From NCBI GenBank assembly GCA_030828565.1, contig JAURCF010000004.1, positions 1 through 45,066 of the forward strand: a DNA stretch of 45,066 bases, read 5' to 3'. Shown one piece after another: positions 1 to 45,066 of the stretch. This DNA comes from Flavobacteriaceae bacterium. GTDB lineage: Bacteria; Bacteroidota; Bacteroidia; Flavobacteriales; Flavobacteriaceae. The translations under genes were made by a program, and so were the position numbers. The notes beneath the pieces were generated by a model. That model saw only the letters and a list, made by a program, of their open reading frames with translations. It was not told the DNA's origin and ran no database searches. Numbering within the stretch: position 1 is the first letter of the stretch; every line of letters begins with the position of its first letter.

Positions 1-891
1 GCAATTAGTGACAATCAAAACATTCGAATTTCTTACCAAACAGGATTTAGAAATCCAACCAATCAAGATCAATACATTGCCCTAAATGCAGGGGATAAGA
101 TTTTGATGGGTTCTTCGCCTGATAGTGTTGAAAGATTTAATATTGACATTCCAATTCCAGGAACTGATACTGTTTTCAAAGGAATTACCGGAGAGCACGT
201 GTTTACTCACGCTCTTAATAGTGTTACGCTTGCACCAGCGAGTCTTGAAAACGTAGAGTCTGAATTTGTTCGTTCATTAGAGGTAGGATATCGTTTGAAT
301 ACCAGCGATCTTTCAATTGATTTTTCAGGATACTATAGTGACTTCGATAACTTTATTGCAGCACAAGGAGTTTATGTTCCCTTATTTATTGGGGCTTCTG
401 GAACAGGAGAAGAGGCAGTTGCTGCTGGAGCGTTGTTCCCGTTTGCTGTAGATGGAAACGTTGATGAAGATGTAAAAACGCTAGGAGCAAGTGTCTCTGT
501 TGAAAAAAGCTTGTATGACAATTACACCCTTGGATTTGTCTATGAGTTTAACAAGCTAGACTATGACAGAACCGATTCTTCGTTTGAGCCTTCGTTTAAC
601 ACTCCTGAAAATCAGATAAAAGTTAGTTTGTCGGGAAGAAAATTATTTGATAATTTCTCTTTCAACGTGAGTGCTCGTTATTTTGACGATTATTACTACG
701 AGTCTTCTTTTATTGATAGAACGGTAGAATCTGCCGTTATATTTGATGCTCAGGTAAGCATGAACTTAACAGCTATCGATGGAATCCTTAAAGTAGGAGG
801 AGCCAACGTAGGGGGAGATGACTATGTAAACATGCCAGGTAGTGGTATGATTGGAAACCAATACTATGTTTCCTTGACATTAAATCCTTAA
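1..891 (+). CDS. TonB-dependent outer-membrane receptor, C-terminal fragment
   Basis: The frame is open from the first base of the window, so this is the 3' part (296 residues) of a longer gene whose start lies upstream. The translation has alternating polar/aromatic beta-strand segments and the phrase RISYQTGFRNPTNQDQYI, typical of the late barrel strands of SusC/TonB-dependent receptors, and it ends in a short strand (QYYVSLTLNP) like a porin C-terminal strand. Plug domain and TonB box are not in the window, so the substrate cannot be judged. It would sit in the outer membrane and import a ligand using ExbBD-TonB energy. The in-frame TTG/ATG at 103-108 is internal, not a real start. A strong terminator follows directly. 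Confidence 0.85.
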   Translation, partial: AISDNQNIRISYQTGFRNPTNQDQYIALNAGDKILMGSSPDSVERFNIDIPIPGTDTVFKGITGEHVFTHALNSVTLAPASLENVESEFVRSLEVGYRLNTSDLSIDFSGYYSDFDNFIAAQGVYVPLFIGASGTGEEAVAAGALFPFAVDGNVDEDVKTLGASVSVEKSLYDNYTLGFVYEFNKLDYDRTDSSFEPSFNTPENQIKVSLSGRKLFDNFSFNVSARYFDDYYYESSFIDRTVESAVIFDAQVSMNLTAIDGILKVGGANVGGDDYVNMPGSGMIGNQYYVSLTLNP

Positions 892-913
892 TAGTTAATT
901 CATAATATTTTTT

Positions 914-938
914 AAAGGCACCTTCGGGTGCCTTTTTT
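914..938 (+). terminator. Rho-independent terminator with UUCG tetraloop
   Basis: A perfect 9-bp stem, AAAGGCACC (914-922) and GGTGCCTTT (927-935), closes on a TTCG tetraloop and runs into a T tract. It lies 22 bases after the stop of the TonB receptor and ends transcription before atpD. Confidence 0.93.
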
Positions 939-986
939 ATGTAATAAAAACCTAAAAAAGAATTCTTTTTTTCAGGAAGAAACAGC

Positions 987-994
987 TATATTTG
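987..994 (+). promoter_or_regulatory. Promoter -7 element of atpDC
   Basis: TATATTTG matches the Bacteroidota housekeeping -7 consensus TAnnTTTG. A T-rich stretch at 965-972 may act as the upstream element. The element lies 59 bases before the atpD start and downstream of the preceding terminator. Confidence 0.7.
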
Positions 995-1032
995 CACCTT
1001 TAAATTTGTCGATAAAGTCACCATCACGTTAA

Positions 1033-2565
<1,533 letters not shown>

Positions 2566-2581
2566 TTATTAAACTCGATTT

Positions 2582-2863
2582 ATGTATTTAGAAATCGTTA
2601 GCCCAGAAGCTACATTATTTAGCGGAGAAGTTACATCTGTTGCTGTTCCGGGGACTGACGGCGCTTTCCAAATGTTGAACATGCACGCTCCCATAGTTTC
2701 TATTTTAGAACAAGGGATCGTTAAAATTCAAGGCAACTTTTCCCTCGATAATGAGCATGCTTCTAAATTTAAAAAAGGAAACGACAACGAATTTTTGTTA
2801 GAAATTGAATCCGGTGTCATTGAAATGCGCGAAAATAAAGTGATTATTCTGGCTGACTCCTAG
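2582..2863 (+). CDS. atpC: F1F0 ATP synthase epsilon subunit (short form)
   Basis: Epsilon is the small F1 rotor subunit that couples gamma to the c-ring. The 93 residues cover only the N-terminal beta-sandwich domain: YLEIVSPEATLFSGEV is followed by the VPGTDGAFQML turn and the late strand FLLEIESGVIEMRENKV. Proteobacterial homologues run to about 135-140 residues because of a helical C-terminal domain that inhibits ATP hydrolysis; this protein stops before it. It is co-transcribed with atpD (16-base gap). Short epsilon subunits are common in Bacteroidota, so this is not a truncation artefact. Confidence 0.95.
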   Translation: MYLEIVSPEATLFSGEVTSVAVPGTDGAFQMLNMHAPIVSILEQGIVKIQGNFSLDNEHASKFKKGNDNEFLLEIESGVIEMRENKVIILADS

Positions 2864-2933
2864 ACCCCTAATAGCTCAGTAGTCCGATTCAATAGGTTTT
2901 AATTTTTTACATTAAAACAAAATCCATACAAAG

Positions 2934-4751
2934 ATGATTCTTCGATTACTGCCATTACTTTTGTTTCTTTGGCCTTTAATTAGCCATTCACAAAAAGAGG
3001 TTTCTCAGGAAAATCTTGAGGAAGTTATAATCACTTCATCTCGAATTGACGTCCCGTTTTCTAAAAATTCAAGAACTATTGATATCATTTCTGCCAAAGA
3101 TATTCAGCAAAGTGCAGCTACAACTATTGCGGATGTTTTGCAGCAAATTACGGGAGTTGATATTCGAAGAAGAGGTACAGGAGGCTCTCAGGCCGACTTG
3201 TATCTTCGAGGCGGCGGATTTGACCAAACACTCTTATTGATTGACGGAATTAAGGTAGAAGACCCTCAAACGGGACACCACAGCCTTAATATTTTAGTAC
3301 CCATTGAAGTGGTAGAACGTATTGAAGTCGTGAAAGGGCCAGCCGCACGAATCTTTGGGCAAAATGCGTTTACGGGTGCGATTAACATTGTGACAAAAAA
3401 AAAGCTGTCTAGTAACCTAAATTTAAACCTACAAGCAGGTTCGTTTGACCAATACAATCGCTCAATAACCTTTGGAGGCAAACTGAATAAAACCAATCAT
3501 ATCGTTCACTTTTCCCAAGCATCATCTGATGGATATCGATACAATACCGATTATAAAAACACCAATGGTTTTGTGAAAAGCACTTTCTATAGCCGTGCAA
3601 CTCCGATTAATTTTATTGCTACATTTTCCGAACGAGATTTTGGAGCCAACGGATTTTACGGTTCTTCTTCTGCAATTGATCAGTACGAAGAAACACAAGC
3701 TAGTTTGTTAGGAGTTTCGACGGCGCTTAAGTCGGGTAATTGGGTGTTTAAACCCAGAGTGTTTTGGAAACGAAATCAAGACATGTATCTTTTTGTAAGA
3801 CACAATCCTTCTTTGTACCGAAACCTACACATTTCAAACAAAATAGGCGCTGAATTTAATGCCTCTTACTCATCAAAATTGGGGATATCGGGTGTTGGCG
3901 TTGATGTCAATAAAATAACCATTTCGAGTAACAATTTGGGAGATCGCAACCGCTCCTCAACAACCCTTTTCTTAGAGCACAAATTTTTATTAGCTAATAA
4001 CCAATTGGATATTACCCCAGGGATTGCTGTCAATCATTTTTCGGATTTTGGAACGCATATTTTTCCAGGAATTGATATAGGATATCAAATCAACGATGTT
4101 TTTAGACTTTATGCCAATGGAGGAATTACATACCGTGTTCCTACTTATACCGATTTGTATTACAGCTCATCAACAACTGTAGGAGACGAGAATTTACAGC
4201 CAGAGTCTGCGATTGCACAAGAATTGGGGGGTGTTTTGCAATTTTCAAACATTAGAATTTCTGCGGCCGTTTTCAATCGCGATTCTGACGATTTGATTGA
4301 TTATGTAAAAGAAAAAGAGGAGGATCGTTGGAAGGCAACCAATTTTGCAAAACTCAATTCAAAAGGAATAGAATTAAATACTCAATTTGTCTTTTCGCTG
4401 TTTAATTTGATTCAAAAATTCAATGTGGGTTACACCTATTTAGAGGACGAAATTAAGGACGTGAGTGTAAATTACTCGCGCTATTCTATCAATTCTTTAA
4501 AACATCATCTTACTACAAATGCAAGCCTTAAGATACATCAGAAAATACCTTTGAGCATTGTGTATAAGTTTGCAGAGCGCAGCTTGGGAGATTCGTATTC
4601 TGTAGTTGATGCTGCGATTCGATACCAGACCAGTCGGGTTACTTTTTCGTTGATAGCCAACAATATTTTCGATGAAAGCTATTCGGAAACTAATTTAGTA
4701 CCCATGCCCAAAAGCAATTTTCTTTTGGGAATGAATTTTCACTTTTTCTAG
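2934..4751 (+). CDS. TonB-dependent receptor, BtuB-like
   Basis: A 605-residue outer-membrane receptor. Residues 1-19 form a signal peptide ending near ISHSQ. The plug domain follows (about 30-150): a TonB-box-like EEVIITSSRID, ADVLQQITGVDIRRRG, LYLRGGGFDQTLLLIDGIKV, and VVERIEVVKGPAARIFGQNA, then INIVTKK. The remainder is a beta barrel ending in a terminal aromatic residue (FHFF). The size and plug resemble the BtuB/vitamin-and-siderophore class rather than the roughly 1000-residue SusC class. There is no recognisable cobalamin riboswitch or SusD gene beside it, so the ligand is unknown. No clear TAnnTTTG box precedes it; it could be read through from atpC 70 bases upstream. Confidence 0.9.
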   Translation: MILRLLPLLLFLWPLISHSQKEVSQENLEEVIITSSRIDVPFSKNSRTIDIISAKDIQQSAATTIADVLQQITGVDIRRRGTGGSQADLYLRGGGFDQTLLLIDGIKVEDPQTGHHSLNILVPIEVVERIEVVKGPAARIFGQNAFTGAINIVTKKKLSSNLNLNLQAGSFDQYNRSITFGGKLNKTNHIVHFSQASSDGYRYNTDYKNTNGFVKSTFYSRATPINFIATFSERDFGANGFYGSSSAIDQYEETQASLLGVSTALKSGNWVFKPRVFWKRNQDMYLFVRHNPSLYRNLHISNKIGAEFNASYSSKLGISGVGVDVNKITISSNNLGDRNRSSTTLFLEHKFLLANNQLDITPGIAVNHFSDFGTHIFPGIDIGYQINDVFRLYANGGITYRVPTYTDLYYSSSTTVGDENLQPESAIAQELGGVLQFSNIRISAAVFNRDSDDLIDYVKEKEEDRWKATNFAKLNSKGIELNTQFVFSLFNLIQKFNVGYTYLEDEIKDVSVNYSRYSINSLKHHLTTNASLKIHQKIPLSIVYKFAERSLGDSYSVVDAAIRYQTSRVTFSLIANNIFDESYSETNLVPMPKSNFLLGMNFHFF

Positions 4752-4771
4752 GGCAATAAGCGTGTTTTTTA

Positions 4772-5245
4772 TTAGAGTTTGAGTTGATTGATTTTATCGA
4801 AAACCAAATGCGATTCCCAACCTCTGTAAAACAAATAATCGGCGATTTTTTTCTTTACTTTAAGCGGGTGCGTTTCGGAAATTTGAGCTTTTCTTTTCTT
4901 TATTAAGTCATCAAGCGTAGTTAGGTATTCGTGCTCATCGATTTCACGGAGTGCCAATCGGATATTGTATTGCGATATTTGTCGAATTTTCAATTCATTT
5001 TCAATTCTAATTTTTCCCCATTTTTTGATACGAAATTTACCTCGGGCAAAACTTTTTGAGAATCGAGTTTCATTTAAAAACTCATCAGAGATCAGTTGTG
5101 CAACAATTTGCTCAACAGCACTGGGAATCATGTTCATTTGTTTGAGTTTTTGAACAACCTCAAAATGACATCGATCCTGATAGGAACAATAGGCTTCCAA
5201 TTTTTGTTTTGCTTCCTGAATCGTGTATGATTTTTTATAGTGCAT
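4772..5245 (-). CDS. recX: Regulatory protein RecX
   Basis: RecX family proteins bind RecA filaments and modulate recombination and the SOS response. The 157-residue protein has the family's three-helix repeats: KLEAYCSYQDRCHFEV near the N-terminus, LISDEFLNETRFSKSFARGK in the middle (the signature 'L..E.fLde.RFA..fvr.k') and KKKIADYLFYRGWESHLV at the end. I chose the ATG at 5245 (MHYKKSYTIQEAK). An in-frame ATG at 5275 would lie inside the terminator hairpin of the upstream gene rng and add ten unconserved residues. It converges with the BtuB-like receptor, 20 bases apart. Confidence 0.88.
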   Translation of the reverse strand: MHYKKSYTIQEAKQKLEAYCSYQDRCHFEVVQKLKQMNMIPSAVEQIVAQLISDEFLNETRFSKSFARGKFRIKKWGKIRIENELKIRQISQYNIRLALREIDEHEYLTTLDDLIKKRKAQISETHPLKVKKKIADYLFYRGWESHLVFDKINQLKL

Positions 5246-5273
5246 ATTGCAAATAAAGGAAAAATTATGGCAC

Positions 5274-5299
5274 AAAAAAAGCGGCTCGAAAGCCGCTTT
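5274..5299 (-). terminator. Terminator downstream of rng
   Basis: On the minus strand a 9-bp stem, AAAGCGGCT and AGCCGCTTT, with a TTCG loop is followed by a run of Ts (plus strand 5274-5280). It starts four bases after the rng stop codon, so rng is the end of its transcript and recX is probably transcribed separately or by read-through. Confidence 0.9.
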
Positions 5300-5302
5300 A
5301 GT

Positions 5303-6853
5303 TTATACGTGAATCACTTTTTTTTGGTTATCAAAAAAGCGATAATGTAAATAGGTGTAAGCATCTCTAGGGATTATCTTCACCCATTTCTTATGTTCAA
5401 AATACCATTTTGAACGAATGGATGGAAATCCCTTTGTTACATACGCCGCAATAAAAGGATGCAAATGCAAGGTGATTCCTTTTCCTGCGTGTTTTTTATT
5501 TGTAACAATCTTTTCTAATTCGCCTGAAATTATGTCAATCAAAACAATAGGAGCTTCTACCTCACCATTTAGGTTTGGGTTTTTCTCTTTGGTTTTGATA
5601 TCCATTTCAGGACGTACACGTTGCCGTGTCATTTGTATTAAGCCAATTTTACTTGGTGGAAGTATTTTGTGCTTTGCGCGATCTGACTCCATTTCTTCTC
5701 TGAAATGGTCAAAAAGCTTCTTACGATTTTGAGGTTTTACCATGTCGATAAAATCAACTACAATAATTCCTCCCATATCACGCAATCGAAGTTGCAACGC
5801 AATTTCGGTTGCAGCAATCATGTTTACTTCAAGCGCAGTATCTTCCTGATTTTTGGCTTTGTTAGATCGATTTCCGCTGTTGACGTCTATTACATGGAGT
5901 GCTTCGGTATGTTCTATAATTAAGTACGCACCTCGACTCATGGAGACGGTTCTTCCAAAGGATGTTTTGATTTGGCGATCAACGCCATATTTTTCAAAAA
6001 TCGGAAGATCAGCATTGTAATAATTAGCAATCGATTTCTTATCGGGAGCTATTTGATCCAAATAGTCCTTTACTTCTGTTAACATTGTTTGATCATCTAC
6101 ATGAATACCAGAAAAGGAATCGTCAAATACGTCTCGTAATATAGACGAAGCACGATTCATTTCACTAAGTACTTTGGTAGGGTGTTCAGCATGTCGAATT
6201 TTTTTGCACATGCCTGTCCAACGATCGAACAGGTTTTGCAAATCTTTATCCAATTCAGCGACTTTTTTGCCCTCTGCTACCGTCCGTACAATGACACCAA
6301 ACCCTTTGGGTCGGATGCTTTGAACCAATCGTTTGAGGCGGTTTTTTTCTTCTCGAGACCCTATTTTTTGTGAAATAGAAATTCGATCTGAAAAAGGAAC
6401 CAATACCAAATAACGACCTGCAAAAGAAAGCTCAGAACTAATTCTGGGCCCTTTTGTAGAAATGGGTTCTTTTATGATTTGTACAAGAATGGATTGATTG
6501 GCTTTGATAGCGTCTAAAATGCTACCATCTTTATCAATCTCCGGTTCTAATGGAAATTTTTTTGGTGAAAAATCTTTCACCTTACCTGTGCTTACACCTT
6601 TGATGAATTTTAAGAGGGTAGTAATCTTTGGACCCAAGTCGTGGTAATGCAAAAAGGCATCTTTCTCATACCCTACATTAACAAATGCGGCGTTGAGACC
6701 AGAAACGGGTTTTTTGATTTTAGCAATAAAAATGTCACCTACACTAAACTTGTTATTGTCTACTTCTTTATATAATTCAATCAATTTTCCATCCCTTAGC
6801 AGGGCAAAATCCACCGCGGAGGCATTGGAACGAATAATTAGTTCTTTACTCAC
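5303..6853 (-). CDS. rng: Ribonuclease G/E family endoribonuclease
   Basis: RNase E/G family enzymes cut single-stranded AU-rich RNA and mature 5S/16S rRNA. The 516-residue protein has an S1 RNA-binding domain at about 35-125 (VGDIFIAKIKKPVSGLNAAF; KDAFLHYHDLG), a 5'-sensor/RNase H-like region, and the DNase I-like catalytic subdomain. The two Mg-binding aspartates are in VIDVNSGNRSN (about 324) and IIVVDFIDM (about 366). The zinc-link cysteines (CPxCxG in E. coli RNase E/G) are missing: the corresponding stretch reads MTRQRVRPEMDIKTKEK. There is no long degradosome scaffold, so it is RNase G-sized. It follows HU and a tiny basic gene on the same strand; its leader carries two hairpins. Confidence 0.95.
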   Translation of the reverse strand: MSKELIIRSNASAVDFALLRDGKLIELYKEVDNNKFSVGDIFIAKIKKPVSGLNAAFVNVGYEKDAFLHYHDLGPKITTLLKFIKGVSTGKVKDFSPKKFPLEPEIDKDGSILDAIKANQSILVQIIKEPISTKGPRISSELSFAGRYLVLVPFSDRISISQKIGSREEKNRLKRLVQSIRPKGFGVIVRTVAEGKKVAELDKDLQNLFDRWTGMCKKIRHAEHPTKVLSEMNRASSILRDVFDDSFSGIHVDDQTMLTEVKDYLDQIAPDKKSIANYYNADLPIFEKYGVDRQIKTSFGRTVSMSRGAYLIIEHTEALHVIDVNSGNRSNKAKNQEDTALEVNMIAATEIALQLRLRDMGGIIVVDFIDMVKPQNRKKLFDHFREEMESDRAKHKILPPSKIGLIQMTRQRVRPEMDIKTKEKNPNLNGEVEAPIVLIDIISGELEKIVTNKKHAGKGITLHLHPFIAAYVTKGFPSIRSKWYFEHKKWVKIIPRDAYTYLHYRFFDNQKKVIHV

Positions 6854-6867
6854 AATGATGATTTTGT

Positions 6868-6891
6868 ATTTATACAGTTTACTGTATAAAT
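6868..6891 (-). other. Inverted repeat in the rng leader (hairpin 1)
   Basis: A perfect 10-bp inverted repeat, ATTTATACAG (6868-6877) and CTGTATAAAT (6882-6891), with a 4-base loop. It begins 14 bases upstream of the rng start codon, so it would form an RNA hairpin in the 5' untranslated region, or a dyad operator. Confidence 0.75.
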
Positions 6892-6916
6892 GGATTAATA
6901 ATTAATAGTACACAGG

Positions 6917-6946
6917 ATTTTTAAGGCCTGTCGAAATCTTAAAAAT
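6917..6946 (-). other. Inverted repeat in the rng leader (hairpin 2)
   Basis: A perfect 9-bp inverted repeat, ATTTTTAAG (6917-6925) and CTTAAAAAT (6938-6946), encloses a 12-base spacer. It lies 63-93 bases upstream of the rng start. The stem is almost entirely A/T, so its stability is modest. Confidence 0.55.
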
Positions 6947-6997
6947 TACGAACGATAACTTAAAGATTTCATTTCAAAGAGCGATGAATGTTGTTCC

Positions 6998-7030
6998 AAA
7001 AAGAAAAAGTAGTAACTACTTTTTCTTTTT
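6998..7030 (-). terminator. 15-bp hairpin overlapping the end of the small basic gene
   Basis: A perfect 15-bp inverted repeat, AAAAAGAAAAAGTAG (6998-7012) and CTACTTTTTCTTTTT (7016-7030), has only a 3-base loop. On the minus strand the first arm encodes the last four lysine codons and stop of the 30-residue gene, and the second arm supplies the U-rich tail. It is likely an intrinsic terminator or 3'-end stabiliser between this gene and rng. Confidence 0.65.
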
Positions 7031-7108
7031 GTGTCGATTTGCTCGACTTCTTTTTTTACGCTTGTGCGTAGCTACCTTGTGTCTTTTACGTTTTTTACCA
7101 CTTGGCAT
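7016..7108 (-). CDS. 30-residue lysine/arginine-rich protein, probable small ribosomal protein
   Basis: The minus strand encodes MPSGKKRKRHKVATHKRKKR followed by SRANRHKKKK and a TAG stop. The protein is half lysine or arginine, has no acidic residue, and resembles ribosomal proteins such as bL34/THX in composition. From memory, a nearly identical tiny protein is conserved across Bacteroidota next to HU and rng, and a Bacteroidota-specific small large-subunit protein (named bL38, if I recall correctly) was seen in the Flavobacterium johnsoniae ribosome; I cannot verify that this is the same protein. It lies 32 bases downstream of the HU gene on the same strand and is easily missed in annotation because of its length. 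Confidence 0.8.
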   Translation of the reverse strand: MPSGKKRKRHKVATHKRKKRSRANRHKKKK

Positions 7109-7140
7109 AATGTAATTCGTTTAAATTAATGAAAGTTGCC

Positions 7141-7431
7141 TTATTTTACAGCAACATTAGATTTTACACTTTCAACAAACACTTTAGCAGGCTTAAAAGC
7201 CGGAATGTTGTGTGCGGGTATTTTTATAGTTGTGTTTTTTGAAATATTTCTTCCCGTTTTTTCAGCTCTTGTCTTAACGATAAAGCTTCCAAAACCTCTT
7301 AAATATACATTTTCACCTCCTTCAAGAGATTCTTTAACTTCTTGCATAAAATGTTCAACAGTGGCAAGAACTTCATTTTTTTCAATCCCAAGATTTTCTG
7401 AAATTTTTGCTACAATTTCTGCTTTGGTCAT
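7141..7431 (-). CDS. HU family DNA-binding protein
   Basis: Nucleoid-associated HU/IHF-type protein that bends DNA as a dimer. The 96 residues contain the N-terminal helices (MTKAEIVAKISENLGI), the saddle (VYLRGFGSFIVKTRAEKTGR) and the DNA-embracing arm with the conserved IPAHNIPAFKP turn around the intercalating proline. The length is that of single-domain HU/IHF. It is upstream of the 30-residue basic gene (32-base gap) and probably co-transcribed with it. Whether it acts as HU or as one IHF subunit cannot be decided from the sequence. Confidence 0.95.
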   Translation of the reverse strand: MTKAEIVAKISENLGIEKNEVLATVEHFMQEVKESLEGGENVYLRGFGSFIVKTRAEKTGRNISKNTTIKIPAHNIPAFKPAKVFVESVKSNVAVK

Positions 7432-7470
7432 AGCGCTGTAATTTTAATTTTGTTTTGTTTTTAAGGTTCG

Positions 7471-7478
7471 CAAATATA
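7471..7478 (-). promoter_or_regulatory. Promoter -7 element for the HU gene
   Basis: On the minus strand TATATTTG matches TAnnTTTG exactly and lies 39 bases upstream of the HU start codon. A TTG at 7495-7493 is a weak, closely spaced upstream element. Confidence 0.65.
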
Positions 7479-7535
7479 TAAATTAATATTGACAATACAC
7501 CGATGCTAATCGGCTAATATTAAATGAGATATCAT

Positions 7536-7543
7536 TATATTTC
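7536..7543 (+). promoter_or_regulatory. Probable -7 element for mutY
   Basis: TATATTTC differs from TAnnTTTG only in the last base and lies 20 bases before the mutY start codon, a spacing seen at several other promoters in this window. Confidence 0.45.
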
Positions 7544-7563
7544 GTCCTGTTATAATTGACACC

Positions 7564-8604
7564 ATGAATTTCTCCAATTTATTGATAGACTGGTATTTGA
7601 AAAATAAACGAGACTTGCCTTGGAGGCAACTCAAGGAACCGTATGCTATTTGGCTCTCAGAAATTATTTTACAACAAACGCGCGTAGCTCAGGGTTGGGC
7701 CTACTATGAAAAGTTTCTCAACCAGTTTCCTTCTGTTTTTGACCTAGCTGCCGCCTCCGAACAAGATGTTATTAAATGTTGGCAAGGATTGGGATACTAT
7801 AGTCGCGCTCGAAACCTCCATAAAGCAGCCCAAATTATTGTAAAGGATTATCGCGGAAAGATGCCTAACAGCTACGATGCATTGTTGCAATTGCCGGGAA
7901 TTGGCGACTATACGGCCAGTGCAATTGCCTCCATTTGTTTTGGTCACAAAACCCCTGTAGTGGATGGGAATGTGTATCGATTTTTAGGACGTTTTTTTGG
8001 CATTCAAACTCCAATTAACTCCTCCAAAGGGATCAAAGAATACAAAGAATTGGCCTTTGCATTGATAGATTATAAGGATCCTGCAACATTCAATCAGGCC
8101 ATTATGGAATTAGGAGCATTGCAGTGTAAACCCCAAAATCCAAATTGCTCCGAATGCCCATTTCAATTCAAATGTGTTGCTTTTGCTGAGAATACCATAA
8201 AGTCATTGCCCGTAAAAATTAATAAGACTAAGATTAAAACACGACACTTTAACTATTTGGTTTTTATCGGAAATGCATCGGACACTCTATTAGTACGACG
8301 AACTGGCAAAGGAATTTGGCAAAACCTGTATGAGTTTCCGCTTCTCGAAAGCGACACCCTCATGAGTGAAACAGCACTTAAAAATCATAGTAATTTTCCA
8401 AAATGGGCGCTTCATTCTCATTCTGAAATTTCACTTTACAATGAGACTCCTATTGTACATAAGCTCTCTCATCAACATTTAATTACTCAATTTTGGATTG
8501 TTTCTGCTCTTGATCTACCGGCCTCTAGTATTGCTATTGAAAAGCTTGAAAAATATCCCGTTTCCGCATTAACAGCACGTTTTTTAAATGACTTTCATTT
8601 TTAG
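7564..8604 (+). CDS. mutY: A/G-specific adenine glycosylase MutY
   Basis: Removes adenine mispaired with 8-oxoguanine. The 346-residue protein has the catalytic glutamate region EIILQQTRVAQ near 35-45, the helix-hairpin-helix LPGIGDYTASAI near 110, the catalytic aspartate in PVVDGNVYRF near 132, and a 4Fe-4S cluster motif C-x6-C-x2-C-x5-C beginning with the Cys of LQCKPQ near 187. The C-terminal third is the NUDIX-like domain that recognises 8-oxoG. The start is the ATG giving MNFSNLLIDWYLKNKRDLPW, the usual MutY N-terminus. The promoter of the next gene, ssb, overlaps its stop codon region. Confidence 0.96.
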   Translation: MNFSNLLIDWYLKNKRDLPWRQLKEPYAIWLSEIILQQTRVAQGWAYYEKFLNQFPSVFDLAAASEQDVIKCWQGLGYYSRARNLHKAAQIIVKDYRGKMPNSYDALLQLPGIGDYTASAIASICFGHKTPVVDGNVYRFLGRFFGIQTPINSSKGIKEYKELAFALIDYKDPATFNQAIMELGALQCKPQNPNCSECPFQFKCVAFAENTIKSLPVKINKTKIKTRHFNYLVFIGNASDTLLVRRTGKGIWQNLYEFPLLESDTLMSETALKNHSNFPKWALHSHSEISLYNETPIVHKLSHQHLITQFWIVSALDLPASSIAIEKLEKYPVSALTARFLNDFHF

Positions 8605-8612
8605 TACCTTTG
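8605..8612 (+). promoter_or_regulatory. Promoter -7 element for ssb
   Basis: TACCTTTG starts on the base after the mutY stop codon and lies 21 bases before the ssb ATG. It fits TAnnTTTG, so ssb-gldE-gldD can be transcribed independently of mutY. Confidence 0.65.
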
Positions 8613-8633
8613 AAGTATTAATTCAAAAAAATC

Positions 8634-9080
8634 ATGAGTGGAACATTAAACAAAGTAATGCTAATAGGGCATCTAGGAGACGAAGTTAAAATGCATTATT
8701 TTGAAGGCGGCGGCTCTATTGGAAGATTTCCCCTTGCCACCAACGAAACCTATACCAACAAAGCAGGCGAAAAAGTTTCTAATACCGAATGGCATAATAT
8801 TGTGGTTAGAAACAAAGCGGCTGAAGTTTGTGAAAAGTATCTTAATAAAGGAGACAAGGTTTATATAGAAGGACGTATAAAAACACGAAAATGGCAAGGA
8901 GAAGACGGCAATCCTAGATATTCAACGGAAATCAACGTAGATGAGTTTACATTTTTAACTCCAAAAGGCGAGGTGTCGGCTTCTGCCAACCCCGCTTCAG
9001 AACAAGCTGTGGCTCAGCCAAGCTCTCCGCCTGCTGCTACATCACAACCCAAAGAACCTTCGGATGACTTACCTTTTTAA
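8634..9080 (+). CDS. ssb: Single-stranded DNA-binding protein SSB
   Basis: Binds single-stranded DNA as a tetramer during replication, recombination and repair. Residues 1-105 form the OB fold (NKVMLIGHLGDEVKMHY; NTEWHNIVVRNKAAEV; DKVYIEGRIKTRKWQ). A proline/alanine/serine-rich linker follows, ending in the acidic partner-binding tip PSDDLPF, which recruits Exo I, RecO, PriA and other repair proteins. Length of 148 residues is normal. It precedes gldE by 12 bases, a gene order conserved in flavobacteria. Confidence 0.97.
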   Translation: MSGTLNKVMLIGHLGDEVKMHYFEGGGSIGRFPLATNETYTNKAGEKVSNTEWHNIVVRNKAAEVCEKYLNKGDKVYIEGRIKTRKWQGEDGNPRYSTEINVDEFTFLTPKGEVSASANPASEQAVAQPSSPPAATSQPKEPSDDLPF

Positions 9081-9092
9081 ATAATTTTAGCA

Positions 9093-10409
9093 TTGGACTC
9101 TGACCCCCTTAGTATCTTTTTTTTAGCCACAACACTCGATGTGTTATTGCTACTCAAACTCTTATTTCTATGTGTTTTATTGTTTTTTTCAGCAATGATA
9201 TCCGGTGCTGAAGTTGCCTTTTTTTCACTCTCATCATCAGACTTAACAACGCTTTCAAAGTCAAAAAATAAGCGTTACCAACTTGTTTTTAAACTGCGAA
9301 AAAACCCAAAAAGATTACTAGCCACCATCCTTGTTGGTAATAATTTTATCAATATCGCTACCGTTTTGTTGTTTGCCTCTATGTCCAACGTGTTGTTTTC
9401 GAATATAACTTCAACAGTGCTTCGATTTGTTGTAGAGGTTGGATTAATTACTTTTCTTATTCTTTTGTTCGGAGAAATTCTTCCTAAAGTCTATGCCAAC
9501 AGAAATGCTGTTTCTTTTGCAAAACGAATGGCCCTACCGATTCATTTTATGGATCGTTATATCTTTTTCTTTTTAACACTTCCCATGAGTAAATGGACTA
9601 ATTTTTTACACAATTCGTTGGGAAAAAAACGTTCTAATATTTCGGTTGATCAACTTTCAAAAGCATTGGAACTTACCGACGAAAAGGACACAACAGCCAA
9701 AGAGCAACAAATTCTTCAAGGAATAGTTAGTTTTGGAAATATAGACACCAAACAAGTCATGCGACCCCGTATAGATATGTTTGCCCTTTCAGAATCACTC
9801 TCTTTTCAAGAAGTAAAAGAACAAATTGTTGCATATGGTTTTTCAAGAATTCCTGTTTATAGAGAGCAAATAGATTCGGTTGTAGGCGTACTTTACATCA
9901 AAGATTTATTGCCTTATATAAATCAATCAACCTATGATTGGGTTCAATTGTTAAGGGATCCTTATTTTGTTCCTGAAAACAAAAAATTAGACGATCTGCT
10001 AATGGATTTTCAATCCATGAAAATGCATTTGGCTATTGTAGTGGACGAATACGGGGGCACTTCGGGACTAGTGACATTGGAAGATATTATGGAAGAAATT
10101 GTTGGTGAAATAAGCGATGAATTTGACGATCACGATGTGATGTATTCTAAAATTGATAAAAATACCGTTGTGTTTGAAGGAAAAACAAACTTGAAAGATG
10201 TTTATCGCATTATGCAATTTGACGATGAATCCTCGTTTGAGGAGCAAAAAGGAGAAGCAGAAACATTGGCGGGTTTTGTTTTGGAACAAACAGGGTTATT
10301 TCCAAGAAAAAACACTTCAATTGAATTTCATGGAGTTGTTTTTACCATTGAAGCTGTTGATAAAAAGCGCATCCAACGGGTTAAGGTTCATAAAAAACAG
10401 GTATTATGA
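9093..10409 (+). CDS. gldE: Gliding-motility-associated protein GldE (CorC/HlyC hemolysin-like)
   Basis: Inner-membrane protein of 438 residues with a DUF21/CNNM transmembrane domain (about 15-170, including LLLLKLLFLCVLLFFSAMI and the SGAEVAFFSLS motif), a CBS-domain pair (about 190-325; VMRPRIDMFAL and FSRIPVYREQIDSVVGVLYI) and a C-terminal CorC/HlyC domain. In Flavobacterium GldE works alongside GldD in gliding and the type 9 secretion apparatus. The start is a TTG (MDSDPLSIFF), because the first in-frame ATG is about residue 35 and would cut the first membrane helix. It overlaps gldD by four bases (ATGA). A Mg/Co efflux role is possible from CorC homology. Confidence 0.9.
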   Translation: MDSDPLSIFFLATTLDVLLLLKLLFLCVLLFFSAMISGAEVAFFSLSSSDLTTLSKSKNKRYQLVFKLRKNPKRLLATILVGNNFINIATVLLFASMSNVLFSNITSTVLRFVVEVGLITFLILLFGEILPKVYANRNAVSFAKRMALPIHFMDRYIFFFLTLPMSKWTNFLHNSLGKKRSNISVDQLSKALELTDEKDTTAKEQQILQGIVSFGNIDTKQVMRPRIDMFALSESLSFQEVKEQIVAYGFSRIPVYREQIDSVVGVLYIKDLLPYINQSTYDWVQLLRDPYFVPENKKLDDLLMDFQSMKMHLAIVVDEYGGTSGLVTLEDIMEEIVGEISDEFDDHDVMYSKIDKNTVVFEGKTNLKDVYRIMQFDDESSFEEQKGEAETLAGFVLEQTGLFPRKNTSIEFHGVVFTIEAVDKKRIQRVKVHKKQVL

Positions 10410-10960
10410 GGGCCATTATTTTAGGTTTTATTGGAATGCTGTTTTCATGCTCTCAACCCAGTCTGCCCAAGCCTGCAGGCTTTTTAGCCTTGGAATACCC
10501 AAAAGCTCAATATCAATTTTTTCAATCCGATTGTAGCTTTCAGTTTCAATTCAATCGCTTGTCAGCGATTCATTTTACAAAAGGATGTGATTTGGAAATT
10601 CAATATCCTTTTATGAAAGCCACTATTTTTTTGACTCATTTACCCGTAAAAAATAACTTGGGTAGATTGTATGAAGATGTTCAAAAAAAGCTAGACGAAC
10701 AATCCTTAGGAACTACCAGAGTTCACCAAAGCGCATTTGAGGATGCCGAACGAAACCTAGTGGGGAGCTTGTTTACAATAGAGGCAGATGCAGCTTCTAA
10801 TGTTCAGTTTTTTGTCACCGACAAACAAAACAATTTTGTTTCGGGATCGATTTATATAGAAACTAAACCCAATTATGATTCGTTACTTCCTACTTTGGAA
10901 TACCTCAAAAAAGATATTCGAAAGTTGGTGCAAACTTTTGAATGGAAAGAAATGCTTTAA
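10406..10960 (+). CDS. gldD: Gliding motility lipoprotein GldD
   Basis: A 184-residue lipoprotein. The signal sequence ends in the lipobox LFSC (lipid-modified Cys 15), followed by the conserved PKPAGFLALEYPKAQY segment of GldD. The rest has the short strands and the C-terminal YDSLLPTLEYLKKDIRKLVQ helix of the family. Genetic work in F. johnsoniae made GldD essential for gliding; it is associated with the GldKLMN/SprA type 9 secretion and motility machine. The start overlaps the gldE stop (ATGA), indicating translational coupling. Its stop codon interlocks with that of the convergent gene at 10957-10960. Confidence 0.93.
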   Translation: MRAIILGFIGMLFSCSQPSLPKPAGFLALEYPKAQYQFFQSDCSFQFQFNRLSAIHFTKGCDLEIQYPFMKATIFLTHLPVKNNLGRLYEDVQKKLDEQSLGTTRVHQSAFEDAERNLVGSLFTIEADAASNVQFFVTDKQNNFVSGSIYIETKPNYDSLLPTLEYLKKDIRKLVQTFEWKEML

Positions 10961-11430
10961 GCAGCTTCTTTTTTAACGCAACAAGGTTTTGTACAGTCTT
11001 TTTTACAAGCCGCTTTGTCTTTAGTGCAACAAGGTTTTGCACAGTCTTTTTTGCAGCTTTTTAAAGTGAATTCTTCAACAAGATCGACTGTGGTAACCGA
11101 ATAACTTTCCCCAGCTGAGGTAATTGCCGCAGTCAATGCTTCTGCATTTGTTAAAGAAGCATCAAAAGAAACAAAGGCTTTTTTGTTGCTAAAATCAACC
11201 TTAGCAGATTGGACTCCAGCAACTGCATTCAGTTTTTTTTCAATGGCAGATGCACAGCCCATTTGACACGTCATTCCTTCTACACCAAATTCACCCTTTG
11301 TGAGCACAGCATCGGAAGAAATTTCAGACGTTTTTTCAGTGGAAACGGTTTTAACTTCAGGCTTAGCCTTAGTGTTGCAAGAAGTAGCCAAAATCAATAA
11401 AACAATGAGTAATGGAACAGTATTTTTCAT
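10957..11430 (-). CDS. Heavy-metal-associated domain lipoprotein with Cys-rich tail
   Basis: A 157-residue lipoprotein (lipobox LATSC, Cys 18) in three parts: a low-complexity spacer (20-45); an HMA domain (about 47-112) with metal-binding loop GMTCQMGCA (C55, C59); and a tail of two 16-residue repeats rich in Cys and Lys (CKKDCAKPCCTK / CKKDCTKPCCVK). The HMA loop is C-x3-C instead of the usual C-x2-C of copper chaperones, a spacing I recall from other flavobacterial homologues. Likely binds copper or another soft metal on the periplasmic side of a membrane. Function is inferred only. It stands alone, convergent with gldD and divergent from the EamA exporter. Confidence 0.85.
   Translation of the reverse strand: MKNTVPLLIVLLILATSCNTKAKPEVKTVSTEKTSEISSDAVLTKGEFGVEGMTCQMGCASAIEKKLNAVAGVQSAKVDFSNKKAFVSFDASLTNAEALTAAITSAGESYSVTTVDLVEEFTLKSCKKDCAKPCCTKDKAACKKDCTKPCCVKKEAA
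10960..11055 (-). repeat. 2 x 48-bp tandem repeat encoding the Cys-rich tail
   Basis: Two head-to-tail copies (10960-11007 and 11008-11055) encode CKKDCTKPCCVKKEAA and CKKDCAKPCCTKDKAA. The DNA of the copies is nearly identical around CAACAAGGTTTTG (10979 and 11027), indicating a recent in-frame duplication. Confidence 0.9.
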
Positions 11431-11513
11431 AAGAGATGAGTTTAAGTAGCTAAATTACATAAAAATAACTAATTCTTTAAAAATATTAGTTGCAACTTCG
11501 CACAAAGAAAAAT

Positions 11514-12404
11514 ATGACTGTAGTTCAACAAAAAAAATGGGTTTATTTAGTAGTTTTAACTCTTATTTGGGGTAGTTCATACATCCTAATCAAGAAAAGC
11601 TTGATAGGATTGAGCCCGTTACAATTAGGGTCCATTCGCATTTTAATTTCAACGGCAATTTTATTGTTGATAGGATTTTCTTCGTTAAAAGGTCTTACAA
11701 AAGAACAATGGAAGTGGATTACCGTTACGGGATTTATTGGAACTTTTTTTCCGTCCTTTTTCTTTGCTTTTGCCCAAACCAAAATCGATAGTGGTGTAGC
11801 TGCAATTCTAAATTCATTGACTCCTATGGCCACGCTATTTTTTGGATTTTTCTTTTTCCAATTTTCTATTCAAAAGCGACAAATTTGGGGGGTTTTGATA
11901 GGGTTTGTTGGATCCATTTGGCTTGTTATGGAAGATTCCTCAATTACCCTTGACCAAAACCTATTTTATGTTGGACTAATTTTCACAGCTTCCCTTTGTT
12001 ATGCTCTCAATGTAAACATTCTGAAACGCCACTTGCAAGATGTTTCAGCCATGGCTATTGCTTTGGGAAATTTTATTTTTATTTCCATTCCTGCTCTTAT
12101 CATTCTAAGTTTTACGGGTTTTTTTAAAGCAGAAGTTTATCATAGTTCAGAAGTGTGGGAGTCTTTCAAATACCTTCTGTTGCTATCATTTTTTGGAACG
12201 GTTATTGGAAAAATTATGTTCAATAAGTTTATTCAATTTGCTTCTCCAGTTTTTGCTTCCTCAGTCACCTATACGCTTCCGATTGTTGCCATAGGGTGGG
12301 GTGTGCTAGATGGAGAAACCATTAATTTTTGGCAGTTGGTAGCTGCGGGACTCATCCTTTATGGAGTGTCGTTGGTCAATAAAAAAGCGCCTAAGCAGCC
12401 TTAA
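11514..12404 (+). CDS. EamA (DMT) family transporter
   Basis: A 296-residue inner-membrane protein with about ten hydrophobic segments, in two repeated EamA halves; each starts with the family pattern (VVLTLIWGSSYILIKKSLIG; LIFTASLCYALNVNILKR). Members of this family export metabolites or amino acids or import nucleotide sugars; the substrate is not predictable here. The ATG at 11514 (MTVVQQKKWVYLVV) is preferred over a TTG at 11490, which would add eight polar residues ahead of the first helix. It is divergent from the metal-binding lipoprotein and followed by the rplU promoter. Confidence 0.9.
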   Translation: MTVVQQKKWVYLVVLTLIWGSSYILIKKSLIGLSPLQLGSIRILISTAILLLIGFSSLKGLTKEQWKWITVTGFIGTFFPSFFFAFAQTKIDSGVAAILNSLTPMATLFFGFFFFQFSIQKRQIWGVLIGFVGSIWLVMEDSSITLDQNLFYVGLIFTASLCYALNVNILKRHLQDVSAMAIALGNFIFISIPALIILSFTGFFKAEVYHSSEVWESFKYLLLLSFFGTVIGKIMFNKFIQFASPVFASSVTYTLPIVAIGWGVLDGETINFWQLVAAGLILYGVSLVNKKAPKQP

Positions 12405-12471
12405 AAAAGACTAGATACTATTCTTGACTATTAAGAAAATGAAAAGGCTAATATTTAAATTTAAAAAAAGA

Positions 12472-12502
12472 TTGGTAGTCAGTGGCAGAACACTTATATT
12501 TG
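12472..12502 (+). promoter_or_regulatory. Promoter of rplU-rpmA
   Basis: TTG at 12472-12474 and TATATTTG at 12495-12502 are separated by 20 bases, a close match to the Bacteroidota TTTG-N19-TAnnTTTG promoter. The rplU start is 36 bases downstream. Confidence 0.8.
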
Positions 12503-12538
12503 CAGACATTTTTAAACAAAAAAAACAAATTCAACGCT

Positions 12539-13054
12539 ATGTACGCAATTGTAGAAATAGCAGGGCAGCAATTTAAAGTTGCAAAAGACCAAAAGGTTTT
12601 TGTTCACCGATTGGACGCCAAGGCAGGATCAAAAGTTACTTTTGATAATGTTTTGATGTTGGCTAACGGAGACAAAATCACCCTTGGCGCCCCGGCTATC
12701 ACTGGAGCTTCTGTTGAGGCAAAAGTAGTTAAGCATTTGAAGGACGATAAAGTTATCGTTTTCAAAAAGAAACGAAGAAAAGGATACCGTGTTAAAAACG
12801 GACATCGTCAATCGTTAACCGAGCTTTTAATCGAAGGAATTTCTGCTTCGGGCGGTGCTACAAAAGCAGCTCCCAAAAAAGAAGCCGCTTCTGAACCCAA
12901 AGCAACCCAACCCAAAGCAGCTCCTAAAAAAGAAGCGAAAGAGGATTTGAGTGGCAAAACGGTCGCCGAATTAAAGGCATTGGCTAAAGACAAAGGAATC
13001 GCAGGAATTTCAGCGATGAAAAAAGCAGATTTGATTGCTGCATTGAACGCATAA
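12539..13054 (+). CDS. rplU: 50S ribosomal protein bL21 with C-terminal Rho-N/SAP-like extension
   Basis: Residues 1-103 are bL21: [51 protein letters not shown]. It binds 23S rRNA early in large-subunit assembly. Residues 104-135 are an Ala/Pro/Lys linker containing AAPKKEA twice. Residues 136-171 ([18 protein letters not shown], then [11 protein letters not shown]) resemble the Rho N-terminal/SAP helix-extension-helix nucleic-acid-binding fold. Typical bL21 is about 103 residues, so this one is 68 longer. The ATG at 12539 is used; a GTG at 12482 lies upstream of the promoter box and cannot be the start. rpmA follows after 22 bases. Confidence 0.95.
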
Positions 13055-13076
13055 GTATAATTTAAACTCACACACA

Positions 13077-13337
13077 ATGGCTCACAAAAAAGGAGTTGGT
13101 AGTTCTAAAAACGGTAGAGAATCCGAATCCAAACGCTTGGGCGTTAAGATTTTTGGAGGACAAGCTGCTATTGCTGGAAATATCATCGTACGTCAACGAG
13201 GCACTGCCCACAACCCTGGCGAAAATGTTTACGCCGGAAAAGACCACACCCTTCACGCTAGAGTGGATGGATTGGTAAAATTTACCAAAAAGAAAGACAA
13301 CAAATCGTACGTATCTATCGTACCCTTTGATGCCTAA
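13077..13337 (+). CDS. rpmA: 50S ribosomal protein bL27
   Basis: bL27 reaches the peptidyl-transferase centre with its N-terminal tail. The 86 residues begin [20 protein letters not shown], the mature-type N-terminus without the cleaved leader found in Firmicutes, and continue with [20 protein letters not shown]-like [15 protein letters not shown] and VDGLVKF. It is the second gene of the rplU-rpmA operon and ends at a bidirectional terminator shared with ahcY. Confidence 0.98.
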
Positions 13338-13354
13338 ACAATATTTATTTTGTA

Positions 13355-13391
13355 ATAAAAAAAGCCTCGCATTTGCGAGGCTTTTTTTTTA
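13355..13391. terminator. Bidirectional terminator between rpmA and ahcY
   Basis: A perfect 10-bp stem, AAAGCCTCGC (13361-13370) and GCGAGGCTTT (13375-13384), with loop ATTT, is flanked by A-tract on the left and T-tract on the right, so it can end transcripts from both converging genes. Confidence 0.93.
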
Positions 13392-13404
13392 TAAAAGGGT
13401 TGTT

Positions 13405-14721
13405 TTAGTAACGGTAATAATCCGGCTTGTAGGGACCTTCTACCGTTACACCTATGTAGGAAGCTTGATCTTCACGAAGCTCTTCGAGTTCTACACCCAT
13501 GCGTTCCAAGTGAAGTTTGGCTACTTTTTCATCCAAATGTTTGGGCAACATATATACTTCGTTATTGTATTTGTCAGCATGTTGCCAAAGTTCTATTTGC
13601 GCCAAGGTTTGGTTGGTAAAAGAGTTACTCATCACAAAACTCGGATGTCCAGTTGCGCAACCTAAGTTGACCAAACGTCCTTCGGCCAAGACAATAATGT
13701 TTTTACCATCCACCGTGTACATATCGACTTGCGGCTTGATTTCGTCTTTGGTATTTTCATAGGCGCCGTTGAGCCATTCCATGTCTATTTCGTTATCAAA
13801 ATGACCAATATTACAAACAATGACTTTATCTTTCATAGCTCGAAAATGCTTTTCGGAAATAATGTCTTTGTTTCCAGTTGCAGTTACTACCACATCGGCA
13901 TTACCAATGACAGTTTCCATTTTCTTGACTTCAAAACCGTCCATAGAGGCTTGTAGCGCACAAATAGGATCGATTTCGGTAATGGTTACAATACTACCAG
14001 CCCCTTTAAAAGAAGCCGCTGTTCCTTTTCCAACATCACCGTATCCGGCAACGATTACTCGTTTTCCTGCCAACATAGTGTCAGTGGCTCTTCGTACCGC
14101 ATCAACAGCACTTTCTTTGCAACCGTATTTGTTGTCAAATTTAGATTTGGTAACCGAGTCATTGACGTTAATTGCAGGAATGGGTAAGGTTCCGTTTTTG
14201 ACACGCTCATACAAACGGTGAACTCCTGTAGTGGTTTCTTCCGACAGTCCTTTAATTTCGGAAACCAACTCAGGATAATGATCCAATACCAAATTGGTTA
14301 GATCGCCTCCGTCATCCAAAATCATATTCAAAGGCTTTCGGTCTTCACCAAAAAATACGGTTTGCTCAATACACCATTCAAATTCTTCTTCTGTCATTCC
14401 TTTCCAGGCATAAACAGGAATTCCTGCGGCTGCAATAGCTGCGGCAGCATGGTCTTGAGTGGAAAAAATATTACAAGAACTCCAAGTAACATCTGCACCC
14501 AAATCAACTAAGGTTTCTATCAAAACTGCTGTTTGAATGGTCATGTGCAAACAACCCGCTATTCGAGCTCCTGCCAAAGGTTTTTGATTTTTATATTCGT
14601 TTCGCAACGACATAAGCCCAGGCATTTCTGCTTCTGCTAAGGTAATTTCTTTGCGCCCCCAATCTGCCAAAGAAATATCTTTGACTTTGTAGGCGGTGTA
14701 AGGAGTAGTTTTTGTTGACAT
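13405..14721 (-). CDS. ahcY: S-adenosylhomocysteine hydrolase
   Basis: Cleaves S-adenosylhomocysteine to adenosine and homocysteine, completing the methyl cycle. The 438-residue protein shows the family motifs in order: [20 protein letters not shown] near the N-terminus (substrate domain), [17 protein letters not shown], the NAD-binding Rossmann loop [12 protein letters not shown], and the C-terminal [13 protein letters not shown], ending KPDYYRY, the tail whose Lys and Tyr reach into the neighbouring subunit's NAD site. The ATG at 14721 ([20 protein letters not shown]) is the start. An in-frame ATG at 14808 lies beyond the promoter and within the divergent gene, so I rejected it. Confidence 0.98.
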
Positions 14722-14753
14722 AGTTGTATCTTTGTTATAGCAATTTTGATTTG

Positions 14754-14785
14754 CAAATTTACGACATAGAATGCCGATATACAAA
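14754..14785 (-). promoter_or_regulatory. Promoter of ahcY
   Basis: On the minus strand TTTG (14785-14782), a 20-base spacer and TAAATTTG (14761-14754) match the Bacteroidota promoter. It sits 32 bases upstream of ahcY. The upstream element lies inside the first codons of the divergent phosphopantetheinyl transferase gene. Confidence 0.75.
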
Positions 14786-15382
14786 CATTTAACTCCTAAC
14801 GACAACACAACAATTTATTTGTGGGAACTGACAGAATCGGAAAAAGAATTGCATCAGGGACTCGTTCTTACCTCCTATTGTGAAAACCGCTTGTCACAAA
14901 TGCAATCAACTATGCATCGAAAGGGATTTTTAGGAGTCAGGCAGCTTCTTAAACAGGCAGGGTATGCGCCTCACAATCTTTCGTATGATGCTATGGGAAA
15001 ACCGCATTTGTCGGATGAAAATTTCATATCCATTTCACATTCTTTTGAATTTGTCGCTGTGGCTATTAGCTCCCAAGAAGTGGGTGTTGATTTGGAAAAA
15101 GAACGTCCCAAAATTCAAACCATTGCACCCAAGTTTCTACATCCTTCCGAGTGTGCTCTACTTTCTTCGGATCGTATGCTGACTACTTCTTGGTGCATTA
15201 AAGAAGCCGCTTACAAGCTTATAGGTCAAAAAGGACTGAGTTTTTTAAACCACATTCGAATTGCCAAAAGCCAATCCGATCACCTCGTTAGCACCGTTCA
15301 AACAGCGGCTGGATTTGTAATATTAAAAAACTGGGTGTATCATTGGCCCAACTATTCTTGTGCTCTTGCATTAAAAAAATAA
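14771..15382 (+). CDS. 4'-phosphopantetheinyl transferase (Sfp type)
   Basis: Transfers phosphopantetheine from CoA to a serine of acyl or peptidyl carrier proteins. The 203-residue protein has the two superfamily signatures: [10 protein letters not shown] near 104 (Mg-binding aspartate and glutamate) and [16 protein letters not shown] near 140 (W-x2-KE-A-x2-K). The N-terminal half is less conserved, containing [11 protein letters not shown] and [16 protein letters not shown]. Only eight bases separate it from the next gene, so it may head the vitamin-salvage cluster, although its own chemistry has no obvious link to it. No clear promoter is visible on this strand. Confidence 0.9.
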
Positions 15383-15390
15383 TTTCAAAA

Positions 15391-15651
15391 ATGGATATTT
15401 CTGTTGAACTTACCCTTACTCCGCTTCAAGATCATTACGAAACACCCATTATTGATTTCATCAAAGAGCTTAGAGCCTCGGGATGTACGATTCACGAAAC
15501 ACCATTGAGCACTCAAATTTATGGTGATTTTAATACCGTGATGTCTTCTATCAACCAAGCAACTCAAAAAGCTTTTGAAAATTCAGAGCATATTATTTTA
15601 CATATGAAAATTGTCAAATCCAACCGAAGCGATTATGAACCTTTTTTTTGA
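15391..15651 (+). CDS. Thiamine-binding-like protein (MTH1187/YkoF-type, COG0011)
   Basis: An 86-residue single-domain protein beginning MDISVELTLTPLQDHYETPI and containing LSTQIYGDFNTVM, the hallmark 'MSTQv.Ge.d.vm' segment of the MTH1187/YkoF thiamine-binding superfamily, which forms ferredoxin-like dimers or tetramers. Homologues bind thiamine or related pyrimidines in the cytoplasm; the exact role is unclear. The ATG at 15391 is chosen; an in-frame start at 15343 would lie within the preceding gene. The end overlaps the following transporter gene by 17 bases, indicating co-translation. The location in front of a PnuC-family transporter and a TPP riboswitch supports a vitamin B1 connection. 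Confidence 0.8.
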   Translation: MDISVELTLTPLQDHYETPIIDFIKELRASGCTIHETPLSTQIYGDFNTVMSSINQATQKAFENSEHIILHMKIVKSNRSDYEPFF

Positions 15652-16267
15652 GACCCTTTTTGGGCAATATGCTGATTACGCATCCATCGATATTTTTTTG
15701 GAAATAACAGGAGTGATTTTTGGTTTTTTGAGCGTGTGGTACGCCAAAAAAAATCATATTTGGGTATTTCCAACAGGCTTAATTTCTACCGCTATTTTTG
15801 TGTATTTATTGTGGAAATGGGTTTTACTGGGTGATATGATGATCAATGCATATTACTTTGTAATGAGTATTTACGGGTGGTATGTGTGGACACGTAAATC
15901 GAATGGCGAATCCCTTACTCCAATAAGTCGCACTACTGCTTCTGAAAAGAAAATCGCTTGGATTATTTTTATGACAACTCTTGTATTTGTTTTTGGAGTG
16001 TATCATTTTGCTGAGAAATGGTCGTCATGGACGGCATATGTTGATACCCTAACAACAGCTATTTTCTTTGTGGGAATGTGGTTGATGGCTCGCCGAAAAA
16101 TTGAAAATTGGATTTTTTGGATCATCGGAGATATCATTTCGGTTCCGCTTTATTTATACAAAGGACTAACTTTTACTAGTTTTCAATATCTAATTTTTAC
16201 CTTTGTAGCTATTGCTGGATATTTTCTATGGAAAAAAACCTTGGACAAACCCCTTCTTCGTGCGTAA
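15635..16267 (+). CDS. pnuC: PnuC/PnuT-family vitamin transporter
   Basis: A 210-residue inner-membrane protein with about seven hydrophobic helices, matching the Pnu family: FLEITGVIFGFLSVWYAKKN, IWVFPTGLISTAIFVYLLWK, MMINAYYFVMSIYGWYVWTR (with the family GWYxW signature) and NWIFWIIGDIISVPLYLYKG. Pnu proteins move unphosphorylated vitamins by facilitated diffusion, with trapping by an intracellular kinase; PnuC takes nicotinamide riboside and PnuT takes thiamine. The adjacent NadR-like kinase favours nicotinamide riboside, whereas the thiamine-binding-like gene and TPP riboswitch on either side favour thiamine. The ATG at 15635 is preferred to a TTG at 15611. The 3' end overlaps the kinase gene by 40 bases. 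Confidence 0.9.
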   Translation: MNLFFETLFGQYADYASIDIFLEITGVIFGFLSVWYAKKNHIWVFPTGLISTAIFVYLLWKWVLLGDMMINAYYFVMSIYGWYVWTRKSNGESLTPISRTTASEKKIAWIIFMTTLVFVFGVYHFAEKWSSWTAYVDTLTTAIFFVGMWLMARRKIENWIFWIIGDIISVPLYLYKGLTFTSFQYLIFTFVAIAGYFLWKKTLDKPLLRA

Positions 16268-16806
16268 AAGTGGTGTTGTTTGGTCCTGAATCAACAGGAA
16301 AAACATCGCTTTCAAAACAATTGGCACGCTATTACGACTCGGTTTGGGTTCCTGAATTTGCCAGAGCATATCTTCAAGAAAAATGGAACAATACCAAAAC
16401 AACCTGCACCGCTGAAGACCTCTTGCCCATTGCGGAAGGACAAATAAACAATGAAAATCGTTTGGTTTCAAAAGCCAATAAAGTACTCATCTGTGACACG
16501 GATTTGTTAGAAACCAAAGTATATTCTGAAGCTTACTATATAGGTTCTTGCGATCCAATATTGGAAAAATTTGCACTTAAAAATACGTATGACATGTATT
16601 TTTTGACCTATATTGATGTGCCATGGGAAGCCGATGATTTAAGAGACAAGCCTACAGAGAGAAAAGAAATGTATGACTTTTTTGAAAATACACTAATTAA
16701 ATACAACCGGCCTTACACGGTTTTAAAAGGATCTCCCAAGGAACGGCTTCGCCAAGCCACTCAAATTATAGATGATTTAATTTTAAAAAATGCTTCCATT
16801 TACTAA
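16228..16806 (+). CDS. NadR-type P-loop kinase (ribosylnicotinamide-kinase-like), AAA_28 family
   Basis: A 192-residue cytoplasmic P-loop protein with Walker A GPESTGKTSLSK (19-30), then VPEFARAYLQEKW, the Walker-B-like LICDTDLLETKVYSE, and a lid segment DDLRDKPTERKEMYDFFE. This is the kinase half of NadR, which phosphorylates nicotinamide riboside to NMN. The nicotinamide-nucleotide adenylyltransferase half (with an HxGH motif) found N-terminally in enterobacterial NadR is absent. The kinase presumably traps the vitamin imported by the transporter; a thiamine kinase role is an alternative given the locus. The start lies 40 bases inside the upstream gene and the end overlaps the next gene by 17 bases. 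Confidence 0.85.
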   Translation: MEKNLGQTPSSCVKVVLFGPESTGKTSLSKQLARYYDSVWVPEFARAYLQEKWNNTKTTCTAEDLLPIAEGQINNENRLVSKANKVLICDTDLLETKVYSEAYYIGSCDPILEKFALKNTYDMYFLTYIDVPWEADDLRDKPTERKEMYDFFENTLIKYNRPYTVLKGSPKERLRQATQIIDDLILKNASIY

Positions 16807-18307
16807 AAACAACCTTAACGAAATCAAACAAAAAGAGTTAACTCCTGAAGATGTTGAAAACCAACTCAACATTTTTAAAAAAGGAAATCAATTCGTTTTT
16901 CTTGAATCAGCAGCTTCGATTAAAAATGGAATTTTAGTCTTGAATGATGAAGAACAATTACAGTTGCAACAAAAATACGAGGCTGCTGTTGACGACTTGA
17001 AAGTTGTAAACTTTGTACCCGCATCGGGAATGGCGACAAGAATGTTTAAGTTTTTGTATTTTTTTAAGACAACTTACAATTCAAGCAAACAGTCTCTGAA
17101 TGCATATTTGAACAACAATAAGTCCCACAAACTTCGGGAATTTATTGCAGGAATGGATAAGTTTCCTTTTTCAAAGCAAGTAGATGCAGAATTAGCCAAA
17201 AAGGGAATTCAAAGAACTCCCATCAACCAATACAGAATAGCATTTATAAATTTAGTTTTAAAACTATATGGAGAAATTCCAAAAGGGCTGGTTCCCTTTC
17301 ACAACTATCGAGGGGAAGTTGTAACAGCCTTTGAAGAGCAATTGTATGAATCGCTACATTATGCAAAATCGCGCCAATCAGTAAAACTTCATTTTACAAT
17401 CCCTCCCGAAAATTCTTTGATCATCAAGGAATTTTTGCAACCCATAGTATCTAAAATTTCTAAGCAACACAATGTTGCAGTTAAAATTGAATATTCACAC
17501 CAACATCCCAAAACCGATACGCTTGCTGTAAATCATAACAACAAGCCGATTCGAGACCATTGGGGTCAATTGGTTTTTCGAAATGGCGGACACGGATCGT
17601 TGCTTCACAACCTCAACGATTTGCATGCCGACATTGTGTTTATTAAAAACATTGACAATGTGTCTAAAAGAGATTGGCACGAAAAAAGAGCGCTTTATAA
17701 AAAAATATTGGCAGGAAAACTACTCGCTGTTCAAGAAAAATGTTTTGAGTGGCTTCATAAAATAGACGATGGATCAGCGAATCGAAAAGAATTGGAAATT
17801 TTTATCAAGGAAGAATTGAATCTTTCTTACTTGGTAGAATCCAATGATCAATTGTTTTTTGAAGCCTGTAAAAAAGCACTGCATCGACCTATTCGCGTTT
17901 GTGGAATGGTTAAAAATGAAGGAGAGCCTGGAGGAGGACCTTTTTGGGTTAGGAAGAATAATAAAAATTCTCTTCAAATTGTTGAGTCTGCTCAAGTTGA
18001 TATGAACAACAATAAACAAAAGAATATTTTCAAATCAGGGAGTCATTTTAATCCTGTTGACTTAGTTTGTGGGTTAAAAGATTACAAGGGTCAAAAATTT
18101 GATTTGACACAATTTTCCGATCCAAGCGCTTATTTAATTTCCAACAAATCGATGAGGGGAGCTTCAGTAAAAGCACTCGAACATCCCGGACTTTGGAATG
18201 GCTCTATGTCTTTGTGGACAACACTTTTTGTAGAAGTTCCCATTTTTACGTTCACTCCTGTAAAATCGTCAAACGAACTATTACGTCCAGGGCATCAAGT
18301 GTATTAA
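16790..18307 (+). CDS. DUF4301 protein, possible UDP-sugar-pyrophosphorylase-like nucleotidyltransferase
   Basis: A 505-residue soluble protein of the Bacteroidota family I recognise as DUF4301, without a proven function. Three stretches recall UDP-sugar pyrophosphorylases: NFVPASGMATRMFK near 75 (compare the G-x-GTRM nucleotide loop), EIPKGLVPFH near 165, and GGHGSLLHNLNDLHADIVFI then KNIDN near 266-290 (compare GHGG...vfv.NIDN). Conserved-looking late motifs are GEPGGGPFWV and SHFNPVDLVC. This suggests a GT-A nucleotidyltransferase fold; the reaction is not known. It overlaps the kinase gene by 17 bases and is last in the cluster, followed 25 bases later by the riboswitch promoter. Confidence 0.8.
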   Translation: MLPFTKNNLNEIKQKELTPEDVENQLNIFKKGNQFVFLESAASIKNGILVLNDEEQLQLQQKYEAAVDDLKVVNFVPASGMATRMFKFLYFFKTTYNSSKQSLNAYLNNNKSHKLREFIAGMDKFPFSKQVDAELAKKGIQRTPINQYRIAFINLVLKLYGEIPKGLVPFHNYRGEVVTAFEEQLYESLHYAKSRQSVKLHFTIPPENSLIIKEFLQPIVSKISKQHNVAVKIEYSHQHPKTDTLAVNHNNKPIRDHWGQLVFRNGGHGSLLHNLNDLHADIVFIKNIDNVSKRDWHEKRALYKKILAGKLLAVQEKCFEWLHKIDDGSANRKELEIFIKEELNLSYLVESNDQLFFEACKKALHRPIRVCGMVKNEGEPGGGPFWVRKNNKNSLQIVESAQVDMNNNKQKNIFKSGSHFNPVDLVCGLKDYKGQKFDLTQFSDPSAYLISNKSMRGASVKALEHPGLWNGSMSLWTTLFVEVPIFTFTPVKSSNELLRPGHQVY

Positions 18308-18332
18308 ACCGGGATTTTAACTTTAATTTCTT

Positions 18333-18340
18333 TATATTTG
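18333..18340 (+). promoter_or_regulatory. Promoter -7 element for the TPP-riboswitch transcript
   Basis: TATATTTG is an exact TAnnTTTG match located seven bases before the aptamer P1 strand. Transcription would therefore start at or just before the riboswitch, giving the receptor gene its own regulated transcript. Confidence 0.75.
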
Positions 18341-18347
18341 CATTGTC

Positions 18348-18424
18348 TCATAAGGGGTGCCCAACCAATCGGGCTGAGATCATACCCAATGAACCTGGGC
18401 GGATAATGCCGCCAAGGGATTTGA
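18348..18424 (+). promoter_or_regulatory. TPP (thi-box) riboswitch
   Basis: The conserved thi-box elements appear in order: GGGGTGCCC (18354-18362), CTGAGA (18374-18379), ATACCCAATGAACCTG (ending 18397), GGATAATGCC (18401-18410) and AAGGGA (18414-18419). A P1 helix can form between TCATAA (18348-18353, one bulge) and TTTGA (18420-18424). The aptamer senses thiamine pyrophosphate and precedes the TonB receptor gene by 67 bases, so the receptor should be expressed when thiamine is scarce. Confidence 0.95.
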
Positions 18425-18458
18425 AAAAGTACATTAGTAATCTTTATACAGAATAATA

Positions 18459-18494
18459 ACCCCTTTTATTTGTATTTGTTTTTTTATACAAATG
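18459..18494 (+). promoter_or_regulatory. Candidate riboswitch expression platform
   Basis: ACCCCTT (18459-18465) is complementary to AAGGGGT (18352-18358) at the 5' side of the aptamer, so it could compete with P1. Immediately after it, ATTTGTAT (18468-18475) and ATACAAAT (18486-18493) form an 8-bp hairpin whose second arm covers the first two bases of the receptor start codon (18492-18494). No classical terminator is seen, so translational control is the simpler reading. Confidence 0.5.
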
Positions 18495-20666
18495 AAACAT
18501 TCTTTTTTTCTAATAATTTTTTTGATGGCTGACTCGATGATGGCGCAATCCAAACCGACTGATTCTATTCAAAAACCAACCTTTGAATTGGAGGAAGTAA
18601 TGGTGGCAGCCCTTCGTGTCGATGCCAATTCGCCGGTAACTTTTTCCAATCTGTCCAAAAAAGAGTTGTCTCAACGAAATTTGGGGCAAGACATTCCTAT
18701 TTTAATGAAATACCTTCCAGGAGTTGTTACAACTTCTGATGCGGGAGCAGGGATTGGATATACAGGAATTCGTGTTCGAGGAAGCGATGCTACTCGCGTC
18801 AACGTAACTTTGAACGGAATTCCGCTCAACGATGCCGAATCTCATGGAGTATGGTGGGTAAATATGCCCGATTTTGCATCTTCTACAGAGAGCCTTCAAC
18901 TGCAAAGGGGAGTCGGCACATCCACCAACGGTTCCGGAGCATTTGGAGCGAGCCTCAATCTGCTTACCGATGCGGTAGCAACACTCCCTGGGGTTGAATT
19001 GTCCAATTCTTTGGGAAGTTTTAATACCCTGAAGTCCACTTTGAAATTTACAACGGGCCTGTTAAACAATCGTATTGAATTTGCCGGACGACTGTCTTCC
19101 ATTCAATCGGAGGGATACATTGATAGAGCGACTTCAGACTTAGAATCGTTTTTTCTACAAGCTTCTTATTTGAATGACAACACCTTGATTAAAGCCTTGG
19201 CTTTTGGAGGTCACGAAGTTACTTATCAGTCTTGGAATGGTATTGAAGACAAAGAAACATTACGCACCCATCGCACTTATAATTCGGCAGGAAAATATAC
19301 TGATGAGAATGACAACGTTCAATTTTATGACAATGAAGTAGATAATTACAAACAAGACCATTTTCAATTGCATTGGAATCAAAAATGGGACGCATCTTTA
19401 AGCACCAATATCGCACTACATTATACCCATGGCAGAGGATTTTATGAACAATACAAAGAAGATCAATCTTTTTCAGAATACAATTTGACTCCCATTATTG
19501 TGGGTTCGACAACCCTAAATACAACCGATTTGATTCGAAGAAAATGGTTGAAAAATGATTTTTATGGAACAACGGTTTCAATAAATTATAAAAAATCATC
19601 TGTGGATTGGACTTTAGGAAGTTCTTTGAACACCTACGAAGGAGATCATTTTGGAGAAGTAATTTGGGCACGTAATGCAGGTAACAGTGAGATTCGCAAC
19701 CGATATTACGACAATTTTGGAAACAAAAAAGAAGCCAATGTATTTTCAAAACTCGAGATTCAATTGACTAGTCAATGGCTTGGGTATTTGGATCTTCAAT
19801 ACCGTTCTTTAAATTACGAAGCCGACGCTCTTTTTGAAGGTAACAAAGTGGATGCGACTTTTGAATTCTTTAATCCCAAAGCTGGACTTACATTCAAGCA
19901 TAATAGCAATCATTATTTTTATACATCTTATGCCAGAGCGCAAAGAGAACCCAACCGAACGGATTATGAAAATGGCACTCCGCTTCCAGAAATTTTGGAT
20001 GATTTTGAATTAGGTTGGCGCTTCCAATCGGGAAGCTCTCGAGTCAATACAAATCTTTATTACATGAAATACCAAGATCAACTGGTGTTGACAGGAGCTA
20101 TAGACGATGTTGGAGCTCCTATTCGCGCCAATGTTGGAGATAGTTATCGACTGGGACTTGAAATAGATGCCCTGATTGCGCTTACTGATAAATGGGTAAT
20201 TCATCCTACAGTATCATTAAGTAAAAATAAAAACAAAGATTACATCTTTAAGCGAAACGGTAAATTAGAAACTTTGGGCGATACTCATATAGCATATTCG
20301 CCAGAAGTTGTTGTTTCCAATGCAATTCAATACCAACCCTCCGATCGATTGCAATTATCGCTTCTTACAAAATATGTTGGGGAACAATATTTGGGTAATT
20401 TAGACTCCCAAAATTCATTGTTAGAAGCCTATGCAATTAGCGATTTGAGTGTTCAATATCAGTGGAATTTTTCCTCTGTGATTGATAGTTTGGAGCTCAA
20501 TCTTTTGATCAATAATATTTTTGATGCATCCTATATTTCTAACGGATACTTTTATACTTATGACGATGACTGGTCACAACCGGGTGAAGTCAAAACTATT
20601 GAAGGTACTGGGTACTATCCGCAGGCAGGAATTCATTTTTTACTGGGAGTTCGACTAAAAATTTAA
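18492..20666 (+). CDS. TonB-dependent receptor under TPP riboswitch control (probable thiamine receptor)
   Basis: A 724-residue outer-membrane receptor. The signal peptide ends around MMA-QS (residues 18/19); a TonB-box-like LEEVMVAALRV follows. The plug spans about 45-160 (LSQRNLGQDIPILMKYLPGV, GIRVRGSDATRVNVTLNGIP, LQRGVGTSTNGSGAFGASLN) and a 22-strand-type barrel fills the rest, with FYTSYARAQREPNRTDY and a final LLGVRLKI strand. The TPP riboswitch in its leader points to thiamine or a thiamine precursor as ligand, like the OMR/OMthi receptors of other Bacteroidota. The start ATG is the first after the riboswitch. The stop interlocks with the convergent Rieske-like gene. Confidence 0.92.
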   Translation: MKHSFFLIIFLMADSMMAQSKPTDSIQKPTFELEEVMVAALRVDANSPVTFSNLSKKELSQRNLGQDIPILMKYLPGVVTTSDAGAGIGYTGIRVRGSDATRVNVTLNGIPLNDAESHGVWWVNMPDFASSTESLQLQRGVGTSTNGSGAFGASLNLLTDAVATLPGVELSNSLGSFNTLKSTLKFTTGLLNNRIEFAGRLSSIQSEGYIDRATSDLESFFLQASYLNDNTLIKALAFGGHEVTYQSWNGIEDKETLRTHRTYNSAGKYTDENDNVQFYDNEVDNYKQDHFQLHWNQKWDASLSTNIALHYTHGRGFYEQYKEDQSFSEYNLTPIIVGSTTLNTTDLIRRKWLKNDFYGTTVSINYKKSSVDWTLGSSLNTYEGDHFGEVIWARNAGNSEIRNRYYDNFGNKKEANVFSKLEIQLTSQWLGYLDLQYRSLNYEADALFEGNKVDATFEFFNPKAGLTFKHNSNHYFYTSYARAQREPNRTDYENGTPLPEILDDFELGWRFQSGSSRVNTNLYYMKYQDQLVLTGAIDDVGAPIRANVGDSYRLGLEIDALIALTDKWVIHPTVSLSKNKNKDYIFKRNGKLETLGDTHIAYSPEVVVSNAIQYQPSDRLQLSLLTKYVGEQYLGNLDSQNSLLEAYAISDLSVQYQWNFSSVIDSLELNLLINNIFDASYISNGYFYTYDDDWSQPGEVKTIEGTGYYPQAGIHFLLGVRLKI

Positions 20667-21100
20667 TTAGAAATCACAATCGTATTTCCGTTTTTTTGAG
20701 CGCGATAATTTAATAAAGTATACAGCTTGGTATCGGATGAACTGTCTGTTAAAATTTGTCCAGTAGCAAGACTGTATTCATAGTCTTCGCAGTTGCATTT
20801 ACTCAACACACCGACTATTTCCATGGTTGAACAGTCGTTGGGCGCGTGATTGGGGCAGCTTGCCTCCCATGCCATAAATTGATCGTTCAAGTTAAAAACC
20901 AAAAGACCTCTTATTCCACCTTGGGCAATGTATTGCGTTCCTCCCGAAAACCGAAGATTGTCGTATTGTGGAAGATTAAGATTGATAGGATATTCAAAAG
21001 AAATTTCTGTTAAATAAGGGTTCCGATCTACCGTACTTTTATCACAACTCATAATGAGCCCAGAAATCAACAATAAAATTAACGGAGTTGAAACTTTCAT
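20663..21100 (-). CDS. Rieske-like lipoprotein with altered ligand motifs
   Basis: A 145-residue lipoprotein with lipobox IMSC (Cys 19). The body has the small beta-sandwich pattern of Rieske domains: GLLVFNLNDQFMAWEASCPN, then the second loop SKCNCEDYEYSLATGQ and a late LLNYRAQKNGNTIVI strand. Canonical Rieske ligands are C-x-H and C-x2-H. Here the first box is CPNH (C82, H85) with an extra C90, and the second is C-N-C-E (C102, C104), where a glutamate replaces the expected histidine. The fold call is moderate; binding of a 2Fe-2S cluster is doubtful. It lies convergent with the thiamine receptor; a functional link is only positional. Confidence 0.7.
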   Translation of the reverse strand: MKVSTPLILLLISGLIMSCDKSTVDRNPYLTEISFEYPINLNLPQYDNLRFSGGTQYIAQGGIRGLLVFNLNDQFMAWEASCPNHAPNDCSTMEIVGVLSKCNCEDYEYSLATGQILTDSSSDTKLYTLLNYRAQKNGNTIVISN

Positions 21101-21148
21101 AAGTTGTTCAATTTAATTACAAAGTAACGTCAAAATTTAATTATTTCG

Positions 21149-21156
21149 TACATTTG
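21149..21156 (+). promoter_or_regulatory. Promoter -7 element for greA
   Basis: TACATTTG matches TAnnTTTG and lies 52 bases upstream of the greA start codon, in the divergent gap after the lipoprotein gene. Confidence 0.6.
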
Positions 21157-21208
21157 TTTGAAATCCTGTTCGTTAGCGAGGGATTTTTGTGTTTAAAAAA
21201 TAGCCGTT

Positions 21209-21682
21209 ATGAGCAACTTATCTTATTATACCGCAGAAGGATTAAAAAAATTGAGAGACGAACTTAACTATCTTAAAGATATTGAACGCCCCAAAGCATC
21301 TCAGGCCATTGCTGAGGCTAGGGACAAGGGTGATTTGAGCGAAAATGCAGAATACGATGCTGCCAAAGAAGCCCAAGGATTGCTTGAACTCAAAATTGCC
21401 AAATTGGAGGAAACATATGCAGGCGCTCGTCTTATCGATGAATCTCAACTCGACACCTCAAAAGCGTTGGTGCTTTCGCGAGTAAAAATTAAAAACCTTA
21501 ATAACGGAATGGAAATGACCTACACCTTGGTTGCGGAAAGCGAGGCAGATTTGAAATCCGGAAAAATATCCGTCAATTCGCCAATTGGAAAAGGACTGCT
21601 CGGAAAATCTGTTGGCGAAATTGCTGAGCTTCAGGTACCTAATGGGGCTTTAAAATTTGAAATTCTTTCCATCGAACGATAG
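21209..21682 (+). CDS. greA: Transcription elongation factor GreA
   Basis: Rescues backtracked RNA polymerase by stimulating transcript cleavage through the secondary channel. The 157 residues show the N-terminal coiled coil (GLKKLRDELNYLKDIERPKA) with the acidic tip region GDLSENAEYDAAKEAQG carrying the catalytic acidic residues, and the C-terminal FKBP-like domain (SPIGKGLLGKSVGEIAEL). Length matches the family exactly. The HIT gene follows after three bases, so both are in one transcript. Confidence 0.97.
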   Translation: MSNLSYYTAEGLKKLRDELNYLKDIERPKASQAIAEARDKGDLSENAEYDAAKEAQGLLELKIAKLEETYAGARLIDESQLDTSKALVLSRVKIKNLNNGMEMTYTLVAESEADLKSGKISVNSPIGKGLLGKSVGEIAELQVPNGALKFEILSIER

Positions 21683-21685
21683 ATA

Positions 21686-22075
21686 ATGGCAACTATTTTT
21701 ACAAAGATTATTACTGGCGAAATACCGTGTTACAAAGTTCATGAAAATGAACATTTCATCGCATTTTTAGACATCAACCCCAATGCTAGAGGTCACACTC
21801 TTTGTGTTCCAAAAAAGGAAACGAACAAACTTTTTGACCTTAACGATTCAGAATACACGGCTTTGATGAATTTTTCTAAACAAGTAGCCCTTGCGCTCCG
21901 AAAAGCGGTTCCTTGCTTGCGAATAGGAATGTCAGTAATTGGGTTAGAAGTTCCCCACGTTCACGTTCACTTGATTCCTCTTCACAGTATGGAAAACGCA
22001 ACGTTTCAACACAAAGTTTCCCTGAAACCCCAAGAATTCGAAGCGTTGGCTAGTCAGATTCGACAGTATCTTTAG
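21686..22075 (+). CDS. HIT family protein (histidine triad hydrolase)
   Basis: A 129-residue nucleotide phosphoramidase-type protein of the HINT/Fhit superfamily. It begins with ATIFTKIITGEIPCYKVHEN and NPNARGHTLCVPK, and carries the catalytic triad HVHVHLIP near 91-95. Such proteins hydrolyse AMP-N linked substrates such as aminoacyl adenylates. It is co-transcribed with greA (3-base gap). Its 3' end overlaps the convergent sensor kinase gene by 26 bases. Confidence 0.93.
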   Translation: MATIFTKIITGEIPCYKVHENEHFIAFLDINPNARGHTLCVPKKETNKLFDLNDSEYTALMNFSKQVALALRKAVPCLRIGMSVIGLEVPHVHVHLIPLHSMENATFQHKVSLKPQEFEALASQIRQYL

Positions 22076-23240
22076 TAATTAATTTCAAAACAATCTCCAT
22101 AGTAGTCCCCTTTTCAGGATGGGTTTCCTTTAGCCTTAAAAAACCGTTGTGATAATCTTCTACAATTCTTTTTGCTAACGACAATCCCAGACCCCAACCT
22201 CTTTTTTTATTGGTCACACCCGGAGAAAATATGGTTTTCTGTAGCTTTTTTGGAATCCCAGATCCTGTGTCGGAAATCATGATTTTAATAAAATGATCTT
22301 GAACTTGGGTTTCAACCCTAATTGTGCCTTCTCCTTTCATGGCGTCAATGCCGTTTTTAATTAAATTTTCAATGACCCACCCATACAAAGGACTGCTAAG
22401 TGGTGTAAAATATTTTTGATCAGGAAGGTTGATGTCAAATGCAATCAAAGACGAACTGCGTTCTTTTAGATACGTGACTATAGATTGAGTTTCTTTTATA
22501 ATATCGGTTGGAGCAAGGGACGGGTTTGAACCAATTTTTGAAAAACGATCTGTAATGGTCTCCAGCCTTTTCAAATCTTTTTTCATAGAATCTAGAGCGT
22601 CTTTTGATATTTTTTCGGATTCCAAAAGTGCTACCCATCCCATTAAAGACGAAAGCGGTGTTCCAATTTGATGTGCTGTTTCTTTTGCCATTCCTGTCCA
22701 TAACTTGTTTTGAATGGCCACTCGAGAGGTTTTGTAAAAGACAAATAGAATTGTTGCAAACACCAAAACAATTGAAAACAGTGCTAAGGGATAGAATCGA
22801 ATTTTTTTAAGAAATGCCGAATGTCCGTAATATAAGGTTTGGTTGACATCCGAACCGTATCGAATCTGAATGGGAGGATTTTCTAACCTAATGCGTTTCA
22901 ATATAGATTTCAAATAGGTAGAATCATTTTTTAAAGCACGCCTTTCATCAATATTACTAAATCGAAGAATTTCCCCATTTTCATCGACAAGAATCATAGG
23001 ATTTTTAGTGTTTTCGGTTAAAATTTTAAAAGAGACTTCCCCAATGTTAGAATTCAAATCGGTAGTTTTAAGCAATTCTTTTTGCGCCAAAGCCCACAAT
23101 TCCATACGCTGTCTTTCGTCCTCTTTACTGGAAGAAATCAACAGGCTGGTATTCCATAAAATCAATCCAACAATTAGAACAGATCCCACAATAAGAAGCC
23201 ACCTCCAAAGACTATCCGATGATTTTTGAATGAATTTCAT
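22050..23240 (-). CDS. Orphan sensor histidine kinase
   Basis: A 396-residue membrane kinase: first membrane helix about 13-33 (LLIVGSVLIVGLILWNTSLL), a periplasmic region of roughly 110 residues with LTENTKNPMILVDENGEILR, a second helix near 148-168, then the phosphoacceptor H-box ETAHQIGTPLSSLMGW (about H188) and the ATPase domain with N box ENLIKNGIDAMKG, ISDTGSGIPKK, and GWGLGLSLAKRIV. No response regulator is adjacent, so the partner is elsewhere. Input signal unknown. It is convergent with, and overlaps, the HIT gene. Confidence 0.92.
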   Translation of the reverse strand: MKFIQKSSDSLWRWLLIVGSVLIVGLILWNTSLLISSSKEDERQRMELWALAQKELLKTTDLNSNIGEVSFKILTENTKNPMILVDENGEILRFSNIDERRALKNDSTYLKSILKRIRLENPPIQIRYGSDVNQTLYYGHSAFLKKIRFYPLALFSIVLVFATILFVFYKTSRVAIQNKLWTGMAKETAHQIGTPLSSLMGWVALLESEKISKDALDSMKKDLKRLETITDRFSKIGSNPSLAPTDIIKETQSIVTYLKERSSSLIAFDINLPDQKYFTPLSSPLYGWVIENLIKNGIDAMKGEGTIRVETQVQDHFIKIMISDTGSGIPKKLQKTIFSPGVTNKKRGWGLGLSLAKRIVEDYHNGFLRLKETHPEKGTTMEIVLKLITKDTVESD

Positions 23241-23300
23241 ACAATTGATTATTTGCTAATATAACAGAATTAATTTTAGTTCTGTGTCCTCAAAAAAACG

Positions 23301-23308
23301 TATTTTTG
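23301..23308 (+). promoter_or_regulatory. Promoter -7 element for the DUF3127 gene
   Basis: TATTTTTG matches TAnnTTTG and ends 21 bases before the start codon, predicting a leader of only about 15 bases. Confidence 0.65.
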
Positions 23309-23329
23309 TAAGAACAAATTATAATTATT

Positions 23330-23707
23330 ATGGAAATTTCTGGCAAAATTAAACTCATTGACCAAACCAAAGAATACGGATCCAAAGGATTTAAAAAACG
23401 TGAGGTGGTTATTACCACTGAGGAACAATACCCTCAATCCATTTTAGTAGAATTTGTTCAAGACAAATGCGATTTACTCAACGCCTTTGCTGTGGGTCAG
23501 TCGGTAAAAATTGGCATCAACATTCGAGGAAGAGAGTGGGTAAACCCACAAGGGGAAACCAAGTATTTTAATTCCATTCAAGGATGGCGTATTGAAAATA
23601 TGACAGCTCCTCAGGGCACCCCTGATTTACCTCCAACACCTCCTGCCGAGGCTTTTGAGCCTGCTACAGACTTGAATAGCGACGAACCCGACGATCTGCC
23701 GTTTTAA
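23330..23707 (+). CDS. DUF3127 protein with SSB-like acidic C-terminal tip
   Basis: A 125-residue protein of the Bacteroidota family DUF3127. Residues 1-100 look like a compact all-beta OB-type domain (MEISGKIKLIDQTKEYGSKG, KKREVVITTEEQYPQSILVE, VKIGINIRGREW, YFNSIQGWRIENM). A proline-rich linker (TPDLPPTPPAEAFEP) leads to the C-terminus DEPDDLPF, almost identical to the partner-recruiting tip of SSB (PSDDLPF) in this same window. That architecture suggests a single-stranded nucleic acid binder that uses SSB-type partners. The function is not established. It is a monocistronic gene with its own promoter. Confidence 0.85.
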   Translation: MEISGKIKLIDQTKEYGSKGFKKREVVITTEEQYPQSILVEFVQDKCDLLNAFAVGQSVKIGINIRGREWVNPQGETKYFNSIQGWRIENMTAPQGTPDLPPTPPAEAFEPATDLNSDEPDDLPF

Positions 23708-23750
23708 TCATTTTTCTGTTCGGTTCGTTATTTTTAGAGAAGTGTTTTTT

Positions 23751-23779
23751 GCATTCAACCCTCTTTTTGGGTAAATTAG
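23751..23779 (+). promoter_or_regulatory. Possible promoter for aat
   Basis: TTTTG ending at 23751, 20 bases of spacer and TAAATTAG (23772-23779, one mismatch to TAnnTTTG) precede the aat start by 18 bases. Confidence 0.4.
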
Positions 23780-23797
23780 TAGCAACAACCAATTCCT

Positions 23798-24433
23798 ATG
23801 TTTGAACTTACAGATCGTTTCGAATTTCCTTCTCCCAATTCAGCCAATTCGCAAGGAATTGTTGCTGTGGGTGGCGATTTGAATCCAAAACGTGTTTTGT
23901 TGGCCTATCAACAAGGTATTTTTCCTTGGTTTGAACAAGACGATTTTTTGATTTGGTGGAGTCCCGATCCTAGAATGGTATTGTATTTAGAAAATCTAAA
24001 AATTTCTAAAAGCATGCGCCAGTTGCTTCGTAACAATCCTTTTGAAGTGACTTTCAACAAAGCCTTTTATGAGGTCGTTGCATCCTGTGCAAAAGTAAAA
24101 CGATTTGGACAAACAGGTACTTGGATTACTCCCGGATTGATGAACGCCTATCAAGAACTTCACGAACAAGGAGATGCTTTTTCGGTAGAAGTATGGGAAC
24201 ACGGAAAGTTGGTTGGCGGTTTGTACGGAATCGATGTCGATCCCGTTTTTTGTGGCGAAAGTATGTTTTCGAAAGTAAGTAATGCCAGTAAAGTTGCTTT
24301 GATTTATTTGGTTCGAGAGCTTAAAAAACAACACTACAGACTTATAGATTGTCAAGTACCAACGGCTCATTTGGCAAGTATGGGTGCCGAGGTAATTTCC
24401 AGAGAGAAATTTTTAAATTACCTGAAAAACTAA
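23798..24433 (+). CDS. aat: Leucyl/phenylalanyl-tRNA-protein transferase
   Basis: Attaches Leu or Phe from aminoacyl-tRNA to proteins with N-terminal Lys or Arg, marking them for ClpAP (N-degron pathway). The 211-residue protein shows the family hallmarks: GIVAVGGDLNPKRVLLAYQQ, GIFPWFEQDD, WWSPDPRMVLYLENLKISKS, TGTWITPGLMNAYQELHEQG and VGGLYGIDVDPVFCGESMFS. Length is slightly below the E. coli enzyme (about 234). The stop codon interlocks with that of the convergent tag gene (CTAA). Confidence 0.96.
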   Translation: MFELTDRFEFPSPNSANSQGIVAVGGDLNPKRVLLAYQQGIFPWFEQDDFLIWWSPDPRMVLYLENLKISKSMRQLLRNNPFEVTFNKAFYEVVASCAKVKRFGQTGTWITPGLMNAYQELHEQGDAFSVEVWEHGKLVGGLYGIDVDPVFCGESMFSKVSNASKVALIYLVRELKKQHYRLIDCQVPTAHLASMGAEVISREKFLNYLKN

Positions 24434-24993
24434 ACCAACTCCTTGTGTCGAAAACAATTGGTTGTGTGGTCATTGACCATTCCAGTAGCCTGCATATGAG
24501 CATACACTACTGTGGAACCCACAAATTTAAAACCTCGCTTTTTTAGGTCTTTACTTATCCGATCTGATAAGGGAGTATTGGCAGGAATTTCTTCTAGCTT
24601 TTTATACCTATTTTGAATAGGTTTCCCATTTACAAACCCCCAAATATAGTTACTAAAACTTCCAAATTCTTTTTGAATTCGAAGAAAAGATTGTGCGTTT
24701 GTAACAGCAGAATTGATTTTGAGTCGATTGCGAATAATGTTAGCATTTTGCATAAGCGCTTCTAATTTTGGAGCTTCATAAAGCGCTATTTTTTGATAGT
24801 CAAAAGCATCAAAAGCTTCCCTAAAATGTTCGCGTTTTCGCAAAATGGTAATCCAACTCAATCCTGCTTGAAAGGTTTCAAGAATCAAAAACTCAAAAAG
24901 GGTTGCATCGTCAAAAACGGGAGTTCCCCATTCCAAATCGTGGTAAGTTTCGTAGAGCGAGTCACCCTCGCACCATACGCATCGTTGCTTCAT
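24430..24993 (-). CDS. tag: DNA-3-methyladenine glycosylase I
   Basis: Removes 3-methyladenine from alkylated DNA. The 187-residue protein begins MKQRCVWCEGDSLYETYHDL with the conserved CxWC and YHDxEWG motifs, has the helix-hairpin-helix-like core LETFQAGLSWITILRKREHF, and ends with VYAHMQATGMVNDHTTNCFR, whose His and Cys with the N-terminal Cys and His form the zinc snap. All expected zinc ligands are visible. It is convergent with aat; no partner genes. Confidence 0.96.
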   Translation of the reverse strand: MKQRCVWCEGDSLYETYHDLEWGTPVFDDATLFEFLILETFQAGLSWITILRKREHFREAFDAFDYQKIALYEAPKLEALMQNANIIRNRLKINSAVTNAQSFLRIQKEFGSFSNYIWGFVNGKPIQNRYKKLEEIPANTPLSDRISKDLKKRGFKFVGSTVVYAHMQATGMVNDHTTNCFRHKELV

Positions 24994-25054
24994 TTCTTTA
25001 TTATTTTGGGATAAGTAAGATACAAAATTTCCTACATAGCAAATGGATCGACGA

Positions 25055-25756
25055 TTAAATCGTCTCGTTTTTCAAATGCTTTTCAAAGGCCTCAAGGGTC
25101 ATAGCGTCTGTAACCTCATAGCAGCCAATACGCGTTCTTCGAAGTGCGGTAAGATGCGCTCCAGAGTCTAGCGATTTCCCAAAATCATGAGCCAAAGACC
25201 GAATGTAGGTTCCTTTACCGCAACAAACAGTAACCGCTACTTCAGGAATTTCAATGCGAGTAACCTCCATAGATGTAATCGAAACGGTTCGGCTTGGAAT
25301 ATCCACAGCTTCTTCTTCACGCGCATATTCATAAAGGCGTTTTCCATTTTTTTTCAAGGCAGAAAAAATAGGCGGTTGTTGTTGAATATCTCCAATAAAA
25401 GTTGCTGCTACGTCTTTTATTTTTTGATCTGTAATATGATTGATTTCAAACGATTGGTCGATTTTGGTTTCCAAATCATAGGATGGCGTAGTAGCACCCA
25501 AACAAAATGTTGCATCGTATTCTTTTTCTTGCCCTTGAAGTTCTTGTATTTTTTTTGTGAACTTCCCTGTGCAAATCAACAGCAACCCTGACGCCAAAGG
25601 ATCGAGGGTTCCCGCATGTCCAACTTTAATTTTTTTAAGTTGAAATTGTTGTCGAATGAGCCAACGAATCTTGTTAACCGCCTGAAATGAAGTCCATTCA
25701 AGAGGCTTGTCTATAAGCAGTAACTTGCCTTCCAAAAAATCTTCTTTTTGAAACAT
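25055..25756 (-). CDS. truB: tRNA pseudouridine(55) synthase TruB
   Basis: Makes pseudouridine 55 in the T loop of tRNAs. The 233-residue protein contains LLIDKPLEWTSFQAVNKIRW, the catalytic aspartate segment KVGHAGTLDPLASGLLLICT, YDATFCLGATTPSYDLE and the late GKGTYIRSLAHDFGK motif. It lacks the full C-terminal PUA-like extension of the E. coli enzyme (314 residues), as in other Bacteroidota. It is the last gene of ftsX-DUF3098-uppP-truB, three bases after uppP. Confidence 0.96.
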   Translation of the reverse strand: MFQKEDFLEGKLLLIDKPLEWTSFQAVNKIRWLIRQQFQLKKIKVGHAGTLDPLASGLLLICTGKFTKKIQELQGQEKEYDATFCLGATTPSYDLETKIDQSFEINHITDQKIKDVAATFIGDIQQQPPIFSALKKNGKRLYEYAREEEAVDIPSRTVSITSMEVTRIEIPEVAVTVCCGKGTYIRSLAHDFGKSLDSGAHLTALRRTRIGCYEVTDAMTLEAFEKHLKNETI

Positions 25757-25759
25757 TCG

Positions 25760-26551
25760 TTAAGCGATTGAAAAAATAATAGCAATTAGTCCCACCAATG
25801 CACAGTACAATCCAAAATACCGCAAACTACTTTTTTTAACCAAAAGAATCATCCACTTACAGGCAAGAACTCCCGTTGTAAAAGCAGCAATAAACCCAAC
25901 GAGTAAGGGAATGAAAGAAGTTTCTTCAGAACTAAGATCGCCTTCCAAAAGCGATTTTGCAATGCTTCCAAAGATAAGAGGAACGACCATTAAAAAAGAA
26001 AAACGTGCCGCACGCTCCCTATCAATCCCCAACAATACAGACGTAGCAATTGTAGCTCCGCTTCTCGAAATCCCAGGTAAAATAGCAATGGCTTGCGCAA
26101 TTCCAATTCCTACAACATGGACGTTTGACACTTCTTTGACCGTTTTTTTAGCGGTATCCGCTACAATCAATAATGCAGCAGTAACACACAACATCAGTCC
26201 AATAAGCAATATATTTTCATTAAATAGATGTTCGATTTGACTTTCAAAAAAGAGGCCTACCAATGCGGCGGGAATCATTGAAATGATAATTTTAAGAGAA
26301 AATTTACTGGAATCGTTCCATTGAAAAGCAAACAGTCCTTTAATGATTTCAGCGACTTCTTTTCGAAATACCACCAAAGTACTTAGTGCCGTAGCTCCAT
26401 GAACAAAAACAGTAAACAGCAAACCGTCTTTTGGCAAAGATTCATCACCTAAAAGGAATTTTACAATTTCTAAGTGACCGCTCGATGACACAGGCAAAAA
26501 CTCAGTGAGACCTTGGATAATCCCTAAAATTACTGCGTCGAGTGCGCTCAT
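25760..26551 (-). CDS. uppP: Undecaprenyl-diphosphatase
   Basis: BacA/UppP dephosphorylates undecaprenyl diphosphate to recycle the lipid carrier for peptidoglycan; loss sensitises to bacitracin. The 263-residue polytopic protein has the two catalytic motifs GLTEFLPVSSSGHLEI near 14-29 and LPGISRSGATIATSVLLGI near 155-175, and FRKE-type basic residues in the first loop. It overlaps DUF3098 by four bases and precedes truB by three. Confidence 0.96.
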   Translation of the reverse strand: MSALDAVILGIIQGLTEFLPVSSSGHLEIVKFLLGDESLPKDGLLFTVFVHGATALSTLVVFRKEVAEIIKGLFAFQWNDSSKFSLKIIISMIPAALVGLFFESQIEHLFNENILLIGLMLCVTAALLIVADTAKKTVKEVSNVHVVGIGIAQAIAILPGISRSGATIATSVLLGIDRERAARFSFLMVVPLIFGSIAKSLLEGDLSSEETSFIPLLVGFIAAFTTGVLACKWMILLVKKSSLRYFGLYCALVGLIAIIFSIA

Positions 26552-26790
26552 TGCTTGTTTTTAGGATTGACAAGAATCGCATAAATCTCAATGGCAAATC
26601 CAATCAATACGAGTGTTGGCGCCAATCGAATTCTTTGAGAACTAAAAATTTCAGGATTGAAAACATTGGGATCATCACTTCCGCCTCCGGCCATTAGCAA
26701 AAACCCGAGTGCGATAAAAAATATACCAATAAACATCCATCGGTAATTTTTGGATTGAAATAAAAATTCTTTTTTAGGTTGTTTTTTCAT
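26548..26790 (-). CDS. DUF3098 two-helix membrane protein
   Basis: An 80-residue protein with two membrane helices (WMFIGIFFIALGFLLMAGG and LAPTLVLIGFAIEIYAILV) separated by a loop containing DPNVFNPEIFSSQRIR, the recognised signature of DUF3098. It is found in Bacteroidota between ftsX and uppP, so a role in cell-envelope or division processes is likely, but nothing is established. Start and stop overlap or abut neighbours (4-base overlap with uppP, 4-base gap after ftsX). Confidence 0.9.
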   Translation of the reverse strand: MKKQPKKEFLFQSKNYRWMFIGIFFIALGFLLMAGGGSDDPNVFNPEIFSSQRIRLAPTLVLIGFAIEIYAILVNPKNKQ

Positions 26791-26794
26791 GGGA

Positions 26795-27670
26795 TTAGTA
26801 TAAACGATCCGTTTTTAAATTCAAATAGCGTTGGGTTGCGAAAAAAGTGCTGATGGCTGTAATAACAATTCCAATCAACAATATAGATCCAAACAACATT
26901 CCCAACATGGGGTAGTCGTATTTTAGGTCGAGTTGAGGAAAGAGACGACTTACATATTCAATCATTGCCACGATGCCTGCTATTGCCAAAAGAGCCCCCA
27001 ATATTCCAAGTTGCATATGCGTCCAAACAAATGGTCGTCGAATGAAGCGTTTGGTTGCTCCAACCATTTGCATGGTCTTGATAATCATTCTTTTGGAATA
27101 GATAGCTAAACGAATGGAACTATTAATTAATAAGATAGAAATAACCAAAAACCCTCCTGAAATGACCAATATCCAAAAACTAATTCTTCGAATATTATCG
27201 TTTAGTAAGCTAATCAATGGACGGTCATAAGAGACACTTTCTACATAATTTTTGGCAGATAATTCGTTGCTGATAACCTGAATGGATTCACTATCCACAT
27301 AAGCAGCATTTAAAAAAACATCGATTGAATTTTGAAGTGGATTGTATCCTAAAAAATCCATGTAATTTTCTCCGATTTCTTCGCTGTGTTGCTCTGCAGC
27401 GTCTTGTTTTGAGACAAAAGTAGCGGACTTTGTGTAGTCTGCTAAAGCCAATTTTTTTTGCAACTGAGTAATTTCAATTTCTTTGGCACTGTCTTTTAAA
27501 TATACGGTAAGTGCAATTTGTTCTTTGAAATGGTTGGCAACTTTTTGGGTATTCAAAGCCAGTAATCCGAACATCCCTAAAACAAACAATACCAAAGCGA
27601 TACTTACAGTAACGGACAGATAAGAGGTTATTAACCTTCGTTTTTGGTAACTTTCAAATGAACTTGCCAT
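26795..27670 (-). CDS. ftsX: Cell division permease FtsX
   Basis: Membrane partner of the FtsE ATPase; FtsEX activates peptidoglycan hydrolases at the septum. The 291-residue protein has a cytoplasmic N-terminus (ASSFESYQKRRLITSYLSV), helix 1 (VSIALVLFVLGMFGLLAL), a periplasmic FtsX-ECD region (FKEQIALTVYLKDSAKEIEI), and three further helices including FWILVISGGFLVISILLINS and the MIIKTMQMVGATKRFIRRPF cytoplasmic loop. I use the ATG at 27670. The frame stays open to 27928, but that extension covers the leuS promoter and start and has no FtsX features. ftsE is not in the window. It heads the operon. Confidence 0.94.
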   Translation of the reverse strand: MASSFESYQKRRLITSYLSVTVSIALVLFVLGMFGLLALNTQKVANHFKEQIALTVYLKDSAKEIEITQLQKKLALADYTKSATFVSKQDAAEQHSEEIGENYMDFLGYNPLQNSIDVFLNAAYVDSESIQVISNELSAKNYVESVSYDRPLISLLNDNIRRISFWILVISGGFLVISILLINSSIRLAIYSKRMIIKTMQMVGATKRFIRRPFVWTHMQLGILGALLAIAGIVAMIEYVSRLFPQLDLKYDYPMLGMLFGSILLIGIVITAISTFFATQRYLNLKTDRLY

Positions 27671-27745
27671 GAATTGAATTGTGATGTAAAAATAAGAAAC
27701 CATTTTGAAATGAGTGCCCTCTTTTTTCATTCGTACAATTAAACG

Positions 27746-27753
27746 TATTTTTG
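27746..27753 (+). promoter_or_regulatory. Promoter -7 element for leuS
   Basis: TATTTTTG matches TAnnTTTG and lies 22 bases before the leuS start, in the 105-base gap to the divergent ftsX. Confidence 0.65.
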
Positions 27754-27775
27754 CCTTCAAATATTTCAACGATAC

Positions 27776-30589
27776 ATGTCCTACGATTTTAAAAAAATTG
27801 AAAACTATTGGCAGTCCTACTGGGCAAAAAATCAAACATTTGCGGCTGAAAATTCTAGCAAGTTGCCCAAATATTATGTGTTGGATATGTTTCCCTATCC
27901 TTCGGGTGCAGGGCTGCATGTTGGTCATCCACTAGGATATATTGCAAGTGATATTGTTGCCAGATACAAGCGCCACAAAGGGTTCAATGTTTTGCATCCT
28001 CAAGGATACGATTCGTTTGGATTGCCCGCAGAACAATACGCAATTCAAACTGGTCAACACCCCGCAATTACTACTGAAACCAATATCAATCGATACAGAC
28101 AGCAGCTCGATCAACTTGGATTTTCATTTGATTGGAGTCGTGAAATACGAACTTCCGATTCGACTTACTACAAGTGGACGCAGTGGATTTTTATCCAATT
28201 GTTCAACGCATGGTACGACCTTTCTTTAAATAAAGCCCGTTCGATTACTACGTTGATAACATTATTTTCAGAGCAAGGAAACAAAAACATAACAGCTGTA
28301 TGTGATGAAAATCCACCTGAATTTTCTGCCCAAGAATGGAATGATTTTTCGGAAATAGAACAGCAAAAAATTCTATTGCAATACCGATTGGCTTATTTAT
28401 CCGATACGGAGGTCAATTGGTGTGCTGAATTGGGAACCGTATTGGCAAATGACGAAATTATCAATGGAGTTTCAGAACGAGGAGGTCATCCTGTAATTCG
28501 TAAAAAAATGAAGCAATGGAGCATGCGTATTTCTGCTTATGCCGATCGATTGCTTCAGGGTCTTGAAAAAATAGATTGGCCTGAACCGTTAAAAGAAATG
28601 CAGCGCAATTGGATTGGAAAATCTGTTGGGGCCTCCGTAGTATTTAACGTAACGGATTACGATGCAACGGTTGAAGTATTTACTACTCGACCCGACACGT
28701 TGTTTGGAGTTACGTTTATGACATTAGCTCCCGAACACGAATTGGTTTCTAAAATAACGACCCAAGAACAAAGCGCTGAGGTAAACGCTTATGTGGAACA
28801 GACCTCCAAACGAAGCGAACGAGATCGAATGACTGATGTAAAATCTATTACTGGAGTTTTTACAGGTGCTTATGCAATCCACCCACTAACAAAACAACAA
28901 ATTCCTATTTGGATTGGAGATTATGTATTGGCCGGCTATGGAACAGGAGCTGTAATGGCAGTTCCTTGCGGTGACCAACGCGATTATGATTTTGCAACTC
29001 ATTTTAATATTCCAATTGTAAATATTTTTAAAGATGCCGATATTTCAAAAGAAGCTTTTACGGATAAAGAGAATTCCGTAATTGCAAATTCTGACTTTTT
29101 GAATGGATTGTCTTACAAAGAGGCTTCTCAAAAAGTCATTGCTTCATTGGAAAAAATAGGCGCTGGAAAAGGAACTATTAATTATCGACTGCGAGACGCT
29201 GTTTTTAGCCGACAACGATATTGGGGTGAGCCGTTTCCTGTTTATTATAAGGAAGGAATGCCTCAAATGATTGATCGAGCGCATTTGCCTATTTTATTAC
29301 CGAAAGTAGAAAAATACTTGCCGACTCAAGAGGGCGCACCTCCTTTGGGAAACTCTTCCCAATGGGGTTGGGATGAGCAAAACAATAACGTGGTTTCCAA
29401 CGATAAAATAGATCATCAAACCGTATTTCCATTAGAGCTAAATACCATGCCAGGATGGGCAGGTAGCTCTTGGTATTTTAATCGATACATGGATGCTCAC
29501 AATACAGAAGAGTTTGCATCGCAAGAGGCTCTGCACTATTGGAAAGAAGTGGATTTGTATTTAGGAGGAAGCGAACACGCTACAGGTCACTTGCTTTATT
29601 CACGTTTTTGGCAGCACTTTTTGTACGACATGGAACAAGTTCCTGTTGAAGAATACGCCAAAAAACTAATTAATCAGGGAATGATTTTAGGAACGAGTGC
29701 ACTTGCATATCGCAAAAGAGGCACACAAACGTTTTTATCCAAAGGATTGGTTCAAGACCATGAAGTTGACCCCGTTCATGTGGATGTTAGTTTTGTTAAT
29801 AGTTCGGACGAGTTGGATGTTGAACAACTCAAAAAGTGGCAATCCCAATTTGCGGAAGCTAGTTTTGAGTTAGAAGAAGGTGTTTTTAGAGTAGGTCGTG
29901 AGGTCGAAAAAATGTCAAAATCCAAATACAACGTTGTCAATCCCGATGACATTTGCGAACAATACGGAGCAGACACCCTACGAATGTATGAAATGTTTTT
30001 GGGCCCCATTGAGCAAGCAAAGCCCTGGAATACAGCGGGAATTTCGGGAGTTCATTCCTTTTTAAGAAAATTGTGGAAATTGTTTCATCTGAACGAATCT
30101 TTTGAAATTTCGGAAGAAAAACCATCGAGGGAATCCTTAAAAACACTTCACAAAACCATCAAGAAAGTAACAGAAGACATCGAGAATTTTTCATTCAACA
30201 CTTCTGTAAGTTCTTTTATGATTTGTGTGAACGAATTGTCGGCTCAACAATGCAACCAACGATCAATTTTAGAACCGCTTACGTGCTTGATTTCGCCCTT
30301 TGCGCCTCATATAGCCGAGGAATTATGGAAATTATTAGGACATCAAGAGTCCCTATCCAAAACGCCCTATCCAGTATATGAAGAACACTATTTGATAGAA
30401 AGTTCCAAAGAATATCCTATTTCTTTCAATGGAAAGATGCGGTTTACTAAAAAATTACCCCTTTCATTATCTCCAAAAGAAATTGAAAACGAAGTGCTTG
30501 CGGATGATCGAACACAACAACAGCTGGACGGAAGAACGCCCAAAAAAGTGATTGTTGTGCCAGGAAAAATTGTAAATATTGTAGGCTGA
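27776..30589 (+). CDS. leuS: Leucyl-tRNA synthetase
   Basis: Class I synthetase charging tRNA-Leu. The 937-residue protein has the HIGH equivalent HVGHPLGY (about 48-55) after DMFPYPSGAGL, the CP1 editing domain (TTRPDTLFGVTFMTLAPEHE, and GTGAVMAVPCGDQRDYDFA with the editing Asp), the leucine-specific stretch with YLGGSEHATGHLLYSRFW, KMSKSKYN at about 712, and the anticodon-binding and C-terminal domains. It is longer than the E. coli enzyme (860), mostly through an insertion around 680-705 (DVSFVNSSDELDVEQLKKWQ) and one near 155-190, as in other Bacteroidota. The semiSWEET gene begins at its stop codon. Confidence 0.98.
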   Translation: MSYDFKKIENYWQSYWAKNQTFAAENSSKLPKYYVLDMFPYPSGAGLHVGHPLGYIASDIVARYKRHKGFNVLHPQGYDSFGLPAEQYAIQTGQHPAITTETNINRYRQQLDQLGFSFDWSREIRTSDSTYYKWTQWIFIQLFNAWYDLSLNKARSITTLITLFSEQGNKNITAVCDENPPEFSAQEWNDFSEIEQQKILLQYRLAYLSDTEVNWCAELGTVLANDEIINGVSERGGHPVIRKKMKQWSMRISAYADRLLQGLEKIDWPEPLKEMQRNWIGKSVGASVVFNVTDYDATVEVFTTRPDTLFGVTFMTLAPEHELVSKITTQEQSAEVNAYVEQTSKRSERDRMTDVKSITGVFTGAYAIHPLTKQQIPIWIGDYVLAGYGTGAVMAVPCGDQRDYDFATHFNIPIVNIFKDADISKEAFTDKENSVIANSDFLNGLSYKEASQKVIASLEKIGAGKGTINYRLRDAVFSRQRYWGEPFPVYYKEGMPQMIDRAHLPILLPKVEKYLPTQEGAPPLGNSSQWGWDEQNNNVVSNDKIDHQTVFPLELNTMPGWAGSSWYFNRYMDAHNTEEFASQEALHYWKEVDLYLGGSEHATGHLLYSRFWQHFLYDMEQVPVEEYAKKLINQGMILGTSALAYRKRGTQTFLSKGLVQDHEVDPVHVDVSFVNSSDELDVEQLKKWQSQFAEASFELEEGVFRVGREVEKMSKSKYNVVNPDDICEQYGADTLRMYEMFLGPIEQAKPWNTAGISGVHSFLRKLWKLFHLNESFEISEEKPSRESLKTLHKTIKKVTEDIENFSFNTSVSSFMICVNELSAQQCNQRSILEPLTCLISPFAPHIAEELWKLLGHQESLSKTPYPVYEEHYLIESSKEYPISFNGKMRFTKKLPLSLSPKEIENEVLADDRTQQQLDGRTPKKVIVVPGKIVNIVG

Positions 30590-30855
30590 TGGAAATATCT
30601 ATAGAGTGGATTGGGTTTATAGCAGCCCTTTTGACAACAGGAGCTTTTGTTCCTCAGGTATTTAAAACACTCAAAACTAAATCAACTGAAGGGCTTTCAT
30701 TAACTATGTATATGAGTATGTTTGTAGGAATCATGTTGTGGCTTTTTTATGGAATCAAAATTCAAAGCATTTCTATGATTATTGCCAATGTTGTAACGGG
30801 TGGATTAACACTCTCTATTTTGGTGATGATTATTCTTCACAAAAAGAAAAATTAA
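30589..30855 (+). CDS. SemiSWEET-type PQ-loop sugar transporter
   Basis: An 88-residue protein with three membrane helices in the 1-3-2 PQ-loop fold: IEWIGFIAALLTTGAFVPQV with the PQ motif, LTMYMSMFVGIMLWLFYGIK, and MIIANVVTGGLTLSILVMII. SemiSWEETs act as homodimers moving small sugars down a gradient. Its ATG overlaps the leuS stop by one base (TGATG), which suggests translational coupling although the two functions are unrelated. Confidence 0.9.
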   Translation: MEISIEWIGFIAALLTTGAFVPQVFKTLKTKSTEGLSLTMYMSMFVGIMLWLFYGIKIQSISMIIANVVTGGLTLSILVMIILHKKKN

Positions 30856-30902
30856 TAAGGTATATTTTATAATTTTACAATTCAATTTTAAAGACTTTTT
30901 TT

Positions 30903-31595
30903 ATGACAGGGTATTATATTTTAGCACTTGCTATTGGCGGAATTAGCATGCTTGTGAGTTCACAGTTAAAAAGGAAGTTTAAAAAATATTCCAAAGTGAC
31001 TTTACGCAATGGGATGAGTGGGGCAGAAATTGCAGAAAAAATGCTTTCTGATCATGGAATACGCGATGTAAAAGTTGTTTCTACCCCAGGAATGTTAACA
31101 GATCATTACAATCCCAAAACCAAAACAGTAAACCTAAGCGAAGGAGTGTATTCAAAACGAAATGCTTCTGCAGCAGCAGTTGCGGCGCATGAGTGCGGCC
31201 ATGCTGTTCAGCATGCTGTCGGGTATGAATGGCTTCAAATGCGCTCAAAGCTAGTGCCTGTAGTGAGCGTTGCGGCGAACTATTCGATTTGGATTATAAT
31301 TGCCGGTTTGTTTTTTGTAAACAGCACGGCTTTTGGGTATGAACTGGCAATGATCGGCGTTGTGATGTTTGGTTTGGGAACCTTGTTTAGTTTTGTAACC
31401 CTTCCTGTTGAATACGATGCGAGCAATCGAGCCCTGGCTTGGCTAGAACGAAAAAATATGGTGTCTCAACAAGAACTCGTTGGCGCAAAAGACGCTCTCA
31501 AATGGGCGGCTCGCACCTATGTGGTAGCGGCTATTGGATCATTAGCTACACTCATCTATTTGTTGCTTCGAGTGAATTCTTCAAATAGAAATTAA
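30903..31595 (+). CDS. Zinc membrane metallopeptidase (YugP/Zn_peptidase_2 family)
   Basis: A 230-residue membrane protein: helix 1 (YYILALAIGGISMLVSSQL), a cytoplasmic region with LRNGMSGAEIAEKMLSDHGI and VNLSEGVYSKRNASAAAVAA, the HExxH zinc site AAHECGHAVQHAVGY at about 99-103, and three later helices (SIWIIIAGLFFVNSTAF; GVVMFGLGTLFSFVTLPVE). The third zinc ligand is likely in VEYDASNRALAWLE. It is similar in plan to HtpX/Oma1-type proteases, and its substrate is unknown. Its TAA abuts the TAA of the convergent Lrp gene with no gap. Confidence 0.92.
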   Translation: MTGYYILALAIGGISMLVSSQLKRKFKKYSKVTLRNGMSGAEIAEKMLSDHGIRDVKVVSTPGMLTDHYNPKTKTVNLSEGVYSKRNASAAAVAAHECGHAVQHAVGYEWLQMRSKLVPVVSVAANYSIWIIIAGLFFVNSTAFGYELAMIGVVMFGLGTLFSFVTLPVEYDASNRALAWLERKNMVSQQELVGAKDALKWAARTYVVAAIGSLATLIYLLLRVNSSNRN

Positions 31596-32066
31596 TTACA
31601 AAGCAATTTGTCGATCAATTTGTTGCTCCAAAGAAATAAAAGTTTCTGTTCTGGAAATACCCTCGATGGACTGAATTTCTTTGTTGAGTAGGTTCATGAG
31701 GTGTTGGTTGTCTTTGCAGATGACTTTAATCAAAACGCTCCAATTTCCCGTAGTATAATGACATTCCAAAACTTCAGGAATCTCCTTAAGCTTATTAACT
31801 GCCTCAGGATTTCGCATGGCTTTATCCAAATAAATGCCAATAAAAGCCATGGTGGTGTAGCCTAAAATTTTTGGATTAACCTTAAGATTGCTACTGGCAA
31901 TAATTCCAGCACTTTCCAGTTTTCGCAAACGCTGATGAATAGCAGCTCCCGAAATTCCAACACTGCGTGAAATTTCTAAAATGGGCCGTCGCGCGTCTTC
32001 CATTAATGCACGCAATAATTGCTTATCAATACCATCAATAATTACCTGCTGATCAATACGCTTCAT
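31596..32066 (-). CDS. Lrp/AsnC family transcriptional regulator
   Basis: A 156-residue feast/famine regulator. Residues 10-60 are the AsnC-type helix-turn-helix (DKQLLRALMEDARRPILEIS, GISGAAIHQRLRKLESAGII) and about 70-150 the RAM ligand-binding domain (YTTMAFIGIYLDKAMRNPEA, VLECHYTTGNWSVLIKVICK). Such proteins sense amino acids as octamers. No amino-acid gene is adjacent, so the regulon cannot be predicted; autoregulation in the AT-rich gap upstream is usual for the family. Confidence 0.95.
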   Translation of the reverse strand: MKRIDQQVIIDGIDKQLLRALMEDARRPILEISRSVGISGAAIHQRLRKLESAGIIASSNLKVNPKILGYTTMAFIGIYLDKAMRNPEAVNKLKEIPEVLECHYTTGNWSVLIKVICKDNQHLMNLLNKEIQSIEGISRTETFISLEQQIDRQIAL

Positions 32067-32210
32067 AAGTTTCTATTTATCATTAATTTTTACAATAAAA
32101 TTAAATATTTCAATTCAATTTTTTAAAACAATGTGTAAATGTAATGTAATAAATCTTTTTTATGGAACCCATAAGGGGTTCTAAGCTTCAGTACAACCGA
32201 GATAAATGAG

Positions 32211-32218
32211 TACATTTG
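32211..32218 (+). promoter_or_regulatory. Promoter -7 element for the DUF423 gene
   Basis: TACATTTG matches TAnnTTTG and ends 22 bases before the start codon. Nothing else recognisable was seen in the 174-base divergent gap. Confidence 0.6.
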
Positions 32219-32240
32219 TTGATTACTTAAAATCGTTAGA

Positions 32241-32633
32241 ATGAATACTAAGTTGGTTTTTTGGGCGTGTTTTTTTGGATTGACATCCGTAATTTTAGGG
32301 GCTTTTGGAGCCCATATTTTAGGAAACTATTTAACTTTCGAAGAACTGCAATCTTTTAAAACCGCTACATCCTATCAGCTTTTTCATAGTCTTTTATTGC
32401 TTTTAGTGGCTTCTTCGAATTTTTTTTCAACCCAAACCATCCAATGGGCGGGTCGATTTTTATGGGTAGGAATTTTTCTGTTTTCATTTTCCATTTACGC
32501 TCTCACTCTCGACCGGCTGATAGGAATTGATGTCGGGTTTTTAGGCCCTATAACCCCTCTTGGAGGGTTGTGTCTTATAGTGTCTTGGGGAATTTTAATG
32601 ACGACAACGTTTACGAAATTAAAAAAGCAATAG
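32241..32633 (+). CDS. DUF423 (YgdD/TMEM256-like) membrane protein
   Basis: A 130-residue protein with four membrane helices, carrying the family signature LGAFGAHILGNYLTFEELQS followed by FKTATSYQLFHSLLLLLVAS, and the late LGPITPLGGLCLIVSWGILM. DUF423/YgdD proteins are widespread small inner-membrane proteins of unknown function. It is monocistronic. The 103 bases after it to hemD (convergent) hold no gene or clear terminator that I can see. Confidence 0.93.
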   Translation: MNTKLVFWACFFGLTSVILGAFGAHILGNYLTFEELQSFKTATSYQLFHSLLLLLVASSNFFSTQTIQWAGRFLWVGIFLFSFSIYALTLDRLIGIDVGFLGPITPLGGLCLIVSWGILMTTTFTKLKKQ

Positions 32634-32736
32634 CAAACGACTGCAATGCGGACATATTTATAATTGAAAACCGTTTAAATCATGGATCGAATTACGGATT
32701 TAAAATACCTAATTTGGCAAGTAAGGGAACTTAAAA

Positions 32737-33483
32737 TTACCGCTTGTTTGCTTCCCGAATATAGGAATCCAAAGCCATAGTCATGGATGGCGTTTTGGGA
32801 GAAGGCGCTTCGATATCAATCCGCAACCCTGCTTCTTTAGCAGCTTTTACGGTAGTGTTTCCAAAAACTGCAATCCGGGTATTGTTTTGTTCAAAATCGG
32901 GAAAGTTTTTGAATAATGAATCAATACCTGAAGGACTGAAAAACACCAATACGTCGTAATATACATCTCTTAAATCAGAAAGATCACTAACAACAGTCTT
33001 ATAAAACACCCCTTGAGTCCAATCAACTTTTAGCTCATTAAGTTGATCAGGGATACTAGGCTTAAGCATGTCTGAACAAGGAAGCAAGAAGGTTTCGTCT
33101 TTGTATTTTTTTATAAGCGAAACAACATCTTCAAATTTTCGTTGACCAACATAGATCTTTCGCTTTCTATACACTACATATTTTTGCAAATAAAAGGCAA
33201 CGGCTTCGGATTGACAAAAATACTTGAGAGTGTTAGGAATCGTATAACGCATTTCTTCAGCCACTCTAAAAAAGTGATCCACAGCATTTCTGCTAGTTAA
33301 TATGATGGCAGTGTATTTTGATAAATCGATTTTTTGCTGGCGAATTTCTTTTACAGGAACTCCCTCAACATGAATAAAGGGACGAAAGTCGATGTTTACC
33401 TTAAGATTTTCTTTTAACTGAATGTATGGAGAGTTTTCTATGGTAGGTTGCGGCTGAGAAACTAAAATAGTTTTTACTTTCAT
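32737..33483 (-). CDS. hemD: Uroporphyrinogen-III synthase
   Basis: Cyclises hydroxymethylbilane to uroporphyrinogen III in haem synthesis. The 248-residue protein has the HemD two-lobe alternation: TILVSQPQPTIENSPYIQLK, TAIILTSRNAVDHFFRV, YFCQSEAVAFYLQKYVVYRK, and the second-lobe DVLVFFSPSGIDSLFKNFPD followed by RIAVFGNTTVKAAKEAGLRI. HemD sequences diverge strongly, but these 'ts.nav..f' and 'fts.s....l' motifs are characteristic. It overlaps DUF4271 by four bases; that pairing is usual in Bacteroidota. Other haem genes are not in the window. Confidence 0.9.
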   Translation of the reverse strand: MKVKTILVSQPQPTIENSPYIQLKENLKVNIDFRPFIHVEGVPVKEIRQQKIDLSKYTAIILTSRNAVDHFFRVAEEMRYTIPNTLKYFCQSEAVAFYLQKYVVYRKRKIYVGQRKFEDVVSLIKKYKDETFLLPCSDMLKPSIPDQLNELKVDWTQGVFYKTVVSDLSDLRDVYYDVLVFFSPSGIDSLFKNFPDFEQNNTRIAVFGNTTVKAAKEAGLRIDIEAPSPKTPSMTMALDSYIREANKR

Positions 33484-34154
33484 AAAATAGTTGTTTTACC
33501 CTCAATAAAAACCTTTATTAAAATCAATAAGGGTATGATTTCAAAGCCGCAAATATACAAAATAAAATAGAGATAATGCTTTTTAATGAGGCTTCTGTTT
33601 TTATAAATAATAGCACTTAATAACCCAATTTGCATTAAGCAATACAGAAAGGAAAGTGTGTAGAGAAAGGGAACCTTATAATGAGGAATATATACAGCCA
33701 AACAAAGGCTAACAAGTAATATAACAGCAAACAGATTTCGCAGACTAATTCGGAAAAAAAGATTTTTGTAAAGCAGCTTTTCAGCATAAAACGCATATGC
33801 CAAAATCCGTTCTATCAAAAACCGAACGCCCCAATAGGCTGTCAAAAAAAATAAAAACATCCAAAAAAACTTTGGAGATAATGAGATGAGTTTAAAGTGT
33901 GAAAATAAAATCACTAAAAAAACAGAAAAAACGGCTTGACGAATTCCAAAAAAACAAAAATTCAATCGATTAAAAACCGGGGAATTTGAGCGACTGTAAA
34001 TCCCCAAATATTTGTCAAATTCGAAAACTCTTACAAGAGATGAAAATTGAGTAGGCGCAATGATTTTTGAAAAGCAAAGTAAGGCTAATACACCAAAAAG
34101 CACCCAGTTGATCCAGGCCATTGTAGTTGCAGTAATTTCCGTAGCATAACCCAT
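33480..34154 (-). CDS. DUF4271 membrane protein
   Basis: A 224-residue polytopic membrane protein with about six helices (WINWVLFGVLALLCFSKII, FSVFLVILFSHFKLISL, FFWMFLFFLTAYWGVRFLI, LFAVILLVSLCLAVYIP, LYFILYICGFEIIPLLILIK). I recognise it as DUF4271 from its position directly before hemD and its overall pattern. Function is unknown. The start is uncertain: the ATG at 34154 lies only four bases after a promoter box, whereas an in-frame ATG at 34121 (MAWINWVLF) would give a conventional leader. Confidence 0.8.
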   Translation of the reverse strand: MGYATEITATTMAWINWVLFGVLALLCFSKIIAPTQFSSLVRVFEFDKYLGIYSRSNSPVFNRLNFCFFGIRQAVFSVFLVILFSHFKLISLSPKFFWMFLFFLTAYWGVRFLIERILAYAFYAEKLLYKNLFFRISLRNLFAVILLVSLCLAVYIPHYKVPFLYTLSFLYCLMQIGLLSAIIYKNRSLIKKHYLYFILYICGFEIIPLLILIKVFIEGKTTIL

Positions 34155-34158
34155 AACG

Positions 34159-34166
34159 CAAAAATA
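34159..34166 (-). promoter_or_regulatory. Promoter -7 element for DUF4271-hemD
   Basis: On the minus strand TATTTTTG is an exact TAnnTTTG match. It ends only four bases before the ATG at 34154, so transcription would begin at about the start codon. Confidence 0.5.
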
Positions 34167-34215
34167 CTATTAATCTCCGGTTTATCATCAAGTAAAAAAC
34201 CATACAATAAATATG

Positions 34216-34223
34216 TATTTTTG
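34216..34223 (+). promoter_or_regulatory. Promoter -7 element for the glycosyltransferase gene
   Basis: TATTTTTG matches TAnnTTTG and lies 16 bases before the start codon. Confidence 0.65.
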
Positions 34224-34239
34224 TAAAGAATAAAAATTC

Positions 34240-34968
34240 ATGTCAAACGCACTCGTCATAATTCCCACGTTTAATGAGGCTGAAAACATCGTGCTGATGT
34301 TAGAGGCCATTATGAATCTTCCAGAACATTTTTCGGTTTTGGTGGTGGATGATAATTCTCCAGATGGAACGGCTGCACTTGTCGAAAAATGCATGAAATC
34401 CTATCCCGATCGAATTTTTATGGTAAAAAGAGCAAAAAAAGAAGGATTGGGGATTGCTTATATATCGGGTTTTCAATGGGCACTTCAGCGAGCGTATTCT
34501 TTTATTTTTGAAATGGATGCCGATTTTTCGCACAACCCCAAAGACTTATCTCGATTGTTAGCACCTTTGAGTGCCAACCAAACGGATATGGTTGTTGGAT
34601 CGCGATATGTCAAAGGAATCCACGTTGTAAATTGGCCTTTGATGCGCATCCTAATTTCCTATGGTGCTTCAATATATGCGCGAATTGTCACAGGAATTCC
34701 TATCAAAGACACTACTTCTGGATTTGTAGGGTATCGAAGAGAGGTGTTAGAATCCCTAAACTTTTCTAAAATTCAGTTTGTGGGGTATGCGTTCCAAATT
34801 GAATTAAAATTTAAAGTGTGGAAAAAGCAATTTCGATTCATTGAAATCCCAATTATTTTTACCGATCGAGTTCGCGGAGATTCAAAAATGAATACGTCCA
34901 TAATTTCTGAAGCTGTTTTCGGAATTATTGGAATGAAAATCCGAAGTTTTTTTAACAAAAATGTGTGA
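34240..34968 (+). CDS. Polyprenol monophosphomannose synthase-like glycosyltransferase (GT2, Dpm1 type)
   Basis: A 242-residue GT-A glycosyltransferase: NALVIIPTFNEAENIVLMLE, the nucleotide-binding VVDDNSPDGTAALV, the DxD-containing FEMDADFSHNP, VVGSRYVKG, and the acceptor-site FTDRVRGDSKMNTSI. This is the pattern of dolichol-phosphate mannosyltransferase catalytic subunits, which transfer a sugar to a polyprenyl phosphate at the membrane. It lacks the C-terminal membrane helices of two-domain versions. The donor sugar is not certain. It precedes a dihydroorotase that has its own promoter, a gene order typical for flavobacteria. Confidence 0.92.
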   Translation: MSNALVIIPTFNEAENIVLMLEAIMNLPEHFSVLVVDDNSPDGTAALVEKCMKSYPDRIFMVKRAKKEGLGIAYISGFQWALQRAYSFIFEMDADFSHNPKDLSRLLAPLSANQTDMVVGSRYVKGIHVVNWPLMRILISYGASIYARIVTGIPIKDTTSGFVGYRREVLESLNFSKIQFVGYAFQIELKFKVWKKQFRFIEIPIIFTDRVRGDSKMNTSIISEAVFGIIGMKIRSFFNKNV

Positions 34969-34991
34969 GCATCATCCTGATTTAAATTCAT

Positions 34992-34999
34992 TACTTTTG
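34992..34999 (+). promoter_or_regulatory. Promoter -7 element for the dihydroorotase gene
   Basis: TACTTTTG matches TAnnTTTG and ends 21 bases before the start codon at 35021. Confidence 0.6.
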
Positions 35000-35020
35000 T
35001 GAACTAATTCCAATGCCATC

Positions 35021-36358
35021 ATGCCAAAAACACTGATCACTCAAGCCAAAATTGTCAATGAGGGAGTAGTTTCTGAAAAAGACATCCTTATTGATGGGCA
35101 GTACATAAAATGTATTGCCTCTTCAATTGCTCCCACCAAAGATATGGAAGTCATTGACGCTAAGGGGGCTTTTTTACTGCCAGGTGTTATTGATGATCAG
35201 GTACATTTTAGAGAACCTGGACTTACTCACAAAGCGACCATTGGCTCCGAATCCAAGGCAGCCATAGCTGGAGGAATTACGTCTTTTATAGAAATGCCTA
35301 ATACCGTTCCACAAGCCACAACAATCGAAAAATTAGATGCAAAATTTGATATTGCTTCCAACGATTCTTGGGCAAATTATTCGTTCATGTTTGGAGGAAC
35401 CAATGACAATTTTGAACACATCATGAGTGTTGATCCAAAAAAGGTGGCGGGTCTGAAACTTTTTTTAGGTTCTTCTACAGGAAATATGCTTGTCGACGAC
35501 CCTCAAACTTTAAAAAAGATTTTTTCAAACACCCCATTACTCATCTCGGTTCATTGTGAAGACGAAATAACGATTCGAAACAACCTAAAAGCACATCAAG
35601 ATCAATACGGAGAGGATATTCCAATACATTGCCATCCTATTATTCGAAGCGCAGAAGCCTGTTATCGCTCCTCTTCCAAAGCCATTGAATTGGCAAAAGA
35701 AACAGGCGCAAGGCTGCATGTATTTCATCTTTCTACCGAAAGAGAAACGCATTTGTTTGACAATTCCATTCCACTTGAACAGAAAAAAATTACCGCGGAA
35801 GTTTGTATTCATCATTTGACTTTTTCTGATAAAGATTATAAGAAAAAAGGAACTCATATCAAGTGGAACCCCGCCGTAAAAACAGAAAACGATCGTGCAG
35901 GATTGTGGAAAGCGCTTTTGGACGATCGCATAGATGTGATTGCTACCGATCACGCACCCCATACTTTGGAAGAAAAAAACAATTCATATACCAAAGCACC
36001 TTCGGGAGGGCCATTGGTTCAACACGCTTTGGCGGCGATGATGGATGCCGTAAGCGACGGAAAAATTACTATTGAAAAAATGGTAGAAAAAATGTGCCAC
36101 AATCCAGCTATTTTGTTTGAAATCGAAAAGCGCGGTTTTATTAGAGAAGGCTATTTCGCTGATTTGGTTTTGCTACAACCCAACCAGCCTTGGCATGTTG
36201 AAAAAAGCAATATTTTGTATCAATGCGGATGGTCTCCCTTTGAAGGACACCAATTTCAGTCTTCGGTAACCCACACCTTTATTAACGGTCATTTGGCTTA
36301 CAATAATGGCATTTTTTCACCCATTAAAAACGCAAAACGTCTTACCTTTAATCGATGA
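35021..36358 (+). CDS. pyrC: Dihydroorotase (type I)
   Basis: Third step of pyrimidine synthesis: carbamoyl-aspartate to dihydroorotate. The 445-residue protein is an amidohydrolase barrel with flanking beta sandwich: LLPGVIDDQVHFREPGLTHK, GGITSFIEMPNTVPQATTIE, the lysine segment GLKLFLGSSTGNML (probable carboxylated Lys), VHCEDE, LHVFHLST and the catalytic IATDHAPHTLEEK. The usual first metal-binding HxH is QVH here: the first histidine is glutamine. Length and the FREPG motif fit class I enzymes. The DUF4296 lipoprotein gene overlaps its stop by four bases. An alternative hydantoinase-like specificity cannot be fully excluded. Confidence 0.9.
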   Translation: MPKTLITQAKIVNEGVVSEKDILIDGQYIKCIASSIAPTKDMEVIDAKGAFLLPGVIDDQVHFREPGLTHKATIGSESKAAIAGGITSFIEMPNTVPQATTIEKLDAKFDIASNDSWANYSFMFGGTNDNFEHIMSVDPKKVAGLKLFLGSSTGNMLVDDPQTLKKIFSNTPLLISVHCEDEITIRNNLKAHQDQYGEDIPIHCHPIIRSAEACYRSSSKAIELAKETGARLHVFHLSTERETHLFDNSIPLEQKKITAEVCIHHLTFSDKDYKKKGTHIKWNPAVKTENDRAGLWKALLDDRIDVIATDHAPHTLEEKNNSYTKAPSGGPLVQHALAAMMDAVSDGKITIEKMVEKMCHNPAILFEIEKRGFIREGYFADLVLLQPNQPWHVEKSNILYQCGWSPFEGHQFQSSVTHTFINGHLAYNNGIFSPIKNAKRLTFNR

Positions 36359-36720
36359 AAAAAATAGTTTTTCTTTGTTTGTTTCTCTTTTCGTGCGCTC
36401 CCAAAGAGCGTGTTCAAAAACCTGAAAATCTAATGTCACCAGACCAAATGGCAGCATTTTTGGTTGACATTAACATTATCAATGCTTCCCGGGGATATCG
36501 AAGCGTAGACAGGCTTTCATACGTCAGTATCAAAGATTCTATTCTTTATAAAATACACCAAATCGACAGTCTTCAATTTGCTAATAGCAACACGTACTAC
36601 GCTTCAAAACCCAAAGAATATCTTAAAATATACGAGCTGGTTGAAAAAAAAATGGAGCATCTAAAAGACAGTTTAGACACAAAGCTTAAAGAAGAAAAGA
36701 AACCCAAAGAAGACGATTAG
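36355..36720 (+). CDS. DUF4296 lipoprotein
   Basis: A 121-residue lipoprotein with signal and lipobox LFSC (Cys 14), a DUF4296 helix region (LMSPDQMAAFLVDINIINAS; YKIHQIDSLQFANSNTYYAS) and a highly charged Lys/Glu tail (EKKMEHLKDSLD, EEKKPKEDD). Function unknown. It overlaps pyrC by four bases (ATGA) and its TAG interlocks with the stop of the convergent epimerase gene. Confidence 0.88.
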   Translation: MKKIVFLCLFLFSCAPKERVQKPENLMSPDQMAAFLVDINIINASRGYRSVDRLSYVSIKDSILYKIHQIDSLQFANSNTYYASKPKEYLKIYELVEKKMEHLKDSLDTKLKEEKKPKEDD

Positions 36721-37721
36721 GGTTTTGGGTATTTTGCGCAGGTATCCACAATGGATATTTCTATCGTTTTAAACGTATAGCCCAATTCCTCCTTGATTTT
36801 ATTGTTGGAATAATTTTGAATTTTAACACTTGTTTTGGCAAGATTTTTTGTCAGTTTTCTTTTTTTACCATTGATTTTACTAGAAAGCCAATCCAACCGC
36901 CAACCCATCTCAAGAAGCCATTTACTGGCTTTTTTTCTGGGGGCTTGGACACCAAATTCACTAGCCACCCGACCGATAAAATCTTTTAAAAACCAATTCT
37001 CAGCAATTACAATATACCGTTGTCCAAAAATATTTTTTTCCATCAGCTGAAGCATAATAGAAACTACATCTTCAACATCTACATAACCAGTCTTTCCATC
37101 CGTAAAATATTTCATGCCTTTGAAAATCATCTTAAAAAATAAGCCACTTCCACTTCTCCAAAATCCACCCCCCAAAATCAGTCCTGGATTGACAATAGTT
37201 GCTCGAAGTCCCTCGTTAATTCCTCTAAAAACCTCCATTTCTGCAGCATGTTTGGTAAAACCGTAAACACTTACTTCTTCGGAGGGATTCCACGGAGTTT
37301 TTTCGGAAACTTCGGTGCCTTCCATTGGGGTACTTAGGGTAGCAATTGAACTAACGTAGCAAAATTTTTCAACCTTATGGAACAAGCTAAAATTCACCAT
37401 GTTGGCCGTTCCTTCTACATTACTTTTTGTTAAATGTGGCAAATCGCGGGGATCAAATGAAATGAGGGCAGCACAATGATAGACTTGCGTTACTTGATCA
37501 AACGCTCTCTCCAAGCTGTCTAAATCTGTTAAACTTCCTTCTACCCATTCAATTTTATTGAAGAGCACTTCCACGTCGTCAGTAAAATAGCCAAATACCG
37601 TCTTAACACGATCCAATTGACTGGTTGGGCGATGCAATACGCGAACTTTGTCCTCTTTTTGTAAAAGGAAATACAACAAATGCGATCCTACCAATCCCGT
37701 TCCACCTGTAATTAATATCAT
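36717..37721 (-). CDS. NAD-dependent epimerase/dehydratase family protein
   Basis: A 334-residue extended short-chain dehydrogenase: the Rossmann motif GGTGLVGS at 6-13, YHCAALISFDPRDL, YVSSIATLSTP, the catalytic Y-x3-K in VYGFTKHAAEMEV, and VNPGLILGGGFW. The C-terminal third is basic and helical. The closest general class is dihydroflavonol-reductase/3-beta-HSD-like; substrate unknown. The ATG at 37721 (MILITGGTG) is preferred to one at 37769, which would add 16 charged residues and approach the tyrS promoter. Confidence 0.9.
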   Translation of the reverse strand: MILITGGTGLVGSHLLYFLLQKEDKVRVLHRPTSQLDRVKTVFGYFTDDVEVLFNKIEWVEGSLTDLDSLERAFDQVTQVYHCAALISFDPRDLPHLTKSNVEGTANMVNFSLFHKVEKFCYVSSIATLSTPMEGTEVSEKTPWNPSEEVSVYGFTKHAAEMEVFRGINEGLRATIVNPGLILGGGFWRSGSGLFFKMIFKGMKYFTDGKTGYVDVEDVVSIMLQLMEKNIFGQRYIVIAENWFLKDFIGRVASEFGVQAPRKKASKWLLEMGWRLDWLSSKINGKKRKLTKNLAKTSVKIQNYSNNKIKEELGYTFKTIEISIVDTCAKYPKP

Positions 37722-37774
37722 ATGTGTAAAAGTAGTATTTTTTAATTTATCTTTTTTGTTTTCAGTCATACCTA

Positions 37775-37782
37775 TATCTTTG
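37775..37782 (+). promoter_or_regulatory. Promoter -7 element for tyrS
   Basis: TATCTTTG matches TAnnTTTG and lies 16 bases before the tyrS start codon, in the gap to the divergent epimerase gene. Confidence 0.65.
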
Positions 37783-37798
37783 TAAAAACCAACAGAGG

Positions 37799-39094
37799 AT
37801 GAATCATAATTTTGTAGAAGAGCTAAGAAATAGAGGCATGTTGCACGACATTACGCCAGAAACGGAAGCTGAGTTATTGAAATCCTCCCATTCGGGATAT
37901 ATTGGTTTTGACCCTACTGCCGATTCGTTACATATTGGAAGCCTTGTTCAAATTATGATTTTAATGCATTTTCAACGCTCAGGACACCAGCCCATTGCTT
38001 TGGTAGGCGGTGCAACAGGAATGATTGGCGATCCTTCTGGAAAATCTGCCGAAAGAAATTTGCTTGACGAGGATAGTCTTGCCAAAAATGCATTAGGAAT
38101 TGAAAATCAATTGCGTCGATTTTTGGATTTTGACTCTCAGGAAAAAAATGCTGCCAAGTTGGTCAATAATTACGATTGGATGAAAGAATTTTCGCTAATC
38201 GAATTTGTAAGAGATATCGGGAAACACCTTACGGTCAATTATATGATGTCCAAAGATTCTGTCAAAAAACGTTTGGGCAAAGAAGCCAAAGAAGGCATGT
38301 CGTTTACAGAATTTACGTACCAGCTCATTCAGGGATATGATTTTTTACATTTGTACCAACACCACAATTGCAAATTGCAAATGGGCGGTAGCGATCAGTG
38401 GGGGAATATTACCACAGGAACCGAGCTGATCCGTCGAAAGGCTGGCGGAAAGGCCTATGCACTGACCTGCCCTTTAATTACCAAAGCCGATGGCTCAAAA
38501 TTCGGAAAAACAGAAAGCGGAAATATATGGCTCGATCGAAATCGCACTTCTCCTTATAAATTCTATCAATATTGGCTCAACGCATCCGATGTTGACGCCG
38601 AGAATTACATCAAAATCTTTACGTTTCTTTCGTTGGATGAAATAGCGGATTGTATTGCTGTCCACAAAGAAGCACCTCATTTACGGCACTTGCAAAAAAC
38701 AGTAGCCAATCAGGTCACTCAAATGGTTCATAGCGAAGAAGACCTTCAGAATGCAATCAAAGCCAGTCAGATTTTGTTTGGAAAATCAACTTCAGAAGAC
38801 CTAAAAGTCCTCGACGAACAAACTTTTTTAGATGTTTTTGAAGGAGTTCCTCAAAGTGCTGTTTCAAAACAATTAATTGCCGATGGCTGTGATATTATTC
38901 AAGTACTAGCCTCCGAGTCCGGATTTTTGTCTTCCAATGGAGAAGCTCGAAGAGCCTTGAAAGAAAACTCAATTTCTGTTAATAAAGAAAAAGTCAAAGA
39001 CAATTACCAATTTTCGTTATCCGATTTGATTTGTGACCGCTATATTTTGTTACAAAGAGGAAAGAAAAACTACTTTTTGTTGGTAGTAAGTTAG
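37799..39094 (+). CDS. tyrS: Tyrosyl-tRNA synthetase
   Basis: Class I synthetase, bacterial type. The 431 residues show [20 protein letters not shown] (HIGH equivalent), [20 protein letters not shown], the tyrosine-site [20 protein letters not shown] and [10 protein letters not shown], the KMSKS equivalent [13 protein letters not shown], and a C-terminal S4 RNA-binding domain ([20 protein letters not shown]). The start is the ATG giving [17 protein letters not shown]. The stop interlocks with that of the convergent LuxE-like gene (TTAG). Confidence 0.97.
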
Positions 39095-40053
39095 TTTACC
39101 ATAAGATTACATCCGCGAACATCCGAGTGGTCGAAACGTCCGTTTACAGTAAAAACACCCGATTCCAAAACAGTTCCTAAGTCTTGGGTTGCAAGAAACG
39201 CACATGAATTGTAATTGGCAAGGTCTATGATGTTCAAACCACCCGATCCTTTCGAATTGACTTCGAGGGGATTTTCGGTATTTCGAACAAAGACCTTCAT
39301 CCAATTTGGGCACTCAAACAAACCGTCTCCTTTGGAGTAGGCTTGAGAGAAAAGCTCAGTCATTCCATATTCCGAATGAATACGAGTTGTTCCAAATCCT
39401 TCTTTCAGCCGATTGTGTAATTCAACTCGAATCAGTTCTTTTCTTCGCCCTTTCATTCCACCCGTTTCCATGACGATGGTATGTTTTAGATTCATTTGAA
39501 ATCGCTCAGCAAAATCCAACAAGGCAAAACTCACCCCAATAAGCAAGGTTTTTTGACCTCTTTGTTCCAAAATGGTTAAAAGATCAAACAGTTCTTGTTG
39601 ATTGTCCAGATAAAATCCGCTTTCAGAATACGGAGACTGTTGAATAAAATCATGCACCATGTAGACCAATGAAGAGCCATTGCGTTCCAAATAGGAAGGC
39701 AACAACCCTAACACCACATAATTGGACACCGAGCCGTAATTGTTTTCAAAATTGGTTCGAAAACTACGTTCGTAATCTTCCAAATGAGACACAAAATGTT
39801 GGCTAGGCTGTCCGCCAGTGCCACTGCTTGTAAAAACAGCTGAAATTTCTGGATTTCCTGTCAAAACCCGATGCGATTTGAAAAATTGAATCGGTAAAAA
39901 AGGAATTTGTGTGATGCAATCGACATCGCTAGGGTGCACATACAACAAATCACAAAACGAACGATAAATAGGATTGTTTTCAAACTGATGACCAAAAACG
40001 CGTATAGCCTCGGTATTAAAATCAGTATCGGTTTGAATAGCTGTTGGATGCAT
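39091..40053 (-). CDS. LuxE-like acyl-protein synthetase / ANL-type adenylating enzyme
   Basis: A 320-residue protein with adenylate-forming motifs: [14 protein letters not shown] (phosphate-binding loop), [34 protein letters not shown] (A5-type motif) and [16 protein letters not shown] (A8-type motif) at the very C-terminus. The small mobile C-terminal ANL domain is absent, as in LuxE. LuxE activates fatty acids and transfers them to an enzyme thiol; no luxCDAB genes are present, so this probably activates another acyl group. In Bacteroidota it is usually annotated simply as acyltransferase. It is divergent from the two-component pair. Confidence 0.85.
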
Positions 40054-40149
40054 AGGAATTGTTAAAACAAAACAAAAATAATGAAAATAATGACCTTAGC
40101 TTCTATATTAAATCATTGTTAAGAAAACACAAAGCTTCTTTTTTTTAGC

Positions 40150-40157
40150 TATTTTTG
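40150..40157 (+). promoter_or_regulatory. Promoter -7 element for the two-component operon
   Basis: TATTTTTG matches TAnnTTTG. Its last three bases are the TTG at 40155 that would otherwise be an upstream start, so translation must begin at the ATG at 40182. Confidence 0.65.
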
Positions 40158-40181
40158 AAAAAGTCTGAACACCAAAAATTT

Positions 40182-40865
40182 ATGGATAATAATCAATTTA
40201 AAATCCTTCTTGTAGACGATGAGCCCGATATTTTGGAGATTCTAGGCTACAACCTTTCCGCACAAGGTTATGAAATACACTCTGCTACCAACGGTATACA
40301 AGCGCTAAAAAAAGCCAATAAAGTCCTTCCCGATTTAATTGTTTTGGACGTAATGATGCCCGAAATGGATGGTATTGAAGCTTGTGAGAAAATTCGTCAA
40401 ATTCCAGCCTTACAAGATGTTTTGGTGGTCTTTTTATCGGCTCGAAGCGAGGAGTATTCTCAGGTTGCTGGATTGGAAGCAGGAGCCGATGACTATATTA
40501 CAAAACCAATCAAGCCCAAACTGTTGGTAAGTAAAGTCAAATCATTGCTGCGTAGAAAAAAAGAATCTACCGAATCGAATCAAATGATTGAAGTCGGAAA
40601 TATGGTTATCAATAGAGACGCCTACAAAGTCGTAAAAGACGGAAATGACATCAACCTTCCGCGCAAAGAGTTTGAATTGCTTACTTTATTAGCCTCCAAG
40701 CCAGGAAAAGTTTTTTTAAGAGAAGAAATCTTAAATAACGTTTGGGGCGTTGACGTTGTTGTTGGAGGAAGAACTATTGATGTTCACATTCGAAAACTCC
40801 GTGAAAAAATTGGAGATAAACATTTCAAAACAGTAAAAGGTGTAGGCTACAAATTTGTATCTTAG
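40182..40865 (+). CDS. OmpR/PhoB family response regulator
   Basis: A 227-residue regulator. The receiver domain (5-120) has the acidic pocket LLVDDEPD, the phosphoacceptor aspartate in LIVLDVMMPEMDG, and the conserved Lys in YITKPIKP. The winged-helix DNA-binding domain (about 135-227) has LPRKEFELLTLLASKPGKVF, VVGGRTIDVHIRKLREKIG and ends VKGVGYKFVS. The partner kinase follows after five bases. PhoB is the nearest familiar relative, but no phosphate genes are nearby. The start at 40182 is fixed by the overlapping promoter box. Confidence 0.95.
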   Translation: MDNNQFKILLVDDEPDILEILGYNLSAQGYEIHSATNGIQALKKANKVLPDLIVLDVMMPEMDGIEACEKIRQIPALQDVLVVFLSARSEEYSQVAGLEAGADDYITKPIKPKLLVSKVKSLLRRKKESTESNQMIEVGNMVINRDAYKVVKDGNDINLPRKEFELLTLLASKPGKVFLREEILNNVWGVDVVVGGRTIDVHIRKLREKIGDKHFKTVKGVGYKFVS

Positions 40866-40870
40866 CACCC

Positions 40871-41935
40871 ATGTCAACCACCCCTAAAAAGTCAATTTCG
40901 ATTGCCGTTTTATTGTCACTTGCTATTGCGGTTGTGTCAACACTTCTTTTATTGGCAATTGTCTGGTGGTGGCTCGATTCCGAAACGTTTGAAACCCTCC
41001 CTATTCGTTTTGTTTTTGTCTTTTTCACATCCATTTTTGGAATAGGATACGTACTGATTTATTATTGGGTAAAACAATACACCTATCGCAGAGTCAAAAA
41101 AATCTACGACGATTTTTCAAGTCTGGAAGCTTCTCCCATTCAAGAAAGCATGATTACTACTGACATGGAAACCTTAACTAGAAAAGTTCAAAAATATGCA
41201 TCCGACAAGCGTTTGGAAATAGAAACATTAAAGGGGCAGGAGGCGTTTCGAAAAGAGTTTTTAGGAAATGTTGCTCATGAAATCAAAACCCCCTTGTTTA
41301 CCGTTCAAGGCTATATTCTTACACTGCTTGACGGCGCTTTGGACGACAAGGCCGTTCGAAAAAAATACCTTCAACGCGCCAGCAAAGGAGTTGACCGACT
41401 CCTCTACGTGGTAAAAGACTTGGACATGATTACGAAGCTCGAAACGGGAGGAAATAAGCTTGAATTGGAAAAATTTGACTTGGTTGATTTGATCCAAAAT
41501 GTGTTTGATTTTATGGAATTGCGTGCTTCCAAACTCAAAATAACCCTCGAATTTGATATGGATTATAAGAATCCCATTTATGTTTTTGCCGATCGTGACA
41601 AAATTCAACAAGTGCTCAGCAACTTGATTGAAAATTCGTTGAAATACGGAAAAAAAGGAGGCACAACGGAGGTAAGCATTCAAGATTTGGTAGAAAGCAA
41701 ATTGCTAGTGCGGGTTACTGATAACGGAGAAGGTGTGCCTTCAGACCAAATTCCGCGCTTGTTTGAACGTTTTTATCGTGTCGACAAAAGCGGTAGTCGG
41801 GAAGAGGGCGGTTCCGGTTTGGGCTTATCCATAGTAAAGCACATTATTGAAGCCCATCAAGAAAAAATATTTGTAGAAAGCGATTTTGGAATTGGGTCAG
41901 AATTTTCGTTTACCCTAGAAAAATCCAACGACTGA
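40871..41935 (+). CDS. PhoR-like sensor histidine kinase
   Basis: A 354-residue membrane kinase with two helices close together (ISIAVLLSLAIAVVSTLLLL and FVFFTSIFGIGYVLIYYWV), so the periplasmic loop is very short, then a linker coiled coil, the H-box FLGNVAHEIKTPLFTVQGY, N-box NLIENSLKYGKKGG, VTDNGEGVPSDQIPRLFERF and GGSGLGLSIVKHIIEAH. The tiny sensor loop implies sensing of membrane state or of a partner protein. It forms an operon with the regulator; trmB starts 55 bases later. Confidence 0.95.
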   Translation: MSTTPKKSISIAVLLSLAIAVVSTLLLLAIVWWWLDSETFETLPIRFVFVFFTSIFGIGYVLIYYWVKQYTYRRVKKIYDDFSSLEASPIQESMITTDMETLTRKVQKYASDKRLEIETLKGQEAFRKEFLGNVAHEIKTPLFTVQGYILTLLDGALDDKAVRKKYLQRASKGVDRLLYVVKDLDMITKLETGGNKLELEKFDLVDLIQNVFDFMELRASKLKITLEFDMDYKNPIYVFADRDKIQQVLSNLIENSLKYGKKGGTTEVSIQDLVESKLLVRVTDNGEGVPSDQIPRLFERFYRVDKSGSREEGGSGLGLSIVKHIIEAHQEKIFVESDFGIGSEFSFTLEKSND

Positions 41936-41990
41936 TAATTCGCTCAATCGATAAAGTTTTCTGTAATTTAGCAAGCTAATCAACGCTGTT

Positions 41991-42665
41991 TTGGGAAGTA
42001 AAAACAAATTAAAACGTTTTAAGGAAAACGAAACCTTTTCCAACGTCATTCAACCGCCACGCGAGCTGTTGGAAGCCAATAATTTTGAATGGAAAGGAAA
42101 ATGGAAAAAGGGGTATTTTAAAAACGAAAACCCAATTGTTTTGGAGTTGGGCTGTGGTAAAGGAGAATATTGTGTGGGATTGGCGCAAAAATATCCCAAC
42201 AAAAATTTTATCGGAATTGATATTAAAGGAGCTCGTTTTTGGAGAGGAGCCAAAACCGCCTTGGAAGAAAATATTTCCAACGTGGCGTTTGTTAGAACGC
42301 AAATTGAGTTGATAGAATCTCTTTTTGAAGTCAACGAAGTCGATGAAATATGGATTACTTTTCCGGATCCGCAAATCAAATTCAAACGCACCAAACACAG
42401 GCTCACCAATCCTTCTTTTTTAAAAAAATACCAAACCGTTCTTTGCCCTTCGGGCTGTATTCATCTCAAAACCGATAGTGAGTTTTTACACGGTTATACA
42501 TTGGGACTTTTACAAGGAATGGGTATTGAACCTCAAAAAGCGCATCACGATGTATATAAAGATGTTCATGCTCCCGAAGAGGTCGTTTCTATTCAAACAT
42601 TTTATGAGCAACAGTATTTAGCACAACAAAAACCCATTACCTATATTCGTTTTCAATTCCCCTAA
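41991..42665 (+). CDS. trmB: tRNA (guanine-N7-)-methyltransferase
   Basis: Methylates G46 in the tRNA variable loop using SAM. The 224-residue protein has the SAM-binding VLELGCGKGEYCVGLAQKYP, FIGIDIKGARFWRGAKTALE, the family hallmark WITFPDPQIKFKRTKHRLTN and the C-terminal RFQFP. The start is a TTG (MGSKNKLKRFKENETF): these residues are conserved at the N-terminus of flavobacterial TrmB and there is no ATG before residue 76 or so. The next gene follows after two bases. Confidence 0.94.
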   Translation: MGSKNKLKRFKENETFSNVIQPPRELLEANNFEWKGKWKKGYFKNENPIVLELGCGKGEYCVGLAQKYPNKNFIGIDIKGARFWRGAKTALEENISNVAFVRTQIELIESLFEVNEVDEIWITFPDPQIKFKRTKHRLTNPSFLKKYQTVLCPSGCIHLKTDSEFLHGYTLGLLQGMGIEPQKAHHDVYKDVHAPEEVVSIQTFYEQQYLAQQKPITYIRFQFP

Positions 42666-42667
42666 AA

Positions 42668-43000
42668 ATGAACCCTACTCAAGACAATTTTTTTCATCGC
42701 GTGTATCAAGTCGTTCAACAAATTCCAGAAGGACGCGTAACGTCCTACGGCGCCATTGCACGCTATTTGGGCAGTGCCAAAAGCGCTCGAATGGTAGGGT
42801 GGGCAATGAATGCCTCTCACAATATGGAGAATGTGCCAGCCCACCGAGTAGTCAACCGATTGGGAATGCTTACTGGCAAACACCATTTTCCTGGGATGAA
42901 TCTCATGGAACAATTGCTTGAAAACGAAGGAATCCGCGTAAAAAATTTACAAATTATTGATTTTGAAAAACACTTTTGGGATCCGAATCAAGAACTTTAG
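42668..43000 (+). CDS. Alkyltransferase-like protein (MGMT-related, active-site Cys replaced)
   Basis: A 110-residue protein matching the DNA-binding domain of O6-alkylguanine transferases: VYQVVQQIPEGRVTSYGAIA, RYLGSAKSARMVGWAMNAS and VPAHRVVNRLG. The catalytic PCHR of MGMT is PAHR here (Ala 58), so it cannot accept alkyl groups. Alkyltransferase-like proteins bind alkylguanine in DNA, flip it and hand the site to nucleotide excision repair. It is co-transcribed with trmB (2-base gap). Confidence 0.93.
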   Translation: MNPTQDNFFHRVYQVVQQIPEGRVTSYGAIARYLGSAKSARMVGWAMNASHNMENVPAHRVVNRLGMLTGKHHFPGMNLMEQLLENEGIRVKNLQIIDFEKHFWDPNQEL

Positions 43001-43018
43001 TTTTCAAAGGATTCCCCG

Positions 43019-43026
43019 TATATTTG
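43019..43026 (+). promoter_or_regulatory. Promoter -7 element for mrp-nifU
   Basis: TATATTTG is an exact TAnnTTTG match 37 bases before the mrp start codon. Confidence 0.65.
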
Positions 43027-43063
43027 CCATTTAGAATTAATTTAAATTAAAACAAGTTGCCTC

Positions 43064-44194
43064 ATGAAGTTGCGCAAAGAAGATGTTCGGAATGCTCTTA
43101 AAAAAATTACGGTTCCAGGCGAAGGTCAAAACATGATCGATAGCAAGGCGGTTACCAATATTGTTACTTTTGGCGATGAGGTTGTTGTGGATATTACCAT
43201 CAACAATCCAAGTTTGCAAGCGCGTAAAAAAGCGGAGGTCGAAATTCTAAAAATCATACACAAAGAAGTGTATGAAAAAGCAAAAATCAAAATCAATGTT
43301 ACTGTCAATACGCCTGATAAAAAACTTGAAATTAAAGGCAAACCCATTTCAGGAATACAGCATATTGTAGCCATAGCTTCTGGAAAAGGAGGCGTAGGAA
43401 AATCAACGGTCACTTCCAATTTTGCTACTACATTGGCCAAAATGGGATTCAAAGTAGGTGTTTTGGACGCCGATATTTACGGACCGTCCATTCCCATTAT
43501 GTTTGACGTTGCCAACGAACGCCCTTTGTCCGTAACGGTGGATGGGAAATCAAAAATGAAACCTGTCGAAAATCATGGAGTAAAAGTATTATCGATTGGA
43601 TTTTTTACCCAGCCCAATCAGGCGGTAATTTGGCGAGGCCCTATGGCCGCCAAAGCGCTCAATCAAATGATTTTTGATGCCGACTGGGGCACTTTGGATT
43701 TTTTACTAATCGACCTTCCACCAGGAACAGGAGATATTCATTTAAGCATTATGCAATCGCTTCCTATTACGGGAGCGGTAGTGGTAAGCACTCCACAACC
43801 CATTGCATTGGCAGATGCCCAAAAAGGAGTTGCCATGTTCCAACAAGAAAGCATCAACGTGCCTGTTTTGGGAGTTGTCGAAAATATGGCCTATTTCACG
43901 CCTAAGGAGCTGCCAAATAACAAGTATTATATTTTTGGAAAAGAGGGGGCCAAAAATTTAGCCAACGATCTTTCCATTCCATTTTTGGGTGAAGTTCCTT
44001 TGGTCCAAAGTCTCCGAGAGGCAGCTGATTTGGGGCGTCCAGCATCATTGCAAGAAAACACACCCATTGCCAATGCTTTCGAAAAATTGACGCAAAATAT
44101 GGTGTCGGAATTGGTAATGAGAAACGAAGATTTACCACCCACTGAGGCTGTTAAAATAACGACTATGGCAGGCTGTTCTGCTGTTAAAAAATAA
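43064..44194 (+). CDS. mrp: Mrp/ApbC/Nbp35-type iron-sulfur carrier ATPase
   Basis: A 376-residue P-loop ATPase thought to carry and transfer Fe-S clusters. Residues 1-90 are a MIP18/DUF59 domain (VRNALKKITVPGEGQNMIDS; VVVDITINNPS). The ATPase domain has the deviant Walker A GKGGVGKSTVTSN (about 106-118), DADIYGPSIPIMF, and LLIDLPPGTGDIHLSIMQ. The CxxC that binds the bridging cluster in ApbC and Nbp35 (following ENMAYF) is missing: the sequence there is TPKELPNNKYYIFG. The only terminal cysteine is in MAGCSAVKK. The NifU-like gene follows after four bases. Confidence 0.95.
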   Translation: MKLRKEDVRNALKKITVPGEGQNMIDSKAVTNIVTFGDEVVVDITINNPSLQARKKAEVEILKIIHKEVYEKAKIKINVTVNTPDKKLEIKGKPISGIQHIVAIASGKGGVGKSTVTSNFATTLAKMGFKVGVLDADIYGPSIPIMFDVANERPLSVTVDGKSKMKPVENHGVKVLSIGFFTQPNQAVIWRGPMAAKALNQMIFDADWGTLDFLLIDLPPGTGDIHLSIMQSLPITGAVVVSTPQPIALADAQKGVAMFQQESINVPVLGVVENMAYFTPKELPNNKYYIFGKEGAKNLANDLSIPFLGEVPLVQSLREAADLGRPASLQENTPIANAFEKLTQNMVSELVMRNEDLPPTEAVKITTMAGCSAVKK

Positions 44195-44198
44195 TCCT

Positions 44199-44438
44199 AT
44201 GGAAGCTATTGAATTGCAACAACTTGTAGAAAAAGCATTGGCGGAAATCCGTCCTTTTTTAGAATCCGATGGAGGCAATATTTCGTTGATTTCGATTGAA
44301 AACAATACTGTAAAAGTACAACTTCACGGGGCTTGTGTAGGGTGTTCGGTCAATCAAATGACCCTAAAATCGGGAGTAGAAATGACCATTAAAAAATACG
44401 CCCCTCAAATTACGGAAGTAATCAATATTGAAGCATGA
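44199..44438 (+). CDS. NifU-like C-terminal domain Fe-S scaffold protein
   Basis: A 79-residue NFU domain: VEKALAEIRPFLESDGGNIS then VKVQLHGACVGCSVNQMTLK, with the cluster-binding C46-x2-C49, and VEMTIKKYAPQI. A dimer would hold a 4Fe-4S cluster and deliver it to apoproteins. It follows mrp by four bases and overlaps the next gene by four (ATGA), forming an Fe-S module with an NADPH-dependent reductase. Confidence 0.95.
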   Translation: MEAIELQQLVEKALAEIRPFLESDGGNISLISIENNTVKVQLHGACVGCSVNQMTLKSGVEMTIKKYAPQITEVINIEA

Positions 44439-45066
44439 TTCAAACAGACATTCTAATTATTGGAGCGGGTCCTACGGGGCTTTTTACGGTGTTTGAAGCA
44501 GGACTATTAAAACTCAAATGTCATTTGATTGACGCTTTGCCTCAACCCGGCGGTCAATGTTCTGAGATTTATCCCAAAAAACCCATTTACGATATCCCAG
44601 CCTACCCCGAAATTTTGGCAGGCGATTTGACCGATAAATTAATGGACCAAATTGCACCCTTTCAACCCGGATTTACTTTGGGAGAACGTGCTGAAACCCT
44701 AGAGAAATTAGAAGACGGAATGTTTGTGGTTACTACCAATAAAGGCACACAGCACAAGGCTCCGATTGTTGCTATTGCGGGTGGATTGGGGAGTTTTGAA
44801 CCCCGAAAACCTTTGCTCGACAACCTTTCGTTTTATGAAGACAACGGAGTACAATACATGATCAAAGATCCGCAAGTGTATCGGGGACGTCGGGTAGCGA
44901 TTGCTGGGGGAGGCGATTCGGCTTTGGATTGGGCTATATTTTTGGCTGATGTAGCTAGTGAAGTCACGCTGATTCATCGTAGAAAAGAATTTCGAGGTGC
45001 ATTGGATTCGGTCGAAAAAGTACAAGCCCTTTCGAATGCTAACAAAATCAATTTGATTACTCCCGC
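44435..45066 (+). CDS. Ferredoxin-NADP reductase, thioredoxin-reductase-like type (partial)
   Basis: The frame runs off the end of the window after 210 codons; a full protein would be about 330-350 residues. The N-terminal FAD loop LIIGAGPTGLFTVFEAGLLK, then LPQPGGQCSEIYPKKPIYDI, and the NADPH-binding loop VAIAGGGDSALDWAIFLADV near 158 match the YumC-type ferredoxin/flavodoxin-NADP reductases. Those enzymes lack the CxxC redox pair that thioredoxin reductases carry just before the NADPH loop, and none is seen here. The start ATG overlaps the nifU stop (ATGA). It likely supplies electrons for Fe-S cluster work or ferredoxin. Confidence 0.93.
   Translation, partial: MIQTDILIIGAGPTGLFTVFEAGLLKLKCHLIDALPQPGGQCSEIYPKKPIYDIPAYPEILAGDLTDKLMDQIAPFQPGFTLGERAETLEKLEDGMFVVTTNKGTQHKAPIVAIAGGLGSFEPRKPLLDNLSFYEDNGVQYMIKDPQVYRGRRVAIAGGGDSALDWAIFLADVASEVTLIHRRKEFRGALDSVEKVQALSNANKINLITP

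Follow-up and report, generated by a model that had tools for sequence, protein, structure and literature searches.

The window, by which we mean the whole analysed stretch of 45,066 nt of contig JAURCF010000004.1, carries on its + strand a compact group of genes that could serve vitamin B1 salvage. The features of this locus are as follows:

14727..14734, +, TAnnTTTG promoter-like box TATCTTTG before the operon (pattern match)
14771..15382, +, 4'-phosphopantetheinyl transferase, PPTase (PF01648, E 2.3e-10)
15391..15651, +, thiamine-binding/YkoF-like protein, TBP, 86 aa (PF01910, E 1.7e-7; PF07615, E 7.4e-6)
15635..16267, +, PnuC-family inner membrane transporter, PnuT-like (PF04973, E 1.5e-53; trees; residues)
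16228..16806, +, AAA_28/NadR-like kinase, 192 aa, without an adenylyltransferase domain (PF13521, E 4.9e-40)
16790..18307, +, DUF4301 protein with a UDP-sugar pyrophosphorylase fold, 505 residues (PF14134, E 7.7e-175)
18333..18340, +, TAnnTTTG promoter-like box TATATTTG before the receptor gene (pattern match)
18343..18436, +, TPP riboswitch aptamer RF00059 (56.2 bits, E 1.8e-8)
18492..20666, +, TonB-dependent receptor, OMthi/OMR1-like (PF00593, PF07715; receptor profile comparison)

The gene coordinates give overlaps of 17, 40 and 17 bases for TBP/PnuC, PnuC/kinase and kinase/DUF4301. The arrangement given in the preliminary description, four head-to-tail genes followed by a box, a TPP aptamer and a TonB receptor, agrees with our profile calls and coordinates. 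The start that it gave for the locus, 14771, is that of the PPTase gene; the thiamine-binding gene begins at 15391, 8 bases after the end of the PPTase gene. The latter adjoins the cassette in many loci of the neighbourhood comparison, and it is probably a conserved neighbour outside the thiamine function. The TBP, scanned from an upstream TTG start, scored 31.5 bits with PF01910 (YkoF/MTH1187 family), above the gathering score of 24.9; its score with the NCBIfam model TIGR00106 (MTH1187 family), 15.6 bits, was below the cut-off of 54.7.

The aptamer exceeds the Rfam gathering score of 54.3 and is the only TPP aptamer detected in the host genome. The TATATTTG box sits 25 bases past the DUF4301 stop; since the window holds 72 TAnnTTTG boxes against 58 expected, a single box carries little weight. 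Allowing two mismatches, the longer pattern TTTG-N19-TAnnTTTG was uninformative (193 matches, 159 expected) and was set aside. The aptamer stands before the receptor only and the kinase operon has none of its own, so the kinase is linked to thiamine by neighbourhood. When scored with the cassette receptor profile, the receptors beside two PnuT-TPK pairs (L195 and L196; TPK, thiamine pyrophosphokinase) reached 844 and 853 bits, and a receptor beside a NadR reached 401.5 bits. However, this contrast between thiamine and NadR contexts is not strict, given that the aptamer-led receptors of genomes G005 and G078 scored only 290.5 and 346 bits.

Among the DUF4301 loci of named genomes, we compared the best 80 of at least 577 matches, a sample that is therefore biased to relatives; 67 of these 80 showed the order PnuC-kinase-DUF4301, and a TBP relative was present in 45. 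The conserved order was AhcY(divergent)-PPTase-TBP-PnuC-kinase-(DUF4301)-TPP-receptor. Seven genomes (G007, G013, G020, G023, G029, G036 and G083) keep TBP, kinase and receptor together with no PnuC in between, and G037 and G044 partly show this arrangement. Of the 73 non-symbiont genomes that have the kinase, 62 carry a TPP aptamer at most 10 kb away from it.

The thiamine pathway of the host (a genome of 1.55 Mb, 92% complete) was then considered. ThiL was present (303.9 bits, cut-off 184.15), and the profile search of the genome gave no match for TPK (PF04263), ThiC (PF01964), TMP-TENI (PF02581, ThiE/TenI) or ThiN (PF10120); ThiL is thus left without a detected source of thiamine monophosphate (TMP), although these absences are not certain because the assembly is incomplete. 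The search for gaps in the host covered TPK, ThiE/TenI, ThiC and ThiN; YjbQ is a TMP-making enzyme according to PMC5613172.

We surveyed 106 genomes of the host's order, with the symbiont family left out. The kinase occurred without TPK in 62 of them and together with it in 11, all belonging to one genus; TPK occurred alone in 25, and 8 had neither. The kinase and TPK were thus largely complementary (Fisher p 2e-9, without a correction for relatedness). Neither TPK, ThiE nor ThiC was detected in 60 non-symbiont genomes, 56 of which carry ThiL above the cut-off, and these 56 therefore have no assigned enzyme that phosphorylates imported thiamine. In 51 of the 56, the kinase was found in a locus containing PnuC or the TPP aptamer, and in 41 of these 51 the aptamer lies within 10 kb of it. 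The remaining five (G006, G019, G043, G073 and G103) have no linked kinase, G019 having an unlinked one. The recruitment of a NadR-like kinase to thiamine, put forward in the preliminary description, is well supported by these gaps and by the gene context.

The preliminary description had also proposed comparing PnuC neighbourhoods and building a tree with PnuC and PnuT sequences. The order was conserved, as stated above, and the tree placed the window PnuC in a clade of 31 rows (support 95/94) that holds all five PnuT-type rows, three of which adjoin TPK and two of which lie directly behind a TPP aptamer; these rows were assigned to PnuT from their context and not from assays. Three NadR-adjacent PnuC fell outside the window's clade, as did 4qtn and the PnuC of E. 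coli (86/83). Constraining the window's 23-row clade, which was named after the tree had been seen, with those five outside rows was rejected (AU p 0.021). This replaced a first AU test that joined the window alone with the nicotinamide riboside (NR) rows, which was trivial because such a constraint splits the window's own close clade. The cassette PnuC of families f6, f10 and f14 form their own clade (83/86) outside the one containing PnuT, and often differ at the marked residue columns. The GMW and YY columns were demoted to secondary marks of specificity, since some cassettes differ there and 4qtn seems, in the alignment, to share the N at position 71. In this tree, the window transporter groups with PnuT-type and not with NR-type proteins, and thiamine transport is predicted. 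PMC7749635 makes the case that the specificity of a PnuC-like transporter can be predicted from its riboswitch class.

The kinase matched TIGR01526 (NadR) with E 4.7e-29 and 101.7 bits, below the cut-off of 341.15, and corresponds to the kinase part only, the N-terminal NMN adenylyltransferase (NMNAT) domain being absent. Structure comparison assigned it the NadR kinase fold (Z 22.1 to 8x7f). In the alignment, the Walker A lysine K25 is present in 95/95 kinase rows; residue 45 is A, S, M or L in 90/90 single-domain rows and G in 3/4 bifunctional NadR, and the cassette kinase has the motif EFAR where NadR has EYGR. A quick kinase tree did not set the cassette kinases apart from NadR kinase domains; its deep support is weak and its branches are long, so it was not used as evidence of specificity. 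The host has another AAA_28 gene, C22, which matched the cassette kinase profile at no better than E 1.7e-8 and adjoins a gene that by its sequence resembles a recQ helicase; it was taken as a paralogue and rejected as a second cassette kinase. That the cassette kinase phosphorylates thiamine to TMP is a prediction from context. We found no recognisable description of a NadR-like thiamine kinase in the open-licence papers searched.

These results support the idea, to which we give a probability of about 0.7, that the locus is a cassette for the salvage of vitamin B1, its NadR-family kinase making TMP and ThiL completing TPP. The TonB receptor, under the TPP riboswitch, would carry thiamine over the outer membrane, and the PnuT-like protein would pass it over the inner membrane. 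The small YkoF-like protein may bind it, and the kinase would trap it as TMP, which ThiL, encoded elsewhere, would convert to TPP; TPP would in turn shut off the receptor through the riboswitch. DUF4301 would be an add-on. This reading is based on the observed gene content, its conservation, the riboswitch, the lack of other detected routes and the placement of the transporter; the substrate and product of the kinase, the direction of control and the binding by the small protein are what we infer.

A different explanation, which we regard as unlikely, is that PnuC imports NR and the kinase converts it to NMN, the riboswitch-receptor unit being an unrelated neighbour. The family names of both proteins, the fold of the kinase, its failure to separate from NadR in the quick tree and the placement of the aptamer before the receptor only are consistent with NR salvage. 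So are three f8 kinases that group with NadR rows (SH-aLRT 88, quick tree): the f8 kinase adjoins PnuC, and the TPP aptamer lies elsewhere in the genome, not nearby. For both reasons, these three, which are included in the 51 genomes above, may be NR kinases. The preliminary description had held that a firm grouping of PnuC and kinase with NR proteins, unlinked to riboswitch and receptor, would speak against thiamine; the window PnuC does not show this, but the f8 kinase does to some extent. Against NR salvage stand the proximity of kinase and aptamer even where PnuC is elsewhere, the complementarity of the kinase with TPK together with the ThiL gap, the position of PnuC in the tree, and the lack of an NMNAT domain, in contrast to the full-length NadR that adjoins a PnuC in G114 (L034; same order) in addition to that genome's own cassette.

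Thiamine and NR are both cationic and both are phosphorylated on a primary alcohol. This likeness, the closeness of the protein families and the presence in some cassette transporters of residues of neither group would fit a transporter and kinase that handle both compounds, which we consider improbable. The host offered no evidence in favour of an NR branch: a cytidylyltransferase-like domain was detected in three of its genes, namely CoaD, RibF and a third that looks NadD-like by sequence, and no gene of the NadR/NadM type was seen. With the window PnuC beside PnuT-type rows, the earlier suggestion of one locus for both vitamins gained no positive support.

The DUF4301 fold matches UDP-sugar pyrophosphorylases (Z 24.1, 3.5 A over 325 of 505 residues, 16% identity); a phmmer search against sequences of solved structures gave one match, at E 0.5, which is noise. 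Kinase and DUF4301 lie in one frame at 17 of the 80 DUF4301 loci (again the best 80 of at least 577), the two being fused in Flavobacterium, and DUF4301 adjoins glycogen synthase in three genomes. That kinase and DUF4301 act on another compound, such as a sugar or nucleoside, leaving thiamine to TBP, PnuT and receptor, would suit the shared frame, the fold and this neighbour, but is very improbable given that the kinase stands in many cassettes that lack DUF4301, which occurs in only 27/128 genomes. The preliminary description counted DUF4301 in the system as an unassigned enzyme; a role as a thiamine enzyme is doubtful because of its fold and its other contexts elsewhere, and it may have no thiamine role at all. 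It is a long shot that kinase and DUF4301 form a NadR-like two-step enzyme, in which TMP would be made by the kinase and then joined to a nucleotide by DUF4301, so that thiamine would be stored or used as a signal in adenylated or uridylated form.

If the B1 salvage reading is true, one candidate would complete the B1 pathway in many flavobacteria, the "nicotinamide riboside" names now given to their PnuC and NadR-like genes would be corrected, and a kinase family of one vitamin (B3) would have been reused for another (B1).

DUF4301, which has its own Pfam family, shares its fold with the UDPGP-family UDP-sugar pyrophosphorylases and gains a structural family here. With PnuC-NadR systems of NR salvage the cassette shares the transporter superfamily, the kinase fold and the gene adjacency, but it differs in lacking an NMN adenylyltransferase domain, in having EFAR instead of EYGR, in the PnuT-type placement of its transporter, in the TPP riboswitch and in the ThiL gap. 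The OMthi (OMR1)-PnuT-Tnr3 system of Bacteroides thetaiotaomicron also has a TPP riboswitch, receptors of similar arrangements (L195, L196) score high with the cassette profile, the PnuC-family transporters fall in one clade, and in both systems the trapping enzyme adjoins the transporter. According to PMC5613172, B. thetaiotaomicron needs more thiamine when OMthi and pnuT are both deleted, or when deletions are combined with a loss of biosynthesis, but not after single deletions. In Bacteroides, pnuT is followed by the thiamine pyrophosphokinase (Tnr3/TPK), which gives TPP, whereas the cassette has in this place the NadR-family kinase, predicted to give TMP; the YkoF-like protein and DUF4301 are extra, and the aptamer stands only before the receptor. 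The cassette would be a new form of the known OMthi-PnuT-TPK salvage.

The genes of the cassette lie on the forward strand of the window, and the overlaps of 17, 40 and 17 bases claimed for them in the preliminary description match their coordinates. The start of the locus had been placed at 14771, a position that belongs to a phosphopantetheinyl transferase (PPTase) gene left unnamed there.

14771-15382, +, phosphopantetheinyl transferase
15391-15651, +, thiamine-binding/YkoF-like protein (TBP)
15635-16267, +, PnuC-family transporter
16228-16806, +, AAA_28/NadR-like kinase
16790-18307, +, DUF4301 protein
18343-18436, +, TPP aptamer
18492-20666, +, TonB receptor

The host assembly (1.55 Mb, 100 contigs, 92% complete) carries a single detected TPP aptamer, that of the window, together with one PnuC, one DUF4301 and two AAA_28 genes, the second of which matches the profile of the cassette kinases only distantly (E 1.7e-8). 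ThiL was detected at 303.9 bits, and no match to TPK (thiamine pyrophosphokinase), ThiC, ThiE/TenI or ThiN was obtained in this 92% complete assembly. The substrate of ThiL is TMP; therefore, the host would be missing its source of TMP unless imported thiamine is phosphorylated by something. A further host gene, L255 (G000:C16:46383-46865), is NadD-like by sequence and contains one in-frame TGA, either an assembly error or the mark of a broken gene.

The distribution of the kinase and TPK was compared in 128 genomes, 22 of them from a symbiont family of 0.3-0.6 Mb, and the kinase was called from a cassette-profile score of at least 80 bits in a PnuC or TPP locus, or from a linkage rule, three genomes being added by hand. 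By this rule, the symbionts have TPK in 21 genomes and the kinase in none. Among the 106 others, 62 have the kinase without TPK, 25 TPK without the kinase, 8 neither, and 11, all of genus g2, both (Fisher p 2e-9, with shared descent left in). Families f2, f5, f7, f8, f10, f13 and f14 have only the kinase, except for genome G103; f6 has it in 17 genomes and neither enzyme in 4; f1 has it in 22 (11 also with TPK) and TPK alone in 2. Family f3 has TPK, and f4 (22 genomes) only TPK, the absence of the kinase resting there on 10 sampled loci (nine PnuC, one TPK) and otherwise on the above-cut-off AAA_28 list. Families f9, f11 and f12 have neither enzyme and possess ThiE. The kinase is present in 51 of the 56 genomes that have ThiL without detected TPK, ThiE or ThiC; the remainder are G006, G019 (which has an unlinked kinase), G043, G073 and G103. 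The kinase has an aptamer no more than 10 kb away in 62/73 kinase genomes and in 41 of these 51, counting aptamers with E up to 0.001, which exceed the Rfam cut-off in 40 of the 128 genomes; the ten of the 51 that lack one are G001, G005, G008, G021, G030, G061, G063, G066, G068 and G089.

The order AhcY (divergent), PPTase, TBP, PnuC, kinase, optional DUF4301, TPP aptamer and receptor recurs across several families among the loci inspected in the order, many of which miss parts. A GGGP synthase (PcrB) gene separates PPTase from TBP in L008, and frames at that position in L077 and L082 start similarly. DUF4301 loci were surveyed in the best 80 of at least 577 matches, in named genomes, mostly Flavobacteriaceae: 67 of these 80 have PnuC, kinase and DUF4301 in order, and a single frame encodes kinase and DUF4301 in 17 of the 80. 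PnuC and DUF4301 occur without the kinase in 3 loci, DUF4301 alone in 4, and another 2 loci are truncated close to the end of a contig; in 4 more, all from Aquimarina (L092, L094, L095, L130), DUF4301 is beside the PPTase in a stretch devoid of transporter and kinase. TBP, kinase and receptor occur together with no intervening PnuC in seven genomes (G007, G013, G020, G023, G029, G036, G083). At the class level (38 loci from the higher-scoring PnuC places), a kinase without the NMNAT motif is beside PnuC in 24 loci (once in a 481-aa frame), a full NadR in 2 and TPK in 3; in a fourth locus, L207, a frame weakly resembling TPK (39 bits) is about 4 kb away. An aptamer was found in 4 of the 14 class-level kinase loci scanned with Rfam (L199, L207, L209, L215), in stretches of only ~3.5-5 kb on each side. 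In genus g48 (family f6), PPTase and cassette kinase are fused in one frame of ~390-417 aa ahead of the receptor (L078 in G093, L072 in G112, L238 in G124, L240 in G102, L241 in G107). The 0.6-Mb symbiont G060 (L060) retains a PPTase-PnuC pair and has TPK and no detected kinase.

The window kinase is a member of the NadR kinase superfamily, yet it is not NadR, because the adenylyltransferase domain is absent from it. The structures nearest to its AlphaFold2 model (mean pLDDT 91.3) are NadR kinase domains (Z 20.2-22.1), followed by thymidylate kinases from 16.6 down. K25 and R46 are invariant in 95/95 rows. At position 45, every one of the 90 single-domain rows has A, S, M or L, and three of the four bifunctional NadR have G. 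A quick tree did not separate the cassette kinases from NadR domains, and three f8 kinases fell with NadR rows.

In a careful tree of 49 PnuC rows, the window transporter falls inside a 31-row clade (95/94) with all five PnuT-type rows, which owe this label to a neighbouring TPK or to an aptamer immediately preceding the gene. This clade excludes E. coli PnuC, three NadR-adjacent PnuC and the nicotinamide riboside (NR) transporter of known structure, 4qtn (86/83). A constraint joining the window's 23-row clade, picked post hoc from the tree, to the five NR-type rows was rejected (p 0.021). Against the PnuT placement, the cassette PnuC of f6, f10 and f14 group apart from the 31 rows, in a sister clade (83/86). 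Genome G114 has both a PnuC with full-length NadR (L034, C32) and a cassette (L007, C39), an internal control for comparing substrates.

With a profile made from cassette receptors, the receptors next to two PnuT-TPK pairs score 844 and 853 bits and one next to a NadR 401.5 bits, a loose contrast, given that the aptamer-preceded receptors of G005 and G078 score 290.5 and 346 bits. The window aptamer is preceded by a promoter-like box and followed by the receptor gene, and no aptamer was found for the kinase operon. In the minimum-energy fold of the leader (-40.9 kcal/mol, z -3.1), aptamer bases ~18353-18358 pair with ~18459-18464 and the start codon is inside a hairpin; this predicted fold is compatible with translational control.

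The DUF4301 model (AlphaFold2, mean pLDDT 92.0) matches UDP-glucose and UDP-GlcNAc pyrophosphorylases along most of its length (Z 24.1, 3.5 Å, 325 residues; Foldseek E 4.3e-11 against UDP-sugar pyrophosphorylases). Its conserved glycine-rich loop with invariant R84 and its N-x-D-N motif presumably correspond to catalytic parts of that family. DUF4301 directly follows a GT3 glycogen synthase gene in 3/3 f8 genomes (L257 by Pfam; L258 and L259 by similar starts), which suggests that it supplies a sugar nucleotide, and no thiamine genes were recognised in the inspected parts of the Balneolia and three other loci where DUF4301 stands alone. Taken together, the fold, this neighbour and these lone loci make a role with sugar nucleotides no less likely than one in thiamine metabolism.

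A NadR-like thiamine kinase was not recognised in the portions of the open-access literature searched. In a gut survey, ThiL or ThiN alone is the signature of its B1-only auxotrophs (PMC6593275). Other reports describe an increased thiamine need in B. thetaiotaomicron when the thiamine TonB receptor OMthi and pnuT are both deleted, or either one plus biosynthesis (PMC5613172), an expressed thiamine-sensing leader in Flavobacterium psychrophilum (PMC9723704), and expression of omr1 and pnuC by Bacteroidetes in the Baltic Sea (PMC12442306). The locus is real and conserved. Its receptor, PnuT-like transporter and riboswitch are ordinary, and its novelty lies in a NadR-family kinase that is predicted, with a probability of about 0.7, to trap thiamine across a large group.
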